Positions 1 through 49,258 of a DNA stretch of 49,258 nucleotides are shown here, piece after piece (position 1 is the first letter of the stretch; the number at the start of each line of letters is the position of its first letter). The notes beneath the pieces were generated by a model. It was not told the origin of the DNA. It saw nothing but the letters and a program-made list of their open reading frames with translations, and ran no database searches. The stretch comes from Nitrospirota bacterium (GTDB lineage Bacteria; Nitrospirota; UBA9217). The stretch covers positions 171,420-220,677 of the forward strand of contig JAOUEV010000001.1 in the NCBI GenBank assembly GCA_029858565.1. Reading direction: 5' to 3'. The position numbers and the translations under genes are program-made.

Positions 1-591
1 CTTGCCGCCCTGGTCGCTGTACATCTGGGTGAAGTTGGGGATGATATACAGGAAAAAGAGCATGATCACCGCGAAGAGCGCGAGGACCAGAAAAACAGGA
101 TATGCCAGCGCCGTGACAAGCTTCCGCTGGACCGCCAGCATCCGTTTCTGATAGGTGATATATCGGGTCAGCACGTCGACCAGTGCGCCGCTCTGCTCTC
201 CCGATCGGACCGTCGCGGTGAACAGCGGCGGAAAGAACAGCGGATGCGCGGCCATGGCGTCGGAAAGCGCGGTTCCGCCGCGGACGGCATCGATAATGCC
301 TGCCAGCGCAGATCTGAGCCCCGGCTGCTCCATGCGGCGGTGCAGGATCTCAAGGGCCTGCAGTATCGGCAGGCCTGCTTTCACCAGGGTCATCAGTTCC
401 TGGTTGAAGATCAGGAAGTCCTTCTGGCTGGCCCTGCCGCCGGACATGCCGGTCTTCTTTTTCTGCAGGCTCAGCACCAGGAGACCACGCGCTTCAAGAA
501 GCAGGCGCGCTTCTGAAGCCGTAGGCGCCGTCAATTCGTCGGATAGCGACGTGCCGTCCTCGCGGACCGCTTTATAGGTGAATTGAGGCAT
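1..591 (-). CDS. Type II secretion / type IV pilus inner-membrane F protein (GspF/PilC family), 3' part beyond window
   Basis: The first 197 codons of an inner-membrane platform protein that, in this family, couples the cytoplasmic assembly ATPase to pilus or pseudopilus growth. The N-terminus (MPQFTYKAVREDG) is the usual start of GspF/PilC proteins. It is followed by a T2SSF domain with the typical stretch around residues 60-130 (QELMTLVKAGLPILQALEIL, then a GG-x-LSDA-like segment). A hydrophobic transmembrane segment (LVTALAYPVFLVLALFAVIM) follows near residues 155-185. The gene runs off the left edge without a stop, so roughly half is missing. The ATG is the only methionine near the conserved N-terminus. 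No clear ribosome binding site is seen. No other secretion gene is in view, so T2SS and T4P cannot be told apart. Confidence 0.9.
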   Translation of the reverse strand, partial: MPQFTYKAVREDGTSLSDELTAPTASEARLLLEARGLLVLSLQKKKTGMSGGRASQKDFLIFNQELMTLVKAGLPILQALEILHRRMEQPGLRSALAGIIDAVRGGTALSDAMAAHPLFFPPLFTATVRSGEQSGALVDVLTRYITYQKRMLAVQRKLVTALAYPVFLVLALFAVIMLFFLYIIPNFTQMYSDQGGK

Positions 592-624
592 ACGTATGGA
601 TAATACAGATAAATCAAGGGGATG

Positions 625-1428
625 TCAATTGACCTGGCAAATGACATCCCACGCGCCCACGATCAATTCCTTGGAAAGGTCCCGCGATCTCGATGACAGC
701 GGCGCAATGTTCCAGGTCCACGATTCGTCGGGTTCCGGCAGGACCAGGCCTCCGATCGTGGATCCCCTGCTGATGATCGCTCCCGAACCGTCGCGCTTGA
801 TGAAACCATGGTCAGCGATGAGGCAGACCGGGCAGGAAAGGGATCGTAATGACGCGTAGTGGGCTTCGGTGATCCTGCCGCACCACTCATCCACGCGATC
901 AGGGGCAAGCCGGCGCATGCGCTGCGACGCGAAGGTCCGAGGGATGACCCAGAGCTGTGACAGGATGTTCAGGGAGACAACGAGGCCGGCGTCCTGCTCG
1001 TCATCAGGACGGGAAAACAGCGGCTCGGGCAGTTCGCTCAAGCCCTGCACACCGTTCCTGTACAGCTGTTCCGCAACTCCGGTGACATCATGCTCCGCAA
1101 AGGTCACATTGGCGTAGCGCTTCAGTTCCTTCCTTGTCCCCGGAAGGCAGACCACGTCCTTCAGCGCCACTTCCCGGAACATTGCGGAGAGCGCCGCAAG
1201 CGGCAGGTCAAGCAGGAGACCGGAGCCGAGGATGACAACCTTGCCGTTGTCCTGACATCGCCTGGCAGCGGACAGGATGAACTGCTGCGTTGCGTCAAGA
1301 TGGGGCTGCCATGCCTGCTGGTTCGCCCGGGCCCGTGTGCGCATGTCGATCGTCTCGCTGAGGTAGCCCATGTTGCGGACATAGGGCGAGCAGGCGGTCG
1401 TGAGAGATGTGTAGAGGTCGAAAAGCAT
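625..1428 (-). CDS. Uncharacterised protein with Rossmann-like (methyltransferase-like) segment
   Basis: 267 residues, not recognised as a named family. Around residues 60-125 there is a nucleotide-binding-like pattern: a strand and glycine loop (GKVVILGSGLLLDLP), then a second strand (KDVVCLPGTRKELKRYANV) and an acidic third strand (VTFAEHDVTG). This resembles the first half of a class I SAM-dependent methyltransferase fold, but no catalytic motif is evident, so the assignment is only structural inference. The C-terminal half has aromatic and charged segments (EPDESWTWNIAPLS). No signal peptide or membrane segment is visible. It lies 33 bp upstream of the GspF-type gene on the same strand and may share its transcript. 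No convincing ribosome binding site is seen at this ATG; a start at the internal methionine near residue 20 is possible. Confidence 0.65.
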   Translation of the reverse strand: MLFDLYTSLTTACSPYVRNMGYLSETIDMRTRARANQQAWQPHLDATQQFILSAARRCQDNGKVVILGSGLLLDLPLAALSAMFREVALKDVVCLPGTRKELKRYANVTFAEHDVTGVAEQLYRNGVQGLSELPEPLFSRPDDEQDAGLVVSLNILSQLWVIPRTFASQRMRRLAPDRVDEWCGRITEAHYASLRSLSCPVCLIADHGFIKRDGSGAIISRGSTIGGLVLPEPDESWTWNIAPLSSRSRDLSKELIVGAWDVICQVN

Positions 1429-1513
1429 GGGAGTGCAGAATTAGCTGGATCCTGACCCAGAGAAACTGGAAATATCATCTCTGACCCGCCAGGGCCGAGA
1501 GGGACTCGTGCTA

Positions 1514-1780
1514 TTATTGCTGCGTTTTACTATGGGTAGTGTCTTTTAACGAGCTTCTCATGAAGGATAAACTCGTGAGGCTAAATATAATGCCGGCCAC
1601 ATATTTCGTCCATCCATCGCTGGAAAAAGGCAAGCCTATTAACTTATTCAAGTCATCTAGAAGAGTAAAACCACCCAACGTAATGAGAAAATATATTATG
1701 ACGAATTCGAGAGGATGGTTGCGGAGCAAGTAGCCGTATTTATTTTCGGTTAATGCATTGCGTGTATGCTGGTCTTTCAT
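1514..1780 (-). CDS. Small two-helix membrane protein, function unknown
   Basis: 88 residues from the chosen ATG (MKDQHTRNALTENKYGYLL). Two hydrophobic stretches (PLEFVIIYFLITLGGFTLL and WTKYVAGIIFSLTSLSFM) predict a small membrane protein with a short polar tail. The reading frame extends nine codons upstream, but this ATG is preceded by a GGGGAC-like sequence and is preferred. The gene sits in a patch that is visibly richer in A+T than its neighbours, together with the palindromic element at 1844-1935, which suggests recent acquisition. I do not recognise a family. Confidence 0.5.
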   Translation of the reverse strand: MKDQHTRNALTENKYGYLLRNHPLEFVIIYFLITLGGFTLLDDLNKLIGLPFSSDGWTKYVAGIIFSLTSLSFMRSSLKDTTHSKTQQ

Positions 1781-1843
1781 GCGAGGTAGTCCCCTGTGCA
1801 CTCCCACGTAATTAATCAGTAGATTACATAAGAAATCCTATTG

Positions 1844-1935
1844 TGTCATTGCGAGGAGCGTTTTTATCGACGCGGCAATCTCGTAGTTTTTGATTTTATG
1901 AAATACGAGTTTGCTTCGCTGTGCTCGCAAAGACA
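1844..1935. repeat. Degenerate palindromic interspersed repeat (TCATTGCGAGG type)
   Basis: The left arm contains TGTCATTGCGAGGAGCG, then CGACGCGGCAATCTCGTA. The right arm is the imperfect reverse complement (TACGAGTTTGCTTCGCTG, TGCTCGCAAAGACA). The arms can fold into a long imperfect hairpin with an A+T-rich loop. Elements starting TCATTGCGAGG are a widespread intergenic repeat type in bacterial genomes. It fills the gap between the small membrane protein gene and the deacetylase-like gene. Confidence 0.65.
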
Positions 1936-1983
1936 GGAAAAAGACTTTTTCAGTGACCTGTTTGTGCAATCCAACTAAACGTA

Positions 1984-3027
1984 CTATCTCAGGCTTTTCC
2001 AGTATTTTTTCTGATGAGCAATGGCTGTTTCTATGACCTTCGATGCTTTTGGCGCGTCAGGATCAGACAGGGTCCAGCGGGGGCCGGTCATGGCCTGCAG
2101 CACGGAGCGGACGCCTTCGGTCAGTCCTTCAGGGTTGTAGCCGCCTTCCAGCGTGATCAGCACCCTGCCGCCGCATGCGGCATCGGCAATCTCCCGCGCG
2201 ATCGTAGCGAGGTTTCCAAACCCGTTGCCGGTCACTTGCATCCCGCCCAGGGGGTCCTTGACATAGGGATCGAATCCGGCTGACACAAGCACCAGCTGGG
2301 GCTTGTACTCCAGCGCGATCGGTCTCAGGATCCGGGAATAGACGGAGATATATTCTTCATCGCCGAACCCGGCGGGAAAGGGGGTGTTCACGGTGAACCC
2401 TTCGCCGCTTCCGCCGCCGACCTCATCGAATCTGCCGCTGCCGGGGTAATGGGGATACTGGTGGGAAGAGAAGAACAGGATGTCGGAGCGGTCATAAAAG
2501 GCATGCTGCGTGCCGTTGCCGTGATGCAGGTCCCAATCGATGATCAGGACGCGCTGCAGTCCGTGTTTTTGAACAGCGTATTCCGCCGCGATCGCGATAT
2601 TGTTGAACAGGCAGAAGCCCATGGCGCGGTCCTGTTCTGCGTGGTGGCCCGGAGGACGGACGAAGGCAAAGACCGAAGACGGAGAGACGAGCGACGAGGG
2701 ACGAGAGACGAGAACGTCAACTGCCTGGAGCAGGCCGCCGGCCGCGAGGCGGGCGATCTGATAGGAGCGGCTGGAGAGGCCGGTGTCGGGATCGAGCTGG
2801 GTGAAGGTCTTTCCGTCGGTCTCCGCGACCCGCTGGATATAGAAGGGATCGTGCACCAGGGCGAGCTCGTTCTCCGTCGCCAGCCGGGGCTCGATCCGGG
2901 GGAGGTCCTTGAACTCCTGATCGATCAGGCGGTGGATGATCCTGAGGCGGTCCGGGCTCTCGGGATGAAAATCCCCGGGCTGGTGGTCAAGGTACCGTTC
3001 ATCCTTGATGATCGCAAGAGTGGTCAT
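1984..3027 (-). CDS. Histone deacetylase family (HDAC/AcuC/acetylpolyamine) zinc hydrolase
   Basis: 347 residues, full length for the class II/AcuC-like deacetylase superfamily, which removes acetyl groups from lysines or polyamines with a catalytic zinc. The family landmarks are all present: the RPPGHH pair (H128, H129), zinc ligands in DWDLHHGNGT (D166, H168) and SAGFDPY (D253), and the active-site tyrosine in LEGGYN (Y297). The substrate cannot be fixed from sequence; acetyl-CoA synthetase deacetylation (AcuC) or polyamine deacetylation are both possible. The residues just before the catalytic loop (about 107-118, VSRPSSLVSPSS) are low in complexity and encoded by a tandem heptamer array at 2686-2713. 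The hairpin repeat 3045-3120 follows directly upstream. Confidence 0.93.
   Translation of the reverse strand: MTTLAIIKDERYLDHQPGDFHPESPDRLRIIHRLIDQEFKDLPRIEPRLATENELALVHDPFYIQRVAETDGKTFTQLDPDTGLSSRSYQIARLAAGGLLQAVDVLVSRPSSLVSPSSVFAFVRPPGHHAEQDRAMGFCLFNNIAIAAEYAVQKHGLQRVLIIDWDLHHGNGTQHAFYDRSDILFFSSHQYPHYPGSGRFDEVGGGSGEGFTVNTPFPAGFGDEEYISVYSRILRPIALEYKPQLVLVSAGFDPYVKDPLGGMQVTGNGFGNLATIAREIADAACGGRVLITLEGGYNPEGLTEGVRSVLQAMTGPRWTLSDPDAPKASKVIETAIAHQKKYWKSLR
2686..2713. repeat. Tandem heptamer GACGAGN x4 inside the HDAC-like gene
   Basis: Four adjacent 7-bp units (GACGAGC, GACGAGG, GACGAGA, GACGAGA) lie within the coding sequence. They are read on the minus strand as an S/R/L/V-rich insertion just before the catalytic RPPGHH loop. 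The unit type matches the short tandem repeats seen in intergenic gaps elsewhere in the window. Confidence 0.8.
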
Positions 3028-3044
3028 AGAGCAGAAAAGGAGAT

Positions 3045-3120
3045 GCGGTGACGCGGTGACGCGGAGAACACTACGCTAACCGATACTAATGTCTCACCAT
3101 GTCTCCCTGTCTCCGTGTCG
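3045..3120. repeat. Octamer tandem repeats in inverted arms
   Basis: Left arm: GCGGTGAC, GCGGTGAC, GCGGAGAA at 3045-3068. Right arm: GTCTCACC, then GTCTCCCT and GTCTCCGT at 3091-3116, which reads back as a related octamer array on the other strand. The two arms can pair imperfectly across about 22 bp. The element lies between the HDAC-like gene and the hypothetical gene at 3153. Confidence 0.7.
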
Positions 3121-3152
3121 TTGTTGCTTCATGATGTCGTTTTGTCAGTCTC

Positions 3153-3701
3153 TCAATGGTCCCGCGCGTCGGATTTACTGCCGTTCGGTTTTGAGATCGG
3201 CGACGGTGCCGCTTCCCGGAAGTTCTTGATGTTCAGGGCATCGAGGAACTTCTGCATTTCAGCTGACGCCGGCAGTTTGGCAGGGACCCTGGCGTCAGGA
3301 GCGCAGACCGTCAGGACCGTTCTCACCAGATCCCGTGCGCTGAAGTCCAGCATCTTCCTGATCTCGATGGGGGCGGCTCGTTCGATCAGCAGGGGCGTCT
3401 CGCGGTACCAGCCCGTGCCGACCGGCGGGGTGATGGGACCGCAGGGAAACTGTCCGGCCGATCTTGTCCGCTTGCCGGTCTTCTGCGCATAAGCGGATAT
3501 GTCGGCACGGAGCTGTTGGAGGCCTTTGAATGCGGGATTCGAGCAGATGCCCGCCTTGCCCCAGCAGATGGGGTCGAACCGGGACATGTTGATGCCGCAG
3601 CAGAGAACATGGGACCCGGGAGCTATCTCCGGCGTCTCACGGATGATGATGTAGAAATAGTCGTTCTTGTACTCGTAGGTTGCGATCCCTTTTCCGGTCA
3701 T
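3153..3701 (-). CDS. Hypothetical protein
   Basis: 182 residues from the ATG at 3701, which is preceded 11 bp upstream by a good AGGAGG-like site (AGGAAGG). The GTG three codons earlier would be only 2 bp from that site. No family is recognised. The N-terminal third holds four cysteines in a Cys-Cys...Cys...Cys arrangement (HVLCCGINMS, DPICWGKAGIC) that could bind metal or form disulfides. The C-terminal part is basic and proline/serine-rich. No signal peptide or membrane helix is visible. It follows the coiled-coil membrane protein gene by 60 bp on the same strand and may be co-transcribed. Confidence 0.6.
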   Translation of the reverse strand: MTGKGIATYEYKNDYFYIIIRETPEIAPGSHVLCCGINMSRFDPICWGKAGICSNPAFKGLQQLRADISAYAQKTGKRTRSAGQFPCGPITPPVGTGWYRETPLLIERAAPIEIRKMLDFSARDLVRTVLTVCAPDARVPAKLPASAEMQKFLDALNIKNFREAAPSPISKPNGSKSDARDH

Positions 3702-3761
3702 GGCGTGCACCGCCTTCCTGAAGTGAGCGGGGAGCGGATCTGCCGTTCCCCGCCGGGAATG

Positions 3762-4088
3762 CTATTTTGAGCCCTTCTTCTTGGGTTTTGCCTTTGTCTT
3801 GGACTTTGCCGCCGGCTTGGCCTTTGCCTTGGGTTTTGTTTTGCACTCCTCCAGGGCCCTCTTGGTCTTGTCCAGGTCCTGGTTCTGCATCTCAAGCATC
3901 TGGCTCAGCTTTGCGTTGTCCTGCTTCAGGACCTCGATCTCCTTACGCGCGGCATCACGCTCGTTCCGTGCCTTGTTGCCGACAAAGAAGCTGATAATGA
4001 GCAGGATGGTGACAACTGCCGCCAGGGAGATGAAGATCAACTTTGCTTTCTGTGCATCATCCATGCTGCTGCGTTCCGGTCTGTCCAT
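3762..4088 (-). CDS. Membrane-anchored coiled-coil protein with Lys/Ala-rich tail
   Basis: 108 residues. One N-terminal membrane helix (KLIFISLAAVVTILLIISFF, about residues 16-36) is followed by a heptad-like coiled coil (ARNERDAARKEIEVLKQDNA and onwards to about residue 82). A tail made almost only of lysine, alanine and proline (KPKAKAKPAAKSKTKAKPKK) completes the protein. The ATG is preceded by an excellent AAGGAGGAAC site. The basic tail could contact nucleic acid or membrane lipids, but this is inference. The gene lies downstream of the AMMECR1 gene across a 105-bp gap that holds short repeats. No named family is recognised. Confidence 0.75.
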   Translation of the reverse strand: MDRPERSSMDDAQKAKLIFISLAAVVTILLIISFFVGNKARNERDAARKEIEVLKQDNAKLSQMLEMQNQDLDKTKRALEECKTKPKAKAKPAAKSKTKAKPKKKGSK

Positions 4089-4121
4089 GCTGATAAGTTC
4101 CTCCTTGGGAAATTAAGTAAT

Positions 4122-4182
4122 AAAGCGATAAGCGCTAAGAAGTAAGCAGCCAATGCCGTTGTCTGCCTACTGCTTACCGCTT
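4122..4182. repeat. Short-unit repeat with inverted arms
   Basis: The strand reads AAGCGATAAGCGCTAAGAAG, then TAAGCAG at 4143-4149, and later CTGCTTA at 4170-4176 followed by CCGCTT. The arms are imperfect 7-8-bp repeats able to form a hairpin, in the gap between the AMMECR1 gene and the coiled-coil gene. It resembles the other short-unit hairpins in this window but is the least regular of them. Confidence 0.45.
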
Positions 4183-4193
4183 CAGAGCTTTTT

Positions 4194-4703
4194 CTAATGG
4201 TACCTTTTCACCTCGAACCGGGAGAGCGTGATCTCCGTGCCCGGGGGGATGCCCGCCTTCTGCATGGAGATGCTGATCTGCTGCTGTGCCGTGTCAACGC
4301 CTTCCAGGTCCGGGAGCAGCAGACCGCGTCTGCGGCCGGCCGCGACAATGACCCCGTAGCGCTTCGGGTCCAGGTCTTTCAGGTCCGTGACCGGCTCGGG
4401 CGGGGACAGGACGTCCACGGAGTATTCAAGGCCTGCCAGTTCGTGGGGCCTGACGGCGGGGAAACGGGGATCGCAGGTAGCCGCGCTGATGGCGTTCCGT
4501 ATGATCTCCTGCGCCACGTTGGGCTCACAGGGCTCGAAGGTGCCGATGCACCCGCGCAGCATGCCCCGGACCTTGAGTGACACGAACACGCCCGCTTTTG
4601 CGTTCATTTCGGGCGTCAGGTCCTGGTCACGAAGGGGCAGCACCCGGCCCTCGTTCACGTAGAGCTCAATGGTGTCCTTCGCCAGCGTGACAAGGGGATG
4701 CAT
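4194..4703 (-). CDS. amrA: AMMECR1 domain protein (AmmeMemoRadiSam protein A)
   Basis: 169 residues covering one AMMECR1 domain. The signature LRGCIG is at residues 49-54, followed by the family's [13 protein letters not shown]-like and [10 protein letters not shown] segments. Proteins of this family often occur with a Memo-like dioxygenase and a radical SAM protein; neither partner is adjacent here, and the biochemical role remains unsettled. The ATG overlaps the stop of the polyprenyl synthase gene by one base (TAATG), so translation is very likely coupled. It is near the end of the operon that starts at the promoter at 9490-9518. Confidence 0.9.
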
Positions 4704-5686
4704 TACCTCTCCCGTTGTACCACGTAATCGGCAAGCGCCGACAGCGCCTGCCGGGCAGGTGAATCAGGGAAGACCGCGAGCGCCGCCTTGGCGTCGTCGG
4801 CAAGGGACTGGGCATAACGGATCGCCTCGTCCACGACCCCGTACTTTTCCATGAGCTTGATCGTGTAGGCAAGGTCCTCGTCGGTCATGGCGTCGGCGCT
4901 CAGGATCGTGCGGATCGCGCCTTGCTCGTTGTGGTCGGCCTCGCGCATGAGGTAGATGAGCGGAAGGGTGACCTTGCCTTCGGCAAGGTCCTTGCCCAGC
5001 ACCTTGCCGAGCTGCTTCTGGTCGGCGGAATAATCGAGGGTGTCGTCGGTGACCTGGAACGCGAGGCCGAGCTTCCGGCCATAGGCGGCCAGGGCGTCCT
5101 CCTGGGACAGGGGCGCCTTGCCGATCACGGCGCCCAGTCGGCAGGCGGCGGTGATCAGCACGCCGGTCTTGCATTCCACGATGCGGAAGTAATCGGCCTC
5201 GGTCATTTCCGGATTCTGGATCTGCATGAGCTGGAGCACTTCGCCTTCGGACATGGCGGTGGTCGTTTCGGACAGGACGTCCATGACCCGCTGGTTGTGC
5301 AGCCGCACGCCGTGATAGAGCGCCTTGGAGTAGAGATAGTCACCCACGAGGATGCTGGCCTGGTTGCCCCAGATGGAGTTGGCAGCGGACTGGCCGCGGC
5401 GCACCTTGGCCTCGTCGATCACATCGTCATGAAGGAGCGAGGCGGTATGGATGAACTCGACCACGCTGCCGAGGACATATTCAGCGTCATGGCTGCGGTA
5501 GCCGCAGATGCGCGCGGACAAAAGATGCAGGAGGGGACGGAAACGCTTGCCGCCCGCTCCGAGGATGTATTTGCTGACCTGCTGGATGAGCGCGACATCG
5601 GTGCCCAGGCTCTCATGGATGTGCGACTCCATGCGCTCCATGTCGGATTTGTATTCCTTGAGGATGTCCTGAATGGTCGTGATCAT
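4703..5686 (-). CDS. Polyprenyl diphosphate synthase (trans-isoprenyl, IspB/HepT-like)
   Basis: 327 residues, typical length for a long-chain trans-prenyltransferase that extends farnesyl diphosphate with isopentenyl diphosphate to make the side chain of a quinone. The GGKR motif is at residues 45-48. The first aspartate-rich motif DDVID is at 87-91 and the second (TDDTLD) is at 214-218. Chain length cannot be read from sequence with confidence; octaprenyl or heptaprenyl are both possible. The gene lies 58 bp downstream of trpS and is coupled to the AMMECR1 gene. Confidence 0.93.
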
Positions 5687-5744
5687 GGCGATTTTCCAAG
5701 AAAACTGGTTGAATAATAGGGGGAAATCTGTGGAAAGTCAAGTG

Positions 5745-6731
5745 CTACAGCTTCATCGCTTCCTGCACCCGGCCGAGCATTTCCCGTGCAACGATCCGGG
5801 CTTTGGCCGAACCCGCATCAATGATCTCCTGGACCTGCTTCGGGTTGGCGATCAGTTCCTTCCGCTTGTCCTGGATCGGCTTGAGATAGGCGAGCAGGTG
5901 TTTGAGCAGTTCTTTCTTATCGTCCACGCACCCGATGCCGGCCTTGGGGCATTCGCGCTTCACGTGGTCGCACCATTCCCTGGGCGCGAAGATCTGGTTG
6001 AGCGAGTAGAGCGGGCAGATGTCGGGATTGCCCGGGTCCGTGCGCCGCTGACGCGCGGGGTCCGTGACCATGGCCATGACCTTCTTGGTGATCGATTCGG
6101 GCGTATCCGAGAGATAGAGGCAGTTGTTGTAGCTCTTGCTCATCTTGCGGCCATCGGTGCCCGGAAGCTTGGGGTACTGGGTCAGGAGCGGCTGGGGATC
6201 GGGGAATACCTCGCCGTAAAAGGAATTGAACCTCCTGCCGATCTCGCGGGTCAGCTCCAGGTGCGGCAGCTGGTCGATGCCCACGGGCACGTAGTCCGCC
6301 TCGTAGATCAGGATGTCCGCGGCCTGCAGCACGGGATAGCCCAGGAACCCGTAGGTGTAAAGGTCCCGGTCGTTGATCTGTTCCATCTTTTCCTTATATG
6401 TCGGCACTCGCTCCAGCCAGGGGAGCGGAGTGATCATGGAGAAGAGCACGTGCAGCACCGCGTGCTCGGGCAGCTGGGACTGCTGGAACAGGACGGACTT
6501 GTTCGGATCGAGCCCGGCGCTGAGCCAGTCGATCACCATTTCATGCACGAAGGTGCGCATCTTCGACGTGTCGCTGTACTGGGTGGTGAGCGCGTGCCAG
6601 TCGGCGATGAAATAGTAGCATTCGTACTCTTCCTGGAGCGTGCGCCAGTTGTCGAGCGCGCCCATGAGGTTGCCGAGATGGAGCAGCCCGCTGGGCTGCA
6701 TGCCGCTGAGGACCCGTTTCTTTTTGGACAT
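5745..6731 (-). CDS. trpS: Tryptophan--tRNA ligase
   Basis: 328 residues, the usual size of bacterial TrpRS. This class I enzyme activates tryptophan and loads it on tRNA-Trp in the cytoplasm. The HIGH-equivalent HLGN is at residues 18-21 and KMSKS is exact at 196-200. The tryptophan-pocket region (DLYTYGFLGYPVLQAADILI) is well conserved. The ATG is preceded by a GGAGGA site placed inside the end of the M50 protease gene, 4 bp upstream, so the two are translationally linked. Confidence 0.97.
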   Translation of the reverse strand: MSKKKRVLSGMQPSGLLHLGNLMGALDNWRTLQEEYECYYFIADWHALTTQYSDTSKMRTFVHEMVIDWLSAGLDPNKSVLFQQSQLPEHAVLHVLFSMITPLPWLERVPTYKEKMEQINDRDLYTYGFLGYPVLQAADILIYEADYVPVGIDQLPHLELTREIGRRFNSFYGEVFPDPQPLLTQYPKLPGTDGRKMSKSYNNCLYLSDTPESITKKVMAMVTDPARQRRTDPGNPDICPLYSLNQIFAPREWCDHVKRECPKAGIGCVDDKKELLKHLLAYLKPIQDKRKELIANPKQVQEIIDAGSAKARIVAREMLGRVQEAMKL

Positions 6732-6735
6732 GATT

Positions 6736-7413
6736 TTACAATCCTCCGTCGCCCAGCAGCAGCGAAAGCAGCGGCCGGATGACCGGCGTCATGATCTTGC
6801 CGAGCACGCCCATCATGATGAGCGCCATCAGGATCAGCGTGCCGTAGGGCTCCAGGCGGTAGTACATCATCGCCTGTCGGTCCGGCAGCGCCCAGTAGAC
6901 CACGCGGCTCCCGTCGAGCGGAGGGATGGGAATGAGGTTCAGGACCGCGAGGACGACATTGATGACCACTGCGTAGCCGAGCATGAGCGTGAGCGGCACG
7001 GCGATCCAGGACCAGTAGGGCTCGGGAACGTTGCCCTCAAGTCCCGTCATGACCACCCGGAGGAAGAGGGAACTTGCGACGGCCATCACGATGTTGATGC
7101 CGGGACCGGCGAGCGCCGAGAGCGCCATGCCTTTCTTCGGGTCCTTGAAGTACGCGGGATTGATGGGGACTGGCTTGGCATAGCCGAAGAGCATTCGTCC
7201 GTCGGTCAGCACAAAGAGCATGAGCGGCATCAGGACCGTTCCGAACAGATCGATGTGCGAGATCGGGTTCAGGGTCAGCCGGCCCATTTCCTTTGCCGTG
7301 GGATCTCCGAGCCGGTAGGCGACCCATCCGTGGGCAACCTCGTGCAGCACAATGGCGAAGACCATGGGCGCGGCCATGACGGCGATCTTTTGTATGGTGG
7401 TCAGTTCGGTCAT
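6736..7413 (-). CDS. Site-2-protease-like M50 family membrane metalloprotease
   Basis: 225 residues with several membrane helices. The zinc site HEVAH is at residues 24-28 in the first helix. The second metal-binding motif, of the NPxPxxPLDG type (LIPIPPLDGS, ligand D167), lies in a later helix. This short form lacks a PDZ domain and belongs to the rhomboid-like group of M50 proteases common in bacteria. Such enzymes cleave membrane-embedded substrates; the substrate here is unknown. It follows the lipoprotein gene by 7 bp and is followed by trpS after 4 bp. Confidence 0.9.
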   Translation of the reverse strand: MTELTTIQKIAVMAAPMVFAIVLHEVAHGWVAYRLGDPTAKEMGRLTLNPISHIDLFGTVLMPLMLFVLTDGRMLFGYAKPVPINPAYFKDPKKGMALSALAGPGINIVMAVASSLFLRVVMTGLEGNVPEPYWSWIAVPLTLMLGYAVVINVVLAVLNLIPIPPLDGSRVVYWALPDRQAMMYYRLEPYGTLILMALIMMGVLGKIMTPVIRPLLSLLLGDGGL

Positions 7414-7420
7414 AAGTAAG

Positions 7421-9328
7421 CTATTGCGGCAGGAGCGTGAACTTGCCGTTCTCCACCTTGATCAGGAAGAGTTTCTTGACCGCCTCGCCCGAGCCGACAA
7501 AGGACGTGCTTCCGGACACACCGGGAAAGTCCCTTGTTCCCAGCAGCGCTTCCCGTACCGCCGCAGGCGTCTCTTTTCCCTGGTCCAGCGCAGCGAACAC
7601 CATGGCCGCCGCGTCATAGGCCTGGGAGGACAGCAGGTCCGGGTCTTCCTGGTACGCGGACCGGTAAGCTTCCACGACCGCCTTGACCGCCGGTTCCGGG
7701 CTCTCGGGACAGAATCCGTCCACGAATACCGCGCCCTCTGCGTGCTGGCCCGCGCGCTCGATCAGGTCCGGAAGATGCCAATTGTTCGATCCGATCAGCG
7801 CCTTGCCCGTGATGTTGTAGAACGCCAGCTGGGGGATCAGGAGTCCCACGCGGTCGGCATAGCCGGGCAGATACAGCGCATCGAAGGTCGGGACGTACAT
7901 CTGGAACAGACGCTTGCGCTCCTGGTCATCGTCGGGGATCGGGATCTTCTGCGAGCGCATATCGATCTCGATGATCTTCTTGATATAGGGCCCGAAATCA
8001 TTCGCATCGGCCGGATAGGTGATGGTCGCCAGGATCTCGGCCTCTTTCCCGAGCTCCCGCGAGAAATGCCGTGTCAGGTCGCGTCCATAAGGGTCATCGG
8101 GCGCCAGGATCACGAACTTCCTGAATTGCAGGCCCATACCGTACCGTGCGGCGGCGATCGCCTGCGACGCATTGGTGAGAGCGTTCCGGAAGATCCAGGG
8201 GCTGAGCTCGGTCAGCCCCGTGCCTGAAGCCGTCGGCGTGATGACCGGCACCTGGAGTTTGGCCAGAGAGGGCGCCAGCGCCTCGACCTCGCGGGTCAGG
8301 AGCGGACCGACAACTGCAACGACGTTCTTCTGCACAAGCTCGGCCAGGCCGCTGACGGCTTTCTCGGGATTGCCCTCGGTGTCCTTGATGATGAGTTCGA
8401 CGCGGCTGTCGGGATGTTCGGTGTTGTAGGACAATGCCGCCAGCTGGATGCCTTTCAGCACGCGGTCGCCGAAGAAGGAGGCCTGTCCGGTCTGGGGTAC
8501 CAGGACGCCCAGGGCGTACCGCGGCTCGGTGAGCTTGGCCGTGGCATCAGCGAGCAGCATTTCCGCGCGGGTCTTTTCGGGATGCGCCGCGAACCGTTCG
8601 AGGAAAGCTTTTGCCGCCGCGACCGCGTCGCGATAATGGCGTTTCTCGATCAACACGGTCGTGCGTCGGAGCAGGGCAAGGTCAGCGGGATAGGTCTTGT
8701 CTTCGGCAAGGGTCGCGATGTCGTCGTCGGACAGTCTCTTTTCGATGAGGTCGCGCACGCGGTCGCGGTATCCCGCCCGCTGTTTTTCGTTCGGCGCGTT
8801 CTGTGCAAGCCAGGCGAACTCCCGGACAGCGGGGAGCAGCCGGTCCTTTGCCAGATAGGAAAGGGACAGCACTTCGGCGATGCGCTGCAGCTTCTGCGGG
8901 TCGGTGATGCCGGTACGCTCCGAGAGATTGCCGATAGCGAGGTCGTATTCCTTGATCTCGAAATAGCAGAGGCCGATCCGGTACTTTGCCTCGATGATGA
9001 GCGGGGATCCCGGATGGCGCTCGATCAGGTCCATATAGTACTTGAGCGCCAGCGGGTAGTTCCGGAGCGTGAACTGGACGTCACCCATGAGCGACCGCGC
9101 GCGGTCGTCATGGCGGCTCGTGGGATAGGTGACGAAGAAGCCCTCCACGGTCTTGGCCGCCTGCTCATACTGCTTTTTCACGTAGAGCGATTCAGCGTGG
9201 TTCAGGAGCGCAGCGGCGTCCTTTTCCCAGGGGGCTTCGGGAATCATCGCGGGCGCACAGCCAAGGACCAGGATCGCTGAAAGGACGATGAGGAGCAGGA
9301 CAGGCGTGAGGAGGGACCTCAAGTGCAT
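7421..9328 (-). CDS. LpoA-like lipoprotein: TPR region plus periplasmic binding-protein fold (PBP activator family)
   Basis: 635 residues. A lipoprotein signal ends at the lipobox LVLGC, lipidated Cys24. Residues about 35-260 are tetratricopeptide-like helical repeats (ALLNHAESLYVKKQYEQAAK and similar). Residues about 275-635 match a type I periplasmic binding fold of the leucine/isoleucine/valine receptor type (YALGVLVPQTGQASFFGDRV, VVAVVGPLLTREVEALAP, VPVITPTASGTGL). This order is that of LpoA, which stimulates penicillin-binding protein 1A from the outer membrane. A solute-receptor role is the alternative. The start lies 3 bp after the stop of the 36-residue gene, so translation is probably coupled. 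Confidence 0.85.
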   Translation of the reverse strand: MHLRSLLTPVLLLIVLSAILVLGCAPAMIPEAPWEKDAAALLNHAESLYVKKQYEQAAKTVEGFFVTYPTSRHDDRARSLMGDVQFTLRNYPLALKYYMDLIERHPGSPLIIEAKYRIGLCYFEIKEYDLAIGNLSERTGITDPQKLQRIAEVLSLSYLAKDRLLPAVREFAWLAQNAPNEKQRAGYRDRVRDLIEKRLSDDDIATLAEDKTYPADLALLRRTTVLIEKRHYRDAVAAAKAFLERFAAHPEKTRAEMLLADATAKLTEPRYALGVLVPQTGQASFFGDRVLKGIQLAALSYNTEHPDSRVELIIKDTEGNPEKAVSGLAELVQKNVVAVVGPLLTREVEALAPSLAKLQVPVITPTASGTGLTELSPWIFRNALTNASQAIAAARYGMGLQFRKFVILAPDDPYGRDLTRHFSRELGKEAEILATITYPADANDFGPYIKKIIEIDMRSQKIPIPDDDQERKRLFQMYVPTFDALYLPGYADRVGLLIPQLAFYNITGKALIGSNNWHLPDLIERAGQHAEGAVFVDGFCPESPEPAVKAVVEAYRSAYQEDPDLLSSQAYDAAAMVFAALDQGKETPAAVREALLGTRDFPGVSGSTSFVGSGEAVKKLFLIKVENGKFTLLPQ

Positions 9329-9331
9329 GGG

Positions 9332-9442
9332 TTACTTGCCCTTCTTTGCCGCTGCCTCGGCCATTGCGGCCTTGCGACGGGCGCGAAGGTTCTCTTCTTT
9401 CCGCTTCCGTCTTTGACGGATCTCTTTGTCACGAATGCGCAT
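9332..9442 (-). CDS. 36-residue highly basic protein at operon head
   Basis: A small gene supported by context: a strong promoter at 9490-9518, an AAAGGAGA ribosome binding site 9 bp before the ATG, and a stop 3 bp before the next gene. The product starts MRIRDKEIRQRRKRKEENLR and ends in an alanine/lysine-rich tail (AEAAAKKGK). About 40% of residues are Arg or Lys, and it should form one amphipathic or coiled helix. No named family is recognised with certainty. A role in RNA or ribosome binding, or as a leader controlling the lipoprotein gene behind it, is inference. Confidence 0.75.
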   Translation of the reverse strand: MRIRDKEIRQRRKRKEENLRARRKAAMAEAAAKKGK

Positions 9443-9489
9443 TCTGGTGGTCTCCTTTCAGGGGTGGTCGCTGAGGATTCAGCCTGCAC

Positions 9490-9518
9490 ACTATAGCGAA
9501 GAAACCCCTGTTTGTCAA
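9490..9518 (-). promoter_or_regulatory. σ70-type promoter for the 9.4-4.2 kb operon
   Basis: On the minus strand, TTGACA (9518-9513), a 17-bp spacer and TATAGT (9495-9490). This predicts a start near 9483 and a leader of about 40 bases before the 36-residue gene. It lies between the terminator at 9563-9590 and that gene. Confidence 0.82.
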
Positions 9519-9562
9519 TAACTTGCTGGGCGATTTCCCGGGGGCTATCCCCTGCGCAGGAT

Positions 9563-9590
9563 AAAAAAAGCCGGGGCAAAGTGCCCCGGC
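9563..9590 (-). terminator. Intrinsic terminator after the lipoprotein gene
   Basis: Nine-base-pair G+C-rich stem, GCCGGGGCA (9570-9578) with TGCCCCGGC (9582-9590), and a 3-base loop. On the minus strand it is followed by seven U residues. It closes the gene at 9624-11225. Confidence 0.92.
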
Positions 9591-9623
9591 CTGTTTGCAA
9601 TCGGTGTTTCCGCCTGTTCTGAA

Positions 9624-11225
9624 CTAGGGAGTTGCCGGTCTCCAGGCAAAGCGGAAGCTCTGGCCGCCGAACTGGTAGCTGATGCCGAAGTAGGCGAGAT
9701 TGTAGCGGTCTTGGGTGAGCTCGTTGTAGAAGTACGGCCCATTTCCGTCAAGGTCTCTCACGTCGATGGTGGTTGTGCTGAAATCGATGCCCCACTTCTG
9801 GTTCCGCCGTAGCAGAGTGTTCCCCGTGACTCCATCCCAGTCATCGAGCGATATTTCGTATCCACCCAAGAGGCTGTTCAGGAGTGTCGCATCAGTCACT
9901 TCCACATATCCCGTGCCGTTGTGCTGATACCATTTCACATGCAGCGTCTGAACAGCATTGTAGTTAGCCGCGTCAACATCGAAGCGTATTGCCGGGACGA
10001 ACACGATCGGATTGCCGTTCGCATCGACCGGGTTGGCCAGGGAGAACTCGAATTTCCCGATTTCCACCGGACCGGAACCATTATTACGCGCGAGCACCCA
10101 GTCTCCCGCGGGAGTGTCGGTCGTCAACTGGGCGGCAACGTCGCCGGTGATGAACTGTAAGTGCCAGTTGCCCGTGCTTGTTACGTCCGAACTCACGTAA
10201 AGAATGTCCTTGAAGCAGCGGTATTCGTCACTGGAATCTTGGCGCGTCCCCGTGCTCGTGGTGCTGGTTGATCCTGTGGAAAGTGCATTGCCCGTATCGT
10301 ACGTTACGGATATGAGCGAGATCGGGCCCGGAGGGGTCAATGTGTACTCGACTGTGGGAGCGCCTGAAGTCGGGCAGATGGCGAAGAATTCGGAGTTGTC
10401 ATAATAGTCGTTCAGGTCAAAGTAGAGCTGATAGCCTGTATACATGGTAGCCGTGTCATAGGTGGACAAGCTGGTGATGCTTGCATAGTCGCCCATGAAC
10501 ACGAAGGACTGTCTTCCGTTAATGCATGTATTCGTTGTAAGGTCGCAGTTGCGGATCACGTCCTTAATCGTGCCCAGGATGTCGTCGGTCCGGGAGAGCG
10601 CTTCGAGGCTGCCCGCGCTCATGGTCACGTTGCTCGCAAGGGTGCTGACCGAGAGAGTTGCCACGCCGCTTGTGGAGTCGACGGTGCCGACGTTCATGGT
10701 GTCAGGTGTGAAAGCGGATAACGGGATCGACAACAGATTGTCGTAGGTAGCGTCGCCCTGGAGCGAGATCATGCCGACCGGCGTCGATCCTGCCATCTGT
10801 ACCAGCATCCAGTCAACATCAAAGACAGCGCTGGCGTCCATGCCGGTTATATCCAGGTCGGGCACTTTCGCGATGATATCGGCGAGGCTAATCGTCTTTT
10901 CAAGGGTGAAGGAGAAGTTGCCCGACGCATCAAGGGTTGAGGTCTTTCTCAGGATGAAATTGACCACATCGATGTTCGCTCCCTGCATTTTCGCGATCGG
11001 TATCGCCCAGACCGTATCAGCGGTCGCGGTCGCCGCCGCAGCGCCTGCCCGCAATGCTGCAGCCGCTCCCGTTGCTGCAACTGTACCGGTCAACTGCACG
11101 GAGTTCTTCGCAGCCGGTGCCGGTGCGCTACCACCGCCTCCGCTGCTGCATGCGGAGAGTCCTGCCGCGAGAAGGACCAGTATCAATACTGATGCCGACC
11201 ATCTGTCTCCCGTTGCTATCTTCAT
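9624..11225 (-). CDS. Putative secreted lipoprotein, function unknown
   Basis: 533 residues from the ATG that lies 6-7 bp after AGGGAGGAG; the ATG two codons earlier would overlap that site. A lipoprotein signal (VLILVLLAAGLSAC) is followed by a glycine/serine/alanine linker (SSGGGGSAPAPAAK), so the protein is likely anchored to a membrane by an N-terminal lipid. The body is rich in Thr, Ser, Asp and Asn with many short beta-like stretches, and an Ala/Thr-rich region follows the linker. No catalytic motif or known domain was recognised. The C-terminus (FGGQSFRFAW) ends in an aromatic-alternating strand. It is monocistronic, between its own promoter and terminator. Confidence 0.8.
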   Translation of the reverse strand: MKIATGDRWSASVLILVLLAAGLSACSSGGGGSAPAPAAKNSVQLTGTVAATGAAAALRAGAAAATATADTVWAIPIAKMQGANIDVVNFILRKTSTLDASGNFSFTLEKTISLADIIAKVPDLDITGMDASAVFDVDWMLVQMAGSTPVGMISLQGDATYDNLLSIPLSAFTPDTMNVGTVDSTSGVATLSVSTLASNVTMSAGSLEALSRTDDILGTIKDVIRNCDLTTNTCINGRQSFVFMGDYASITSLSTYDTATMYTGYQLYFDLNDYYDNSEFFAICPTSGAPTVEYTLTPPGPISLISVTYDTGNALSTGSTSTTSTGTRQDSSDEYRCFKDILYVSSDVTSTGNWHLQFITGDVAAQLTTDTPAGDWVLARNNGSGPVEIGKFEFSLANPVDANGNPIVFVPAIRFDVDAANYNAVQTLHVKWYQHNGTGYVEVTDATLLNSLLGGYEISLDDWDGVTGNTLLRRNQKWGIDFSTTTIDVRDLDGNGPYFYNELTQDRYNLAYFGISYQFGGQSFRFAWRPATP

Positions 11226-11294
11226 TTGCATCTCCTCCCTGAGGTGGCAATCCCCCGGTTTCACGTTCCAGCTTCTGTTTCCGGGGATAGATAG

Positions 11295-11324
11295 AGCCTA
11301 GCCGAAGTGACCGGCCTCTGTCAA
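11295..11324 (-). promoter_or_regulatory. Probable σ70-type promoter of the lipoprotein gene
   Basis: Minus strand: TTGACA (11324-11319), an 18-bp spacer and TAGGCT (11300-11295). The -35 is perfect and the -10 is weak. It would start transcription about 65 bases before the ATG at 11225. Confidence 0.5.
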
Positions 11325-11432
11325 GGCAAAACAAACACTGTTTGCCGCAGGATGGTCTTTGCACAAATATTTTTTCGTGCTCTGCGAATGATGGCGTATA
11401 ATTATGACCGAATATTTTATTCCGGAGGCGTC

Positions 11433-11576
11433 ATGATGTCCAAATCGGTCGTCAGTCTGTTCGTTCTTGACGGTTCGGGTTTCGGCACGCTTGGAGCGGC
11501 TGCCGGCGGATATTCCGTGGACTTCCGCGATACCCTGACCAATGCGTCCGTTGCCACGGCAACGGTCAATTTATGA
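11433..11576 (+). CDS. Small ORF overlapping the Kelch-like gene; possible N-terminal piece of a broken gene
   Basis: 47 codons starting MMSKSVVSLFVLDGSG, preceded by GGAGG at 11424-11428 with a good spacing to either ATG, and by a TATAAT box at 11397-11402. Its TGA overlaps the next ATG (ATGA). It has no signal peptide and no recognised domain. It ends in VATATVNL just where the Kelch-like frame begins. Two readings are possible: a translationally coupled leader, or the front part of one gene shifted by a frameshift near 11573. Neither can be proven from this sequence. Confidence 0.4.
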   Translation: MMSKSVVSLFVLDGSGFGTLGAAAGGYSVDFRDTLTNASVATATVNL

Positions 11577-12157
11577 TGGACAATGCGACCGGCGGCCTGG
11601 CGAACGGTTCCTGGACAGCTGCGACGGCAACGGTCTACTATTCCGCAGTTGCGGCGGACGGCACGCTCGGCGCGTGGTCCACGACGACCGCTCTGCCCCA
11701 GGCTCTTTTTGCCCAGGGTGCCGTTGTTGTGCGCGGCAGGATCTACGTGGCAGGCGGGAACGGTTCCGACGGCAACCCGGTCAAGACAGTGTACTCGGCA
11801 CAGCTTAAGAGCGATGGGACGCTTGGCGCGTGGTCGACGCTTGCCAGTCTGCCGGCGGTCCGCGCTTATCATTCATTTGTTTCGGTTGCCGGGTATCTCT
11901 ATGTGCTCGGTGGCACGGATTCTGCTGCGGATCCGACCAGCAACGTTGAAAGCTCCTCGCTAAAAACGGTTTACAATGCTCAGATAAATATCGCCGGCGG
12001 CAACGTTACCATTGCGAGTGAAGGTTCCTATAATCCGTACAACCACTCCAATGCTTTCTTCGCCGATTCCGCCGGCAAACCACATGTCATCATTTTGGGT
12101 GGTAGTGATGTTGGATCAGGTGCTCCGAAGAATGGGGTTTTTGTCTGCACCCAATGA
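11573..12157 (+). CDS. Kelch-like beta-propeller fragment
   Basis: 194 residues with about three Kelch-type blades. The repeat has the form [SA]DGTLGAWST.(x5)LP...(x9)V..G.[IL]YV.GG, seen at ADGTLGAWSTTTALP with GRIYVAGG, SDGTLGAWSTLASLP with GYLYVLGG, and a degenerate third copy (HVIILGGSD). A complete propeller needs five to seven blades, so this is a short or truncated member, and it has no signal peptide of its own. Together with the frame overlap at 11573 this suggests a decayed or rearranged gene. A terminator follows at 12194. It is one of only a few plus-strand genes in the window. Confidence 0.6.
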   Translation: MMDNATGGLANGSWTAATATVYYSAVAADGTLGAWSTTTALPQALFAQGAVVVRGRIYVAGGNGSDGNPVKTVYSAQLKSDGTLGAWSTLASLPAVRAYHSFVSVAGYLYVLGGTDSAADPTSNVESSSLKTVYNAQINIAGGNVTIASEGSYNPYNHSNAFFADSAGKPHVIILGGSDVGSGAPKNGVFVCTQ

Positions 12158-12193
12158 TCAATAAGCAGTAGTGGCAATGAAGAATATATTCAG

Positions 12194-12223
12194 GGGACGG
12201 CTGCAAGGTCGTCCCTTTTGTTT
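12194..12223 (+). terminator. Intrinsic terminator after the Kelch-like gene
   Basis: Stem GGGACG (12194-12199) with CGTCCC (12210-12215), 10-base loop, then TTTTGTTT. It stands 36 bp after the stop of the Kelch-like frame. Confidence 0.7.
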
Positions 12224-12276
12224 CTCCATCGGTGCTGAGCAGCGTCAACGCCGGCCGCAGTTCACTGTTTTTTCTC

Positions 12277-12305
12277 TTGATTTATTGCATCTGATAGATT
12301 AGATT
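12277..12305 (+). promoter_or_regulatory. Probable promoter of the tRNA-Ala gene
   Basis: TTGATT (12277-12282), 17-bp spacer, TAGATT (12300-12305). Transcription would begin about 15-20 bases before the mature tRNA. Confidence 0.5.
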
Positions 12306-12327
12306 ATATCCGCTTATCGACCGGGAC

Positions 12328-12403
<76 letters not shown>

Positions 12404-12430
12404 ACTTTACGACCCATCATCGGACAAAGA

Positions 12431-12465
12431 AAAGCCTTGCAGGCATATCCTGCAAGGCTTTTTGT
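12431..12465. terminator. Bidirectional intrinsic terminator between tRNA-Ala and purN
   Basis: Thirteen-base-pair stem AAAGCCTTGCAGG (12431-12443) with CCTGCAAGGCTTT (12449-12461) around a 5-base loop. T-runs lie on both sides in the right sense, so it can end the tRNA transcript (plus) and the purMN transcript (minus). Confidence 0.9.
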
Positions 12466-12489
12466 TTTCGTTCTCCCGTTTTCCTTACC

Positions 12490-13140
12490 CTAGGGATTGA
12501 ACAGGTGATCGTCCGATTCGGTCCTGCCTCCCGCCACTTTCACTATCCTGCCTTCGACGGTCAGTTTCCCTTCCGCGAACAACTGTATGGCCCGGGAGAA
12601 TATCCGGTGCTCCTGTTTCAGGATCCGGGCAGCAAGCGTATCCTCCGTGTCGTTGTCCAGGACCGGGACAATAGCCTGAATGATGATCGGCCCGGTGTCC
12701 ATGCCCTCGTCAACGAAATGGACCGTGCAGCCCGAGAATTTTACGCCATGGTCGATCGCGGCCTTCTGGACATGGAGACCCGGGAAGGAGGGCAAGAGAG
12801 CCGGGTGGATGTTCATGATGCGGTTCGGGAAGGCCTTGACGAGCGTTCCCGTGATGATGCGCATGAAACCGGCGAGGATCACGAGATCAACACCATGCTT
12901 CCGGAGCTCCTGCACCAGCAACCCGTCGTATTCCTCGCGTTTGCCTTTATAATCCCTGGCGCTGATGTGCACTGCCGGGATGTTGTGCGTCCTGGCGCGC
13001 TCCAGGGCGTATGCGTCCGCCTGATCGCTGATCACCACTGCGACCTCGGCTGTAAGAGAGCCGTTCCCGATATTGTCGATGACCGCCTGGAGGTTCGAGC
13101 CCCGGCCGGAGACGAGGACGCCGATCTTGATCTTTTTCAT
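12490..13140 (-). CDS. purN: Phosphoribosylglycinamide formyltransferase 1
   Basis: 216 residues. PurN transfers a formyl group from 10-formyltetrahydrofolate to GAR, the third step of purine synthesis. The phosphate-binding start (VLVSGRGSNLQAVID) is at residues 8-22. The catalytic region contains NIHPALLPSFPG, with the invariant Asn and His, and the conserved Asp lies in VDEGMDTGPII. It is the second gene of a purM-purN unit, about 84 bp downstream of purM across a small hairpin. Confidence 0.97.
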   Translation of the reverse strand: MKKIKIGVLVSGRGSNLQAVIDNIGNGSLTAEVAVVISDQADAYALERARTHNIPAVHISARDYKGKREEYDGLLVQELRKHGVDLVILAGFMRIITGTLVKAFPNRIMNIHPALLPSFPGLHVQKAAIDHGVKFSGCTVHFVDEGMDTGPIIIQAIVPVLDNDTEDTLAARILKQEHRIFSRAIQLFAEGKLTVEGRIVKVAGGRTESDDHLFNP

Positions 13141-13168
13141 GGTATGAAAAGGAGCCGGTACCCTGTAG

Positions 13169-13200
13169 CCTGTAGCCGGGATGTCTTTACCGGCTACAGG
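13169..13200. repeat. Perfect 11-bp inverted repeat between purM and purN
   Basis: CCTGTAGCCGG (13169-13179) and CCGGCTACAGG (13190-13200) around a 10-base loop. A direct partial copy, CCCTGTAGC, lies just before it. It has no U-run, so it is more likely an mRNA-stability or repeat hairpin than a terminator. Confidence 0.65.
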
Positions 13201-13224
13201 CGCCTGGCTACTGGCAACGAGGTC

Positions 13225-14259
13225 CTATTTCTTCTCCTCGTACTTCACTACCTGCTTGCCTTTGGCGATCTCTCCGATGAGGAACGCCTTTTCCCCGAGC
13301 TTCTGGGCCTTTTTGATGACCTTGTCCGCCTGTTTCTTCGGGACCACGAGGATCATGCCGATGCCCATGTTGAAGGCCCGGTACATCTCCGCGTCGTCCA
13401 CGCCGGCTTTCTTTTTGAGGAGTTTGAAGATCGGAGGGATGTCCCAGGTGCCCTTGGTGATCACGGCTGTCGTGCCCCTGGGAAGGACCCGCGGCGTGTT
13501 CTCGGTGATGCCGCCGCCGGTGATGTGCGCCATGCCCCGGACATCAAAATCCTTCATCAGTGCCAGAAGTGTCCTGACATAGATCCGCGTGGGCGTGAGC
13601 AGCGCTTCTCCAAGCTTGGGTCCGCCCAGTTCCGTAAGAATGTCGTCAACGCCGTAGCCGGCCTTTTCGAACAGGACCTTCCGCACCAGCGAATAGCCGT
13701 TGGAGTGAAGGCCTGATGATGCAAGCCCGATCACCTGGTCGCCCGGTTTGATCCGCGATCCGTCAACGATGTTCTTCTTCTCGACCACGCCCACGGCAAA
13801 ACCCGCGAGATCGTACTCTCCTTCGCTGTAGAAGGAGGGCATCTCCGCGGTCTCGCCGCCTATGAGCGCGCAGCCGGCCTGTTTGCATCCATCGGCGATC
13901 CCTTTCACCACCAGGGAGTGGTTCTGGGGCATGAGCTTTCCTGTGGCAAAGTAATCCAGGAAGAACAACGGCTCGGCGCCCTGGACAACGATATCGTTCA
14001 CGCACATGGCGACCAGGTCGATACCCACGGTGTCGTGCCGGTTCATCATGAACGCGATCTTGAGCTTGGTGCCGACGCCGTCGGTCCCGGACACCAGGAC
14101 CGGGTTCCTGTACTTCTTCAGGGCAAAGAGGCCGCCGAAGCCTCCGATGTCCGTGAGAACTTCGGGCCGGAAGGTCGACTTCACGAAGGGCTTGATTTTC
14201 TGGACAAAAAGGTCACCAGCGTCAATATCGACACCTGCGTCTTTATAGGTGATCGTCAT
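13225..14259 (-). CDS. purM: Phosphoribosylformylglycinamidine cyclo-ligase (AIR synthetase)
   Basis: 344 residues from the ATG at 14259, which has an AGAGGAGAACC site and gives the usual PurM length and N-terminus ([16 protein letters not shown]). The open frame continues upstream but lacks such a site. PurM closes FGAM to AIR with ATP. Family motifs are visible: [26 protein letters not shown] and the C-terminal MGIGMILVV segment. It is first in a purM-purN transcript that starts at the promoter 14298-14326. Confidence 0.97.
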
Positions 14260-14297
14260 GGTTCTCCTCTGCCACGGGGTTATGAAAAATCGGCACA

Positions 14298-14326
14298 ATA
14301 CTACAGGTAACCATTGGTGATGTCAA
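14298..14326 (-). promoter_or_regulatory. σ70-type promoter of purMN
   Basis: Minus strand: TTGACA (14326-14321), 17-bp spacer, TAGTAT (14303-14298). The predicted start is about 30 bases before the purM ATG. Confidence 0.78.
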
Positions 14327-14363
14327 CACTTTTCACGGGGTGGGAACAGGGGGGCGATGAGCG

Positions 14364-14843
14364 TTATTTCGTCACTTTCTGCTGGATGCTCTTGACCGTG
14401 CTATTGTTCATGAGTTCCAGGAACTTCGGATTGGCCAGGAGCGTTGCAATGTCGCCGGCGGTCACGGCCTGCATGATCGCGGGGTCCTCCATGGCCTTCT
14501 GGAAGGACGGATCGTCCTTGAGGGACTGGATCATGGACATGATCTCCTGGTCGGCGATCATCTGCTTCTGCAGGGACTGTACCTGAGCTGCGTGGTCCGC
14601 GGGCGGCGAGGACACGCCGGAACCCTTGGCCCGGATCACGCGCACTGATGTGTCCTTGACCGTGACCGTACCCATGGACTCGGTCCGGATCGTATAGACC
14701 CCGGTGGACAGGGAGAGGACCTCTCCGGTCAGCACGGTTCCGTCATACAGCTCGATTACCTTTAGTTCCCCGGCAGACAGCATTCCTGCCGAAAGAACCA
14801 GGACAGTGAGAATCATAAGGATGAACGGAACGGTGCGTTTCAT
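14364..14843 (-). CDS. Secreted protein with SH3-like N-terminal and STI1-like C-terminal region
   Basis: 159 residues from an ATG preceded by GGGAGG. A signal peptide (KRTVPFILMILTVLVLSAGM) covers about residues 1-25. Residues about 27-65 are a small beta region (LYDGTVLTGEVLSLSTGVYT...VTVKDTSVRVI) of the Sm/SH3-like kind seen in many exported proteins. Residues about 105-150 contain DPSFQKAMEDPAIMQAVTAG and NPKFLELMNN, the repeated DP-x-hydrophobic pattern of STI1/heat-shock chaperone-binding segments. Its role is unknown; a periplasmic chaperone-like or scaffold function is inference. It lies 27 bp after the radical SAM gene on the same strand. Confidence 0.75.
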   Translation of the reverse strand: MKRTVPFILMILTVLVLSAGMLSAGELKVIELYDGTVLTGEVLSLSTGVYTIRTESMGTVTVKDTSVRVIRAKGSGVSSPPADHAAQVQSLQKQMIADQEIMSMIQSLKDDPSFQKAMEDPAIMQAVTAGDIATLLANPKFLELMNNSTVKSIQQKVTK

Positions 14844-14870
14844 AGGGCCTCCCGGAATCACCATACGTAA

Positions 14871-15947
14871 CTATATACCGAAAAGCGGGTTGATGCAAGT
14901 GTGATCAAGTGTCATGTCAAGTGTCACCGTGCCGCGCGGGACTGCCGCGTCTGTCCGCACCACGATCTTGCGCGCTTTTGTCCGGCCCAGCAGGATCGGA
15001 ATGTTCCTTTTCTTCTGTCCCAGGGCCGTGGAAAGGTCCGCCGGGTGCACCCGCAGGACCGCATCGCTGCCCGGCGTGATATCCGCCAGTACGCTGGTCA
15101 TGAGCTTCAGGAACCGGGAGGAGGCCACAAGCTGGCCGAATGCCGGATGATACGGGCCGGCAACGACCGTGCCTGGACGGGCCAGTGTCTCGGTGTGCTG
15201 AAGCCCGATCCGTATCACATCAATGCCTGCGGCCTCGAACTGTTCCTGGGCTTCGGCACACCAGGCAACTGCGTCCTCCCGTGCCAGGGGAGCGTACACC
15301 CCGTCGTGAAACAGCTTCTCCAGCGGCGTGTCGCGGATCACGAGCACCGGGTAGATGCGCACCATATCAGGTCCCAGCTCAACGGTCCTGATGACGGTCT
15401 CCCTGAACCGCGTCCTGCTGTCCTTGGGCAGGCCGGGCATGAGCTGGTACCCGATGAGAAAACCCTGCTCACGGAGCAGGCGCGTGGCCGCGACGGTGTG
15501 TTCTGATGTGTGGCCGCGGCCGGAGTGGTGGAGGACATCGTTATCCAGTGATTGGACACCCAGTTCAACAGTTGCGACCTGATGCTTCCGGAGCAGGGCA
15601 AGCACTCCCGGCGTGATCCTGTCAGGACGCGTGGATATCCGGATGCTCCGCACTTCTCCGGCATCGAGGAACGGCCGCACCTCGCGCAAATAGGCCTGCT
15701 GCAGCTCCGGCGGGAGCGCGGTAAAGCTCCCGCCGTAGAATGCCACCTGGACATCGCGGGGTCGCTCCGCGGCCTGTATTCCCGCCTCCTGATGACCGTC
15801 ACTGGCCTTTGCTGCGAGGAAGGAACGGATGGTCGCAGGGACCGATGCGGGGTGAACAGCGCTCTTTTTTCCGGTGATCCGCTTCTGGTCACAGAACACG
15901 CACTGGTGGGGGCAGCCGGCATGGGGGATGAAGAAAGGGATGATCAT
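14871..15947 (-). CDS. Radical SAM protein, ELP3-like without acetyltransferase domain
   Basis: 358 residues. The [4Fe-4S]/SAM motif is Cx3CxxC with C12, C16 and C19 in AGCPHQCVFCDQ, close to the N-terminus. It is followed by an ELP3/MiaB-like barrel: VAFYGGSFTALP, then IRISTRPDRITPG, then TVELGVQSLDNDVLHHSGRG. These segments match the radical SAM half of Elp3-like proteins; the GNAT acetyltransferase half is absent. The substrate is unknown; tRNA modification is suggested by the family but not shown. It lies about 64 bp downstream of rnc, across a tandem heptamer array. Confidence 0.88.
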   Translation of the reverse strand: MIIPFFIPHAGCPHQCVFCDQKRITGKKSAVHPASVPATIRSFLAAKASDGHQEAGIQAAERPRDVQVAFYGGSFTALPPELQQAYLREVRPFLDAGEVRSIRISTRPDRITPGVLALLRKHQVATVELGVQSLDNDVLHHSGRGHTSEHTVAATRLLREQGFLIGYQLMPGLPKDSRTRFRETVIRTVELGPDMVRIYPVLVIRDTPLEKLFHDGVYAPLAREDAVAWCAEAQEQFEAAGIDVIRIGLQHTETLARPGTVVAGPYHPAFGQLVASSRFLKLMTSVLADITPGSDAVLRVHPADLSTALGQKKRNIPILLGRTKARKIVVRTDAAVPRGTVTLDMTLDHTCINPLFGI

Positions 15948-15963
15948 AGCGCTACGCTCGAAT

Positions 15964-15991
15964 GCGGAGTGCGGAATGTGGAATGCGGAGT
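15964..15991. repeat. Tandem heptamer GCGGAGT/GCGGAAT x4
   Basis: Four 7-bp units: GCGGAGT, GCGGAAT, GTGGAAT, GCGGAGT. The same unit in opposite orientation (CCGCACT/ACTCCGC) occurs inside the aldolase gene at 47301-47328. Confidence 0.85.
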
Positions 15992-16011
15992 GAAGGACAA
16001 GATCCGAGCCT

Positions 16012-16722
16012 TTACTCCTGACGTCTGACTTCTGTCTCCTGGTTCCTGAACTTTACAAGCGCTTCCCGTGCCGCGCGCTGTTCCGCTTCCTTTTTGCTCC
16101 TGCCAATGCCGCGGCCGTAGACCTCTCCTTTGATCGAAAGCTCGACGGTAAACTCCTTCTGGTGGTCCGGGCCGGACTCGGTGACGACGCGGTAGTCCGG
16201 GAGCGTCCGCATCCGTTCCTGGCAGAGCTCCTGGAGATCGGTCTTGGCATCGGCCCCGGTCCCGGCCGCAGGCGCGTTATTCAGGGAATCAAGAAAGAAC
16301 CTGCTGATGAACGCGGCAGCCGGCGGAAGTCCGCCGTCCAGGTAGAGGGAGGCGATCAGGGCTTCGAGGGAGTCGGCCAGAAGCGAGTCCTTGTCCCGAC
16401 CGCCGGTCTGCGCCTCGCCCTTGCCGAGGCGCAGGAACTCGCCCAGCCCGATCGACCGGGCAATGGCCGCCAGGGACTGCTCGCTCACGACCGAGGCGCG
16501 GAGGCGCGACAGCTCACCCTCGGGCGACTGCGGGCGCATCTCCATCAGGATCTCGCTCACGACGAGGTTCAGGACCGCGTCGCCCAGGAATTCCATGCGT
16601 TCATTGTGCTCGGAGAGCCTGTTCTCGTTGGCGAAGGATTTATGAGTAAGGGCGCGCTCCAGCAGGACGGCATTCCTGAAATCATAGGACATCCGCTGCT
16701 GGAGCGCGTGGAACTGAGGCAT
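16012..16722 (-). CDS. rnc: Ribonuclease III
   Basis: 236 residues from the ATG at 16722, one base after the fabF stop. RNase III cuts double-stranded RNA in rRNA and mRNA processing. The catalytic signature (HNERMEFLGDAVLN) gives E44 and D48, and the second acidic pair is in LLADSLEALIASLYLDGG. A double-stranded RNA-binding domain fills about residues 160-225 (LQELCQERMRTLPDYRV to KKEAEQRAAREAL). The last residues (RNQETEVRRQE) fall beyond the normal domain and are encoded by a tandem heptamer array, so the tail is probably not ancestral. A longer open frame extends into fabF and is not credible. Confidence 0.96.
   Translation of the reverse strand: MPQFHALQQRMSYDFRNAVLLERALTHKSFANENRLSEHNERMEFLGDAVLNLVVSEILMEMRPQSPEGELSRLRASVVSEQSLAAIARSIGLGEFLRLGKGEAQTGGRDKDSLLADSLEALIASLYLDGGLPPAAAFISRFFLDSLNNAPAAGTGADAKTDLQELCQERMRTLPDYRVVTESGPDHQKEFTVELSIKGEVYGRGIGRSKKEAEQRAAREALVKFRNQETEVRRQE
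16014..16048. repeat. Tandem heptamer xxxxCTG x5 forming the 3' end of rnc
   Basis: Five consecutive 7-bp units, ACTCCTG, ACGTCTG, ACTTCTG, TCTCCTG, GTTCCTG (minus strand: CAGGAAC, CAGGAGA, CAGAAGT, CAGACGT, CAGGAGT). The array encodes the last eleven residues of RNase III and supplies its stop codon. Confidence 0.8.
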
Positions 16723-16723
16723 G

Positions 16724-17965
16724 CTAGTTCCGGAACTTCTTGAAGATGACGGTGGCATTGGTGCCGCCGAAGCCGAAGGAGTTCGACATGGCCACGTCGA
16801 ACTCCTGCTTCCGGGCAGTGTTCGGCACGTAATCGAGGTCGCACTCCGGATCCGGGTTCTCGAGGTTGATCGTCGGAGGAAGGATCCCGTGCTCCATGGC
16901 GAGCAGGCTGATGACCGCCTCGACGCCGCCGGCCGCACCCAGGAGATGGCCGGTCATGGACTTGGTCGAACTGACCGGAACCTTCCGGGCGTGCTCGCCG
17001 AAGACCGACTTGATGGCCATGGTCTCAAGCTCGTCGCCGTACTTCGTTGACGTGCCGTGGGCGTTGATGTAGCCAACCTCGGACGGAGCGACGCCCGCGT
17101 CCTTGATCGCCATGGCCATGCACCGGGCCGCGCCTTCGCCGTTGGGCGCAGGCGAGGTGATGTGGTAGGCGTCGCCCGAGGCTCCGTAGCCGATGATCTC
17201 GGCGTAGATGCGGGCACCCCGTTTTTTCGCGAACTCCAGCTCCTCGAGGATGACGATCCCTGATCCCTCGCCCATGACGAATCCGTCGCGTTGGGAATCG
17301 AAGGGCCTGCTGGCGCGCTCGGGCTCGCTGTTCCGGGTGGAGAGCGCCTTCATGGCGTTGAACCCGCCGACCGCCAGGGGACAGATGGTCGCTTCCGTGC
17401 CGCCGGCGATCATGGCGTCGATCTCGCCCCGCTGGATCCATTTGAACGCGTCGCCGATGGAATGGGTGCCCGTGGCGCATGCCGTGACCACGCTGATGTT
17501 CGGACCCTTGGCCCCGACGCGCATGGAGATATGTCCGGCCACCTCATTGACGATGACCATGGGAATGAAGAACGGCGTGATCCTGCGGTAGCCCTTTTCC
17601 CGGTAGGCGTCATAGACCCGTTCGATGGCGGGAAGGCCGCCCATGCCCGCGCCTACCATGACACCGATGCGATCGGCGTTCTCCGGGGAGATGATGAGCT
17701 TCGAATCTTCCATGGCCATCTGGCTGGCGGCGATGGCCAGATGGATGAAACGGTCCATCTTTTTGATCTCTTTTGGCTCGATGTACTTGGCCGCGTCGAA
17801 TCCCTTCACTTCTCCGGCGATCTGGGTGGGGATATCCTTGTCATCGAACTGGGTGATCGGGCCGATGCCGGACCTGCCCGCCGCTATGCCCTGCCACGAA
17901 GATTCCGTATCCAGACCGACGGGCGTGATCATGCCGACGCCGGTTACCACGACTCTGCGCTTCAA
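16724..17965 (-). CDS. fabF: Beta-ketoacyl-ACP synthase II
   Basis: 413 residues from a TTG start at 17965. An in-frame ATG six codons upstream is also open. However, the sequence AGGAGGT sits inside that extension, 7 bp before the TTG, and translation from TTG gives the classic FabF start ([16 protein letters not shown]) and puts the catalytic cysteine at 163 as in other FabF proteins. The condensing triad is visible: Cys163 in [11 protein letters not shown], His in [12 protein letters not shown] and His in [13 protein letters not shown]. It elongates acyl-ACP with malonyl-ACP. It sits between acpP (about 120 bp upstream, with a hairpin between) and rnc (1 bp downstream). Confidence 0.97.
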
Positions 17966-17992
17966 AGGATGTACCTCCTGCATGCTTTAAAA

Positions 17993-18050
17993 TCCGAAAA
18001 GCCAAAAAACCCGACCTCGTTCTGAGGGAGGGGGTCTTCTGGCTTTCGGA
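17993..18050 (-). promoter_or_regulatory. Inverted repeat between acpP and fabF with internal terminator-like hairpin
   Basis: The outer arms TCCGAAAAGCC (17993-18003) and GGCTTTCGGA (18041-18050) pair. Inside, on the minus strand, an imperfect CCCTC/GAGG hairpin with a flanking CCC/GGG stretch precedes six T residues (opposite the A-run at 18004-18009). It could trim transcription so that acpP is made in excess over fabF, a stoichiometry acyl carrier protein often needs; that role is inference. Confidence 0.5.
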
Positions 18051-18086
18051 AAGTCCAGCAAAAAGAACGTAGTGCCGATGCTGCCT

Positions 18087-18323
18087 TTACTTCGCTTTTG
18101 CCTTGATGTAATCGATGGCGTTCTGGACCGTAGCGATCTTCTCCGCATCTTCGTCCGGGATCTCGACGCCGAACTCCTCTTCGAGGGCCATGACCAGCTC
18201 GACCGTATCGAGCGAGTCAGCGCCCAGGTCGTTCACGAACGATGCTTCGGGCTTCACGTCGCTCTCCGGCACGCCAAGCTGCTCGGAAATGATCTTTTTT
18301 ACCTTGCCTTCAACTTCTGCCAT
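18087..18323 (-). CDS. acpP: Acyl carrier protein
   Basis: 78 residues from the ATG at 18323, preceded by GAGGAGG. The phosphopantetheine attachment serine is S37 in [12 protein letters not shown]. The protein is strongly acidic and has the expected four-helix pattern ending [10 protein letters not shown]. It carries growing acyl chains for FabF, FabG, FabH and PlsX. It lies between fabG (58 bp upstream) and fabF. Confidence 0.98.
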
Positions 18324-18381
18324 TGTATCCTCCTCTGGAAACAGTCGATAATTCATCAGTCGTCAGTCGACCGGTTGGTCG

Positions 18382-19122
18382 TTACATGTACATGCCGCCG
18401 TTCACGTGGATCACCTGGCCGGTGATGTATGCCGCGGCCGGGGACGCCAGGAACCGAACCGCATTCGCCACATCCTCGGACGATCCCAGACGGCCCAGCG
18501 GGATCTGCTTGGCCAGGTCCTGCCGCACCTGCTCGGAGAGCGCCTGGGTCATGGCCGTATCGATGAAGCCCGGGGCAACGGCGTTGGCCGTCACGTTCCT
18601 GTTGGCGTATTCGCGCGCAATGGTCTTGGTCAGGCCGATCAGCCCGGCCTTGGACGCCACATAGTTCGCCTGGCCAGCGTTGCCCATGGCGCCCACGATG
18701 GACGCGATGTTGATGATCGTGCCGCTGCGCTGCTTGGTCATGTGCTTGAGCGCGGCTTTGGTGCAGAGGAACGAGCCTTTCAGGTTGATCGAGAGCACCA
18801 GGTCCCAGTCCTCGTCCTTCATCCGCAGGATCAGTCCGTCGCGGGTAATGCCGGCATTGTTCACCAGAACATCGATCCTGCCGAACTTCTCCACCACCTG
18901 GTCGATCATTCCGGTCACTTCGGCCGAGGCGGCCACGTTTGCCTTGAGGGCCAGTGACTTCCGGCCCTTTGCCTCGATGTCCGCCGCGGTCTTCTGGGCT
19001 GCTTCGAGGTTCACGTCGCAGATGGCCACATCGGCGCCGTCCGCGGCGAGGCCCAGCGCAATGTCCCGGCCTATGCCCTGTGCAGCGCCGGTGACGAGTG
19101 CTATTTTTCCGGAAAGCATCAT
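18382..19122 (-). CDS. fabG: 3-oxoacyl-ACP reductase
   Basis: 246 residues from the first of two adjacent ATGs, 6 bp after GAGGAG. This short-chain dehydrogenase has the NADPH-binding TGAAQGIG motif near residues 11-18, the NNAG motif (VLVNNAGITRDGLIL), the catalytic serine region (IINIASIVGAMGN) and YVASK with the catalytic Tyr and Lys. The C-terminus (YITGQVIHVNGGMYM) is typical of FabG. It reduces 3-oxoacyl-ACP in each elongation round. The position upstream, where fabD usually stands, holds only a fabD relic. Confidence 0.97.
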   Translation of the reverse strand: MMLSGKIALVTGAAQGIGRDIALGLAADGADVAICDVNLEAAQKTAADIEAKGRKSLALKANVAASAEVTGMIDQVVEKFGRIDVLVNNAGITRDGLILRMKDEDWDLVLSINLKGSFLCTKAALKHMTKQRSGTIINIASIVGAMGNAGQANYVASKAGLIGLTKTIAREYANRNVTANAVAPGFIDTAMTQALSEQVRQDLAKQIPLGRLGSSEDVANAVRFLASPAAAYITGQVIHVNGGMYM

Positions 19123-19239
19123 GAACTTCTCCTCGGAAAAGACAAAAACCAGGAAATTATATCTCGCAGAGGCACGAAGCACGCAGAGAAAGCAGGACCC
19201 GGAATTAAGACTTCTCTGTACTGCAGTGCGATGACATGC

Positions 19240-19383
19240 TCATGGCGAGCGGAGCAAACTTTTTACGCCCGCAGCCTTGGCCGGTACCGTAGTATTTTCT
19301 CCGGTGATAACGATCTGGCCGGGGCTGTTGTAATTTGCAGGGGCAACTATACCATTTTTCGACACTTTGAGGCAAGTACTTTT
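19240..19383 (-). pseudogene. Relic fragment of a canonical fabD upstream of fabG
   Basis: Between a TAG (19386-19384) and a TGA (19242-19240) the minus strand encodes a short FabD-like piece with core GIVAPANYNSPGQIVITGE, followed by AKAAGVKSLL. In intact FabD enzymes this NFNSPGQxVIxG segment is followed about 20 residues later by KxAGAKRxxPLPVS. Here the two parts are closer than normal, and the rest of the gene on both sides is gone. It occupies the usual place of fabD in a fabD-fabG-acpP-fabF order. The intact fabD at 29984 differs clearly in this segment (VANFNSPGQTVISGP), so the relic is not a recent copy of it. Confidence 0.8.
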
Positions 19384-19673
19384 CTAGGGAACCGGATCCG
19401 CGTGGGCTTGCGGGCTCAGGCGGCCCACCGTCGCTTTTGCACGCTCCCCCGGCATCTGGAGATGCGCGGTTATTGTCAAAATTAGACCGCAAAATCAGCC
19501 GGTTGTGCCGATAATTGTATTGATAAGTTCTCGTGCCCGTGCTATTTTTCTTCCATAGCTTCACGCAGGAATCTTTTCGCTGAAGGATCATGCGCTTTCA
19601 CTGGATCGCTGGTTCTCGTGGGAGCGATCGTAGCGCAGAAATCGAGTCGTTTGTTCAACCTGGGGGGGCTTCT

Positions 19674-20183
19674 ATGATCATCAAAGAGCTGAACGGGCAT
19701 ACCCCGAAGTTCGGTAAGGATTGTTTCCTGGCCGAGAATGCTGTTGTTATCGGTGATGTGGTGATGGGGGACCAGTGCAGTGTCTGGTACAATGCCGTCA
19801 TCCGGGGCGATGTTCACTTCATTCGTATAGGGGATAAAGTGAACATCCAGGACGGAGCAGTGGTGCACTGCACCTATCAGACATCGCCGACCACGATCGG
19901 CAATAACGTCTCTATCGGACACAATGCCATCGTTCATGGCTGCACGATCCACGATAACGTTCTTGTGGGCATGGGGGCGATCGTCATGGATGATTGCGTG
20001 ATAGAAAGCAATTCGATCATTGCCGCCGGTGCAGTCGTCACCCACGGGACACGGGTGGAGGCGGGATCGGTGTTCGCCGGGGTGCCGGCGAAAAAGATCA
20101 AGAACGTCAGTCAGGAGCAGATCGCCAACGAGATCGAAGGCCGGGCGGACAATTACGTAAAATATGCCGCCTGGTACAAATAG
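19674..20183 (+). CDS. Gamma-carbonic-anhydrase-like hexapeptide-repeat protein
   Basis: 169 residues starting MIIKELNGHTPKFGKDCFLA, the usual N-terminus of the YrdA/PaaY/gamma-carbonic-anhydrase group. Left-handed beta-helix repeats run through residues about 20-140. Three metal-ligand histidines are in place: H65 (GAVVHCT), H83 and H88 (SIGHNAIVHGC). The start is chosen at the conserved N-terminus with a G-rich stretch just before it; the frame is open further upstream without support. It stands divergently from fabG and converges on pccA. A role in supplying bicarbonate to the neighbouring biotin-dependent carboxylase is an attractive inference only. Confidence 0.9.
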   Translation: MIIKELNGHTPKFGKDCFLAENAVVIGDVVMGDQCSVWYNAVIRGDVHFIRIGDKVNIQDGAVVHCTYQTSPTTIGNNVSIGHNAIVHGCTIHDNVLVGMGAIVMDDCVIESNSIIAAGAVVTHGTRVEAGSVFAGVPAKKIKNVSQEQIANEIEGRADNYVKYAAWYK

Positions 20184-20255
20184 CCTTTCCCGCCCCGCAT
20201 CCTTCCGAAAAGTTACATCAAGACCGATGGAACCACGGGTCCCGACTTTGTCGTG

Positions 20256-20303
20256 ACACACAGATGGAGACAAGGCTTTCCGTTCTTGATTCTATCTGTG
20301 TGT
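20256..20303. repeat. 10-bp inverted repeat in the convergent gap
   Basis: ACACACAGAT (20256-20265) and ATCTGTGTGT (20294-20303), separated by 28 bases. It lies between the ends of the carbonic-anhydrase-like gene (plus) and pccA (minus). There is no T-run, so terminator function is uncertain. Confidence 0.6.
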
Positions 20304-20349
20304 GGCGAAGCCACCAGTGGTTACAGCGGTTTGGTTCCGGCTTTTCAGG

Positions 20350-22359
20350 TCACGTCGTGAACGTGATGAGGACCTCATCGGTTTCCACCGCTTTGCCGAC
20401 CGTCGCAGCCACCTCTTCCACGATCCCTTCGCAGGGCGAGGACACCCCGCTTTCCATTTTCATGGATTCGATGACCACCAGGTCCTGGCCGCGGTAGACG
20501 CGATCCCCTTTTTTGACCAGGATATTGACCACCATGCCGGGAAGGGGGGAGAGCAGCATGTTCTCGGTGGAGCCTTTGGCTTCCTTCGGCATGTACTGGG
20601 CCAGCTCCCACTCTCCGGGCGTGTAGACCTCGAAGATGCGGGAATTGCCGCAATAGGCCGCCCAGATGAAGTTCTGCCGGTACTGGAGCCTGAAGTAGTG
20701 GTTCACGCTGTTGATCGACAGCTTCAATATGCGCCGGTAGAACTCGAACGCCGGCGTGACTATGTTGTATTCCGTGCCGTTCACTTTGCAGTGCCAGTCC
20801 GGTGAGGCAAGCTCTCCTTCCAGTTCAACCTGAAAGATGTCGTTGTTGCCTTTGACCACATAGCGGTGCAGGTGGTCCGGTTTGTGCGAGAGGCCGACCT
20901 TTGCCGCCATGGGCTTGAGGGATTCCCGGACCAGGTTCTTGCGGTTGTGATAGACGATGGTCGCGGCGATGACCATGGCTGCGAGCTGTTCCATCGGCGG
21001 CTCGGCCTTGGCCGCGCCCTCCTCGAAATGCTGATCGATGAACCCGGTCGAGAGGTCGCCCTTGATGAAGGAGGGATGGTTCAGGATGGAGTTCGCGAAG
21101 TTCACGTTCGTGGTCACGCCTTCGATATGGTATCGGTTCAGCGCATTGATCAGGGAGGTCCGCGCCTGCTCCCGCGTCTCGCCCCAGCTGATCACTTTGG
21201 AGAGCAGTGAATCGTAGTAGACGCTGACGAAGCTGCCGGCCTCCACGCCGCTGTCGAGTCTGACGTTCCTGCCCTTGAGGTTCGAGTACCGGGTGATCAG
21301 TCCCGTCGAGGGAAGGAAGTTCCGCGACGAATCCTCGGCGCAGATCCTGGCCTCGATGGACCAGCCCTTGATCGAAACGTCCTTCTGCTTGATCGGCAGG
21401 GGCTCGCCTGATGCGACCTTGAGCTGCAGCTCCACGAGGTCGAGGCCCGTGACCATCTCGGTCACCGGGTGCTCCACCTGGAGCCGCGTGTTCATCTCCA
21501 TGAAGAAGAAGTTCCTGTTGCCGTCCATGATGAATTCCACGGTGCCTGCGTTGGAGTACCCCGCCTCGCGGGCCAATGCGCAGGCCAGCTCGCCCATGCG
21601 GGCCCTGAGCGCCTCGTCGACGGCAAGGGAAGGGGCTTCCTCGATCACCTTCTGGTAACGCCGCTGGATCGAGCACTCCCGCTCTCCGAGATACAGTGCG
21701 TTCCCCTGCTTGTCGGCGATGATCTGGATCTCGATATGGCGGGGGGTGCTGATGAACCGCTCTAGGAATATCCGGTTGTCACCGAATGCCTTGCGGGTCT
21801 CCTCCTGTGCGGACTGGAGCGCGGATTCAAGTTCATGAGGCCCGGCGACCATACGCATGCCCCGTCCGCCGCCTCCGGCAGCCGGCTTGAGCAGCACGGG
21901 ATATCCGATCTCGGCGGCAAGCGCCCGTATCTCGTCGAGGTCGACGATGGGCAGGTTGTGGCCAACCACCACCGGCACCCCGGCCTTCATTGCGATGTTC
22001 TTGGCAGAAATCTTGTCTCCCAGAGCGGAGATCACCTCCGCCGAGGGCCCGATGAAGGTCAAGCCCGCGTTGGCCACGGCGGCGGCGAACTTCGAGTTCT
22101 CCGACAGGAATCCGTAGCCCGGGTGAACAGCCTGGGCGCCTGTTTCGAGCGCGGCGGTGACGATCTTTTCGTGCACCAGATAGGAGGACGTTGACGGCGC
22201 CGGACCTATGTGAACGGCCTCGTCGGCCTCCCGCACATGGAGCGAACGCGCGTCGGCGTCGGAGTAGACCGCCACGGTCTTGACCTTCAGCTTCCTGCAG
22301 GTCTTGATGATGCGGATCGCGATCTCACCACGGTTTGCTATAAGGATCTTGTCGAACAT
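20350..22359 (-). CDS. pccA: Acyl-CoA (propionyl-CoA) carboxylase alpha chain: biotin carboxylase plus biotin carrier
   Basis: 669 residues. Residues 1 to about 450 are the biotin carboxylase domain (KILIANRGEIAIRIIKTCRK, HPGYGFLSEN, the ATP-grasp glycine loop KPAAGGGGRGMRM, and EMNTRLQVEHPVTEM). A linker domain follows. The biotin carrier domain forms the C-terminus with the biotinylated lysine about K634 in VIESMKMESG. Fusion of both parts marks acyl-CoA carboxylases of the propionyl/methylcrotonyl type rather than AccC. Next to pccB, mcm and mce, propionyl-CoA is the likely substrate. AAAGGAGCC precedes the ATG, 22 bp after pccB. Confidence 0.93.
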   Translation of the reverse strand: MFDKILIANRGEIAIRIIKTCRKLKVKTVAVYSDADARSLHVREADEAVHIGPAPSTSSYLVHEKIVTAALETGAQAVHPGYGFLSENSKFAAAVANAGLTFIGPSAEVISALGDKISAKNIAMKAGVPVVVGHNLPIVDLDEIRALAAEIGYPVLLKPAAGGGGRGMRMVAGPHELESALQSAQEETRKAFGDNRIFLERFISTPRHIEIQIIADKQGNALYLGERECSIQRRYQKVIEEAPSLAVDEALRARMGELACALAREAGYSNAGTVEFIMDGNRNFFFMEMNTRLQVEHPVTEMVTGLDLVELQLKVASGEPLPIKQKDVSIKGWSIEARICAEDSSRNFLPSTGLITRYSNLKGRNVRLDSGVEAGSFVSVYYDSLLSKVISWGETREQARTSLINALNRYHIEGVTTNVNFANSILNHPSFIKGDLSTGFIDQHFEEGAAKAEPPMEQLAAMVIAATIVYHNRKNLVRESLKPMAAKVGLSHKPDHLHRYVVKGNNDIFQVELEGELASPDWHCKVNGTEYNIVTPAFEFYRRILKLSINSVNHYFRLQYRQNFIWAAYCGNSRIFEVYTPGEWELAQYMPKEAKGSTENMLLSPLPGMVVNILVKKGDRVYRGQDLVVIESMKMESGVSSPCEGIVEEVAATVGKAVETDEVLITFTT

Positions 22360-22381
22360 AGCGGCTCCTTTTTTTAGAAGA

Positions 22382-23935
22382 TCACAACGGAATATTCCCG
22401 TGCTTCCGCTGCGGCCGGTTCGTCCGTTTGTTCTCCAGGAACTGGAGGCTGCGGATCAGCCGGTGACGCGTTTCACGGGGGCTGATGACGTCGTCGATGA
22501 ACCCGCGCTTTGCAGCCATGAAGGGATTGGCGTAGGCCTGCCGGTATTCTTCCGTTTTCCGGGCGAGCATCTCTTCGGGATTGGCGGCCTCGTCGATCTC
22601 CTTGCGGTAGATGATCTGCGCGGCGCCTTTGGGCCCGAGCACGGCGATCTCCGCCGCGGGCCAGGCAAGGTTCACGTCGCAGCCGATGTGCTTGGAGTTC
22701 ATGACCACGTAGGCGCCGCCGTAGGCTTTCCGGATGATGACCGTGATCCGCGGCACCGTGGCTTCCGAGAAGGCATAGAGCAGCTTCGCGCCGTGCCGGA
22801 TGATGCCGCCGTGCTCCTGCACCGGACCGGGCATGAACCCCGGGACGTCCTCGAGGCAGACGAGCGGGATATTGAAAGCGTCGCAGAACCGGACGAAGCG
22901 GGCGGCCTTTTCCGAGGCCTGGACGTCAAGGACGCCGGCGAGCACCGCGGGCTGGTTGGCGATGAGGCCGATGGTCTGGCCGCCGAGACGGCCGAATCCC
23001 ACGATGATGTTCCGCGCGAAGTGGGGGTGGATCTCCAAAAACTCGGCCCCGTCCAGGATGCTGGTGATGAGGATCTTCATGTCATAGGTCTGGTTCGGGT
23101 TCGCCGGGACCAGGTAATCCAGGGCTGGATCGGTGCGCTCGATCGGGTCCCGCAGGTCGAGGATCGGCGCCTGCTGGCGGTTGTTCGAAGGCAGGTAATT
23201 GATCAGACGCCGCACCTCGCGCAGGCAGAGGATGTCGTTGGGAAAGGCGAAATGGGCCACGCCGCTCTTCTTGCTGTGCACCATGGCCCCGCCCAGGTCT
23301 TCCGCCGTGATGTCCTGGTGGGTGACGGTCTTCACGACGTTCGGCCCCGTGACGAACATGTAGGAGGTGTGCTCGACCATGAAGGTGAAGTCCGTGATGG
23401 CCGGGCTGTAGACCGCGCCGCCGGCGCAGGGGCCCATGACGCAGGATATCTGCGGCACTACCCCGCTTGCCTGCACATTGCGGTGGAATATCTCGCCGTA
23501 GGCAGCCAGGGATTCGACGCCTTCCTGGATGCGCGCGCCGCCTGAATCGTTCAGACCGATGATCGGCGCGCCGACCCGGACAGCATGGTCCATGACCTTG
23601 CAGATCTTCTGGGAATGGGCCTCGCCGAGAGCGCCGCCCATGATGGTGAAGTCCTGGCTGAAGACGAACACCTCGCGTCCGTCGATGGTACCGTGGCCGG
23701 TGATCACGCCGTCGCCGGGAAACTCACCGACGCCGCTCGAGAGTCCCGCCCTGCCGGTCATCAGCAGATCGAACTCCTCGAACGAGCCTTCGTCGAGCAG
23801 CAGATCGATGCGCTCCCGCGCGGTGAGTTTGCCTTTCTTGTGCTGCGCGTCGATCCTCTTTGCGCCGCCGCCAAGAAGAGCTTCCTCTTTCATGGATTCA
23901 AGCTTTATCAGATTGTCCTGTCCGGGCTGCTGCAT
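22382..23935 (-). CDS. pccB: Propionyl-CoA carboxylase beta chain (carboxyltransferase)
   Basis: 517 residues, the full length of the decarboxylase-type carboxyltransferase family. Motifs seen: a signature start ([20 protein letters not shown]), the GGAxxEAHSQK region ([17 protein letters not shown]), the first oxyanion loop ([17 protein letters not shown]) and the second ([18 protein letters not shown]). Its partner PccA carries carboxybiotin. GGGAGGT precedes the ATG. It lies 57 bp after meaB. The product with PccA is (S)-methylmalonyl-CoA. Confidence 0.94.
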
Positions 23936-23992
23936 CGAATTACCTCCCTGGAAAAGGTGCTTTGTAAGGAACGCAATGACCGGACGGAGCGT

Positions 23993-24982
23993 TTATTTTC
24001 CGTTCCTGGTCTGCAAAAAGGCAAGCAGGCTGTCTGCCGCGGCGGCCGGCGACGTCTTCTTTTCTTCCACGTCCCTTCGTAACCGCGGAAGGGTTTCCCG
24101 AACATGCGGGCTGGCGTAGAACCATTGCCGCAATCCGTCATCAAGCAGGAAATTCATCCAGTCGAGGTCCTGGGCCTTTCTCTTTTCCGCCAGATCGCCG
24201 CTCTCCGTCAATTTGTCGCGATGGTCCAGGATGGTTTTCCAGATCGCATCGATCCCCTTGCCTTCCCTGGCGCTGCAGGTAAGGACCGGCGGGCGCCAAT
24301 TCGGGCTGGCGGGCATGAGCATGTTCAAGGCCGACTGATACTCCTTCTGAGCGCTCTCGGCCCGCACCAGGTTGTCGCCGTCTGCCTTGTTGATGACAAC
24401 GGCGTCGGCCACTTCGAGTACGCCTTTTTTCATGCCCTGCAGCTCGTCACCTGCTCCGGCGATCATCAGTACCAGGAAAAAATCGACCATGGAGGCGACG
24501 GTTGTCTCCGATTGCCCGACACCCATCGTCTCGATGATCACCACATCATAACCCGCGGCCTCGCACACGAGCAGGGTCTCCCGGGTCCTTCTGCCGACGC
24601 CGCCGAGCGTTCCCCCTGAAGGGGAGGGGCGGATAAAGGCGTTGGGATCGATTGCCAGCTTTTCCATGCGGGTCTTGTCGCCCAGGATACTGCCGCCGCT
24701 GCGGCTACTGCTCGGGTCGATGGCCAGGACGGCAACACGGTGCCCCTGGGCTGTGAGCATGGTTCCGAACCGTTCGATGAAGGTGCTCTTGCCCGCGCCG
24801 GGAACTCCGGTGATGCCGACGCGGATGCTGCGGCCGGTATGCGGAAGGAGCCGGTCAACGATGGTCCGGGCGAGCTCCTGATGGGCCGGAAGCGTGCTCT
24901 CGATGAGCGTGATGGTCTTGGCGAGCATCAGGCTGTCGCGGTTCAGTACGCCTGTTACGTAGTGTTGGGGGTCCTGGATCAT
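23993..24982 (-). CDS. meaB: Methylmalonyl-CoA mutase-associated GTPase MeaB
   Basis: 329 residues. This G3E-family GTPase protects and reloads adenosylcobalamin on methylmalonyl-CoA mutase. The P-loop GVPGAGKST spans residues 59-67. Other motifs are the Walker-B-like [18 protein letters not shown] and the MeaB-specific [10 protein letters not shown] segment, with NKAD for base recognition. The ATG overlaps the mcm stop by four bases (ATGA), so the two are made together, which matches their joint function. Confidence 0.96.
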
Positions 24983-27126
24983 ATTCTTCGAAGATATTTC
25001 TCTTCCAGCAGCGCAAGCGTTCTATCGGCCGACTCCGGGATCGGCGTCCCTGGCCCGAACACAGCCTTGACCCCGGCCTTGTACAGGAAATCATAGTCCC
25101 TGGGAGGGATGACGCCGCCGGCGACAACGAGTATCTCTCCGCCGCCGATCCGTTTCAGCTCTTCGATCAGGGCGGGAATGAGCAGCTTGTGCCCGGCCGC
25201 AAGGGACGATGCGCCGACGACATGGACGTCGTTCTCGATGGCCATCTTCGCCGCTTCTTCAGGGCTCTGGAACATGGGGCTGATGTCCACATCGAAGCCG
25301 AGGTCGGCATAGGCGCTGGCTATTACTTTAAAACCCCGGTCATGGCCGTCCTGGCCCATCTTGGTGACCAGGATGCGCGGCCTGCGGCCCTGCTTTTCCA
25401 GGAACGCCGTTGTCCGCCGGCGCAGCGCTGTGACCGCATTATTGTCGCCGCTGTATCCCGACGCATAGGCGCCGGAGATGCAGCGGGTCGTGGCCACGAA
25501 GCGGCCGAACACCGATTCCATGGCATCGGAGATCTCGCCCAGCGTGGCCCGGGCCCGGACCGCGGGCAGTGCGGCCTCCAGCAGGTTGCCGCCATTCTTC
25601 GCCACGCTGGTCAGGTCTGCCAAGGCTTTTTCGACGGCCTTCTTGTCGCGGCTGGCCTTGATCTCTTTAAGGCGGCTGATCTGCTCGTCGCGAACGGTCG
25701 CCGGCACTTCCCGGACCTCGAAATCGATGGTCTCGTTGGCAAGCTTGTATTTGTTTACGCCCACGATCACGTCGAGGCCCTGATCGACCCGTGCCTGCTT
25801 CCGTGCCGCCGACTCCTCGATGCGCAGTTTCGGCATGCCGCTCTCGATGGCCTTGGCCATTCCGCCGAGCTTCTCGATCTCGTCGAATATTTTCTGGGCT
25901 TCACTGACGATGCTGCTGGTCAGTGATTCGAGATAGTACGAGCCGCCGAGGGGATCGATGACATGACAGATCTCCGACTCCTCCTGGATGATGAGCTGGG
26001 TGTTGCGGGCGATGCGGCTGGAGAGGTCCGTCGGCAGGCCGATGGCCTCGTCAAATGAGTTCGTATGGAGGGACTGGGTGCCGCCGAGCGCGGCGGTCAT
26101 GGCCTCGAGCGTGGTCCGGATGATGTTGTTGTAGGGGTCCTGCTCGGTGAGGCTCCACCCCGATGTCTGGCAGTGGGTGCGGAGCATGGAGGACTTGGGG
26201 TTCCTGGGATTGAACTGGCTCATGAGCCGGTGCCAGAGGAACCTTGCCGCACGGAGCATGGCAATGTCCATGAAGAAGTTCATGCCGATACCGAAGAAGA
26301 ACGAGAGCCGCGGAGCAAAGGTATCCACATCCATGCCGCTCCTGAGCGCCGCCCGTACGTACTCGACGCCGTCGGCAAGGGTGAAAGCCGTTTGCAGGAC
26401 GCTGTTGGCGCCTGCTTCCATCATGTGGTAGCCGCTGATGCTGATCGTGTTGTACTTGGGCATCTCCCTGGAGCAATAGGCGATGATGTCCGCGACAATG
26501 CGCATTGACGGGGCAGGCGGGTAGATGTAGGTGTTCCGGGTGAGATACTCCTTGAGGATGTCGTTCTGGATCGTGCCTTCGAGCTTGTCGCGGCTGACGC
26601 CCTGTTCCTCGGCGGCGATGATGTACATGGCGAGGATGGGAATGACCGCGCCGTTCATGGTCATCGATACGGACATTCGGTCGAGCGGGATTCCGTTGAA
26701 CAGGATCTTCATGTCCTCGACGGAATCGATTGCAACGCCGGCTTTGCCCACATCGCCCACGACGCGCGGATGGTCGGAATCATACCCCCGGTGGGTCGCA
26801 AGATCGAAGGCAACGGACAGGCCTTTCTGGCCGGAGGCCAGGGCTGTATGGAAAAAGGCGTTCGATTCCTTTGCTGTCGAGAAACCGGCATACTGGCGGA
26901 TGGTCCACGGCCGCCCCGTATACATGGTGGCCATGGGGCCCCGGACGTACGGAGCCAGGCCGGGGAGGGTGTTGACCGATTCCATGCCCTCCAGGTCCTC
27001 GGCAGTATAGAGCGGTTTGACGGTGATACCTTCCGGAGTTGTCCAGGAAAGCGTGTCCACCGACTTTCCCTTCATCTCCTTTTCGGCGGTCTCTTTCCAT
27101 TTTGGCAGATGCGGATGGTGTGCCAT
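24979..27126 (-). CDS. Methylmalonyl-CoA mutase (single-chain, with cobalamin-binding domain)
   Basis: 715 residues, the length of single-chain homodimeric or alpha-type mutases. The TIM-barrel domain (to about residue 560) contains [18 protein letters not shown] with the active-site tyrosine and the [12 protein letters not shown] segment. The C-terminal domain has the DxHxxG cobalamin motif GQDGHDRG with the cobalt-ligand histidine at about residue 595, followed by a Rossmann-like domain. It interconverts (R)-methylmalonyl-CoA and succinyl-CoA with adenosylcobalamin. Its gene precedes meaB with a 4-base overlap. No cobalamin riboswitch is visible upstream. Confidence 0.96.
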
Positions 27127-27162
27127 GGGTTACCCCTTGATAAAACGATAAAAAAACTTGTC

Positions 27163-27246
27163 TCTCACGAAGCCACGAAGTCACGAAGAAATGCCTTCGA
27201 GACAATATTCAGGTTTCCCTTTGTGGTCTTTGTGACTTCGTGTGAG
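27163..27246. repeat. Octamer tandem repeats in inverted arms (CACGAAG type) between mce and mcm
   Basis: Left arm: TCACGAAG, CCACGAAG, TCACGAAG (about 27165-27188). Right arm, about 28 bp further on: TTTGTGGTCTTTGTGACTTC then GTGTGAGG, the reverse complement of the same octamer type. A long hairpin can form upstream of the mcm ATG, in the mce-mcm gap. Confidence 0.8.
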
Positions 27247-27316
27247 GAACGAATTTTACGAATCTATCACTCCTTGGCCGAATGGTATTTCATGCCTGTA
27301 AACGCGAATAAGACTG

Positions 27317-27718
27317 TCAACGCTCGCAGAGCTCGACCAGGACCCCTCCGGTGAACTTGGGGTGCAGGAAGGCGATCTTGGCGCCGCCCGCACCGGTTCG
27401 GGGTTTTTCGTCGATGAGCTGAATGCCTTTTTCCTTGAGCTCTTTCAGGGCCTCTTCGATGTTCTCCACTCGGAAGGCGACATGCTGGAACCCGGGGCCC
27501 TTCTTTTCGATGAACTTTGCCACCGGCCCGTCGGGCGAGGTCGACTCGAGAAGCTCCACCTCGCTGTCGCCGACGGGAAAAAAGGCTGTGGTCACTTTCT
27601 GTGCTTCCACCGTTTCCGAGCCTTCGAACTTCAGGCCGAGCACGTCGGACCAGAAGGATTTTCCCTCGGTTATATTGTTGACAGCTATGCCGAGGTGGTC
27701 GATCTTGAGAATTTTCAT
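27317..27718 (-). CDS. mce: Methylmalonyl-CoA epimerase
   Basis: 133 residues, the usual size for this vicinal-oxygen-chelate enzyme, which converts the (S) product of propionyl-CoA carboxylase to the (R) form used by the mutase. Metal-ligand regions are recognisable: HLGIAV at residues 8-13, the glutamate in [17 protein letters not shown], and the C-terminal [16 protein letters not shown] precedes the ATG. It lies between sucD and mcm, in keeping with the pathway. Confidence 0.95.
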
Positions 27719-27736
27719 TGCGTGCCTCCCGTGAGA

Positions 27737-28606
27737 TCAAAAAACTTTGGCGCAGAGATCGCCGAACGTGCCGAGGTCCTCGCAGACATGGATGCCAGCT
27801 TCCTTCATGACCGCGATCTTTGACTGTGCCGTGCCGCTGTTCCCGCTGACGATCGCCCCTGCATGTCCCATGCGTCTGCCCGGGGGAGCGCTTAATCCTG
27901 CGACGAAACCGACCACGGGCTTGGTCACATTTGCCTTGATAAAGGCGGCAGCCTCTTCCTCTGCGGTACCGCCGATCTCGCCTACCATGACGATGCCCTT
28001 GGTCTCCTTGTCCTCCTGGAAGGCCTTGAGACAGTCGATGAAGTTCGTGCCGTTCACGGGATCGCCGCCGATGCCGACGCAGGTTGTCTGGCCAATGCCC
28101 TTCGAGGTCAGCTGATGCACCACCTCGTAGGTGAGGGTGCCGGAGCGTGACACAACGCCAATGGGGCCGCCGGGCTTATGGATGAAGCCGGGCATGATGC
28201 CGATCTTGCACCGGCCCGGCGTGATGATGCCCGGGCAGTTCGGTCCGATGAGCCGGGTCTTTTTCCCGGACAGAAGGTTCTTGATGCGCAGCATGTCGAG
28301 CACCGGAATGCCTTCGGTGATCGCGACAACGAGATCGATCTCCGCGTCGATCGCTTCCTTGATCGCTTGCGCGGCAAAGGCCGGAGGCACGAAGATCATG
28401 CTGCAGTTCGCTCCGGTTGCCTGCACAGCTTCCCGGACCGTATTGAATACCGGCACGGCGTCCATCATCTGCCCGCCCTTGCCGGGGGTCACGCCGGCCA
28501 CGACCTGGGTGCCGTATTCGATGCACTGCCGTGTATGGAACTGGCCTTCCTTGCCGGTGATGCCCTGGACAAGCAGTTTTGTCTCATTATTTACGAAAAT
28601 GGACAT
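27737..28606 (-). CDS. sucD: Succinate--CoA ligase subunit alpha
   Basis: 289 residues from the ATG at 28606 ([20 protein letters not shown]), which is the usual SucD start; the upstream frame has no support. The CoA-binding Rossmann domain is N-terminal. The NCPGIITPG and [11 protein letters not shown] segments and the phosphohistidine region ([15 protein letters not shown]) identify the family. With SucC it makes succinyl-CoA from succinate with ATP or GTP, or runs in reverse to conserve energy. A long octamer hairpin separates it from sucC. Confidence 0.96.
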
Positions 28607-28660
28607 GGTCTTCACTCTCACTAAAACCTGGATAAACCGGAGGCATATGATCAAAGGCGT

Positions 28661-28747
28661 CTCGCGCAAAGACGCCAAGACGCAAAGGAAAGCTAAGACG
28701 GAGCCTGTTGTTTGTCTTTCTTGGCGCCTTTGCGGCTTTGCGCGAAA
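28661..28747. repeat. Octamer tandem repeats in inverted arms (CGCAAAG type) between sucC and sucD
   Basis: Left arm: CTCGCGCAAAGACGCCAAGA then CGCAAAGG. Right arm: TTGGCGCCTTTGCGGCTTTG then CGCGA, its near reverse complement. Units repeat every 8 bp. The same sequence type recurs at 42222-42393. Confidence 0.82.
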
Positions 28748-28798
28748 ATGTTCTTGCCGTTTGAAGTGGATTTTGATCCCTTGGTAACTATCATATAT

Positions 28799-29962
28799 TC
28801 ACGCCCTGGCGATGGCCGCGATCTTTCCGGCGGCATCATGCAGGCTTTCGGCAGTGATCAGGTTCAGCCCCGAGGCGGCCAGGATCTCCCTGCCTTTGTC
28901 CACGTTCGTTCCCATCATCCTGATCACCACAGGAACTTTAATGCCCGTCTTCCGGGCGGCCTTGACAACTCCCTCGGCCAGCACGTCGCACCGGAGGATC
29001 CCGCCGAAGATGTTGATCAGGATGCCCTTGACATTGGGGTCGCTCAGGATGATGCGAAAGCCGTTCTCGACCATCTCCTCGTTCGCACCGCCGCCAACGT
29101 CGAGGAAGTTCGCAGGCTCGGCGCCGGCGGCCTTGATGAGGTCCATGGTGGCCATGGCAAGGCCCGCGCCGTTCACCATGTTCCCGATGGTGCCGTGGAG
29201 GTTGATGTAGTTGAGGTTGTACTTCGAGGCTTCCACTTCCTTGGGATCCTCTTCATCGAGGTCCCGGTACTTCAGGAGATCCTTCTGCCGGAACAGGGCA
29301 TTGTCGTCGATCTCCATCTTCGCGTCCAGCGCGATCAGGGTCTCCCGGTTGGTGATCACGAGCGGATTGATCTCAAGCAACGAGCAGTCGGTCTTGATGA
29401 AAAGGCCGTACAGGTTCTCGACCAGCGTGGTGAACGCTACGGCAAGGGGACCGGCAAGGTCGAGACGCGCGGCGATCTCCCGGGATTGGCCAGGCTCGAT
29501 CCCGGTAAGCGGATTGATCATGAGCTTGATTATCTTTTCGGGGTGCTGGGCAGCGACCTCTTCGATGTTCATGCCCCCGGCCCGGCTGGCAATGATCATG
29601 ATCTTCGCAGTGGAACGGTCGGGCAGGATGGAGAAATAGAGCTCATGGGCGATATCAAGGCCTTGCTCGACCAGGAGCTTTCCGACCTTTTTCCCCTGAG
29701 GTCCTGTCTGGGGGGTTACGAGCGGTTTGCCCAGAATGGCTGCCGCAGTGCTTCGGACCTCATCGATTGTCTTTGTGAGCTTGACGCCGCCGCCTTTGCC
29801 GCGGCCGCCGGCATGGATCTGCGCCTTGACCACCACGGGGAATCCGCCGAGCTTTGCCGCCGCTGCGCAGGCTTCGTCGGGGGTCGCAGCGATGTATCCT
29901 TCGGGCACAGGAATATGATGGTTCCGGAAAACTTCTTTGGCCTGATATTCGTGGATCTTCAT
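28799..29962 (-). CDS. sucC: Succinate--CoA ligase subunit beta
   Basis: 387 residues, standard SucC length. An ATP-grasp domain (KIHEYQAKEVFRNHHIPVPE; VVVKAQIHAGGRGKGGGVKL) is followed by the ligase domain with DVGGGANEEMVENGFRIIL and NIFGGILRCDVLAEGV. It supplies the nucleotide-binding subunit for SucD. It lies 21 bp after fabD on the same strand, so it is in the same transcript as a fatty-acid synthesis gene. Confidence 0.96.
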   Translation of the reverse strand: MKIHEYQAKEVFRNHHIPVPEGYIAATPDEACAAAAKLGGFPVVVKAQIHAGGRGKGGGVKLTKTIDEVRSTAAAILGKPLVTPQTGPQGKKVGKLLVEQGLDIAHELYFSILPDRSTAKIMIIASRAGGMNIEEVAAQHPEKIIKLMINPLTGIEPGQSREIAARLDLAGPLAVAFTTLVENLYGLFIKTDCSLLEINPLVITNRETLIALDAKMEIDDNALFRQKDLLKYRDLDEEDPKEVEASKYNLNYINLHGTIGNMVNGAGLAMATMDLIKAAGAEPANFLDVGGGANEEMVENGFRIILSDPNVKGILINIFGGILRCDVLAEGVVKAARKTGIKVPVVIRMMGTNVDKGREILAASGLNLITAESLHDAAGKIAAIARA

Positions 29963-29983
29963 GGGACCGCTTTCTTGATGTCG

Positions 29984-30826
29984 CTATTCGATCTGGCGTG
30001 CAAGGCCGGCAAGAACGGTCCCCGGGCCGACCTCGATGAACGTGTCAGCGCCTTGACCACGCAGGCTTTTGACCGTCTCGACCCACCGCACACTGCTGGT
30101 GATCTGTTTGACGAGGTTCGATGCGACAGCATCATCCGTGTACGGCTGAGCGCTGCAGTTGGCGATGCAGGGGATCTTCAGTTTGTTGAAGCTGAATCCC
30201 TTCAGGAATGTCTGGAACTCGTCCGCAGCCGGCTTCATATAGCGGCTGTGAAAAGCGCCGCTGACTGGGAGAATGACCGCGCGCCGGGCCCCTTTGTCCT
30301 TGAGCCGGGGAGCAAATGCTTCGATGTCAGCCTTGGGACCGGAAATTACCGTCTGGCCCGGGGAATTGAAATTGGCGACATCAATACTTCCGGCCCCCAA
30401 CTCGGCCAGGGCCGACGCAACGGCATCGCCCGTCATGCCCAGGATAGCTGCCATGCCGCCGCCGGTGGCCGCGTTCATCAGTGCGCCGCGCTTCTGGACC
30501 AGCTTGAGGCCGACGCCAAAATCGAATGCACCCGCGGCATACAACGCGGCATATTCGCCCAGGCTGTGGCCGATCACGAAATCCGGCCTGATCTTCTCAT
30601 CCTCGACCTTCGCCAGATAGCTGAGGCTATCGACGACATACAGCGCGGGCTGGGTGTAATCGGTACGCTTGAGCCTGTCGTCAGGATCGGTGAGGCAGAG
30701 TTCCTTGATCGAATAGCCGAGGATCGCGTCTGCTTCAGCGACCAGGTCGGGATATCGATCGAAGAGCCCTGATCCCATCCCCACGGATTGGGAGCCCTGC
30801 CCGGGGAACATAAACACTAGTGCCAT
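29984..30826 (-). CDS. fabD: Malonyl-CoA:ACP transacylase, polyketide-acyltransferase-like
   Basis: 280 residues. It transfers malonyl groups from CoA to acyl carrier protein. The start is FMFPGQGSQSVGMG, the catalytic serine is S88 in VIGHSLGEYAAL, and the catalytic histidine is in SGAFHSRYM. Segments such as VANFNSPGQTVISG and GARRAVILPVSGAFHS look more like discrete acyltransferases of polyketide systems than like housekeeping FabD; this is a judgement from memory. GGAGGTAG precedes the ATG. A hairpin repeat lies between it and the CoA synthetase gene upstream. Confidence 0.92.
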   Translation of the reverse strand: MALVFMFPGQGSQSVGMGSGLFDRYPDLVAEADAILGYSIKELCLTDPDDRLKRTDYTQPALYVVDSLSYLAKVEDEKIRPDFVIGHSLGEYAALYAAGAFDFGVGLKLVQKRGALMNAATGGGMAAILGMTGDAVASALAELGAGSIDVANFNSPGQTVISGPKADIEAFAPRLKDKGARRAVILPVSGAFHSRYMKPAADEFQTFLKGFSFNKLKIPCIANCSAQPYTDDAVASNLVKQITSSVRWVETVKSLRGQGADTFIEVGPGTVLAGLARQIE

Positions 30827-30888
30827 GAACTACCTCCGGATGTTATTGAATGAGCCGCATTACATGATGAAGTCGAAAAAACGATTTT

Positions 30889-30966
30889 CACCACGGAGAC
30901 ACCGAGGATACTGAGACAAATCGATAGATCTCAAATCGCTTTTCTCCGTGTCTCCGTGCCTCAGCG
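30889..30966. repeat. Octamer tandem repeats in inverted arms (CACGGAGA type) between the CoA ligase gene and fabD
   Basis: Left arm: CACCACGGAGACACCGAGGA. Right arm about 30 bp on: TCTCCGTGTCTCCGTGCCTC, its reverse complement type. It is the same architecture as the elements at 27163, 28661 and 42222. Confidence 0.8.
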
Positions 30967-31008
30967 GTAGACCTAGCATTCTTACGAATCCATGAGTAAC
31001 CGTTCCTC

Positions 31009-32904
31009 CTACTTCTTCCCGTACCCGATGCCCTTGATGGCCTCCTCGATCTCCGGGAGGATCGCCGGGTCGTCGATGGTCGAGGGCATGGTGTAGGACT
31101 CGCCGTCGGCGATCTTGCGCATGGTCCCGCGCAGAATCTTGCCGGACCGGGTCTTGGGCAGCCGCTTCACCACCGCCGTCTCCTTGTAGCAGGCGATGGG
31201 GCCGATCTGGTCGCGGATGAGCAGCGAGAGTTCTTTCTGGATCTCGGCAGCAGAGCGGTTCGCGCCGGACTTCAGCACGCAAAGACCGACCGGGACCTGG
31301 CCCTTGAGACCGTCGTGCACGCCGATGACCGCGCATTCGGCCACGTCCTTGTGCGTGGCAACGACCTCCTCCATCTCGCCCGTGGAAAGCCGGTGGCCTG
31401 CCACATTGATCACGTCGTCCACGCGGCCCATGATGTAGACATACCCGTCCTTGTCGACGTGGCCGCCGTCGGCGGTGAAGTAGTAGCCCGGGAAGGGGTT
31501 GATGTAGGATTCCTGGAATCTCTGGTCAGCGTTCCAGAGCGTTGGAAGCGTGCCGGGAGGCAGGGGGAGTTTTACGGTCACAAGCCCCTCGGTCTCCGCC
31601 GGGACCTCCTTGCCGTTCGTGTCGAGGATCCGCACGTCGAAGCCCGGCACGGGCTTGGTGGACGAGCCCGGCTTCACGGGGAACTGCTCTATGCCCATGG
31701 AGTTGGCGGTGATGGGCCAGCCGGTCTCGGTCTGCCACCAGTGGTCGATAACCGGCTTCTTCAAAAGGTTGCTTGCCCAGTGATAGGTGTCCGGATCCAG
31801 CCGTTCGCCGGCCAGGAAGAGGGCGCTGAACTTCGAAAGGTCGTACTTCTTCACGAACTCGCCGTTGGGATCCTCTTTCTTGATGGCCCGGAAGGCCGTC
31901 GGCGCGGTGAACAGCACCTTCACGTTGTGCTGGGATATGACGCGCCAGAAGGCGCCGGCGTCGGGCGTACCGATGGGCTTGCCCTCGTACACGATGGTGG
32001 TGCAGCCTGTCAGGAGCGGCGCGTAGACGATGTAGGAGTGGCCGACCACCCAGCCCACGTCCGAGGCTGCCCAGAAAACCTCGCCTGGCTTTACGTTGTA
32101 GATGTTCTCGACGCTCCAGCGCAGAGCCACGGCGTGTCCGCCGTTGTCCCGCACGATGCCCTTGGGCTTGCCCGTGGTGCCGGAGGTGTAGAGGATATAG
32201 AGGGGATCGGTTGCCTTGACCGGCACGCACTCGGCGGGCTTCGCCGTGGCCACAGCTTCGTTCCAGTCCACGTCTCGTCCCGGAGTGAGCGCGGCCTTCA
32301 CGAGATCGCGCTGGAATATGACGCATTTCTCGGGCTTGTGGTGCGACTCCGCGATGGCACGGTCTATCAGGGGCTTGTATTCGAGGACCTTGGCGCCTTC
32401 CTTGGCGCCCGAGGCGGTGACGATGACCTTGGGCTTCGCGTCGTCGATGCGGATTGCAAGCTCGTGGGGCGCGAAGCCTCCGAACACCACTGAGTGGGTT
32501 GCGCCGAGGCGGGCGCAGGCCAGCATGGCGATGACGGCCTGCGGGATCATGGGCATGTAGATGATGACCGTCGTGCCCTTCTCCACGCCGAGGCCGCGGA
32601 GGGCTCCGGCGAAGAGGGCAACCTCGTCGCGAAGCTCCCGGTAAGTGTATTTCCTGATGGTGTTCGTGACCGGGCTGTCGTAAATGAGCGCCGTCTGGTC
32701 GGCCCGGCCGCTGTCCACGTGGCGGTCAAGAGCATTGTGGCAGGTGTTCAGCTCTGCGCCGGAGAACCAGCGGTAGAAAGGTTTGTTCGAATCGTCAAGG
32801 ACCTTGTTCCACTTCCTCGACCACGTTATCGTTTCCGCCGCGTCGCCCCAGAACCCCTCCGGGTCCTTGATGCTCCTCTGAAATAGATCGTTGTATTTCC
32901 CCAT
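31009..32904 (-). CDS. prpE: Propionate/acetate--CoA ligase (PrpE-like, AMP-forming)
   Basis: 631 residues. An acyl-adenylating enzyme with the AMP-binding signature (YTSGTTGKPKGIVRD), a TETGWPI segment (WWQTETGWPI), and the catalytic lysine in KTRSGKILRGTM near residue 590. Total length and the N-terminus (PFYRWFSGAELNTCHNALDR) resemble PrpE, about 628 residues, more than AcsA, about 650; acetate as main substrate cannot be excluded. Making propionyl-CoA would feed PccAB encoded downstream. It has AGAGGAGGG before the ATG and its own promoter at 33049-33078. Confidence 0.85.
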   Translation of the reverse strand: MGKYNDLFQRSIKDPEGFWGDAAETITWSRKWNKVLDDSNKPFYRWFSGAELNTCHNALDRHVDSGRADQTALIYDSPVTNTIRKYTYRELRDEVALFAGALRGLGVEKGTTVIIYMPMIPQAVIAMLACARLGATHSVVFGGFAPHELAIRIDDAKPKVIVTASGAKEGAKVLEYKPLIDRAIAESHHKPEKCVIFQRDLVKAALTPGRDVDWNEAVATAKPAECVPVKATDPLYILYTSGTTGKPKGIVRDNGGHAVALRWSVENIYNVKPGEVFWAASDVGWVVGHSYIVYAPLLTGCTTIVYEGKPIGTPDAGAFWRVISQHNVKVLFTAPTAFRAIKKEDPNGEFVKKYDLSKFSALFLAGERLDPDTYHWASNLLKKPVIDHWWQTETGWPITANSMGIEQFPVKPGSSTKPVPGFDVRILDTNGKEVPAETEGLVTVKLPLPPGTLPTLWNADQRFQESYINPFPGYYFTADGGHVDKDGYVYIMGRVDDVINVAGHRLSTGEMEEVVATHKDVAECAVIGVHDGLKGQVPVGLCVLKSGANRSAAEIQKELSLLIRDQIGPIACYKETAVVKRLPKTRSGKILRGTMRKIADGESYTMPSTIDDPAILPEIEEAIKGIGYGKK

Positions 32905-33048
32905 GAAACCCTCCTCTGAAGACAGGGTATTGAATACCTTTTCAGCATCCTCCGTACGGAGCGAAGGCCCTGCCTCCAGGAAAACGGATCAACGGCAGCG
33001 ATGCAGCGCTACCGTCAAGCGCGCGGCGGACCACTGATGATACGCTGA

Positions 33049-33078
33049 ACTATAATAGCCTTTAAGCGTTTCTGTCAA
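33049..33078 (-). promoter_or_regulatory. σ70-type promoter of the CoA ligase transcript
   Basis: Minus strand: TTGACA (33078-33073), 18-bp spacer, TATAGT (33054-33049). It predicts a leader of about 140 bases before the prpE-like gene. It restarts transcription within the long minus-strand cluster. The rest of the 405-bp gap (32905-33309) holds the two hairpins listed next and no gene. Confidence 0.65.
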
Positions 33079-33198
33079 GCGGAATAAAGGCGTCTCAAGC
33101 TGGGATTTTGCTTTGTCTGAAACAGAAATGAGGTGATCGAAGATATCTCGTCGTGAGGAGGGTAGGCAGGGAAAGCGGGTTTCTTTCCTTTGCTCCGA

Positions 33199-33220
33199 GA
33201 GGCATTACCGGAAATGCCTC
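33199..33220. repeat. 8-bp hairpin between etfA and prpE
   Basis: GAGGCATT (33199-33206) and AATGCCTC (33213-33220) around a 6-base loop. It is a candidate end for the etfA transcript, but no T-run follows on the minus strand. Confidence 0.45.
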
Positions 33221-33241
33221 TGGTGCGGTTCCTGCAAGTTT

Positions 33242-33297
33242 CGTCAGGCGTCAGGCGCGGGAAACGAGTCTGTTGCCGTACGCTCCTACGCCTGACG
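33242..33297. repeat. Heptamer repeat with inverted arms after etfA
   Basis: CGTCAGGCG (33242-33250) with a second GCGTCAGG unit, and CGCCTGACG at 33289-33297. The heptamer GCGTCAG is repeated in tandem on the left arm. It lies directly behind the etfA stop. Confidence 0.65.
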
Positions 33298-33309
33298 TTT
33301 GTCGGGTCT

Positions 33310-34500
33310 TCAACCTCGAACTTCCCTGAACTTCTTGATCATCTCCGTCAGGACCTCGGTGACATCGCCCACGATGCCGTATGTCGCAACGTTGAAGATC
33401 GGCGCGTCGGGGTCCTTGTTGATGGCCACGATCGTTTCCGACGACTGCATGCCGGCAACGTGCTGGATCGCGCCAGAGATGCCGCAGGCGATGTACAGCT
33501 TGGGGCAGACCGTCTTGCCGGTCTGCCCCACCTGGTGGGAGTAGGGGATCCACCCCTCGTCAACGGCCCCGCGGGTTGCGGCGACCGCGCCGCCCAGGAC
33601 CTTGGCGAGTTCTTCAAGCAAGAGGAAGTTCTTCCGGCTTCCCAGCCCCCGTCCGCCTGCCACGATGATGTCCGCCTCGCAGATGTTCACGGTCTCGGTC
33701 AGCTCATCGACGGTCTTGAGCACCTTCGTGCGGACCGGACCGGAAGGCGTGTATTTCACGTCGATGATCTCGCCCTTGCGGGAGTCGTCCCGCTGCGCAG
33801 GCTTCATGACCTTGTGGCGCACCGTGGCCATCTGGGGCCGGTGATTGGGCGTCACGATCGTGGCCATGATGTTGCCGCCGAAGGCCGGACGGGTCTGGTG
33901 CAGATGGCCGGTGGCGTCATCGATATCAAGCATGGTGCAGTCCGCAGTGAGGCCCGCGTAGAGGGTCGACGCAACCTTGGGGAAGAAGGAGCGGCCGATG
34001 GCAGTCGCGCCAGCAAGGATGATCTCGGGTTTGTGCTGCTGTGCAAGCGCAGTCAGGACCGCTGCGTAGGAATCGTCATTAAAATGTTCCAGCGCCGGGT
34101 CATTGCAGACGTACACGGCGTCCGCGCCATGGGCGATAAGCTCCTGTGCCTTGCTGCTGATCCCGGACCCGACGAGCACGGCCGAGAGCTTTGCCTTTTT
34201 CTTGTCTGCAAGCTTCCTGCCTTCGCCCAGAAGCTCGATGGACACGCTCGCGATACTGCCTTTATGCTGTTCAGCAAACACCCATACGCCCTTGTAGGCT
34301 GACAGGTCCTTTGCCGGACCGGTCGCTTCGATGGTCTTCTCAATGGCCTGGAACTGGCATGCCTCGACGCAGGCGCCGCACATGGTGCAGGCATCGGTGA
34401 TGACGGCCTTGCCGTCCTTCATCTCGATAGCGCCGAAGGGGCAGGCGGAAACACAGGTTTCGCAGCCGGTGCAGATATCCGGTTTGACTTTCACGCTCAC
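33310..34500 (-). CDS. etfA: Electron transfer flavoprotein alpha subunit with N-terminal 2[4Fe-4S] ferredoxin domain
   Basis: 396 residues. The first 60 form a two-cluster ferredoxin domain with C10, C13, C16, C20 and C38, C41, C44, C48 ([12 protein letters not shown] and [12 protein letters not shown]). The rest is a normal EtfA with the FAD-binding C-terminus ([20 protein letters not shown], then [13 protein letters not shown]). Ferredoxin-fused EtfA is known from anaerobes, for example with electron-bifurcating or caffeyl-CoA-type systems, and suggests wiring to low-potential carriers or a membrane oxidoreductase. The start is a GTG preceded by AAGGAG. It follows etfB by 19 bp. Confidence 0.93.
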
Positions 34501-34519
34501 GACGAACTCCTTGAAATTT

Positions 34520-35305
34520 CTAGATCAACGATTGTTCCTTGAGTTTTTTAGCAACTGCCGCCACCTGGTCGGCCACAGAGCCGGAGAGCATCTCGCGGCC
34601 CCCGCGGGGCGCAGGGGGGAAGATCCTGACGACCTGGGTCGGCGAGCCCTTGAGCCCGAGCTTGTTCTCGTCGGCGTTCACGTCCTTGGCGCTCCAGGCG
34701 GTCACCTTGAGGCTCTTGGCCTTCATCTTGCCCTTGAGCGAAGGGACGCGGGGCTGGTTGATCTCTTTCACCACCGTGATCAGGCAGGGGAGCGAGGTCT
34801 CGACGACGTCGTAGCCCTCGTCCATCATGCGCTCAACCACCATGGTGTCGTTCTCGACCTTCTCGATCTTCCTTATATAGGCTATGAAGGGGATGCCGAG
34901 CATGTCCGCGGTCTCAGGACCCACCTGCGCGGTGTCTCCGTCAATGGCCTGCTTTCCCGCGATCACGAGGTCGTACTGGCCGATCTTCCGGATCCCCATG
35001 GAAAGGGCGTAGGAGGTCGCCCAGGTGTCTGCGCCGGCGAATGCCCGGTCCGACAGGAGCACCACGTCGTCCACGCCGAGCGAGACCGCTTCCTTGAGCG
35101 CTTCCGCGGCCTGGGGAGGCCCCATGGTAAGGGCCGTCACCTTGCCGCCGTGCTTCTCCCGCAAGCGGAGCGCTTCTTCGATGGCGAACATGTCAAAGGG
35201 GTTGATGATGCTCGGCACACCGTCGCGGATAAGGGTGTTGGTTTCCCGGTTGATCTTCACTTCCGACGTGTCCGGGACCTGTTTGACCAGAACGATGATG
35301 TTCAT
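34520..35305 (-). CDS. etfB: Electron transfer flavoprotein beta subunit
   Basis: 261 residues, normal for EtfB. The start (MNIIVLVKQVPDTSEVKINR) is the classic one, and the AMP/FAD-binding region (DLVIAGKQAIDGDTAQVGPETA) is intact. It forms a heterodimer with EtfA and takes electrons from acyl-CoA dehydrogenase, encoded 58 bp upstream. Whether it binds AMP or a second FAD, as in bifurcating forms, cannot be settled by eye. GGAGAAC precedes the ATG. Confidence 0.95.
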   Translation of the reverse strand: MNIIVLVKQVPDTSEVKINRETNTLIRDGVPSIINPFDMFAIEEALRLREKHGGKVTALTMGPPQAAEALKEAVSLGVDDVVLLSDRAFAGADTWATSYALSMGIRKIGQYDLVIAGKQAIDGDTAQVGPETADMLGIPFIAYIRKIEKVENDTMVVERMMDEGYDVVETSLPCLITVVKEINQPRVPSLKGKMKAKSLKVTAWSAKDVNADENKLGLKGSPTQVVRIFPPAPRGGREMLSGSVADQVAAVAKKLKEQSLI

Positions 35306-35363
35306 ATATCTGTTCTCCGAATGAGGGCGGCCACGCGGGGCCGCCCCTACTGGCGTCTTGCGG

Positions 35364-36521
35364 TTATTTCTGCCTTGTCGCTTCCTTGACCATGTCGAGG
35401 CCGATCACGGTGCGCTGGATCTGGTTGGTGCCCTCGTAGATCTGGAGGATCTTGGCGTCGCGCATCATCTTCTCGACGGGGTATTCCTTCATATAGCCCG
35501 AGCCGCCCATCACCTGGACAGCGTCGGTGGTGACTTTCATTGCCGTGTCGGTAGCGAAGAGCTTGGCCATTGCCGATGCGCGGGAGAAGTCTTTGGCGCC
35601 GCTGTCGATCATCCGGGCGGCGTTGTAGACCAGGGAACGGGCCGCTTCGGTCATGGTCTGCATGTCCGCGAGCATGTGCTGGACCGCCTGGAAGGAGGTG
35701 ACCGGCTGGCCGAACTGGACCCGGCCCTTGGCGAACTTGATGCACTCGTCGATGGCGCCCTGGGCAACGCCGACGCCCTGGGAGCCCACGCCTGCGCGGG
35801 AACTGTCGAGGGTCTTCATGGCCACGATGAAGCCCATGCCCTGCTTGGCGATGAGGTTCTCCTTGGGGATGCGGCAGTTGTTGAAGATGAGCTCGGTCGT
35901 GGAGGACGACCGGATGCCCATCTTGTTCTCCTTCTTGCCGAAGGTAAAGCCCGGGGTGCCTTTTTCCACCACAAAGGCCGACGCGCCGCGGGGGCCTCTG
36001 GACTTGTCCGTAATGGCGATGATGGTGTAGATGTCCGCCTCACCGCCGTTGGTGATCCACTGTTTCGTGCCGTTCACGACATACTCATTACCTTCGAGCT
36101 TTGCCGTGGTCTGAATGCCGCTCGCGTCGCTGCCCGCATTCGCCTCGGTCAGGCCGAAAGCGACCAGCTTTTTGCCCGCTGCGATGTCGGGCAGATATTT
36201 CTTCTTCTGTTCATCGGAGCCGAAGAGCAGGATGGGATAGGTGCCCAGCGCGTTGGCCGCGTAGGTCGTGGAGACGCCGAGGCAGGCCTTGGAGATCTCC
36301 TCGATGGCGATGTAGAAGTCGAGGGTGCCCCGGCCCATGCCGCCGTATTCCTCGGGGATGTAGAGGCCCATGAGGTCGGCCTGCGCCATGGCCTTCATGA
36401 TGTCCGTGGGGAACTTGTTATGTTCGTCCAGTTCCGCCCGGACAGGAACGATCTTCTCGACCGCGATCTGACGGGCCAGATCACGGATCATCAGTTGTTC
36501 TTCGGTCAGCAAATAATCCAT
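35364..36521 (-). CDS. Acyl-CoA dehydrogenase
   Basis: 385 residues, standard length. FAD-dependent oxidation of an acyl-CoA to the 2-enoyl-CoA. Motifs are FGLTEANAGSDASG and QWITNGGEAD for FAD and substrate binding, and YEGTNQIQR with the catalytic base E363, the position used by short-chain and butyryl-CoA enzymes. Chain-length preference is not certain. It directly precedes etfB and etfA, its electron acceptors, and lies 66 bp downstream of fabH, a biosynthetic gene. GGAGGC precedes the ATG. Confidence 0.95.
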   Translation of the reverse strand: MDYLLTEEQLMIRDLARQIAVEKIVPVRAELDEHNKFPTDIMKAMAQADLMGLYIPEEYGGMGRGTLDFYIAIEEISKACLGVSTTYAANALGTYPILLFGSDEQKKKYLPDIAAGKKLVAFGLTEANAGSDASGIQTTAKLEGNEYVVNGTKQWITNGGEADIYTIIAITDKSRGPRGASAFVVEKGTPGFTFGKKENKMGIRSSSTTELIFNNCRIPKENLIAKQGMGFIVAMKTLDSSRAGVGSQGVGVAQGAIDECIKFAKGRVQFGQPVTSFQAVQHMLADMQTMTEAARSLVYNAARMIDSGAKDFSRASAMAKLFATDTAMKVTTDAVQVMGGSGYMKEYPVEKMMRDAKILQIYEGTNQIQRTVIGLDMVKEATRQK

Positions 36522-36587
36522 TACAGCCTCCGCGCTACAGAATTTTTATAAAAAGAGATGAACCCGGATGAATTCTTGTTTTGTCGG

Positions 36588-37568
36588 TCACCAGCGGATC
36601 AGCGCCGATGCCCAGGTCAGGCCGCCGCCGAAGGCTTCGAGCAGGAGGAGGTCGTTGTCCTTGACCTTGCCTTCGCGGACCGCTTCGTCCAGCGCCATGG
36701 GGATCGATGCGGCCGAGGTGTTCCCGTACTTGTGGATCGTGAGCATGACCTTTTCCATGGGCATGTTCAGCCGCTTGGCCATTGCCTGGATGATCCGGAG
36801 GTTCGCCTGGTGCGGGATCAGGAGGTCTATCTCCTCGGGCTTTACTTTATTGTGGGTCAGCGCCTCTTCCACCACCTCTTCAAGCGCGCGCACGGCGACC
36901 TTGAAGGTCTCGTTGCCTTTCATCTTGATGTAGTGCTGCCTCCGCTCGACAGTGTCGGCGGTCGCGGGATGGGCCGCGCCGCCCGCCGGGATGTGCAGCA
37001 GGTCCCCGAAGTTCCCGTCGGAATGGAGATGGGTCGAGAGGACCCCGCGCTTGCCCGCGTGGCGCTGGAGAACGGCCGCGCCGGCGCCGTCACCGAAGAG
37101 CACGCAGGTCGTGCGGTCCTCCCAGTCAGTGAACCGGGAGAGCGCCTCGGCTCCCACGACGAGGATGGTCGTGTACATGCCGCTTTTGATGAAGGCGTCG
37201 GCGATGGAAATGCCGTAGAGGAATCCGGAACAGGCTGCATAGACGTCAAATGCCGCCGCTTTCTTGGCATGGAGCTTGGATTGGAGCACGCAGGCCGTGC
37301 TCGGCATGGCCGTGTCCGGCGTGAGCGTGCCCACGATGATCAGGTCGATGTCCTGGGCTGCGATGCCCGCGGCCTTGATCGCCTTGTGGCCGGCCTCGTA
37401 GGCGAGGTCCGATGTGGTCTGGCCTTTTTCGCAGACCCGCCGTTCCCTGATCCCCGTGCGTTCCACGATCCAGTCGTCGCTCGTCTCGACCATCTTCTCG
37501 ATGTCGTGGTTGGTCAGCACCTTTTTTGGCGCGTAGGACCCGGTTCCGATAATACGTGCGTGGATCAT
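36588..37568 (-). CDS. fabH: Beta-ketoacyl-ACP synthase III
   Basis: 326 residues. FabH starts fatty-acid synthesis by condensing acetyl-CoA or a branched acyl-CoA with malonyl-ACP. The catalytic cysteine is C113 in VYAACSGFLYG. The His is in LIPHQANLRI and the Asn in KYGNTSAASIP. The start MIHARIIGTGSYAP is typical. It overlaps the plsX stop by four bases (ATGA), so the two are coupled. Confidence 0.97.
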   Translation of the reverse strand: MIHARIIGTGSYAPKKVLTNHDIEKMVETSDDWIVERTGIRERRVCEKGQTTSDLAYEAGHKAIKAAGIAAQDIDLIIVGTLTPDTAMPSTACVLQSKLHAKKAAAFDVYAACSGFLYGISIADAFIKSGMYTTILVVGAEALSRFTDWEDRTTCVLFGDGAGAAVLQRHAGKRGVLSTHLHSDGNFGDLLHIPAGGAAHPATADTVERRQHYIKMKGNETFKVAVRALEEVVEEALTHNKVKPEEIDLLIPHQANLRIIQAMAKRLNMPMEKVMLTIHKYGNTSAASIPMALDEAVREGKVKDNDLLLLEAFGGGLTWASALIRW

Positions 37569-38578
37569 TTGTTCTTAGCCAGCTCCATATTGCATGCGAT
37601 ATCTTCGTGGATGTGGCGGTTCACTTCGCTCTTCGCGAACTCCACGGCCACGCGGATGGCGTTCTTGATCGCCCGGTCCGAGGAACGGCCGTGGGATATG
37701 ATGCTGATGCCGTTGATGCCGAGGAGCGGGGCGCCGCCGTATTCAGCGTAGTCCATTTTCCGCTTCAGCGCCTGGAACGCCGGACGCATGAGGATGTAGC
37801 CCGCCTTGCGGAGCGGGTTGGATCCGATATTCTCGCGCAGGATCGCGCCGATGGCCTCTGCCACACCCTCCGCGGTCTTGAGCACCACGTTCCCGATGAA
37901 TCCGTCGCAGACGATGACGTCGGCCTTGCCCATCATCACGTCGCGGCCTTCCACGTTCCCGATGAAGGTCAGCGTGGTCTCCCGGAGGAGCTTGTAGGTT
38001 TCCTTGGTGAGCTCGTTCCCCTTGGTCTCCTCCTCGCCGATGGACAGGAGCCCGACGCGGGGGTTCGGGTTTCCGAGCAGGTGTTTTGCGAACACCTCTC
38101 CCATGACGGCGAATTGGACCAGATGGCTCGGCTTGCAGTCCACGTTGGCGCCGAGGTCGAGGACAACCGATGACCCCTTGACCGTCGGCATGATCATGGC
38201 GATGGCGGGCCGCTCGACGCCCTCGATCGTTCCCAGGACGAATAGGGACGCGGCCATGGCCGCGCCGGTGTGGCCAGCGCTGATCACTGCGACGGCCTCG
38301 CCGCTCTTGACGAGCTCGTTGGCAACGCGGATCGACGAGTCCTTTTTCCTGCGGAAGACCGTGGCGGGCGAGTCAAGCATGTCCACGACCTGGGTGGCGT
38401 TCCGGATCTCGATAGGAAGGGACGCTGCTGCAGGGTGGTTCTTAAGCTCGGCCTCGATGGACTCCCGGAGGCCGACAAGGATGATGCCCACACCGTATTC
38501 CTGCGCCGCCTGCACTGCACCGGCGACAACGGCCCGTGGCGCGAAGTCACCACCCATGGCGTCAACTGCGATCTTCAT
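37565..38578 (-). CDS. plsX: Phosphate acyltransferase PlsX
   Basis: 337 residues. PlsX converts acyl-ACP to acyl phosphate for phospholipid synthesis. The start MKIAVDAMGGDFAPRAVVAG is the family hallmark. Also seen are AVISAGHTGAAMAASLF, LDLGANVDCKPSHLVQFA and VCDGFIGNVVLKTAEG. It is in the usual yceD-rpmF-plsX-fabH order. GGGAGCG precedes the ATG; a hairpin sits in the gap behind rpmF. Confidence 0.97.
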   Translation of the reverse strand: MKIAVDAMGGDFAPRAVVAGAVQAAQEYGVGIILVGLRESIEAELKNHPAAASLPIEIRNATQVVDMLDSPATVFRRKKDSSIRVANELVKSGEAVAVISAGHTGAAMAASLFVLGTIEGVERPAIAMIMPTVKGSSVVLDLGANVDCKPSHLVQFAVMGEVFAKHLLGNPNPRVGLLSIGEEETKGNELTKETYKLLRETTLTFIGNVEGRDVMMGKADVIVCDGFIGNVVLKTAEGVAEAIGAILRENIGSNPLRKAGYILMRPAFQALKRKMDYAEYGGAPLLGINGISIISHGRSSDRAIKNAIRVAVEFAKSEVNRHIHEDIACNMELAKNK

Positions 38579-38601
38579 CAGCGTTCACGCTCCCACAATA
38601 C

Positions 38602-38652
38602 AAAAGGCAAAGGAGCGTCCCGGAGTTGTTCAGGATCCTCGCTTTGCCTTTT
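38602..38652. repeat. 11-bp inverted repeat between rpmF and plsX
   Basis: AAAAGGCAAAG (38602-38612) and CTTTGCCTTTT (38642-38652) with a 29-base loop. On the minus strand the stem ends in TTTT, so it could act as a weak terminator or attenuator that lowers plsX-fabH relative to rpmF. Confidence 0.6.
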
Positions 38653-38663
38653 CATGAGTCTGG

Positions 38664-38846
38664 TTAGATCTGCTGGACGGCGACGACCTCGCGGCCGTTG
38701 TAGGTGCCGCAAGACAGGCAGGCGTGGTGCGGCTTCTTGACTTCCTGGCACTGCGGGCAGACCGTGAGATTGGGCGCTTTGAGGTATTTATGCGTGCGCC
38801 GCTTGTCCCTGCGGGACTTTGAATGTCGGTGTTTTGGGTTTGCCAT
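38664..38846 (-). CDS. rpmF: 50S ribosomal protein L32
   Basis: 60 residues. Start MANPKHRHSKSRRDKRRTHK is diagnostic. A zinc ribbon is formed by C30, C33, C43 and C46 (CPQC, CLSC), so this is the zinc-binding form. AAAGGAG precedes the ATG. It follows the YceD gene by 8 bp. Confidence 0.98.
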   Translation of the reverse strand: MANPKHRHSKSRRDKRRTHKYLKAPNLTVCPQCQEVKKPHHACLSCGTYNGREVVAVQQI

Positions 38847-38854
38847 TTCCGATG

Positions 38855-39385
38855 TTACTCCTTTTCCGGTTTAATGATCTTTTTCAATACTGCGAAGGGG
38901 CTTTCGGGGCTCTCCATCGCTTCTTGTGTGCAGGTGCACTTCTTCTCGTTTCGATCGACGCCGCAGACCGGGCAAAGCCCTTTGCAGTCGCTCGCATGGA
39001 CCGGGACCATGGGCAGCGCGAGAAGGACCTGTTCCCGGACAACGTCCGCGGGTTCGATCTCGTCGCCTTTGTAGAACTCCATGTCCAGCTCGCCCCGTCC
39101 CAGCTCGTGCTCACCCGGTGCTTCCAGGAGACGCTCGGGCGCGAGGTCGAAGTCCATGACCGCGTCCTTGACCGCGAAATCGAACTCCTTGAGACAGCGG
39201 CTGCACTCGAGGACCGCTGTCGCAGTGAGTGTTCCACTTATATGGAAGAGCCCGCTGCCTTCAGGTTTGATCTTGACCGTTGCCTGGAACGATGCGGTCT
39301 TTGCTCCCTCCTGAAACAAATCTGCCTTGTCCAGGACGTCGATCGTCATTCCTTCAGGAGGTATGTCGTTGATCTTAATAGCCAT
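38855..39385 (-). CDS. yceD: DUF177 / YceD family protein (23S rRNA accumulation)
   Basis: 176 residues from the ATG at 39385 (MAIKINDIPPEGMTIDV). The frame is open up to a GTG at 39412, but the predicted transcription start lies near 39408, which rules that out. It has the DUF177 cysteines CSRCLKEFD and CPVCGVDRN, plausibly a zinc site. Members accumulate with and help 23S rRNA synthesis and nearly always precede rpmF, as here. It is the first gene after the perfect promoter at 39415-39443. Confidence 0.93.
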   Translation of the reverse strand: MAIKINDIPPEGMTIDVLDKADLFQEGAKTASFQATVKIKPEGSGLFHISGTLTATAVLECSRCLKEFDFAVKDAVMDFDLAPERLLEAPGEHELGRGELDMEFYKGDEIEPADVVREQVLLALPMVPVHASDCKGLCPVCGVDRNEKKCTCTQEAMESPESPFAVLKKIIKPEKE

Positions 39386-39414
39386 TTTGCCCGCTTTCGG
39401 GGCCAGAGTCACGA

Positions 39415-39443
39415 ATTATAAGGCGAAGTGCCTGCTTTGTCAA
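39415..39443 (-). promoter_or_regulatory. Perfect-consensus σ70 promoter of yceD-rpmF-plsX-fabH
   Basis: Minus strand: TTGACA (39443-39438), 17-bp spacer, TATAAT (39420-39415). All twelve consensus bases and the optimal spacing are present. It gives a leader of about 23 bases. It probably drives a long transcript running through the acyl-CoA dehydrogenase and etf genes as well. Confidence 0.92.
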
Positions 39444-39494
39444 GGGAAAAGACCGGTCATAGCGGATCGCGATTCCCCTGTCCGGAGAATGTAT

Positions 39495-39500
39495 TATAAT
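39495..39500 (+). promoter_or_regulatory. -10 box for a probably leaderless transcript
   Basis: TATAAT ends 7 bp before the ATG at 39508, so transcription would start at or next to the start codon. No ribosome binding site is visible and no good -35 is seen. Confidence 0.45.
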
Positions 39501-39507
39501 ATAAAGA

Positions 39508-39834
39508 ATGAAGCGTTCACGAGAGTATATCCCGGTCGAGGCCCATGACACGGTACGTCAGGCGATCATGCATGCTCTTGAAGAGGGGCCGATGTCCTCA
39601 ATGGACATTTCGGGGCTCGTAGGGATTCCGGAAAAGGAGGTTGCCGGCCACCTGGAGCATATCCGAGTGTCGCTCCATCGCTCGGGAAAAGCATTCATTG
39701 TCCAGCCCGCTGAATGCGTCAAATGCGGATTTGTCTTTGAAAAGCGCGACCGGCTCACCCGGCCGGGCAAGTGTCCGGTCTGCAGGAGCGAATCGATCCA
39801 TGCCCCGCTGTTCTCGATAGAAAGCCTCGGTTGA
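39508..39834 (+). CDS. Winged-helix regulator fused to a zinc ribbon (COG3357 type)
   Basis: 108 residues. Residues about 12-62 form an ArsR/MarR-like helix-turn-helix (TVRQAIMHALEEGPMSSMDI, then VGIPEKEVAGHLEHIRVSL). Residues 67-95 form a zinc ribbon with C70, C73, C89 and C92 (CVKCGFVF, CPVC). This architecture matches the small predicted transcriptional regulators of COG3357. No target can be deduced. It is divergent from the yceD-rpmF promoter only 65 bp away, so it might act there; this is inference. The gene appears to be leaderless. Confidence 0.85.
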   Translation: MKRSREYIPVEAHDTVRQAIMHALEEGPMSSMDISGLVGIPEKEVAGHLEHIRVSLHRSGKAFIVQPAECVKCGFVFEKRDRLTRPGKCPVCRSESIHAPLFSIESLG

Positions 39835-40072
39835 TAGATAGTTGTCCGCTTGTCGCATATAACAACCAGTTCAACAACGCATTACCGCTTTGAGAAGGCG
39901 ACCGGGTAGGTGTTCGGACGATTCTATGGCAGGCCGAAGCTGAGATGGATCATAGCTCAGAACTCTATCACGACGCTATATCGGGGGGGCATTGATAATA
40001 TATGAAGAATAGTACCGTGATTGATGAGCGGTACAGGAGTGAGGTCGCTCAAGGGCACTGCGCACAATCGTG

Positions 40073-40306
40073 TCAGTTCTTTTTCACGCCGGCCATCACT
40101 TTCAGGATCAACAGCACCCAGGGAATGCTGTGGTAGAAAAGGTCGAACCAGTCGATGGGGCGGGAGAGCGTCCCGTTCTTCAGCATCAGGAGCTTTTCCC
40201 AGATATGGGGCGGGGCGAACGGTGCAAGGCCCAGCGACAGGCAGCCGATGATAATAATGCTCCAGGGTAGTTTGTCGAGAAAGTTCATGCGCTTTTTACC
40301 GTCCAT
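40073..40306 (-). CDS. Small membrane protein (often labelled RND transporter)
   Basis: 77 residues (or 71 from the second methionine, MNFLDKLPWS). Two hydrophobic helices (WSIIIIGCLSLGLAPFAPP and HSIPWVLLILKVMAGV) flank a polar loop with the conserved-looking KNGTLSRPIDWFDLFYH. Short proteins of exactly this pattern are widespread and sometimes labelled RND transporter, although they are far too small to be one. Function unknown. No convincing ribosome binding site is seen at either start. The 238-bp gap between it and the regulator at 39508-39834 holds nothing that I recognise. Confidence 0.75.
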   Translation of the reverse strand: MDGKKRMNFLDKLPWSIIIIGCLSLGLAPFAPPHIWEKLLMLKNGTLSRPIDWFDLFYHSIPWVLLILKVMAGVKKN

Positions 40307-40510
40307 TAAAGTGTCCGACCTGAACTACTATATACCACAGAACAGCACAGAGCCAAAGGATTGTGTGTTCCTACAGATTCAACCTTTTATTTCAGACTGT
40401 GTCAAACCATGACAGCGCGATCAGGGCAGTGTACCTGAACGACGTATGTGTTGCAGATTGAAGCGTCGTATGACGGCTATCTGCGTCCCTTTGCAGGAAG
40501 GCCGCTGCGG

Positions 40511-40516
40511 TATAAT
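40511..40516 (+). promoter_or_regulatory. Candidate -10 box of the DegP-type protease gene
   Basis: TATAAT 51 bp before the chosen ATG. A TTGCAG at 40491-40496 is only 14 bp away, so the -35 is poor and an activator or another sigma factor might be involved. Confidence 0.35.
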
Positions 40517-40567
40517 ATGTCAAGTCCGCCTGTCGGACGAAATCGCTATTTGGGGAGGGTATCTGCA

Positions 40568-42031
40568 ATGGTTATTCAGATCAAGCAAGGCTGGTACAGG
40601 TGGTTCTTCGCAATTGCTGCGGCGGTGCTGCTGCTGCAGGTCCATCACGCGCAGGCGAAGGACGGCGTGGTCCCGCAGGAGAGCAAGACATTCCTCAAAC
40701 AATTAAGCGCTTCGCTCGCTGATGTGGCAGAGGCGGTGAAACCTTCGGTGGTGAACGTTTCCACGACCACTTCGGTGTCAACGGAAGCGAATCCCTACGG
40801 CGACATGTTCAAGGATCCCTTCTTCCGCAGGTTCTTCGGCGACCAGTTCGATCATCCCAACGGGGGAAAGAAACAGCCGAAACGCAAGTCCGCGGCCATG
40901 GGCTCCGGAGTGATCGTGTCAACGGACGGCTACATCCTGACGAACAACCACGTGATCAAGGACGCGGACGAGATCACCGTGCTCCTGTCGGACAAGCGGG
41001 AGTTCAAGGGCAAGGTCATCGGGTCCGACCCCAAAACGGACCTTGCGGTGATCAAGATCGACGCCAGGGATCTGCCCGTGCTGTCCCTTGCCGATTCCGA
41101 CGGGCTCAAGATCGGCGACGTGGTCTTTGCCGTGGGCAATCCCTTCGGCCTGAACCAGACGATCACCATGGGCATCGTGAGCGCCGTGGGCCGGTCCAAC
41201 GTGGGCATCGCTGATTATGAGGATTTCATCCAGACCGATGCTGCCATCAATCCCGGGAACTCGGGCGGCGCGCTCGTGAACACGGACGGCAAGCTCGTGG
41301 GCATCAACACGGCCATTTTCTCGACCAGCGGCGGGTACATGGGGATCGGGTTCGCCATCCCCTCGAACATGGTCCGCATGGTAATGGACAGCGTGGTGAA
41401 GCACGGGAAGGTCGTCCGCGGATGGCTTGGCGTGAGCATCCAGAACCTGACCAAGGACCTGGCCGAGCATTTCAGCCTCAAGGAGCGGCGCGGCGCCCTG
41501 GTCACCGACGTTTCAAAGGACAGCCCGGCGGAAAAGGCGGGCATGAAACGGAGCGATGTCATCCTGTCCTTTAACGGCAGAAAAGTGGAGGACACGACCG
41601 GCCTCAGGAACATGGTCGCCGAGACCAAGCCGGGTTCTTCCGCCGAGGTCACGGTGATCCGGGAGGGCAAGGAAAAGACGCTCAAGGTCACGGTCGGAGA
41701 ACTGCCGGACAAGGAAGGGAAGATGACCGTGCGCAAGGCCGAACGGGACAACGCGCTGAAGGGCGTCACGGTGCAGGAACTGAGCGCTGATCTGCGGAAG
41801 CAGCTCAACATCGACGACGATGTGAACGGCGTGGTGGTGACCGATGTGGCGCAGGACAGCGCGGCTGCGGGCGTGCTCGGCAGGGGCGACGTTATCCAGC
41901 AGGTGGACCAGAAGGACGTCTCCAACATCGCCGACTTCGAGAAGGCCCTTGCAGGCGTGAAAGCAAAGGACACAGTGCTGCTGCTGGTGACGCGAAAAGG
42001 CGGATCGCTCTTCCTGACCATCAAACCGTGA
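40568..42031 (+). CDS. degQ: Periplasmic Do/DegP-DegQ family serine protease
   Basis: 487 residues from the ATG at 40568, which follows GGGAGGG and starts a clean signal peptide (RWFFAIAAAVLLLQ, cleavage after AQA). The trypsin-like triad is H128 (LTNNHVIKD), D158 (PKTDLAVIK) and S232 (NPGNSGGALV). Two PDZ domains follow: about residues 275-365 (WLGVSIQNLTKDLAEHFSLK) and about 385-485 (LKGVTVQELSADLRKQLNID). Such proteases degrade or refold damaged envelope proteins. DegP and DegQ cannot be separated safely. The frame is open upstream but unsupported. A strong terminator follows. Confidence 0.95.
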   Translation: MVIQIKQGWYRWFFAIAAAVLLLQVHHAQAKDGVVPQESKTFLKQLSASLADVAEAVKPSVVNVSTTTSVSTEANPYGDMFKDPFFRRFFGDQFDHPNGGKKQPKRKSAAMGSGVIVSTDGYILTNNHVIKDADEITVLLSDKREFKGKVIGSDPKTDLAVIKIDARDLPVLSLADSDGLKIGDVVFAVGNPFGLNQTITMGIVSAVGRSNVGIADYEDFIQTDAAINPGNSGGALVNTDGKLVGINTAIFSTSGGYMGIGFAIPSNMVRMVMDSVVKHGKVVRGWLGVSIQNLTKDLAEHFSLKERRGALVTDVSKDSPAEKAGMKRSDVILSFNGRKVEDTTGLRNMVAETKPGSSAEVTVIREGKEKTLKVTVGELPDKEGKMTVRKAERDNALKGVTVQELSADLRKQLNIDDDVNGVVVTDVAQDSAAAGVLGRGDVIQQVDQKDVSNIADFEKALAGVKAKDTVLLLVTRKGGSLFLTIKP

Positions 42032-42055
42032 TAGTTGGAGCAACACCGGGAACGG

Positions 42056-42092
42056 AAAATGCCGCTGCATCTTTGCAGCGGCATTTTCTTTT
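42056..42092 (+). terminator. Intrinsic terminator after the DegP-type gene
   Basis: Fourteen-base-pair stem AAAATGCCGCTGCA (42056-42069) with TGCAGCGGCATTTT (42074-42087) and a 4-base loop, followed by CTTTT. The A-rich left side lets it work in both directions. Confidence 0.92.
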
Positions 42093-42221
42093 GCATCATT
42101 CACGAACAAATGGGATCCGGTATATTTTATTCTGCAGGCGATTCGCAAACCCTCGCTGGCGTGCGGTCCTGACGAAGGTTGATACCTCCGTAAATAAGTT
42201 GAAAACAACTGCGAACTTCTG

Positions 42222-42393
42222 TCTCGCGCAAAGCCGCAAAGCTCGCAAATAAAAACAATATCAGAAGCTCAAAGAAAAGCTACCGTGGGAGATGTGAAGA
42301 CTTCAGAATGACGGCATCTTTCGGCCAGTTTTAGATCGTTACCGGCATGAAGATTGCCTTTCTTTGCGCTTTTGCGGCTTTGCGCGAGAAAGG
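42222..42393. repeat. Octamer tandem repeats in distant inverted arms (CGCAAAG type)
   Basis: Left arm about 42222-42250: TCTCGCGCAAAGCCGCAAAG then CTCGCAAAT. Right arm about 42360-42393: GCGCTTTTGCGGCTTTGCGC then GAGAAAGG. Twenty bases match exactly as reverse complements, about 110 bp apart. This is the only structure I see in the 545-bp gap between the terminator and lemA; the rest (42394-42638) shows nothing recognisable. Confidence 0.8.
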
Positions 42394-42638
42394 GGATCCC
42401 TGTTCTATGATTGTTGATCGCTTGTGCATGAGAATCTCGCAATTTCAACTAACAGTCGAAAGACCCCGAAGGTTATAAGCTTTTTCAAGCTCTGCAGCAC
42501 TTTCCCGCTCCCCGAAGCACAGACCCTGCCGTGTCCGCCCGGCATTGTGATCTGAGAGAACCGTTCTGCCTGGCCCTGTGGACGGTCTTGTTCAAGGGAT
42601 GCCGGGCATCTGAAATGCAGTACGCTCAGGAAGCACCT

Positions 42639-43208
42639 TCACTGCTTTCTCGAAAAATCCGCTCTCACGGGCTTCCGCTCCTCTTCGTTATCCAGCGCGA
42701 AGAACTCCTTCTGCTTGAACGAGAAAGCGGCGGCAACGATGTTCATCGGAAAGATCTCGGTCGTGACATTGTAGTCCCGCACCATGGCGTTGTAGAACCT
42801 GCGAGCGTGCTCGATGTTGTCATCGATCTCCTTCATGTTCGTCATGATCTCCCGGTAGTGGCTGTCGGCCTTCAGCTCGGGATAGGCTTCGGCGATCGCG
42901 AACAGGCTCTTGAGTGTTGCCGTCAGCATATTGTCCGCCCGGGCCTTTTCCTGGGGGGTCCGGGCCTGCATCGCCGCTGACCGCTGCTGCGTTACCCGGA
43001 CCAGGGTATCGCTTTCATGGGCCGCATACGCCTTGACCGCCTCAACGAGGTTCGGCAGCAGCTCGTAGCGTTTCTTCAGGTGCACGTCGATGTCGGACCA
43101 CGATGTCCGGACAGCGTACCGCAGACGCACCAGCTTGTTGTATATGTAGATGACGATCAGCAGGAACAGCACGCTCCCGGCAATGCCCGCAAGCACCTTG
43201 ACGCTCAT
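42639..43208 (-). CDS. lemA: LemA family protein
   Basis: 189 residues. One N-terminal membrane helix (AGIAGSVLFLLIVIYIYNKL, about residues 7-26) is followed by the LemA helical domain: VRTSWSDIDVHLKKRYELLP, then NLVEAVKAYAAHESDTLVRV, FAIAEAYPELKADSHYREIM and RRFYNAMVRDYN. LemA proteins have the helical domain facing the periplasm. Their role is unclear, but they very often occur with DUF2207 or TPM-domain proteins, as here. AAGGAGGACC precedes the ATG. It is last in a four-gene minus-strand operon. Confidence 0.95.
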   Translation of the reverse strand: MSVKVLAGIAGSVLFLLIVIYIYNKLVRLRYAVRTSWSDIDVHLKKRYELLPNLVEAVKAYAAHESDTLVRVTQQRSAAMQARTPQEKARADNMLTATLKSLFAIAEAYPELKADSHYREIMTNMKEIDDNIEHARRFYNAMVRDYNVTTEIFPMNIVAAAFSFKQKEFFALDNEEERKPVRADFSRKQ

Positions 43209-43230
43209 CGTGGTCCTCCTTGTGCGAAGC

Positions 43231-43734
43231 TTATCGTGAAGGCCATTCGCCTTTCTTCTTTCTCGCCGCGGCTTCGGCCGGGCTCACGCCCATTTTTCTC
43301 CAGTCAGCCGCCAGGGTGTTGTGAAATCCCAGGTCCTTCCACGCGGCCGCTTCCTCGGGGACAAAACCCGCTTTGCCCCAGGCGCGCGCCTCATGGGGCC
43401 AGAAACCCCTGCTGTTCCATGCTCCGGCATTCTCGGGCTCAAAGCCCTCGCGGATCCAGATCGACGCATGGGGCGGCTTGAACCCGGCATTGCGCCACCG
43501 CACGGCCATGGCCCTGCCGATGCTCTCACGCTTCCAATCGTCGATCTCCGCGCCGCTCAGTCCGGTCCTTGACCAATCCCGGTCCTCAAGGTTTTCCTTG
43601 AGAACAACAGCATAATAGGGAACAGCATAGGAGGCAACAAGGCTCAGGACAAGGAGGGCACCGGCCATTCGGGGGGAAAAGATCCGGGCCGGACCTTTTG
43701 CCGTTGCCTTTTCCCTAGCACCCGGCCGGCTCAC
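43231..43734 (-). CDS. Membrane-anchored protein made of 13-residue W-x3-GF repeats (paralogue B)
   Basis: 167 residues from a GTG start at 43734. This GTG overlaps the stop of the upstream gene (GTGA) and has GGAGG 7 bp before it. The open frame continues 21 codons further into the neighbouring gene, but those codons are unlikely to be used. A basic N-terminus precedes one membrane helix (MAGALLVLSLVASYAVPYYA). The rest is eight to nine tandem units of exactly 13 residues with consensus xxWxxxGFxPxEA, for example SIWIREGFEPENA, GAWNSRGFWPHEA and RAWGKAGFVPEEA. The repeats are predicted outside the cytoplasm. No catalytic motif and no named family is recognised. Same length as its neighbour at 43731-44234. 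Confidence 0.85.
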   Translation of the reverse strand: MSRPGAREKATAKGPARIFSPRMAGALLVLSLVASYAVPYYAVVLKENLEDRDWSRTGLSGAEIDDWKRESIGRAMAVRWRNAGFKPPHASIWIREGFEPENAGAWNSRGFWPHEARAWGKAGFVPEEAAAWKDLGFHNTLAADWRKMGVSPAEAAARKKKGEWPSR

Positions 43735-44234
43735 GGCATGCCTCCGCTCAGCCGGGCTTTGGCGGCCTGTGCCGGGCTCATGCCTTTCTGCCGCCAAGCG
43801 GCCGCTTCCCCTGCATCAAAGCCGTGCTTCCGCCAGGCGATCGCATCGCCGGTGGAGAACTCAAAGCGGATCCATTCAGCCGCTTTCCCCGGTGCAAAAG
43901 CATAGCGCCGCCATTCAGCAGCTGCCGCAACATCGGCCCGCGCATCGATCCACTCCCGCGCCTCGGCCGGCGGGATGTCCATTGCCTGCCACTGGCCGAT
44001 CTCCGGTGCAGTGAATCCCTTGCTGCGCCAGGCGATCGCCGATCTCATGGAATAGACGCCGTTGTCCCACCACAACAGCGTGTCCCCGGGAGCAAAGCCG
44101 TATTTTTCCCAACGGGCGATGCGGGCGTTCTCGACCACCGCGACGACGGCAAAGGGGGCCAGGAACGAGAGCGCCAGGCTCAGGACCAGCAGCAGCCTCG
44201 ATGACCAGGTATTCTTTGCGCCGGCAACATCCAT
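43731..44234 (-). CDS. Membrane-anchored protein made of 13-residue W-x3-GF repeats (paralogue A)
   Basis: 167 residues. One N-terminal membrane helix (LLLVLSLALSFLAPFAVVAV, about residues 14-35), then nine tandem units of 13-14 residues following xxWxxxGFxPxEA, for example IAWRSKGFTAPEI, IAWRKHGFDAGEA and AAWRQKGMSPAQA. Some units are degenerate (REWIDARADVAAA). Each unit could be a short helix pair with the Trp and Phe packing between units. TAAGGAG, partly formed by the stop of the DUF2207 gene, precedes the ATG. It is coupled to paralogue B by a 4-base overlap. The function is unknown; a periplasmic scaffold or binding role with LemA/DUF2207 is inference. Confidence 0.85.
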   Translation of the reverse strand: MDVAGAKNTWSSRLLLVLSLALSFLAPFAVVAVVENARIARWEKYGFAPGDTLLWWDNGVYSMRSAIAWRSKGFTAPEIGQWQAMDIPPAEAREWIDARADVAAAAEWRRYAFAPGKAAEWIRFEFSTGDAIAWRKHGFDAGEAAAWRQKGMSPAQAAKARLSGGMP

Positions 44235-44247
44235 GGGACCACGCTCC

Positions 44248-46599
44248 TTACAGGGACCTCTTTATTGTTGTGATGAAATCACCGCAGGCGAAACCGCCGG
44301 AGTCTCCCTGGTACCACGACACTTCGCCGCTCCGGACCTGCAGACCATCGACAGCAATTCCTGCCGCGATCGCATAGGGCAGGTGCTTCTGAAGAAAAGG
44401 CGGCAGATACGTCCGGCCGGGGAGGTCGGCAAAGCTTTGTTTCAGGAACGCGGCATAGGCGCGGAGCTTTTCCTGCAGGTCCACATGCTCCCGTGTGGGA
44501 CGGCGAAGGAGCCGGCTGAAGAGGAGCGAGAGCAGGCTGAAGCCCGCTGCGACCACAGCTCCATAGGCTACCAGGCTGGCGGCAGCTTTGCCGTGGAAGC
44601 TGAGCCTGCTTGTATCGATGACCGCAAGGGAGGCGCCGAGGAACAGCAGGGACAGTCCGACGCCCGGCCAGAGATACCGGGTATTCTTTTCTGTCCGCCT
44701 TCGGTACTCACGTTGCATGGATCTTTTCAGCAAACGGCCTGCATGCGCAAGCTGCCTGTTCTTCGAACGTCCGGCAAGGATCACCGTGCTGCGTTCCTGA
44801 AAGAGCGCGCTCAGGAACTCCTTGTCGCTCTCGGGGAGCGGAGCCTGCTCCGGCTCCGTCCTTTCGATCCTGTAGGCGCCTCCGGATTCAAGGACCCTGA
44901 TGAAGCCCCGGTTGGCAAGAGCGAGCAGCGCGGCTGCCGCGCTCAAATGGTCCGTTGTTCCCCGTGCCATGAGCGCGCGCATCCGCGGCGGGTCCACCTC
45001 CTTGGGCGGTGAGAACTCGGTGGTTGCGGAGCCCCGGGGCTTCGGGTCGCGGCCGACCCGGTGCCAAACGATCACGTAGTAGACAGTGCACACAACAAGT
45101 CCGGAAAGGAACAGGAACAGGCTGGACAGAAAACGCCGTGTTTTCCGGTCAACCTGATCGAGCCGCTGCAGCCACGACGGCCGTGCATAGCCCTTGACGA
45201 ACCCGAGATCGATGGAGAAGGACATGTCCTGCCTCAGGGGCCTGGTGACAGTATACCGCACAATATCGCCTGCTTCGGTCTCTTCTGTTTCCGTAAGGAA
45301 GTCCGTCCTTTCCCGCAGTCCAGCGGTCCCCCGGCTAAAGATGACATGGCCGCCCTTTGGCAGCCGGACGGTCGCGGCGGCGCTCCTCAGATAATTCCCC
45401 GGGGGAAGGTCGCCAACAAGAACAAAGCATAGTTCATCGTGGTGCGGTTCATCGCGTACCATGCGGCCGGTCGTGTAGGCCAGTGTTATCCGGTGTTCGC
45501 CTTCCGGCAGCGGCGCTCCGTTCTGCATGACCTGGATCCCCTGGTCCGCAGGAACGTAGGCAGCGGGCCGGCCATCCACCTCGACCGATCTTACCTTCAT
45601 TCCCGCCGCTGCGTAGGTAGACCGGGAGTTCCATAATCCGCACTCTTGCGCAGGAGCAAGCTTGTGGAAACCGTTCCGGAAAAATCCGCCCGGTCTGTCG
45701 ATGACCGTGATCATTTCGATGATCTCGAGCGTGCCGTCGCTCCTCACGGTCATGTCCGCAAAGAACTCTGTTACCTCATCTTCCCGGACAGAGGAATCAT
45801 GCTGCCTGAGTTCAGCCTCCTGCGCGGACAGTCCGGCGTTCCTTCGCGCCGCCGCGTCCTCCAGGCTGAAGCCCGAGTCCTTCCACAGGACCATCTCCCT
45901 GAATGGGAACCCGGCCTGTTTCCATTCGAGCGCCTCGTCAAGCTTGATCTGATAGGTCCTGGCACGATGGGCTTCTTCAGGGCCGAACCCGGCAGATCTC
46001 CATGTTTTCGCGAAATTGACGTCATGCACTTCCTGGGAATAACGCGCGTCCTTGGTGAAGTAGAACTCGCTCACCCGTGGACCATATCGCCACTCCAACG
46101 TTGACTGGGCGTCGAATCCGGCGTTCTTCCACTCTTTTGCCTCCTCGGGATAGAGGCTTCGTGACCAGAAGGTTCCCGCCTCTTTGGCAGTGAATCCGGC
46201 GGCCAGATATTCCGCGGCGCGCTCTCCGGACCTGATGCCGCTGTCCATCCATTCCCGCGCCTCGTCCGGGCTGAAGCCGTTCCTCAGGAATTTCCCCGCG
46301 GTATAGACGTTCGCTATCCCGTGCCATTGTCCCGCTGACCGCGCGTTGAAACCTTCGCCCTTCCACTGCGCGGCCCAGGCGGCGAATATGATCCCTTCCT
46401 CGATCCACTGCCGTGATTCCTCTGCGCTGATGCCGTGGTAATTCCACTCTGCCCTGTCCGACGGAGGCACGCCTCTCAGATTTTCGTCAAGATGGGCAAA
46501 GGCCGCAGGGGGGATTGCCGCGGTCAGGGCGAACAACATGACCGGGACAGCCAGTGCGGCAGCGGTGCGACGGTATAGGGAGGGATGCCTGCGGGTCAT
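44248..46599 (-). CDS. DUF2207 membrane protein with N-terminal array of 13-residue W-x3-GF repeats
   Basis: 783 residues from the ATG at 46599, which begins a clean signal peptide (RRHPSLYRR, hydrophobic core, cleavage after AFA at about 35). An ATG four codons earlier overlaps the predicted -10 box. Residues about 45-290 hold about fifteen xxWxxxGFxPxEA-type units (REWMDSGIRSGE, KTWRSAGFGPEEA, VLWKDSGFSLEDA). Then comes the extracytoplasmic DUF2207 beta domain (ADMTVRSDGTLEIIEMITVI) to about 500. A membrane helix (SLFLFLSGLVVCTVYYVIVW) and a cytoplasmic part with two more helices end the protein. The usual glycine-rich DUF2207 tail is short. The repeat array is the unusual addition. First gene of the lemA operon. 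Confidence 0.85.
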   Translation of the reverse strand: MTRRHPSLYRRTAAALAVPVMLFALTAAIPPAAFAHLDENLRGVPPSDRAEWNYHGISAEESRQWIEEGIIFAAWAAQWKGEGFNARSAGQWHGIANVYTAGKFLRNGFSPDEAREWMDSGIRSGERAAEYLAAGFTAKEAGTFWSRSLYPEEAKEWKNAGFDAQSTLEWRYGPRVSEFYFTKDARYSQEVHDVNFAKTWRSAGFGPEEAHRARTYQIKLDEALEWKQAGFPFREMVLWKDSGFSLEDAAARRNAGLSAQEAELRQHDSSVREDEVTEFFADMTVRSDGTLEIIEMITVIDRPGGFFRNGFHKLAPAQECGLWNSRSTYAAAGMKVRSVEVDGRPAAYVPADQGIQVMQNGAPLPEGEHRITLAYTTGRMVRDEPHHDELCFVLVGDLPPGNYLRSAAATVRLPKGGHVIFSRGTAGLRERTDFLTETEETEAGDIVRYTVTRPLRQDMSFSIDLGFVKGYARPSWLQRLDQVDRKTRRFLSSLFLFLSGLVVCTVYYVIVWHRVGRDPKPRGSATTEFSPPKEVDPPRMRALMARGTTDHLSAAAALLALANRGFIRVLESGGAYRIERTEPEQAPLPESDKEFLSALFQERSTVILAGRSKNRQLAHAGRLLKRSMQREYRRRTEKNTRYLWPGVGLSLLFLGASLAVIDTSRLSFHGKAAASLVAYGAVVAAGFSLLSLLFSRLLRRPTREHVDLQEKLRAYAAFLKQSFADLPGRTYLPPFLQKHLPYAIAAGIAVDGLQVRSGEVSWYQGDSGGFACGDFITTIKRSL

Positions 46600-46606
46600 G
46601 AACAAA

Positions 46607-46635
46607 AGCATAGCGTGAACAGCAGACTGAATCAA
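46607..46635 (-). promoter_or_regulatory. Probable promoter of the DUF2207-lemA operon, leaderless arrangement
   Basis: Minus strand: TTGATT (46635-46630), 17-bp spacer, TATGCT (46612-46607), then 7 bp to the ATG at 46599. Transcription would start almost at the start codon; no ribosome binding site is visible. Confidence 0.5.
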
Positions 46636-46710
46636 GGTCAAATTCGGCAGGGGAGCGGAAAAGGCGAAAAGAACATAACGGGCGTGTTCACTGACAGGGA
46701 ACAGCATTCA

Positions 46711-47937
46711 TCATTTATTTCGTTCATTCACCATGCGGAAATATTCCTCCCGGCATTTGTTCTCCGCCTCGACCAGTTTCCGGAAAGCGCCACGGAAGTC
46801 GTTCTCCGAACCCGCGAACACGCCGTGGCCGTAGACGATGCAGACGCCGGTCTCCTTGATCGCGGCCGGGACGGTCCTGGCCAGGCCGCCGGCGCCCAAC
46901 TCGCCGGACACGATGGGGATGCCGCAGATGGAGCGGGTCCGCTTGCAGTCCCTGCCGCAGTCCTTGACAGCGCAATTCTGTTCCTCGCAGAACATGGACA
47001 GGATCACGCTGAACTTCGGATGGCCGTGCAGGATGGCGTTGAAGCCCGTGGACTGGTAGATCGCCCGGTGCGCGGGAAGTTCCGACGAGGCCGAGAGCCC
47101 GGCGGTCGACGATCCGTCGAGCGGCACCGGATCGATGTGTCCCTCCAATTCGTCAAGGGACGACGCTGTCTGGCTGATATAGATCGTCTTTCCGTCAAAG
47201 AAACTGATGTTCCCGAAAAAGGAATCCACCAATCCTTTTTCGACCGTTGCCCGGCCCACCTTGACTATCTCATCGTAGATGAGATTCTTTTGATCACATC
47301 CCGCACTCCGCACTCCGCACTCCGCGCTTGGCGCGCGCAGACTCTCGCGCAGAGGAACGTCCGATGCCTCCACCGGCAGCGCCCAGGCAAGCCGCATCTC
47401 GTTGAATGCCGCAGCCTCGTCATTGTTCCGAAAGCCCTGCTCAAGGACATCGAGGCAGAATTTGAGAAAGGTCGCGTGGAACACCGTGGAGTAGACGATA
47501 TAGGCCTGCTCAACGGTCACGCTGCCCATACCGATGAAACCCAGGCCCTCGACGATCACGGCTTTGCGTTCTTTCAAACAGCGGACGATCCTCCGGGCGG
47601 TCTCTTCCGCGGACTGTCCCTGCCAGTCGCTCTTCCTGAGGAACGGGAAATCATGGTGAAAGGTCTTGGTCTCGCTGTCCTTGGGAACGATGCGATCCTC
47701 GGCAGGTCCCGCGGCAGCCACGAGCAGGTCGCCGAAGGGGAGCGGGGGCCGGGCCAGCAGCAGGGCCGTGGCGTTCAGGCCCGCGAAGACCTTGGTGAAA
47801 ACCGGCAGCCACTCATCATCCCTGCCTGAAATGACCACGTCGTCAAGGCGGTAGAACCGGATGCTGTTCGCGAGCGCGATGCGGTCGCGCAGGAGCTTGC
47901 CGGAATATTTTTCGAACTGGTCGGCGAGAAGTGCCAT
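46711..47937 (-). CDS. Class II aldolase/adducin family protein with extra N-terminal domain
   Basis: 408 residues from the ATG at 47937, which has AAGGAT before it; another ATG at 48036 gives 441 residues. Residues about 215-408 form a class II aldolase/adducin domain (VEKGLVDSFFGNISFFDGKT, the metal-binding ILHGHPKFS, then VYGHGVFA). Residues 1 to about 190 form a second, divergent domain with VVISGRDDEWLPVFTKVFAG and ARPPLPFGDLLVAAAG that may be a degenerate aldolase fold. Normal family members have about 210-260 residues. The linker between the two parts (ECGVRSAGCD) is encoded by a tandem heptamer array. A cysteine-rich loop (CEEQNCAVKDCGRDC) is unusual. Substrate unknown; a sugar phosphate such as fuculose phosphate is typical of the family. 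Confidence 0.82.
   Translation of the reverse strand: MALLADQFEKYSGKLLRDRIALANSIRFYRLDDVVISGRDDEWLPVFTKVFAGLNATALLLARPPLPFGDLLVAAAGPAEDRIVPKDSETKTFHHDFPFLRKSDWQGQSAEETARRIVRCLKERKAVIVEGLGFIGMGSVTVEQAYIVYSTVFHATFLKFCLDVLEQGFRNNDEAAAFNEMRLAWALPVEASDVPLRESLRAPSAECGVRSAGCDQKNLIYDEIVKVGRATVEKGLVDSFFGNISFFDGKTIYISQTASSLDELEGHIDPVPLDGSSTAGLSASSELPAHRAIYQSTGFNAILHGHPKFSVILSMFCEEQNCAVKDCGRDCKRTRSICGIPIVSGELGAGGLARTVPAAIKETGVCIVYGHGVFAGSENDFRGAFRKLVEAENKCREEYFRMVNERNK
47301..47328. repeat. Tandem heptamer CCGCACT x4 inside the aldolase gene
   Basis: CCGCACT three times then CCGCGCT. It is read in frame on the minus strand as part of an AECGVRSAGCD linker. The same unit in the other orientation forms the array at 15964-15991. 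Confidence 0.85.
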
Positions 47938-48061
47938 GGCATCCTTGTTATAGCCTGCTTCCCTGCCGCTGTCAAGGAGGGAGGGAAGACCGTTTGGTGC
48001 GTCCCGAACGCCGCCAGCATGGTATACTATGCTCATGTTACAAGGACACAAAGGGGGATCC

Positions 48062-48388
48062 ATGAGCCGCATATCGGTGATGGTACTGCTCCTGTGCGCG
48101 CTGGCGGTCATGGCGTGGGCATCGGAGGATTGTTCCAAGCTGGGCGGCAGATGCAGGGCAGCCTGCGAGGGGAACGAGGCCGCGGAAGCGGGCGCGTTCG
48201 AGGACTGCTCGGGCAACGAGGAGTGCTGCATGCCCCGATCAACACGCGACGCGGTCGGATGCTGCGTTCGTTCCTTTGACCGGGCGAACTTCGGCCCGGG
48301 CAACTGCGCCGCGCCCCGGAACAACGCCTGCGCCCAGGGCTCTCCCAGCCCGGTCTTGTGCGAAAAGCTGTCCATGTGCAGAAAATGA
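48062..48388 (+). CDS. Secreted 12-cysteine protein with defensin-like cysteine spacing
   Basis: 108 residues from the ATG at 48062, preceded by AAAGGGGG. The signal peptide (MSRISVMVLLLCALAVMAWA) leaves a mature chain of about 88 residues with twelve cysteines (one more cysteine lies in the signal peptide). The first six are spaced C-x6-C-x3-C-x13-C-x5-CC. The next are CC-x13-C-x7-C-x9-C-x5-C. The first half thus has the beta-defensin-like spacing with a terminal CC pair. No homologue is recognised. All cysteines could be paired in an oxidising compartment. A TATACT box lies at 48023-48028. The gene is divergent from the aldolase gene and is followed at once by a kinase fragment. Confidence 0.65.
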   Translation: MSRISVMVLLLCALAVMAWASEDCSKLGGRCRAACEGNEAAEAGAFEDCSGNEECCMPRSTRDAVGCCVRSFDRANFGPGNCAAPRNNACAQGSPSPVLCEKLSMCRK

Positions 48389-48389
48389 A

Positions 48390-48705
48390 GGATCGCACGA
48401 GCTCCGCACGCCGGTCACGACCATCAAGGCGTTCATTGAACTGTTCATGCTGAAGCCGGATATGGCCGGAGAGCGGAAGGACAGGCTCTCCCGGGCCATC
48501 GAAGAGGCGGACCGGCTCACGCGGCTGATCAACGATCTGCCGGACATCACGCGGATGGAGGAGCGGTCACTGCCCCGGCGGGACGAGGAACTCTCGGTGG
48601 AGGAGATCATCAACCGGTCCCTGGCAACCATGGCGCCGATCTTCGAGAACAAGAAGCTCCAGGTGACAACGACCGTGCTGCAGGGGGAGCACTTTTACCG
48701 TGCCG
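48390..48705 (+). pseudogene. Histidine kinase fragment (HisKA dimerisation domain only)
   Basis: The frame encodes the H-box SHELRTPVTTIKAFIELF with the phosphorylatable histidine, then RLSRAIEEADRLTRLINDLP and the second helix to about FENKKLQVTTTV. This is the dimerisation and phosphotransfer core of a sensor kinase. The sensor domain before it and the ATPase domain after it are missing, and no start codon with a binding site is seen. Downstream of about 48705 the frame becomes arginine-rich and unlike a protein. It is best read as a remnant. Confidence 0.75.
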
Positions 48706-48753
48706 GTCATGGCCGGAAGCGGAAAGAGCGCCAGCATCGCTGCCAAACCGGCC

Positions 48754-49258
48754 TTAGCGGGAAGATGAACCCGCGCCCGGGGAACCGAGCGTGTCGGCAG
48801 CGATCCGCTCAAGGGAGATGCCGTGGTCGCGCTCCAGCTCGGCCAGGAACGTCCGGGCCCGCTGGTGCGCTGTTCGCATCCGATCAAGGAACCAGGCGTT
48901 CCCGTCATAGCGCCGCATGATGGACGCGATCCTCTTTTCCAGGGTGGTGGCACGGTCCACTTCCACCACGCTGTCGATCATGGGCACGAGCTTTTCCTCG
49001 ATCGTGCGCGGAAGGAACGCACGGTCCGGAAGGCCGTGCGCGGCGGCGTCCTCGCGCGAGAGGCCGCAGAGGATGTGCGACGCGCAGACATGCGCTTCCT
49101 GGTGATGGCCGAGTTCGGTCAGGAGCCGGTAGCCTTCCACGCCGTGGCCGATGGGGTCATGGGTCCTGCATCTTCCGATATCATGCAGCAGAGCGCCCAC
49201 GCGGAGGCGCTCACGGTCGATCGCGAGCCGCTGTTCCAGCAGGGCTCCTGCGGCGTCG
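48754..49258 (-). CDS. HD-domain hydrolase (HDIG-type), 5' part beyond window
   Basis: 168 residues visible; the N-terminus lies outside the right edge. The HD motif is in RLRVGALLHDIGRCRTHDPI, with a following His (GHGVEGYRLL) and HHQEAHVCASHI as further metal ligands. Such small HD proteins are phosphohydrolases of unknown substrate, often nucleotides. The C-terminal part is helical and charged (RIASIMRRYDGNAWFLDRMR). It converges on the kinase fragment. Confidence 0.85.
   Translation of the reverse strand, partial: DAAGALLEQRLAIDRERLRVGALLHDIGRCRTHDPIGHGVEGYRLLTELGHHQEAHVCASHILCGLSREDAAAHGLPDRAFLPRTIEEKLVPMIDSVVEVDRATTLEKRIASIMRRYDGNAWFLDRMRTAHQRARTFLAELERDHGISLERIAADTLGSPGAGSSSR

What the first reader, a model, noticed from the sequence alone, without database searches (positions are those of the whole stretch)
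42639..46635. Three consecutive LemA-operon proteins share an undescribed-looking 13-residue W-x3-G-F repeat
Two equal-length (167-residue) membrane-anchored proteins and the front of the DUF2207 protein are built from tandem xxWxxxGFxPxEA units, about 33 in total. In paralogue B the period is exactly 13 residues. LemA next to DUF2207 is established; adding repeat arrays on the same, predicted extracytoplasmic, side of three neighbours suggests a scaffold or receptor working with LemA/DUF2207. The genes are coupled by overlaps (GTGA; a stop inside a binding site). I know no named family with this unit.
Basis: partly seen in the sequence, partly recalled or inferred. Interest (0 to 1): 0.8.

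Follow-up and report, generated by a model that had tools for sequence, protein, structure and literature searches.

The report
Trp-Gly-Phe helical repeat arrays beside LemA
Three neighbouring membrane proteins in this bacterium carry arrays of a 13-residue building block, predicted to fold into a coil of short helices, that no protein-family library consulted names; here it sits in a four-gene set with LemA found in only a few genomes from several phyla, but the same block also turns up in unrelated proteins across many bacteria.

Summary
The repeat is real. D (DUF2207 protein), A and B carry about 33 units of 13 residues, consensus [ST][PA]EEA+xW+xAGF. AlphaFold2 gives B (pLDDT 92) one 8-9 residue helix per unit, an alpha-solenoid with no significant match in the PDB or viral fold libraries. 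No Pfam, NCBIfam or PHROGs model covers it; the nearest is Pfam's Decapeptide repeat (PF25296), which the window proteins fail. D-A-B-LemA is a conserved cassette: same order, same A/B start-stop overlap, unrelated flanking genes, in six genomes of at least three phyla. Its LemAs form one clade (99/96). Units keep their order (58-64% identity between equivalent units, 19-27% between different ones), and D's array is better conserved than the DUF2207 domain it is fused to. The unit is not specific to LemA/DUF2207: some 70 array loci were found, including kinases, lipoproteins and viral contigs, and only the orthologous cassettes sit with LemA and DUF2207. Best reading: a general protein-interaction solenoid, used here as a three-subunit extracytoplasmic scaffold or receptor coupled through DUF2207 to the membrane and LemA. 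Function untested.

The parts
42639..43208 (-). LemA (189 aa), last gene of the cassette; one N-terminal TM helix
   Evidence: PF04011 3e-50; in one clade with the other five cassette LemAs
43231..43734 (-). Protein B (167 aa, GTG start overlapping A's stop as GTGA): N-terminal TM helix then 8 units
43264..43596 (-). W-x3-G-F array of B, period exactly 13 residues
   Evidence: W spacing, 8 model helices, DNA pattern
43731..44234 (-). Protein A (167 aa): N-terminal TM helix then 9-10 units
43755..44132 (-). W-x3-G-F array of A
   Evidence: 8 Trp pairs at lag 13 against a shuffled mean of 0.61
44248..46635 (-). Protein D: signal-peptide-like N-terminus, array, DUF2207 N domain, TM, DUF2207_C (start open: 46707, 46635 or 46599)
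   Evidence: PF09972 and PF20990 over cut-off
45790..46467 (-). Array of D, 16 model helices in two blocks
   Evidence: model residues 58-281, most 10-residue blocks at pLDDT 73-92, lower at the start and at the break; 53-58% identity to orthologues
45304..45774 (-). DUF2207 N-terminal domain of D
   Evidence: PF09972 24.7 bits, cut-off 24.4
44353..45015 (-). DUF2207_C domain of D
   Evidence: PF20990 61.7 bits, cut-off 33

Best explanation
D, A, B and LemA are one co-inherited membrane unit. The 13-residue unit is a single-helix solenoid repeat: S/T and P/A with acidic residues start a short helix, Trp and Ala pack it on its neighbours, Gly-Phe ends it. It serves in general as a protein-interaction surface. 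Here three different, non-interchangeable arrays are held outside the cytoplasm by the TM helices of A, B and D. Inferred mechanism: they associate with each other or with a shared envelope partner, and the DUF2207 TM segments carry binding or mechanical state to the cytoplasmic DUF2207_C domain and LemA, acting as an envelope scaffold or stress sensor. Shown: repeat, cassette, shared LemA ancestry, fixed unit order. Predicted: fold. Inferred: sidedness, interaction and signalling.
For: Model of B at pLDDT 92 with one helix per 13 residues; 16 array helices in D. Cassette with conserved gene order in six genomes with unrelated flanks, and the same ATGA/GTGA overlap of A and B in all six. Cassette LemAs one clade, 99/96. 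Equivalent units 58-64% identical between genomes, different units 19-27%: each unit individually constrained, as expected of a specific binding surface rather than a spacer. D's array 53-58% identical where its DUF2207 part is 39-46%. N-terminal positive charge of B and the signal-peptide-like start of D place the arrays outside; [quoted passage not shown] mutans DUF2207 mutant loses acid and peroxide tolerance and biofilm (PMC10457818).
Against: No partner, ligand or phenotype is known for this cassette. Arrays in other genomes stand alone, and no neighbour family was shared widely among 35 representatives, so the unit does not need LemA. In Ca. Calescibacterium and Sulfurimonas the arrays lie behind kinase domains, presumably in the cytoplasm. 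The same S. [quoted passage not shown] LemA's soluble domain is predicted outside in one paper (PMC3905215), whereas the positive-inside rule on this sequence suggests inside. The full D model is poor outside the array (mean pLDDT 56).
Confidence: 0.45

Rival explanations
1. The arrays are passive stalks or spacers that set the distance of DUF2207 and LemA from the wall or outer membrane, with no specific partner.
For: Solenoids of varied length suit spacers; unit number varies between genomes outside the cassette (3 to about 47 in one protein).
Against: Within the cassette, unit order is kept and each unit has its own conserved residues; D's array is the best conserved part of D.
Confidence: 0.2
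2. The arrays bind a cell-envelope polymer (peptidoglycan, LPS) and simply anchor the complex to it.
For: Related arrays occur in small predicted lipoproteins of Shewanella, Rheinheimera, Myxococcota and others, which would sit at the envelope.
Against: Arrays also occur behind kinase domains, in predicted cytosolic proteins and on viral contigs, where no wall is at hand.
Confidence: 0.15
3. The unit is a variant of Pfam's Decapeptide repeat (PF25296, DotG/IcmE type) lengthened by about one helical turn, and its role should be read from that family.
For: PF25296 is the only repeat model that keeps ringing: L105 93.6 bits, L086 35.7, D 18.8 against a cut-off of 45. L105 also rings NCBIfam's DotG/IcmE model, far below cut-off. 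DotG repeats are 30 bp, that is 10 residues (PMC2639597).
Against: Period 13, not 10; A and B did not match; in L105 the best stretch is only 9 residues; D is far below cut-off.
Confidence: 0.2

Closest known systems
Pfam PF25296 Decapeptide repeat region (DotG/IcmE type)
   Same: Short tandem unit that weakly resembles this one in profile search
   Different: 10-residue period; window proteins below cut-off or without a match
LemA-DUF2207 gene pair (for example P. saccharofermentans, PMC12631010)
   Same: The same two families adjacent
   Different: Here D carries an N-terminal array and two array proteins are inserted between D and LemA; G396, G397 and G398 also hold a separate array-less DUF2207 gene beside another LemA
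Designed left-handed alpha/alpha toroids (5byo, 4yxz)
   Same: Best Foldseek probability (0.82 for 5byo): stacked helices
   Different: E = 0.42, not significant; designed proteins
MamQ (magnetosome LemA homologue)
   Same: LemA family
   Different: 86 bits against a cut-off of 250

Membership tests
LemA (PF04011) | Profile score over cut-off, N-terminal TM | tested here: met
   170.4 bits against 26.2; TM helix read from the sequence
DUF2207 (PF09972 / PF20990) | Both domains over cut-off | tested here: met
   24.7 against 24.4 (bare) and 61.7 against 33 bits
Decapeptide repeat PF25296 | 10-residue period and score over 45 bits | tested here: not met
   Period 13; D 18.8 bits; A and B no match
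MamQ (NF040966) | Equivalog cut-off 250 bits | tested here: not met
   86.2 bits
Alpha-solenoid repeat proteins (general fold class) | Regularly stacked helices in an open solenoid | tested here: inconclusive
   Predicted helix per unit at high pLDDT; no coordinates measured, no significant fold match
LemA-DUF2207 locus | The two genes together on one strand | tested here: met
   Same strand, with A and B between them

The most novel reading that the evidence does not exclude
A widespread, unnamed class of single-helix 13-residue solenoid repeat, used by bacteria and viruses as an interchangeable interaction module on kinases, lipoproteins and membrane proteins, which here builds a three-subunit extracytoplasmic receptor that defines a distinct LemA/DUF2207 signalling complex.
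Probability: 0.35. Interest if true: 0.75.

Novelty: new variant of a known kind. Interest (0 to 1): 0.55.

Why it matters
LemA and DUF2207 are widespread and their function is unknown. A compact cassette in which DUF2207 has acquired large, strongly conserved interaction arrays gives a handle on what the pair touches outside the cell. Separately, a widespread repeat without a family model leaves kinases and lipoproteins that carry it unannotated there; a model of the unit would mark them.

Tried and rejected
Chance or composition: rejected. A unit specific to LemA/DUF2207: rejected by the 3-unit DNA pattern scan. 41 of the 113 pattern loci were judged spurious by eye (Gly/Cys-rich antisense frames, DNA tandem repeats) and set aside; that list is a judgement. 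Known solved fold: phmmer and Foldseek found nothing significant. Shared operon partner of stand-alone arrays: none common. Array as a standard DUF2207 extension: four other long Nitrospirota DUF2207 proteins have unrelated extensions. Phage collection: no match. Plasmids: three weak hits. Literature for the unit: nothing found. The third fold search was left unused because the full D model is poor.

Full report
Observation. D, A, B and LemA lie head to tail on the minus strand. A's stop and B's start overlap (GTGA, 43731-43734) and D's TAA lies in A's TAAGGAG site. Trp recurs at 13 residues: 8 pairs in A, 7 in B, 4 in D's N-terminus, against shuffled means of 0.61, 0.50 and 0.44; no shuffle reached A or B, while some reached D. 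D's case therefore rests more on its WxxxGF count (5 against 0.05), on its 16-helix model and on conservation. Reading the units gives about 33.

Anatomy. From 483 units of 72 array proteins elsewhere the consensus is [S/T/N/D][P/A]E[E/D]AKxW[K/R]xAGF (the units were picked by a W...G/A-hydrophobic pattern, so W, G and F are high by construction, while the S/T, P/A, E, A and K/R preferences are not). D, with only four sequences, models well in its array and poorly elsewhere. Foldseek found no match at E <= 0.001 in the PDB or BFVD.

The cassette. A 61-genome search found the same gene set in G003, read as L006 and L047, a Nitrospiria MAG. Scans then gave Smithella (L034), a MAG titled Deltaproteobacteria (L019; filed under Myxococcota by NCBI), a Methylomirabilota MAG (L042, L189) and a further genome of the window's phylum, G253 (L188). 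The A/B start-stop overlap is ATGA or GTGA in all six, by the coordinates. Flanking genes differ where they were read. A LemA tree puts the six cassette LemAs in one clade, 99/96, apart from the other LemAs of the same genomes, so LemA at least travels with the arrays; trees of D, A and B were not made, and transfer between phyla against old descent with loss was not tested.

Conservation. Equivalent units are 58% (B), 58% (A) and 64% (D) identical between genomes, different units 27%, 27% and 19%. D's array is 53-58% identical to orthologues where the rest is 39-46%. By contrast, the long arrays of Ca. Calescibacterium (L103, L105) and of a Leptospiraceae MAG (L121) have 43-60% identity between units of one protein, as in recent expansion.

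Spread. The three-unit DNA pattern hit 105 stretches in about 85,000 genomes and 8 in viral contigs. By inspection 72 of the 113 hold real arrays, in at least 14 phyla. They include small predicted lipoproteins of Shewanella and relatives, kinase-linked arrays (L070, L085, L102, L103), arrays with a cupredoxin domain in Actinomycetota, and viral-contig proteins. The scan requires three perfect WxxxGF in phase, so it undercounts, and it is blind to degenerate arrays such as A and D by themselves. In samples of 396 genomes of the window's phylum and 395 of Smithella's, B-profile hits occur in six and three genomes, cassettes in three and one.

Known families. LemA and DUF2207 membership is met, the DUF2207 N-domain barely. 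No library model covers the unit. PF25296 is nearest and is not met by A, B or D.

Mechanism. The best reading is stated with its shown, predicted and inferred steps under Best explanation. LemA's side is open: sequence charges suggest its body is cytoplasmic, a paper predicts outside. Calling the unit undescribed rests on the libraries and the open-licence papers searched here, not on all literature.

Noticed in passing
L070, L085, L102, L103 (L105 and L044 probably parts of similar proteins): Ser/Thr kinase domains followed by W-x3-G-F arrays, in one case (L070) with FHA and WD40 domains
   Followed up: partly
L039, L053, L069, L112: Actinomycetota proteins with three N-terminal units, a membrane helix and a cupredoxin-like domain
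   Followed up: no
L123, L125, L126 (IMGVR_UViG_3300042965_000182): One viral contig holds at least three array proteins without predicted membrane helices; L126's protein has no match in the phage collection
   Followed up: partly
L082, L086, L119, L190: Array proteins ending in a similar cysteine-bearing stretch (CPxG ... GNPYxxKGxC) of unknown function
   Followed up: no
L184-L187: Long Nitrospirota DUF2207 proteins with a conserved, array-less N-terminal extension of about 200 residues
   Followed up: no
40448-42031: HtrA/DegP-like protease gene convergent to LemA in the window
   Followed up: no
47300-47335: Short GCACTCC tandem repeat inside the aldolase-domain ORF
   Followed up: no
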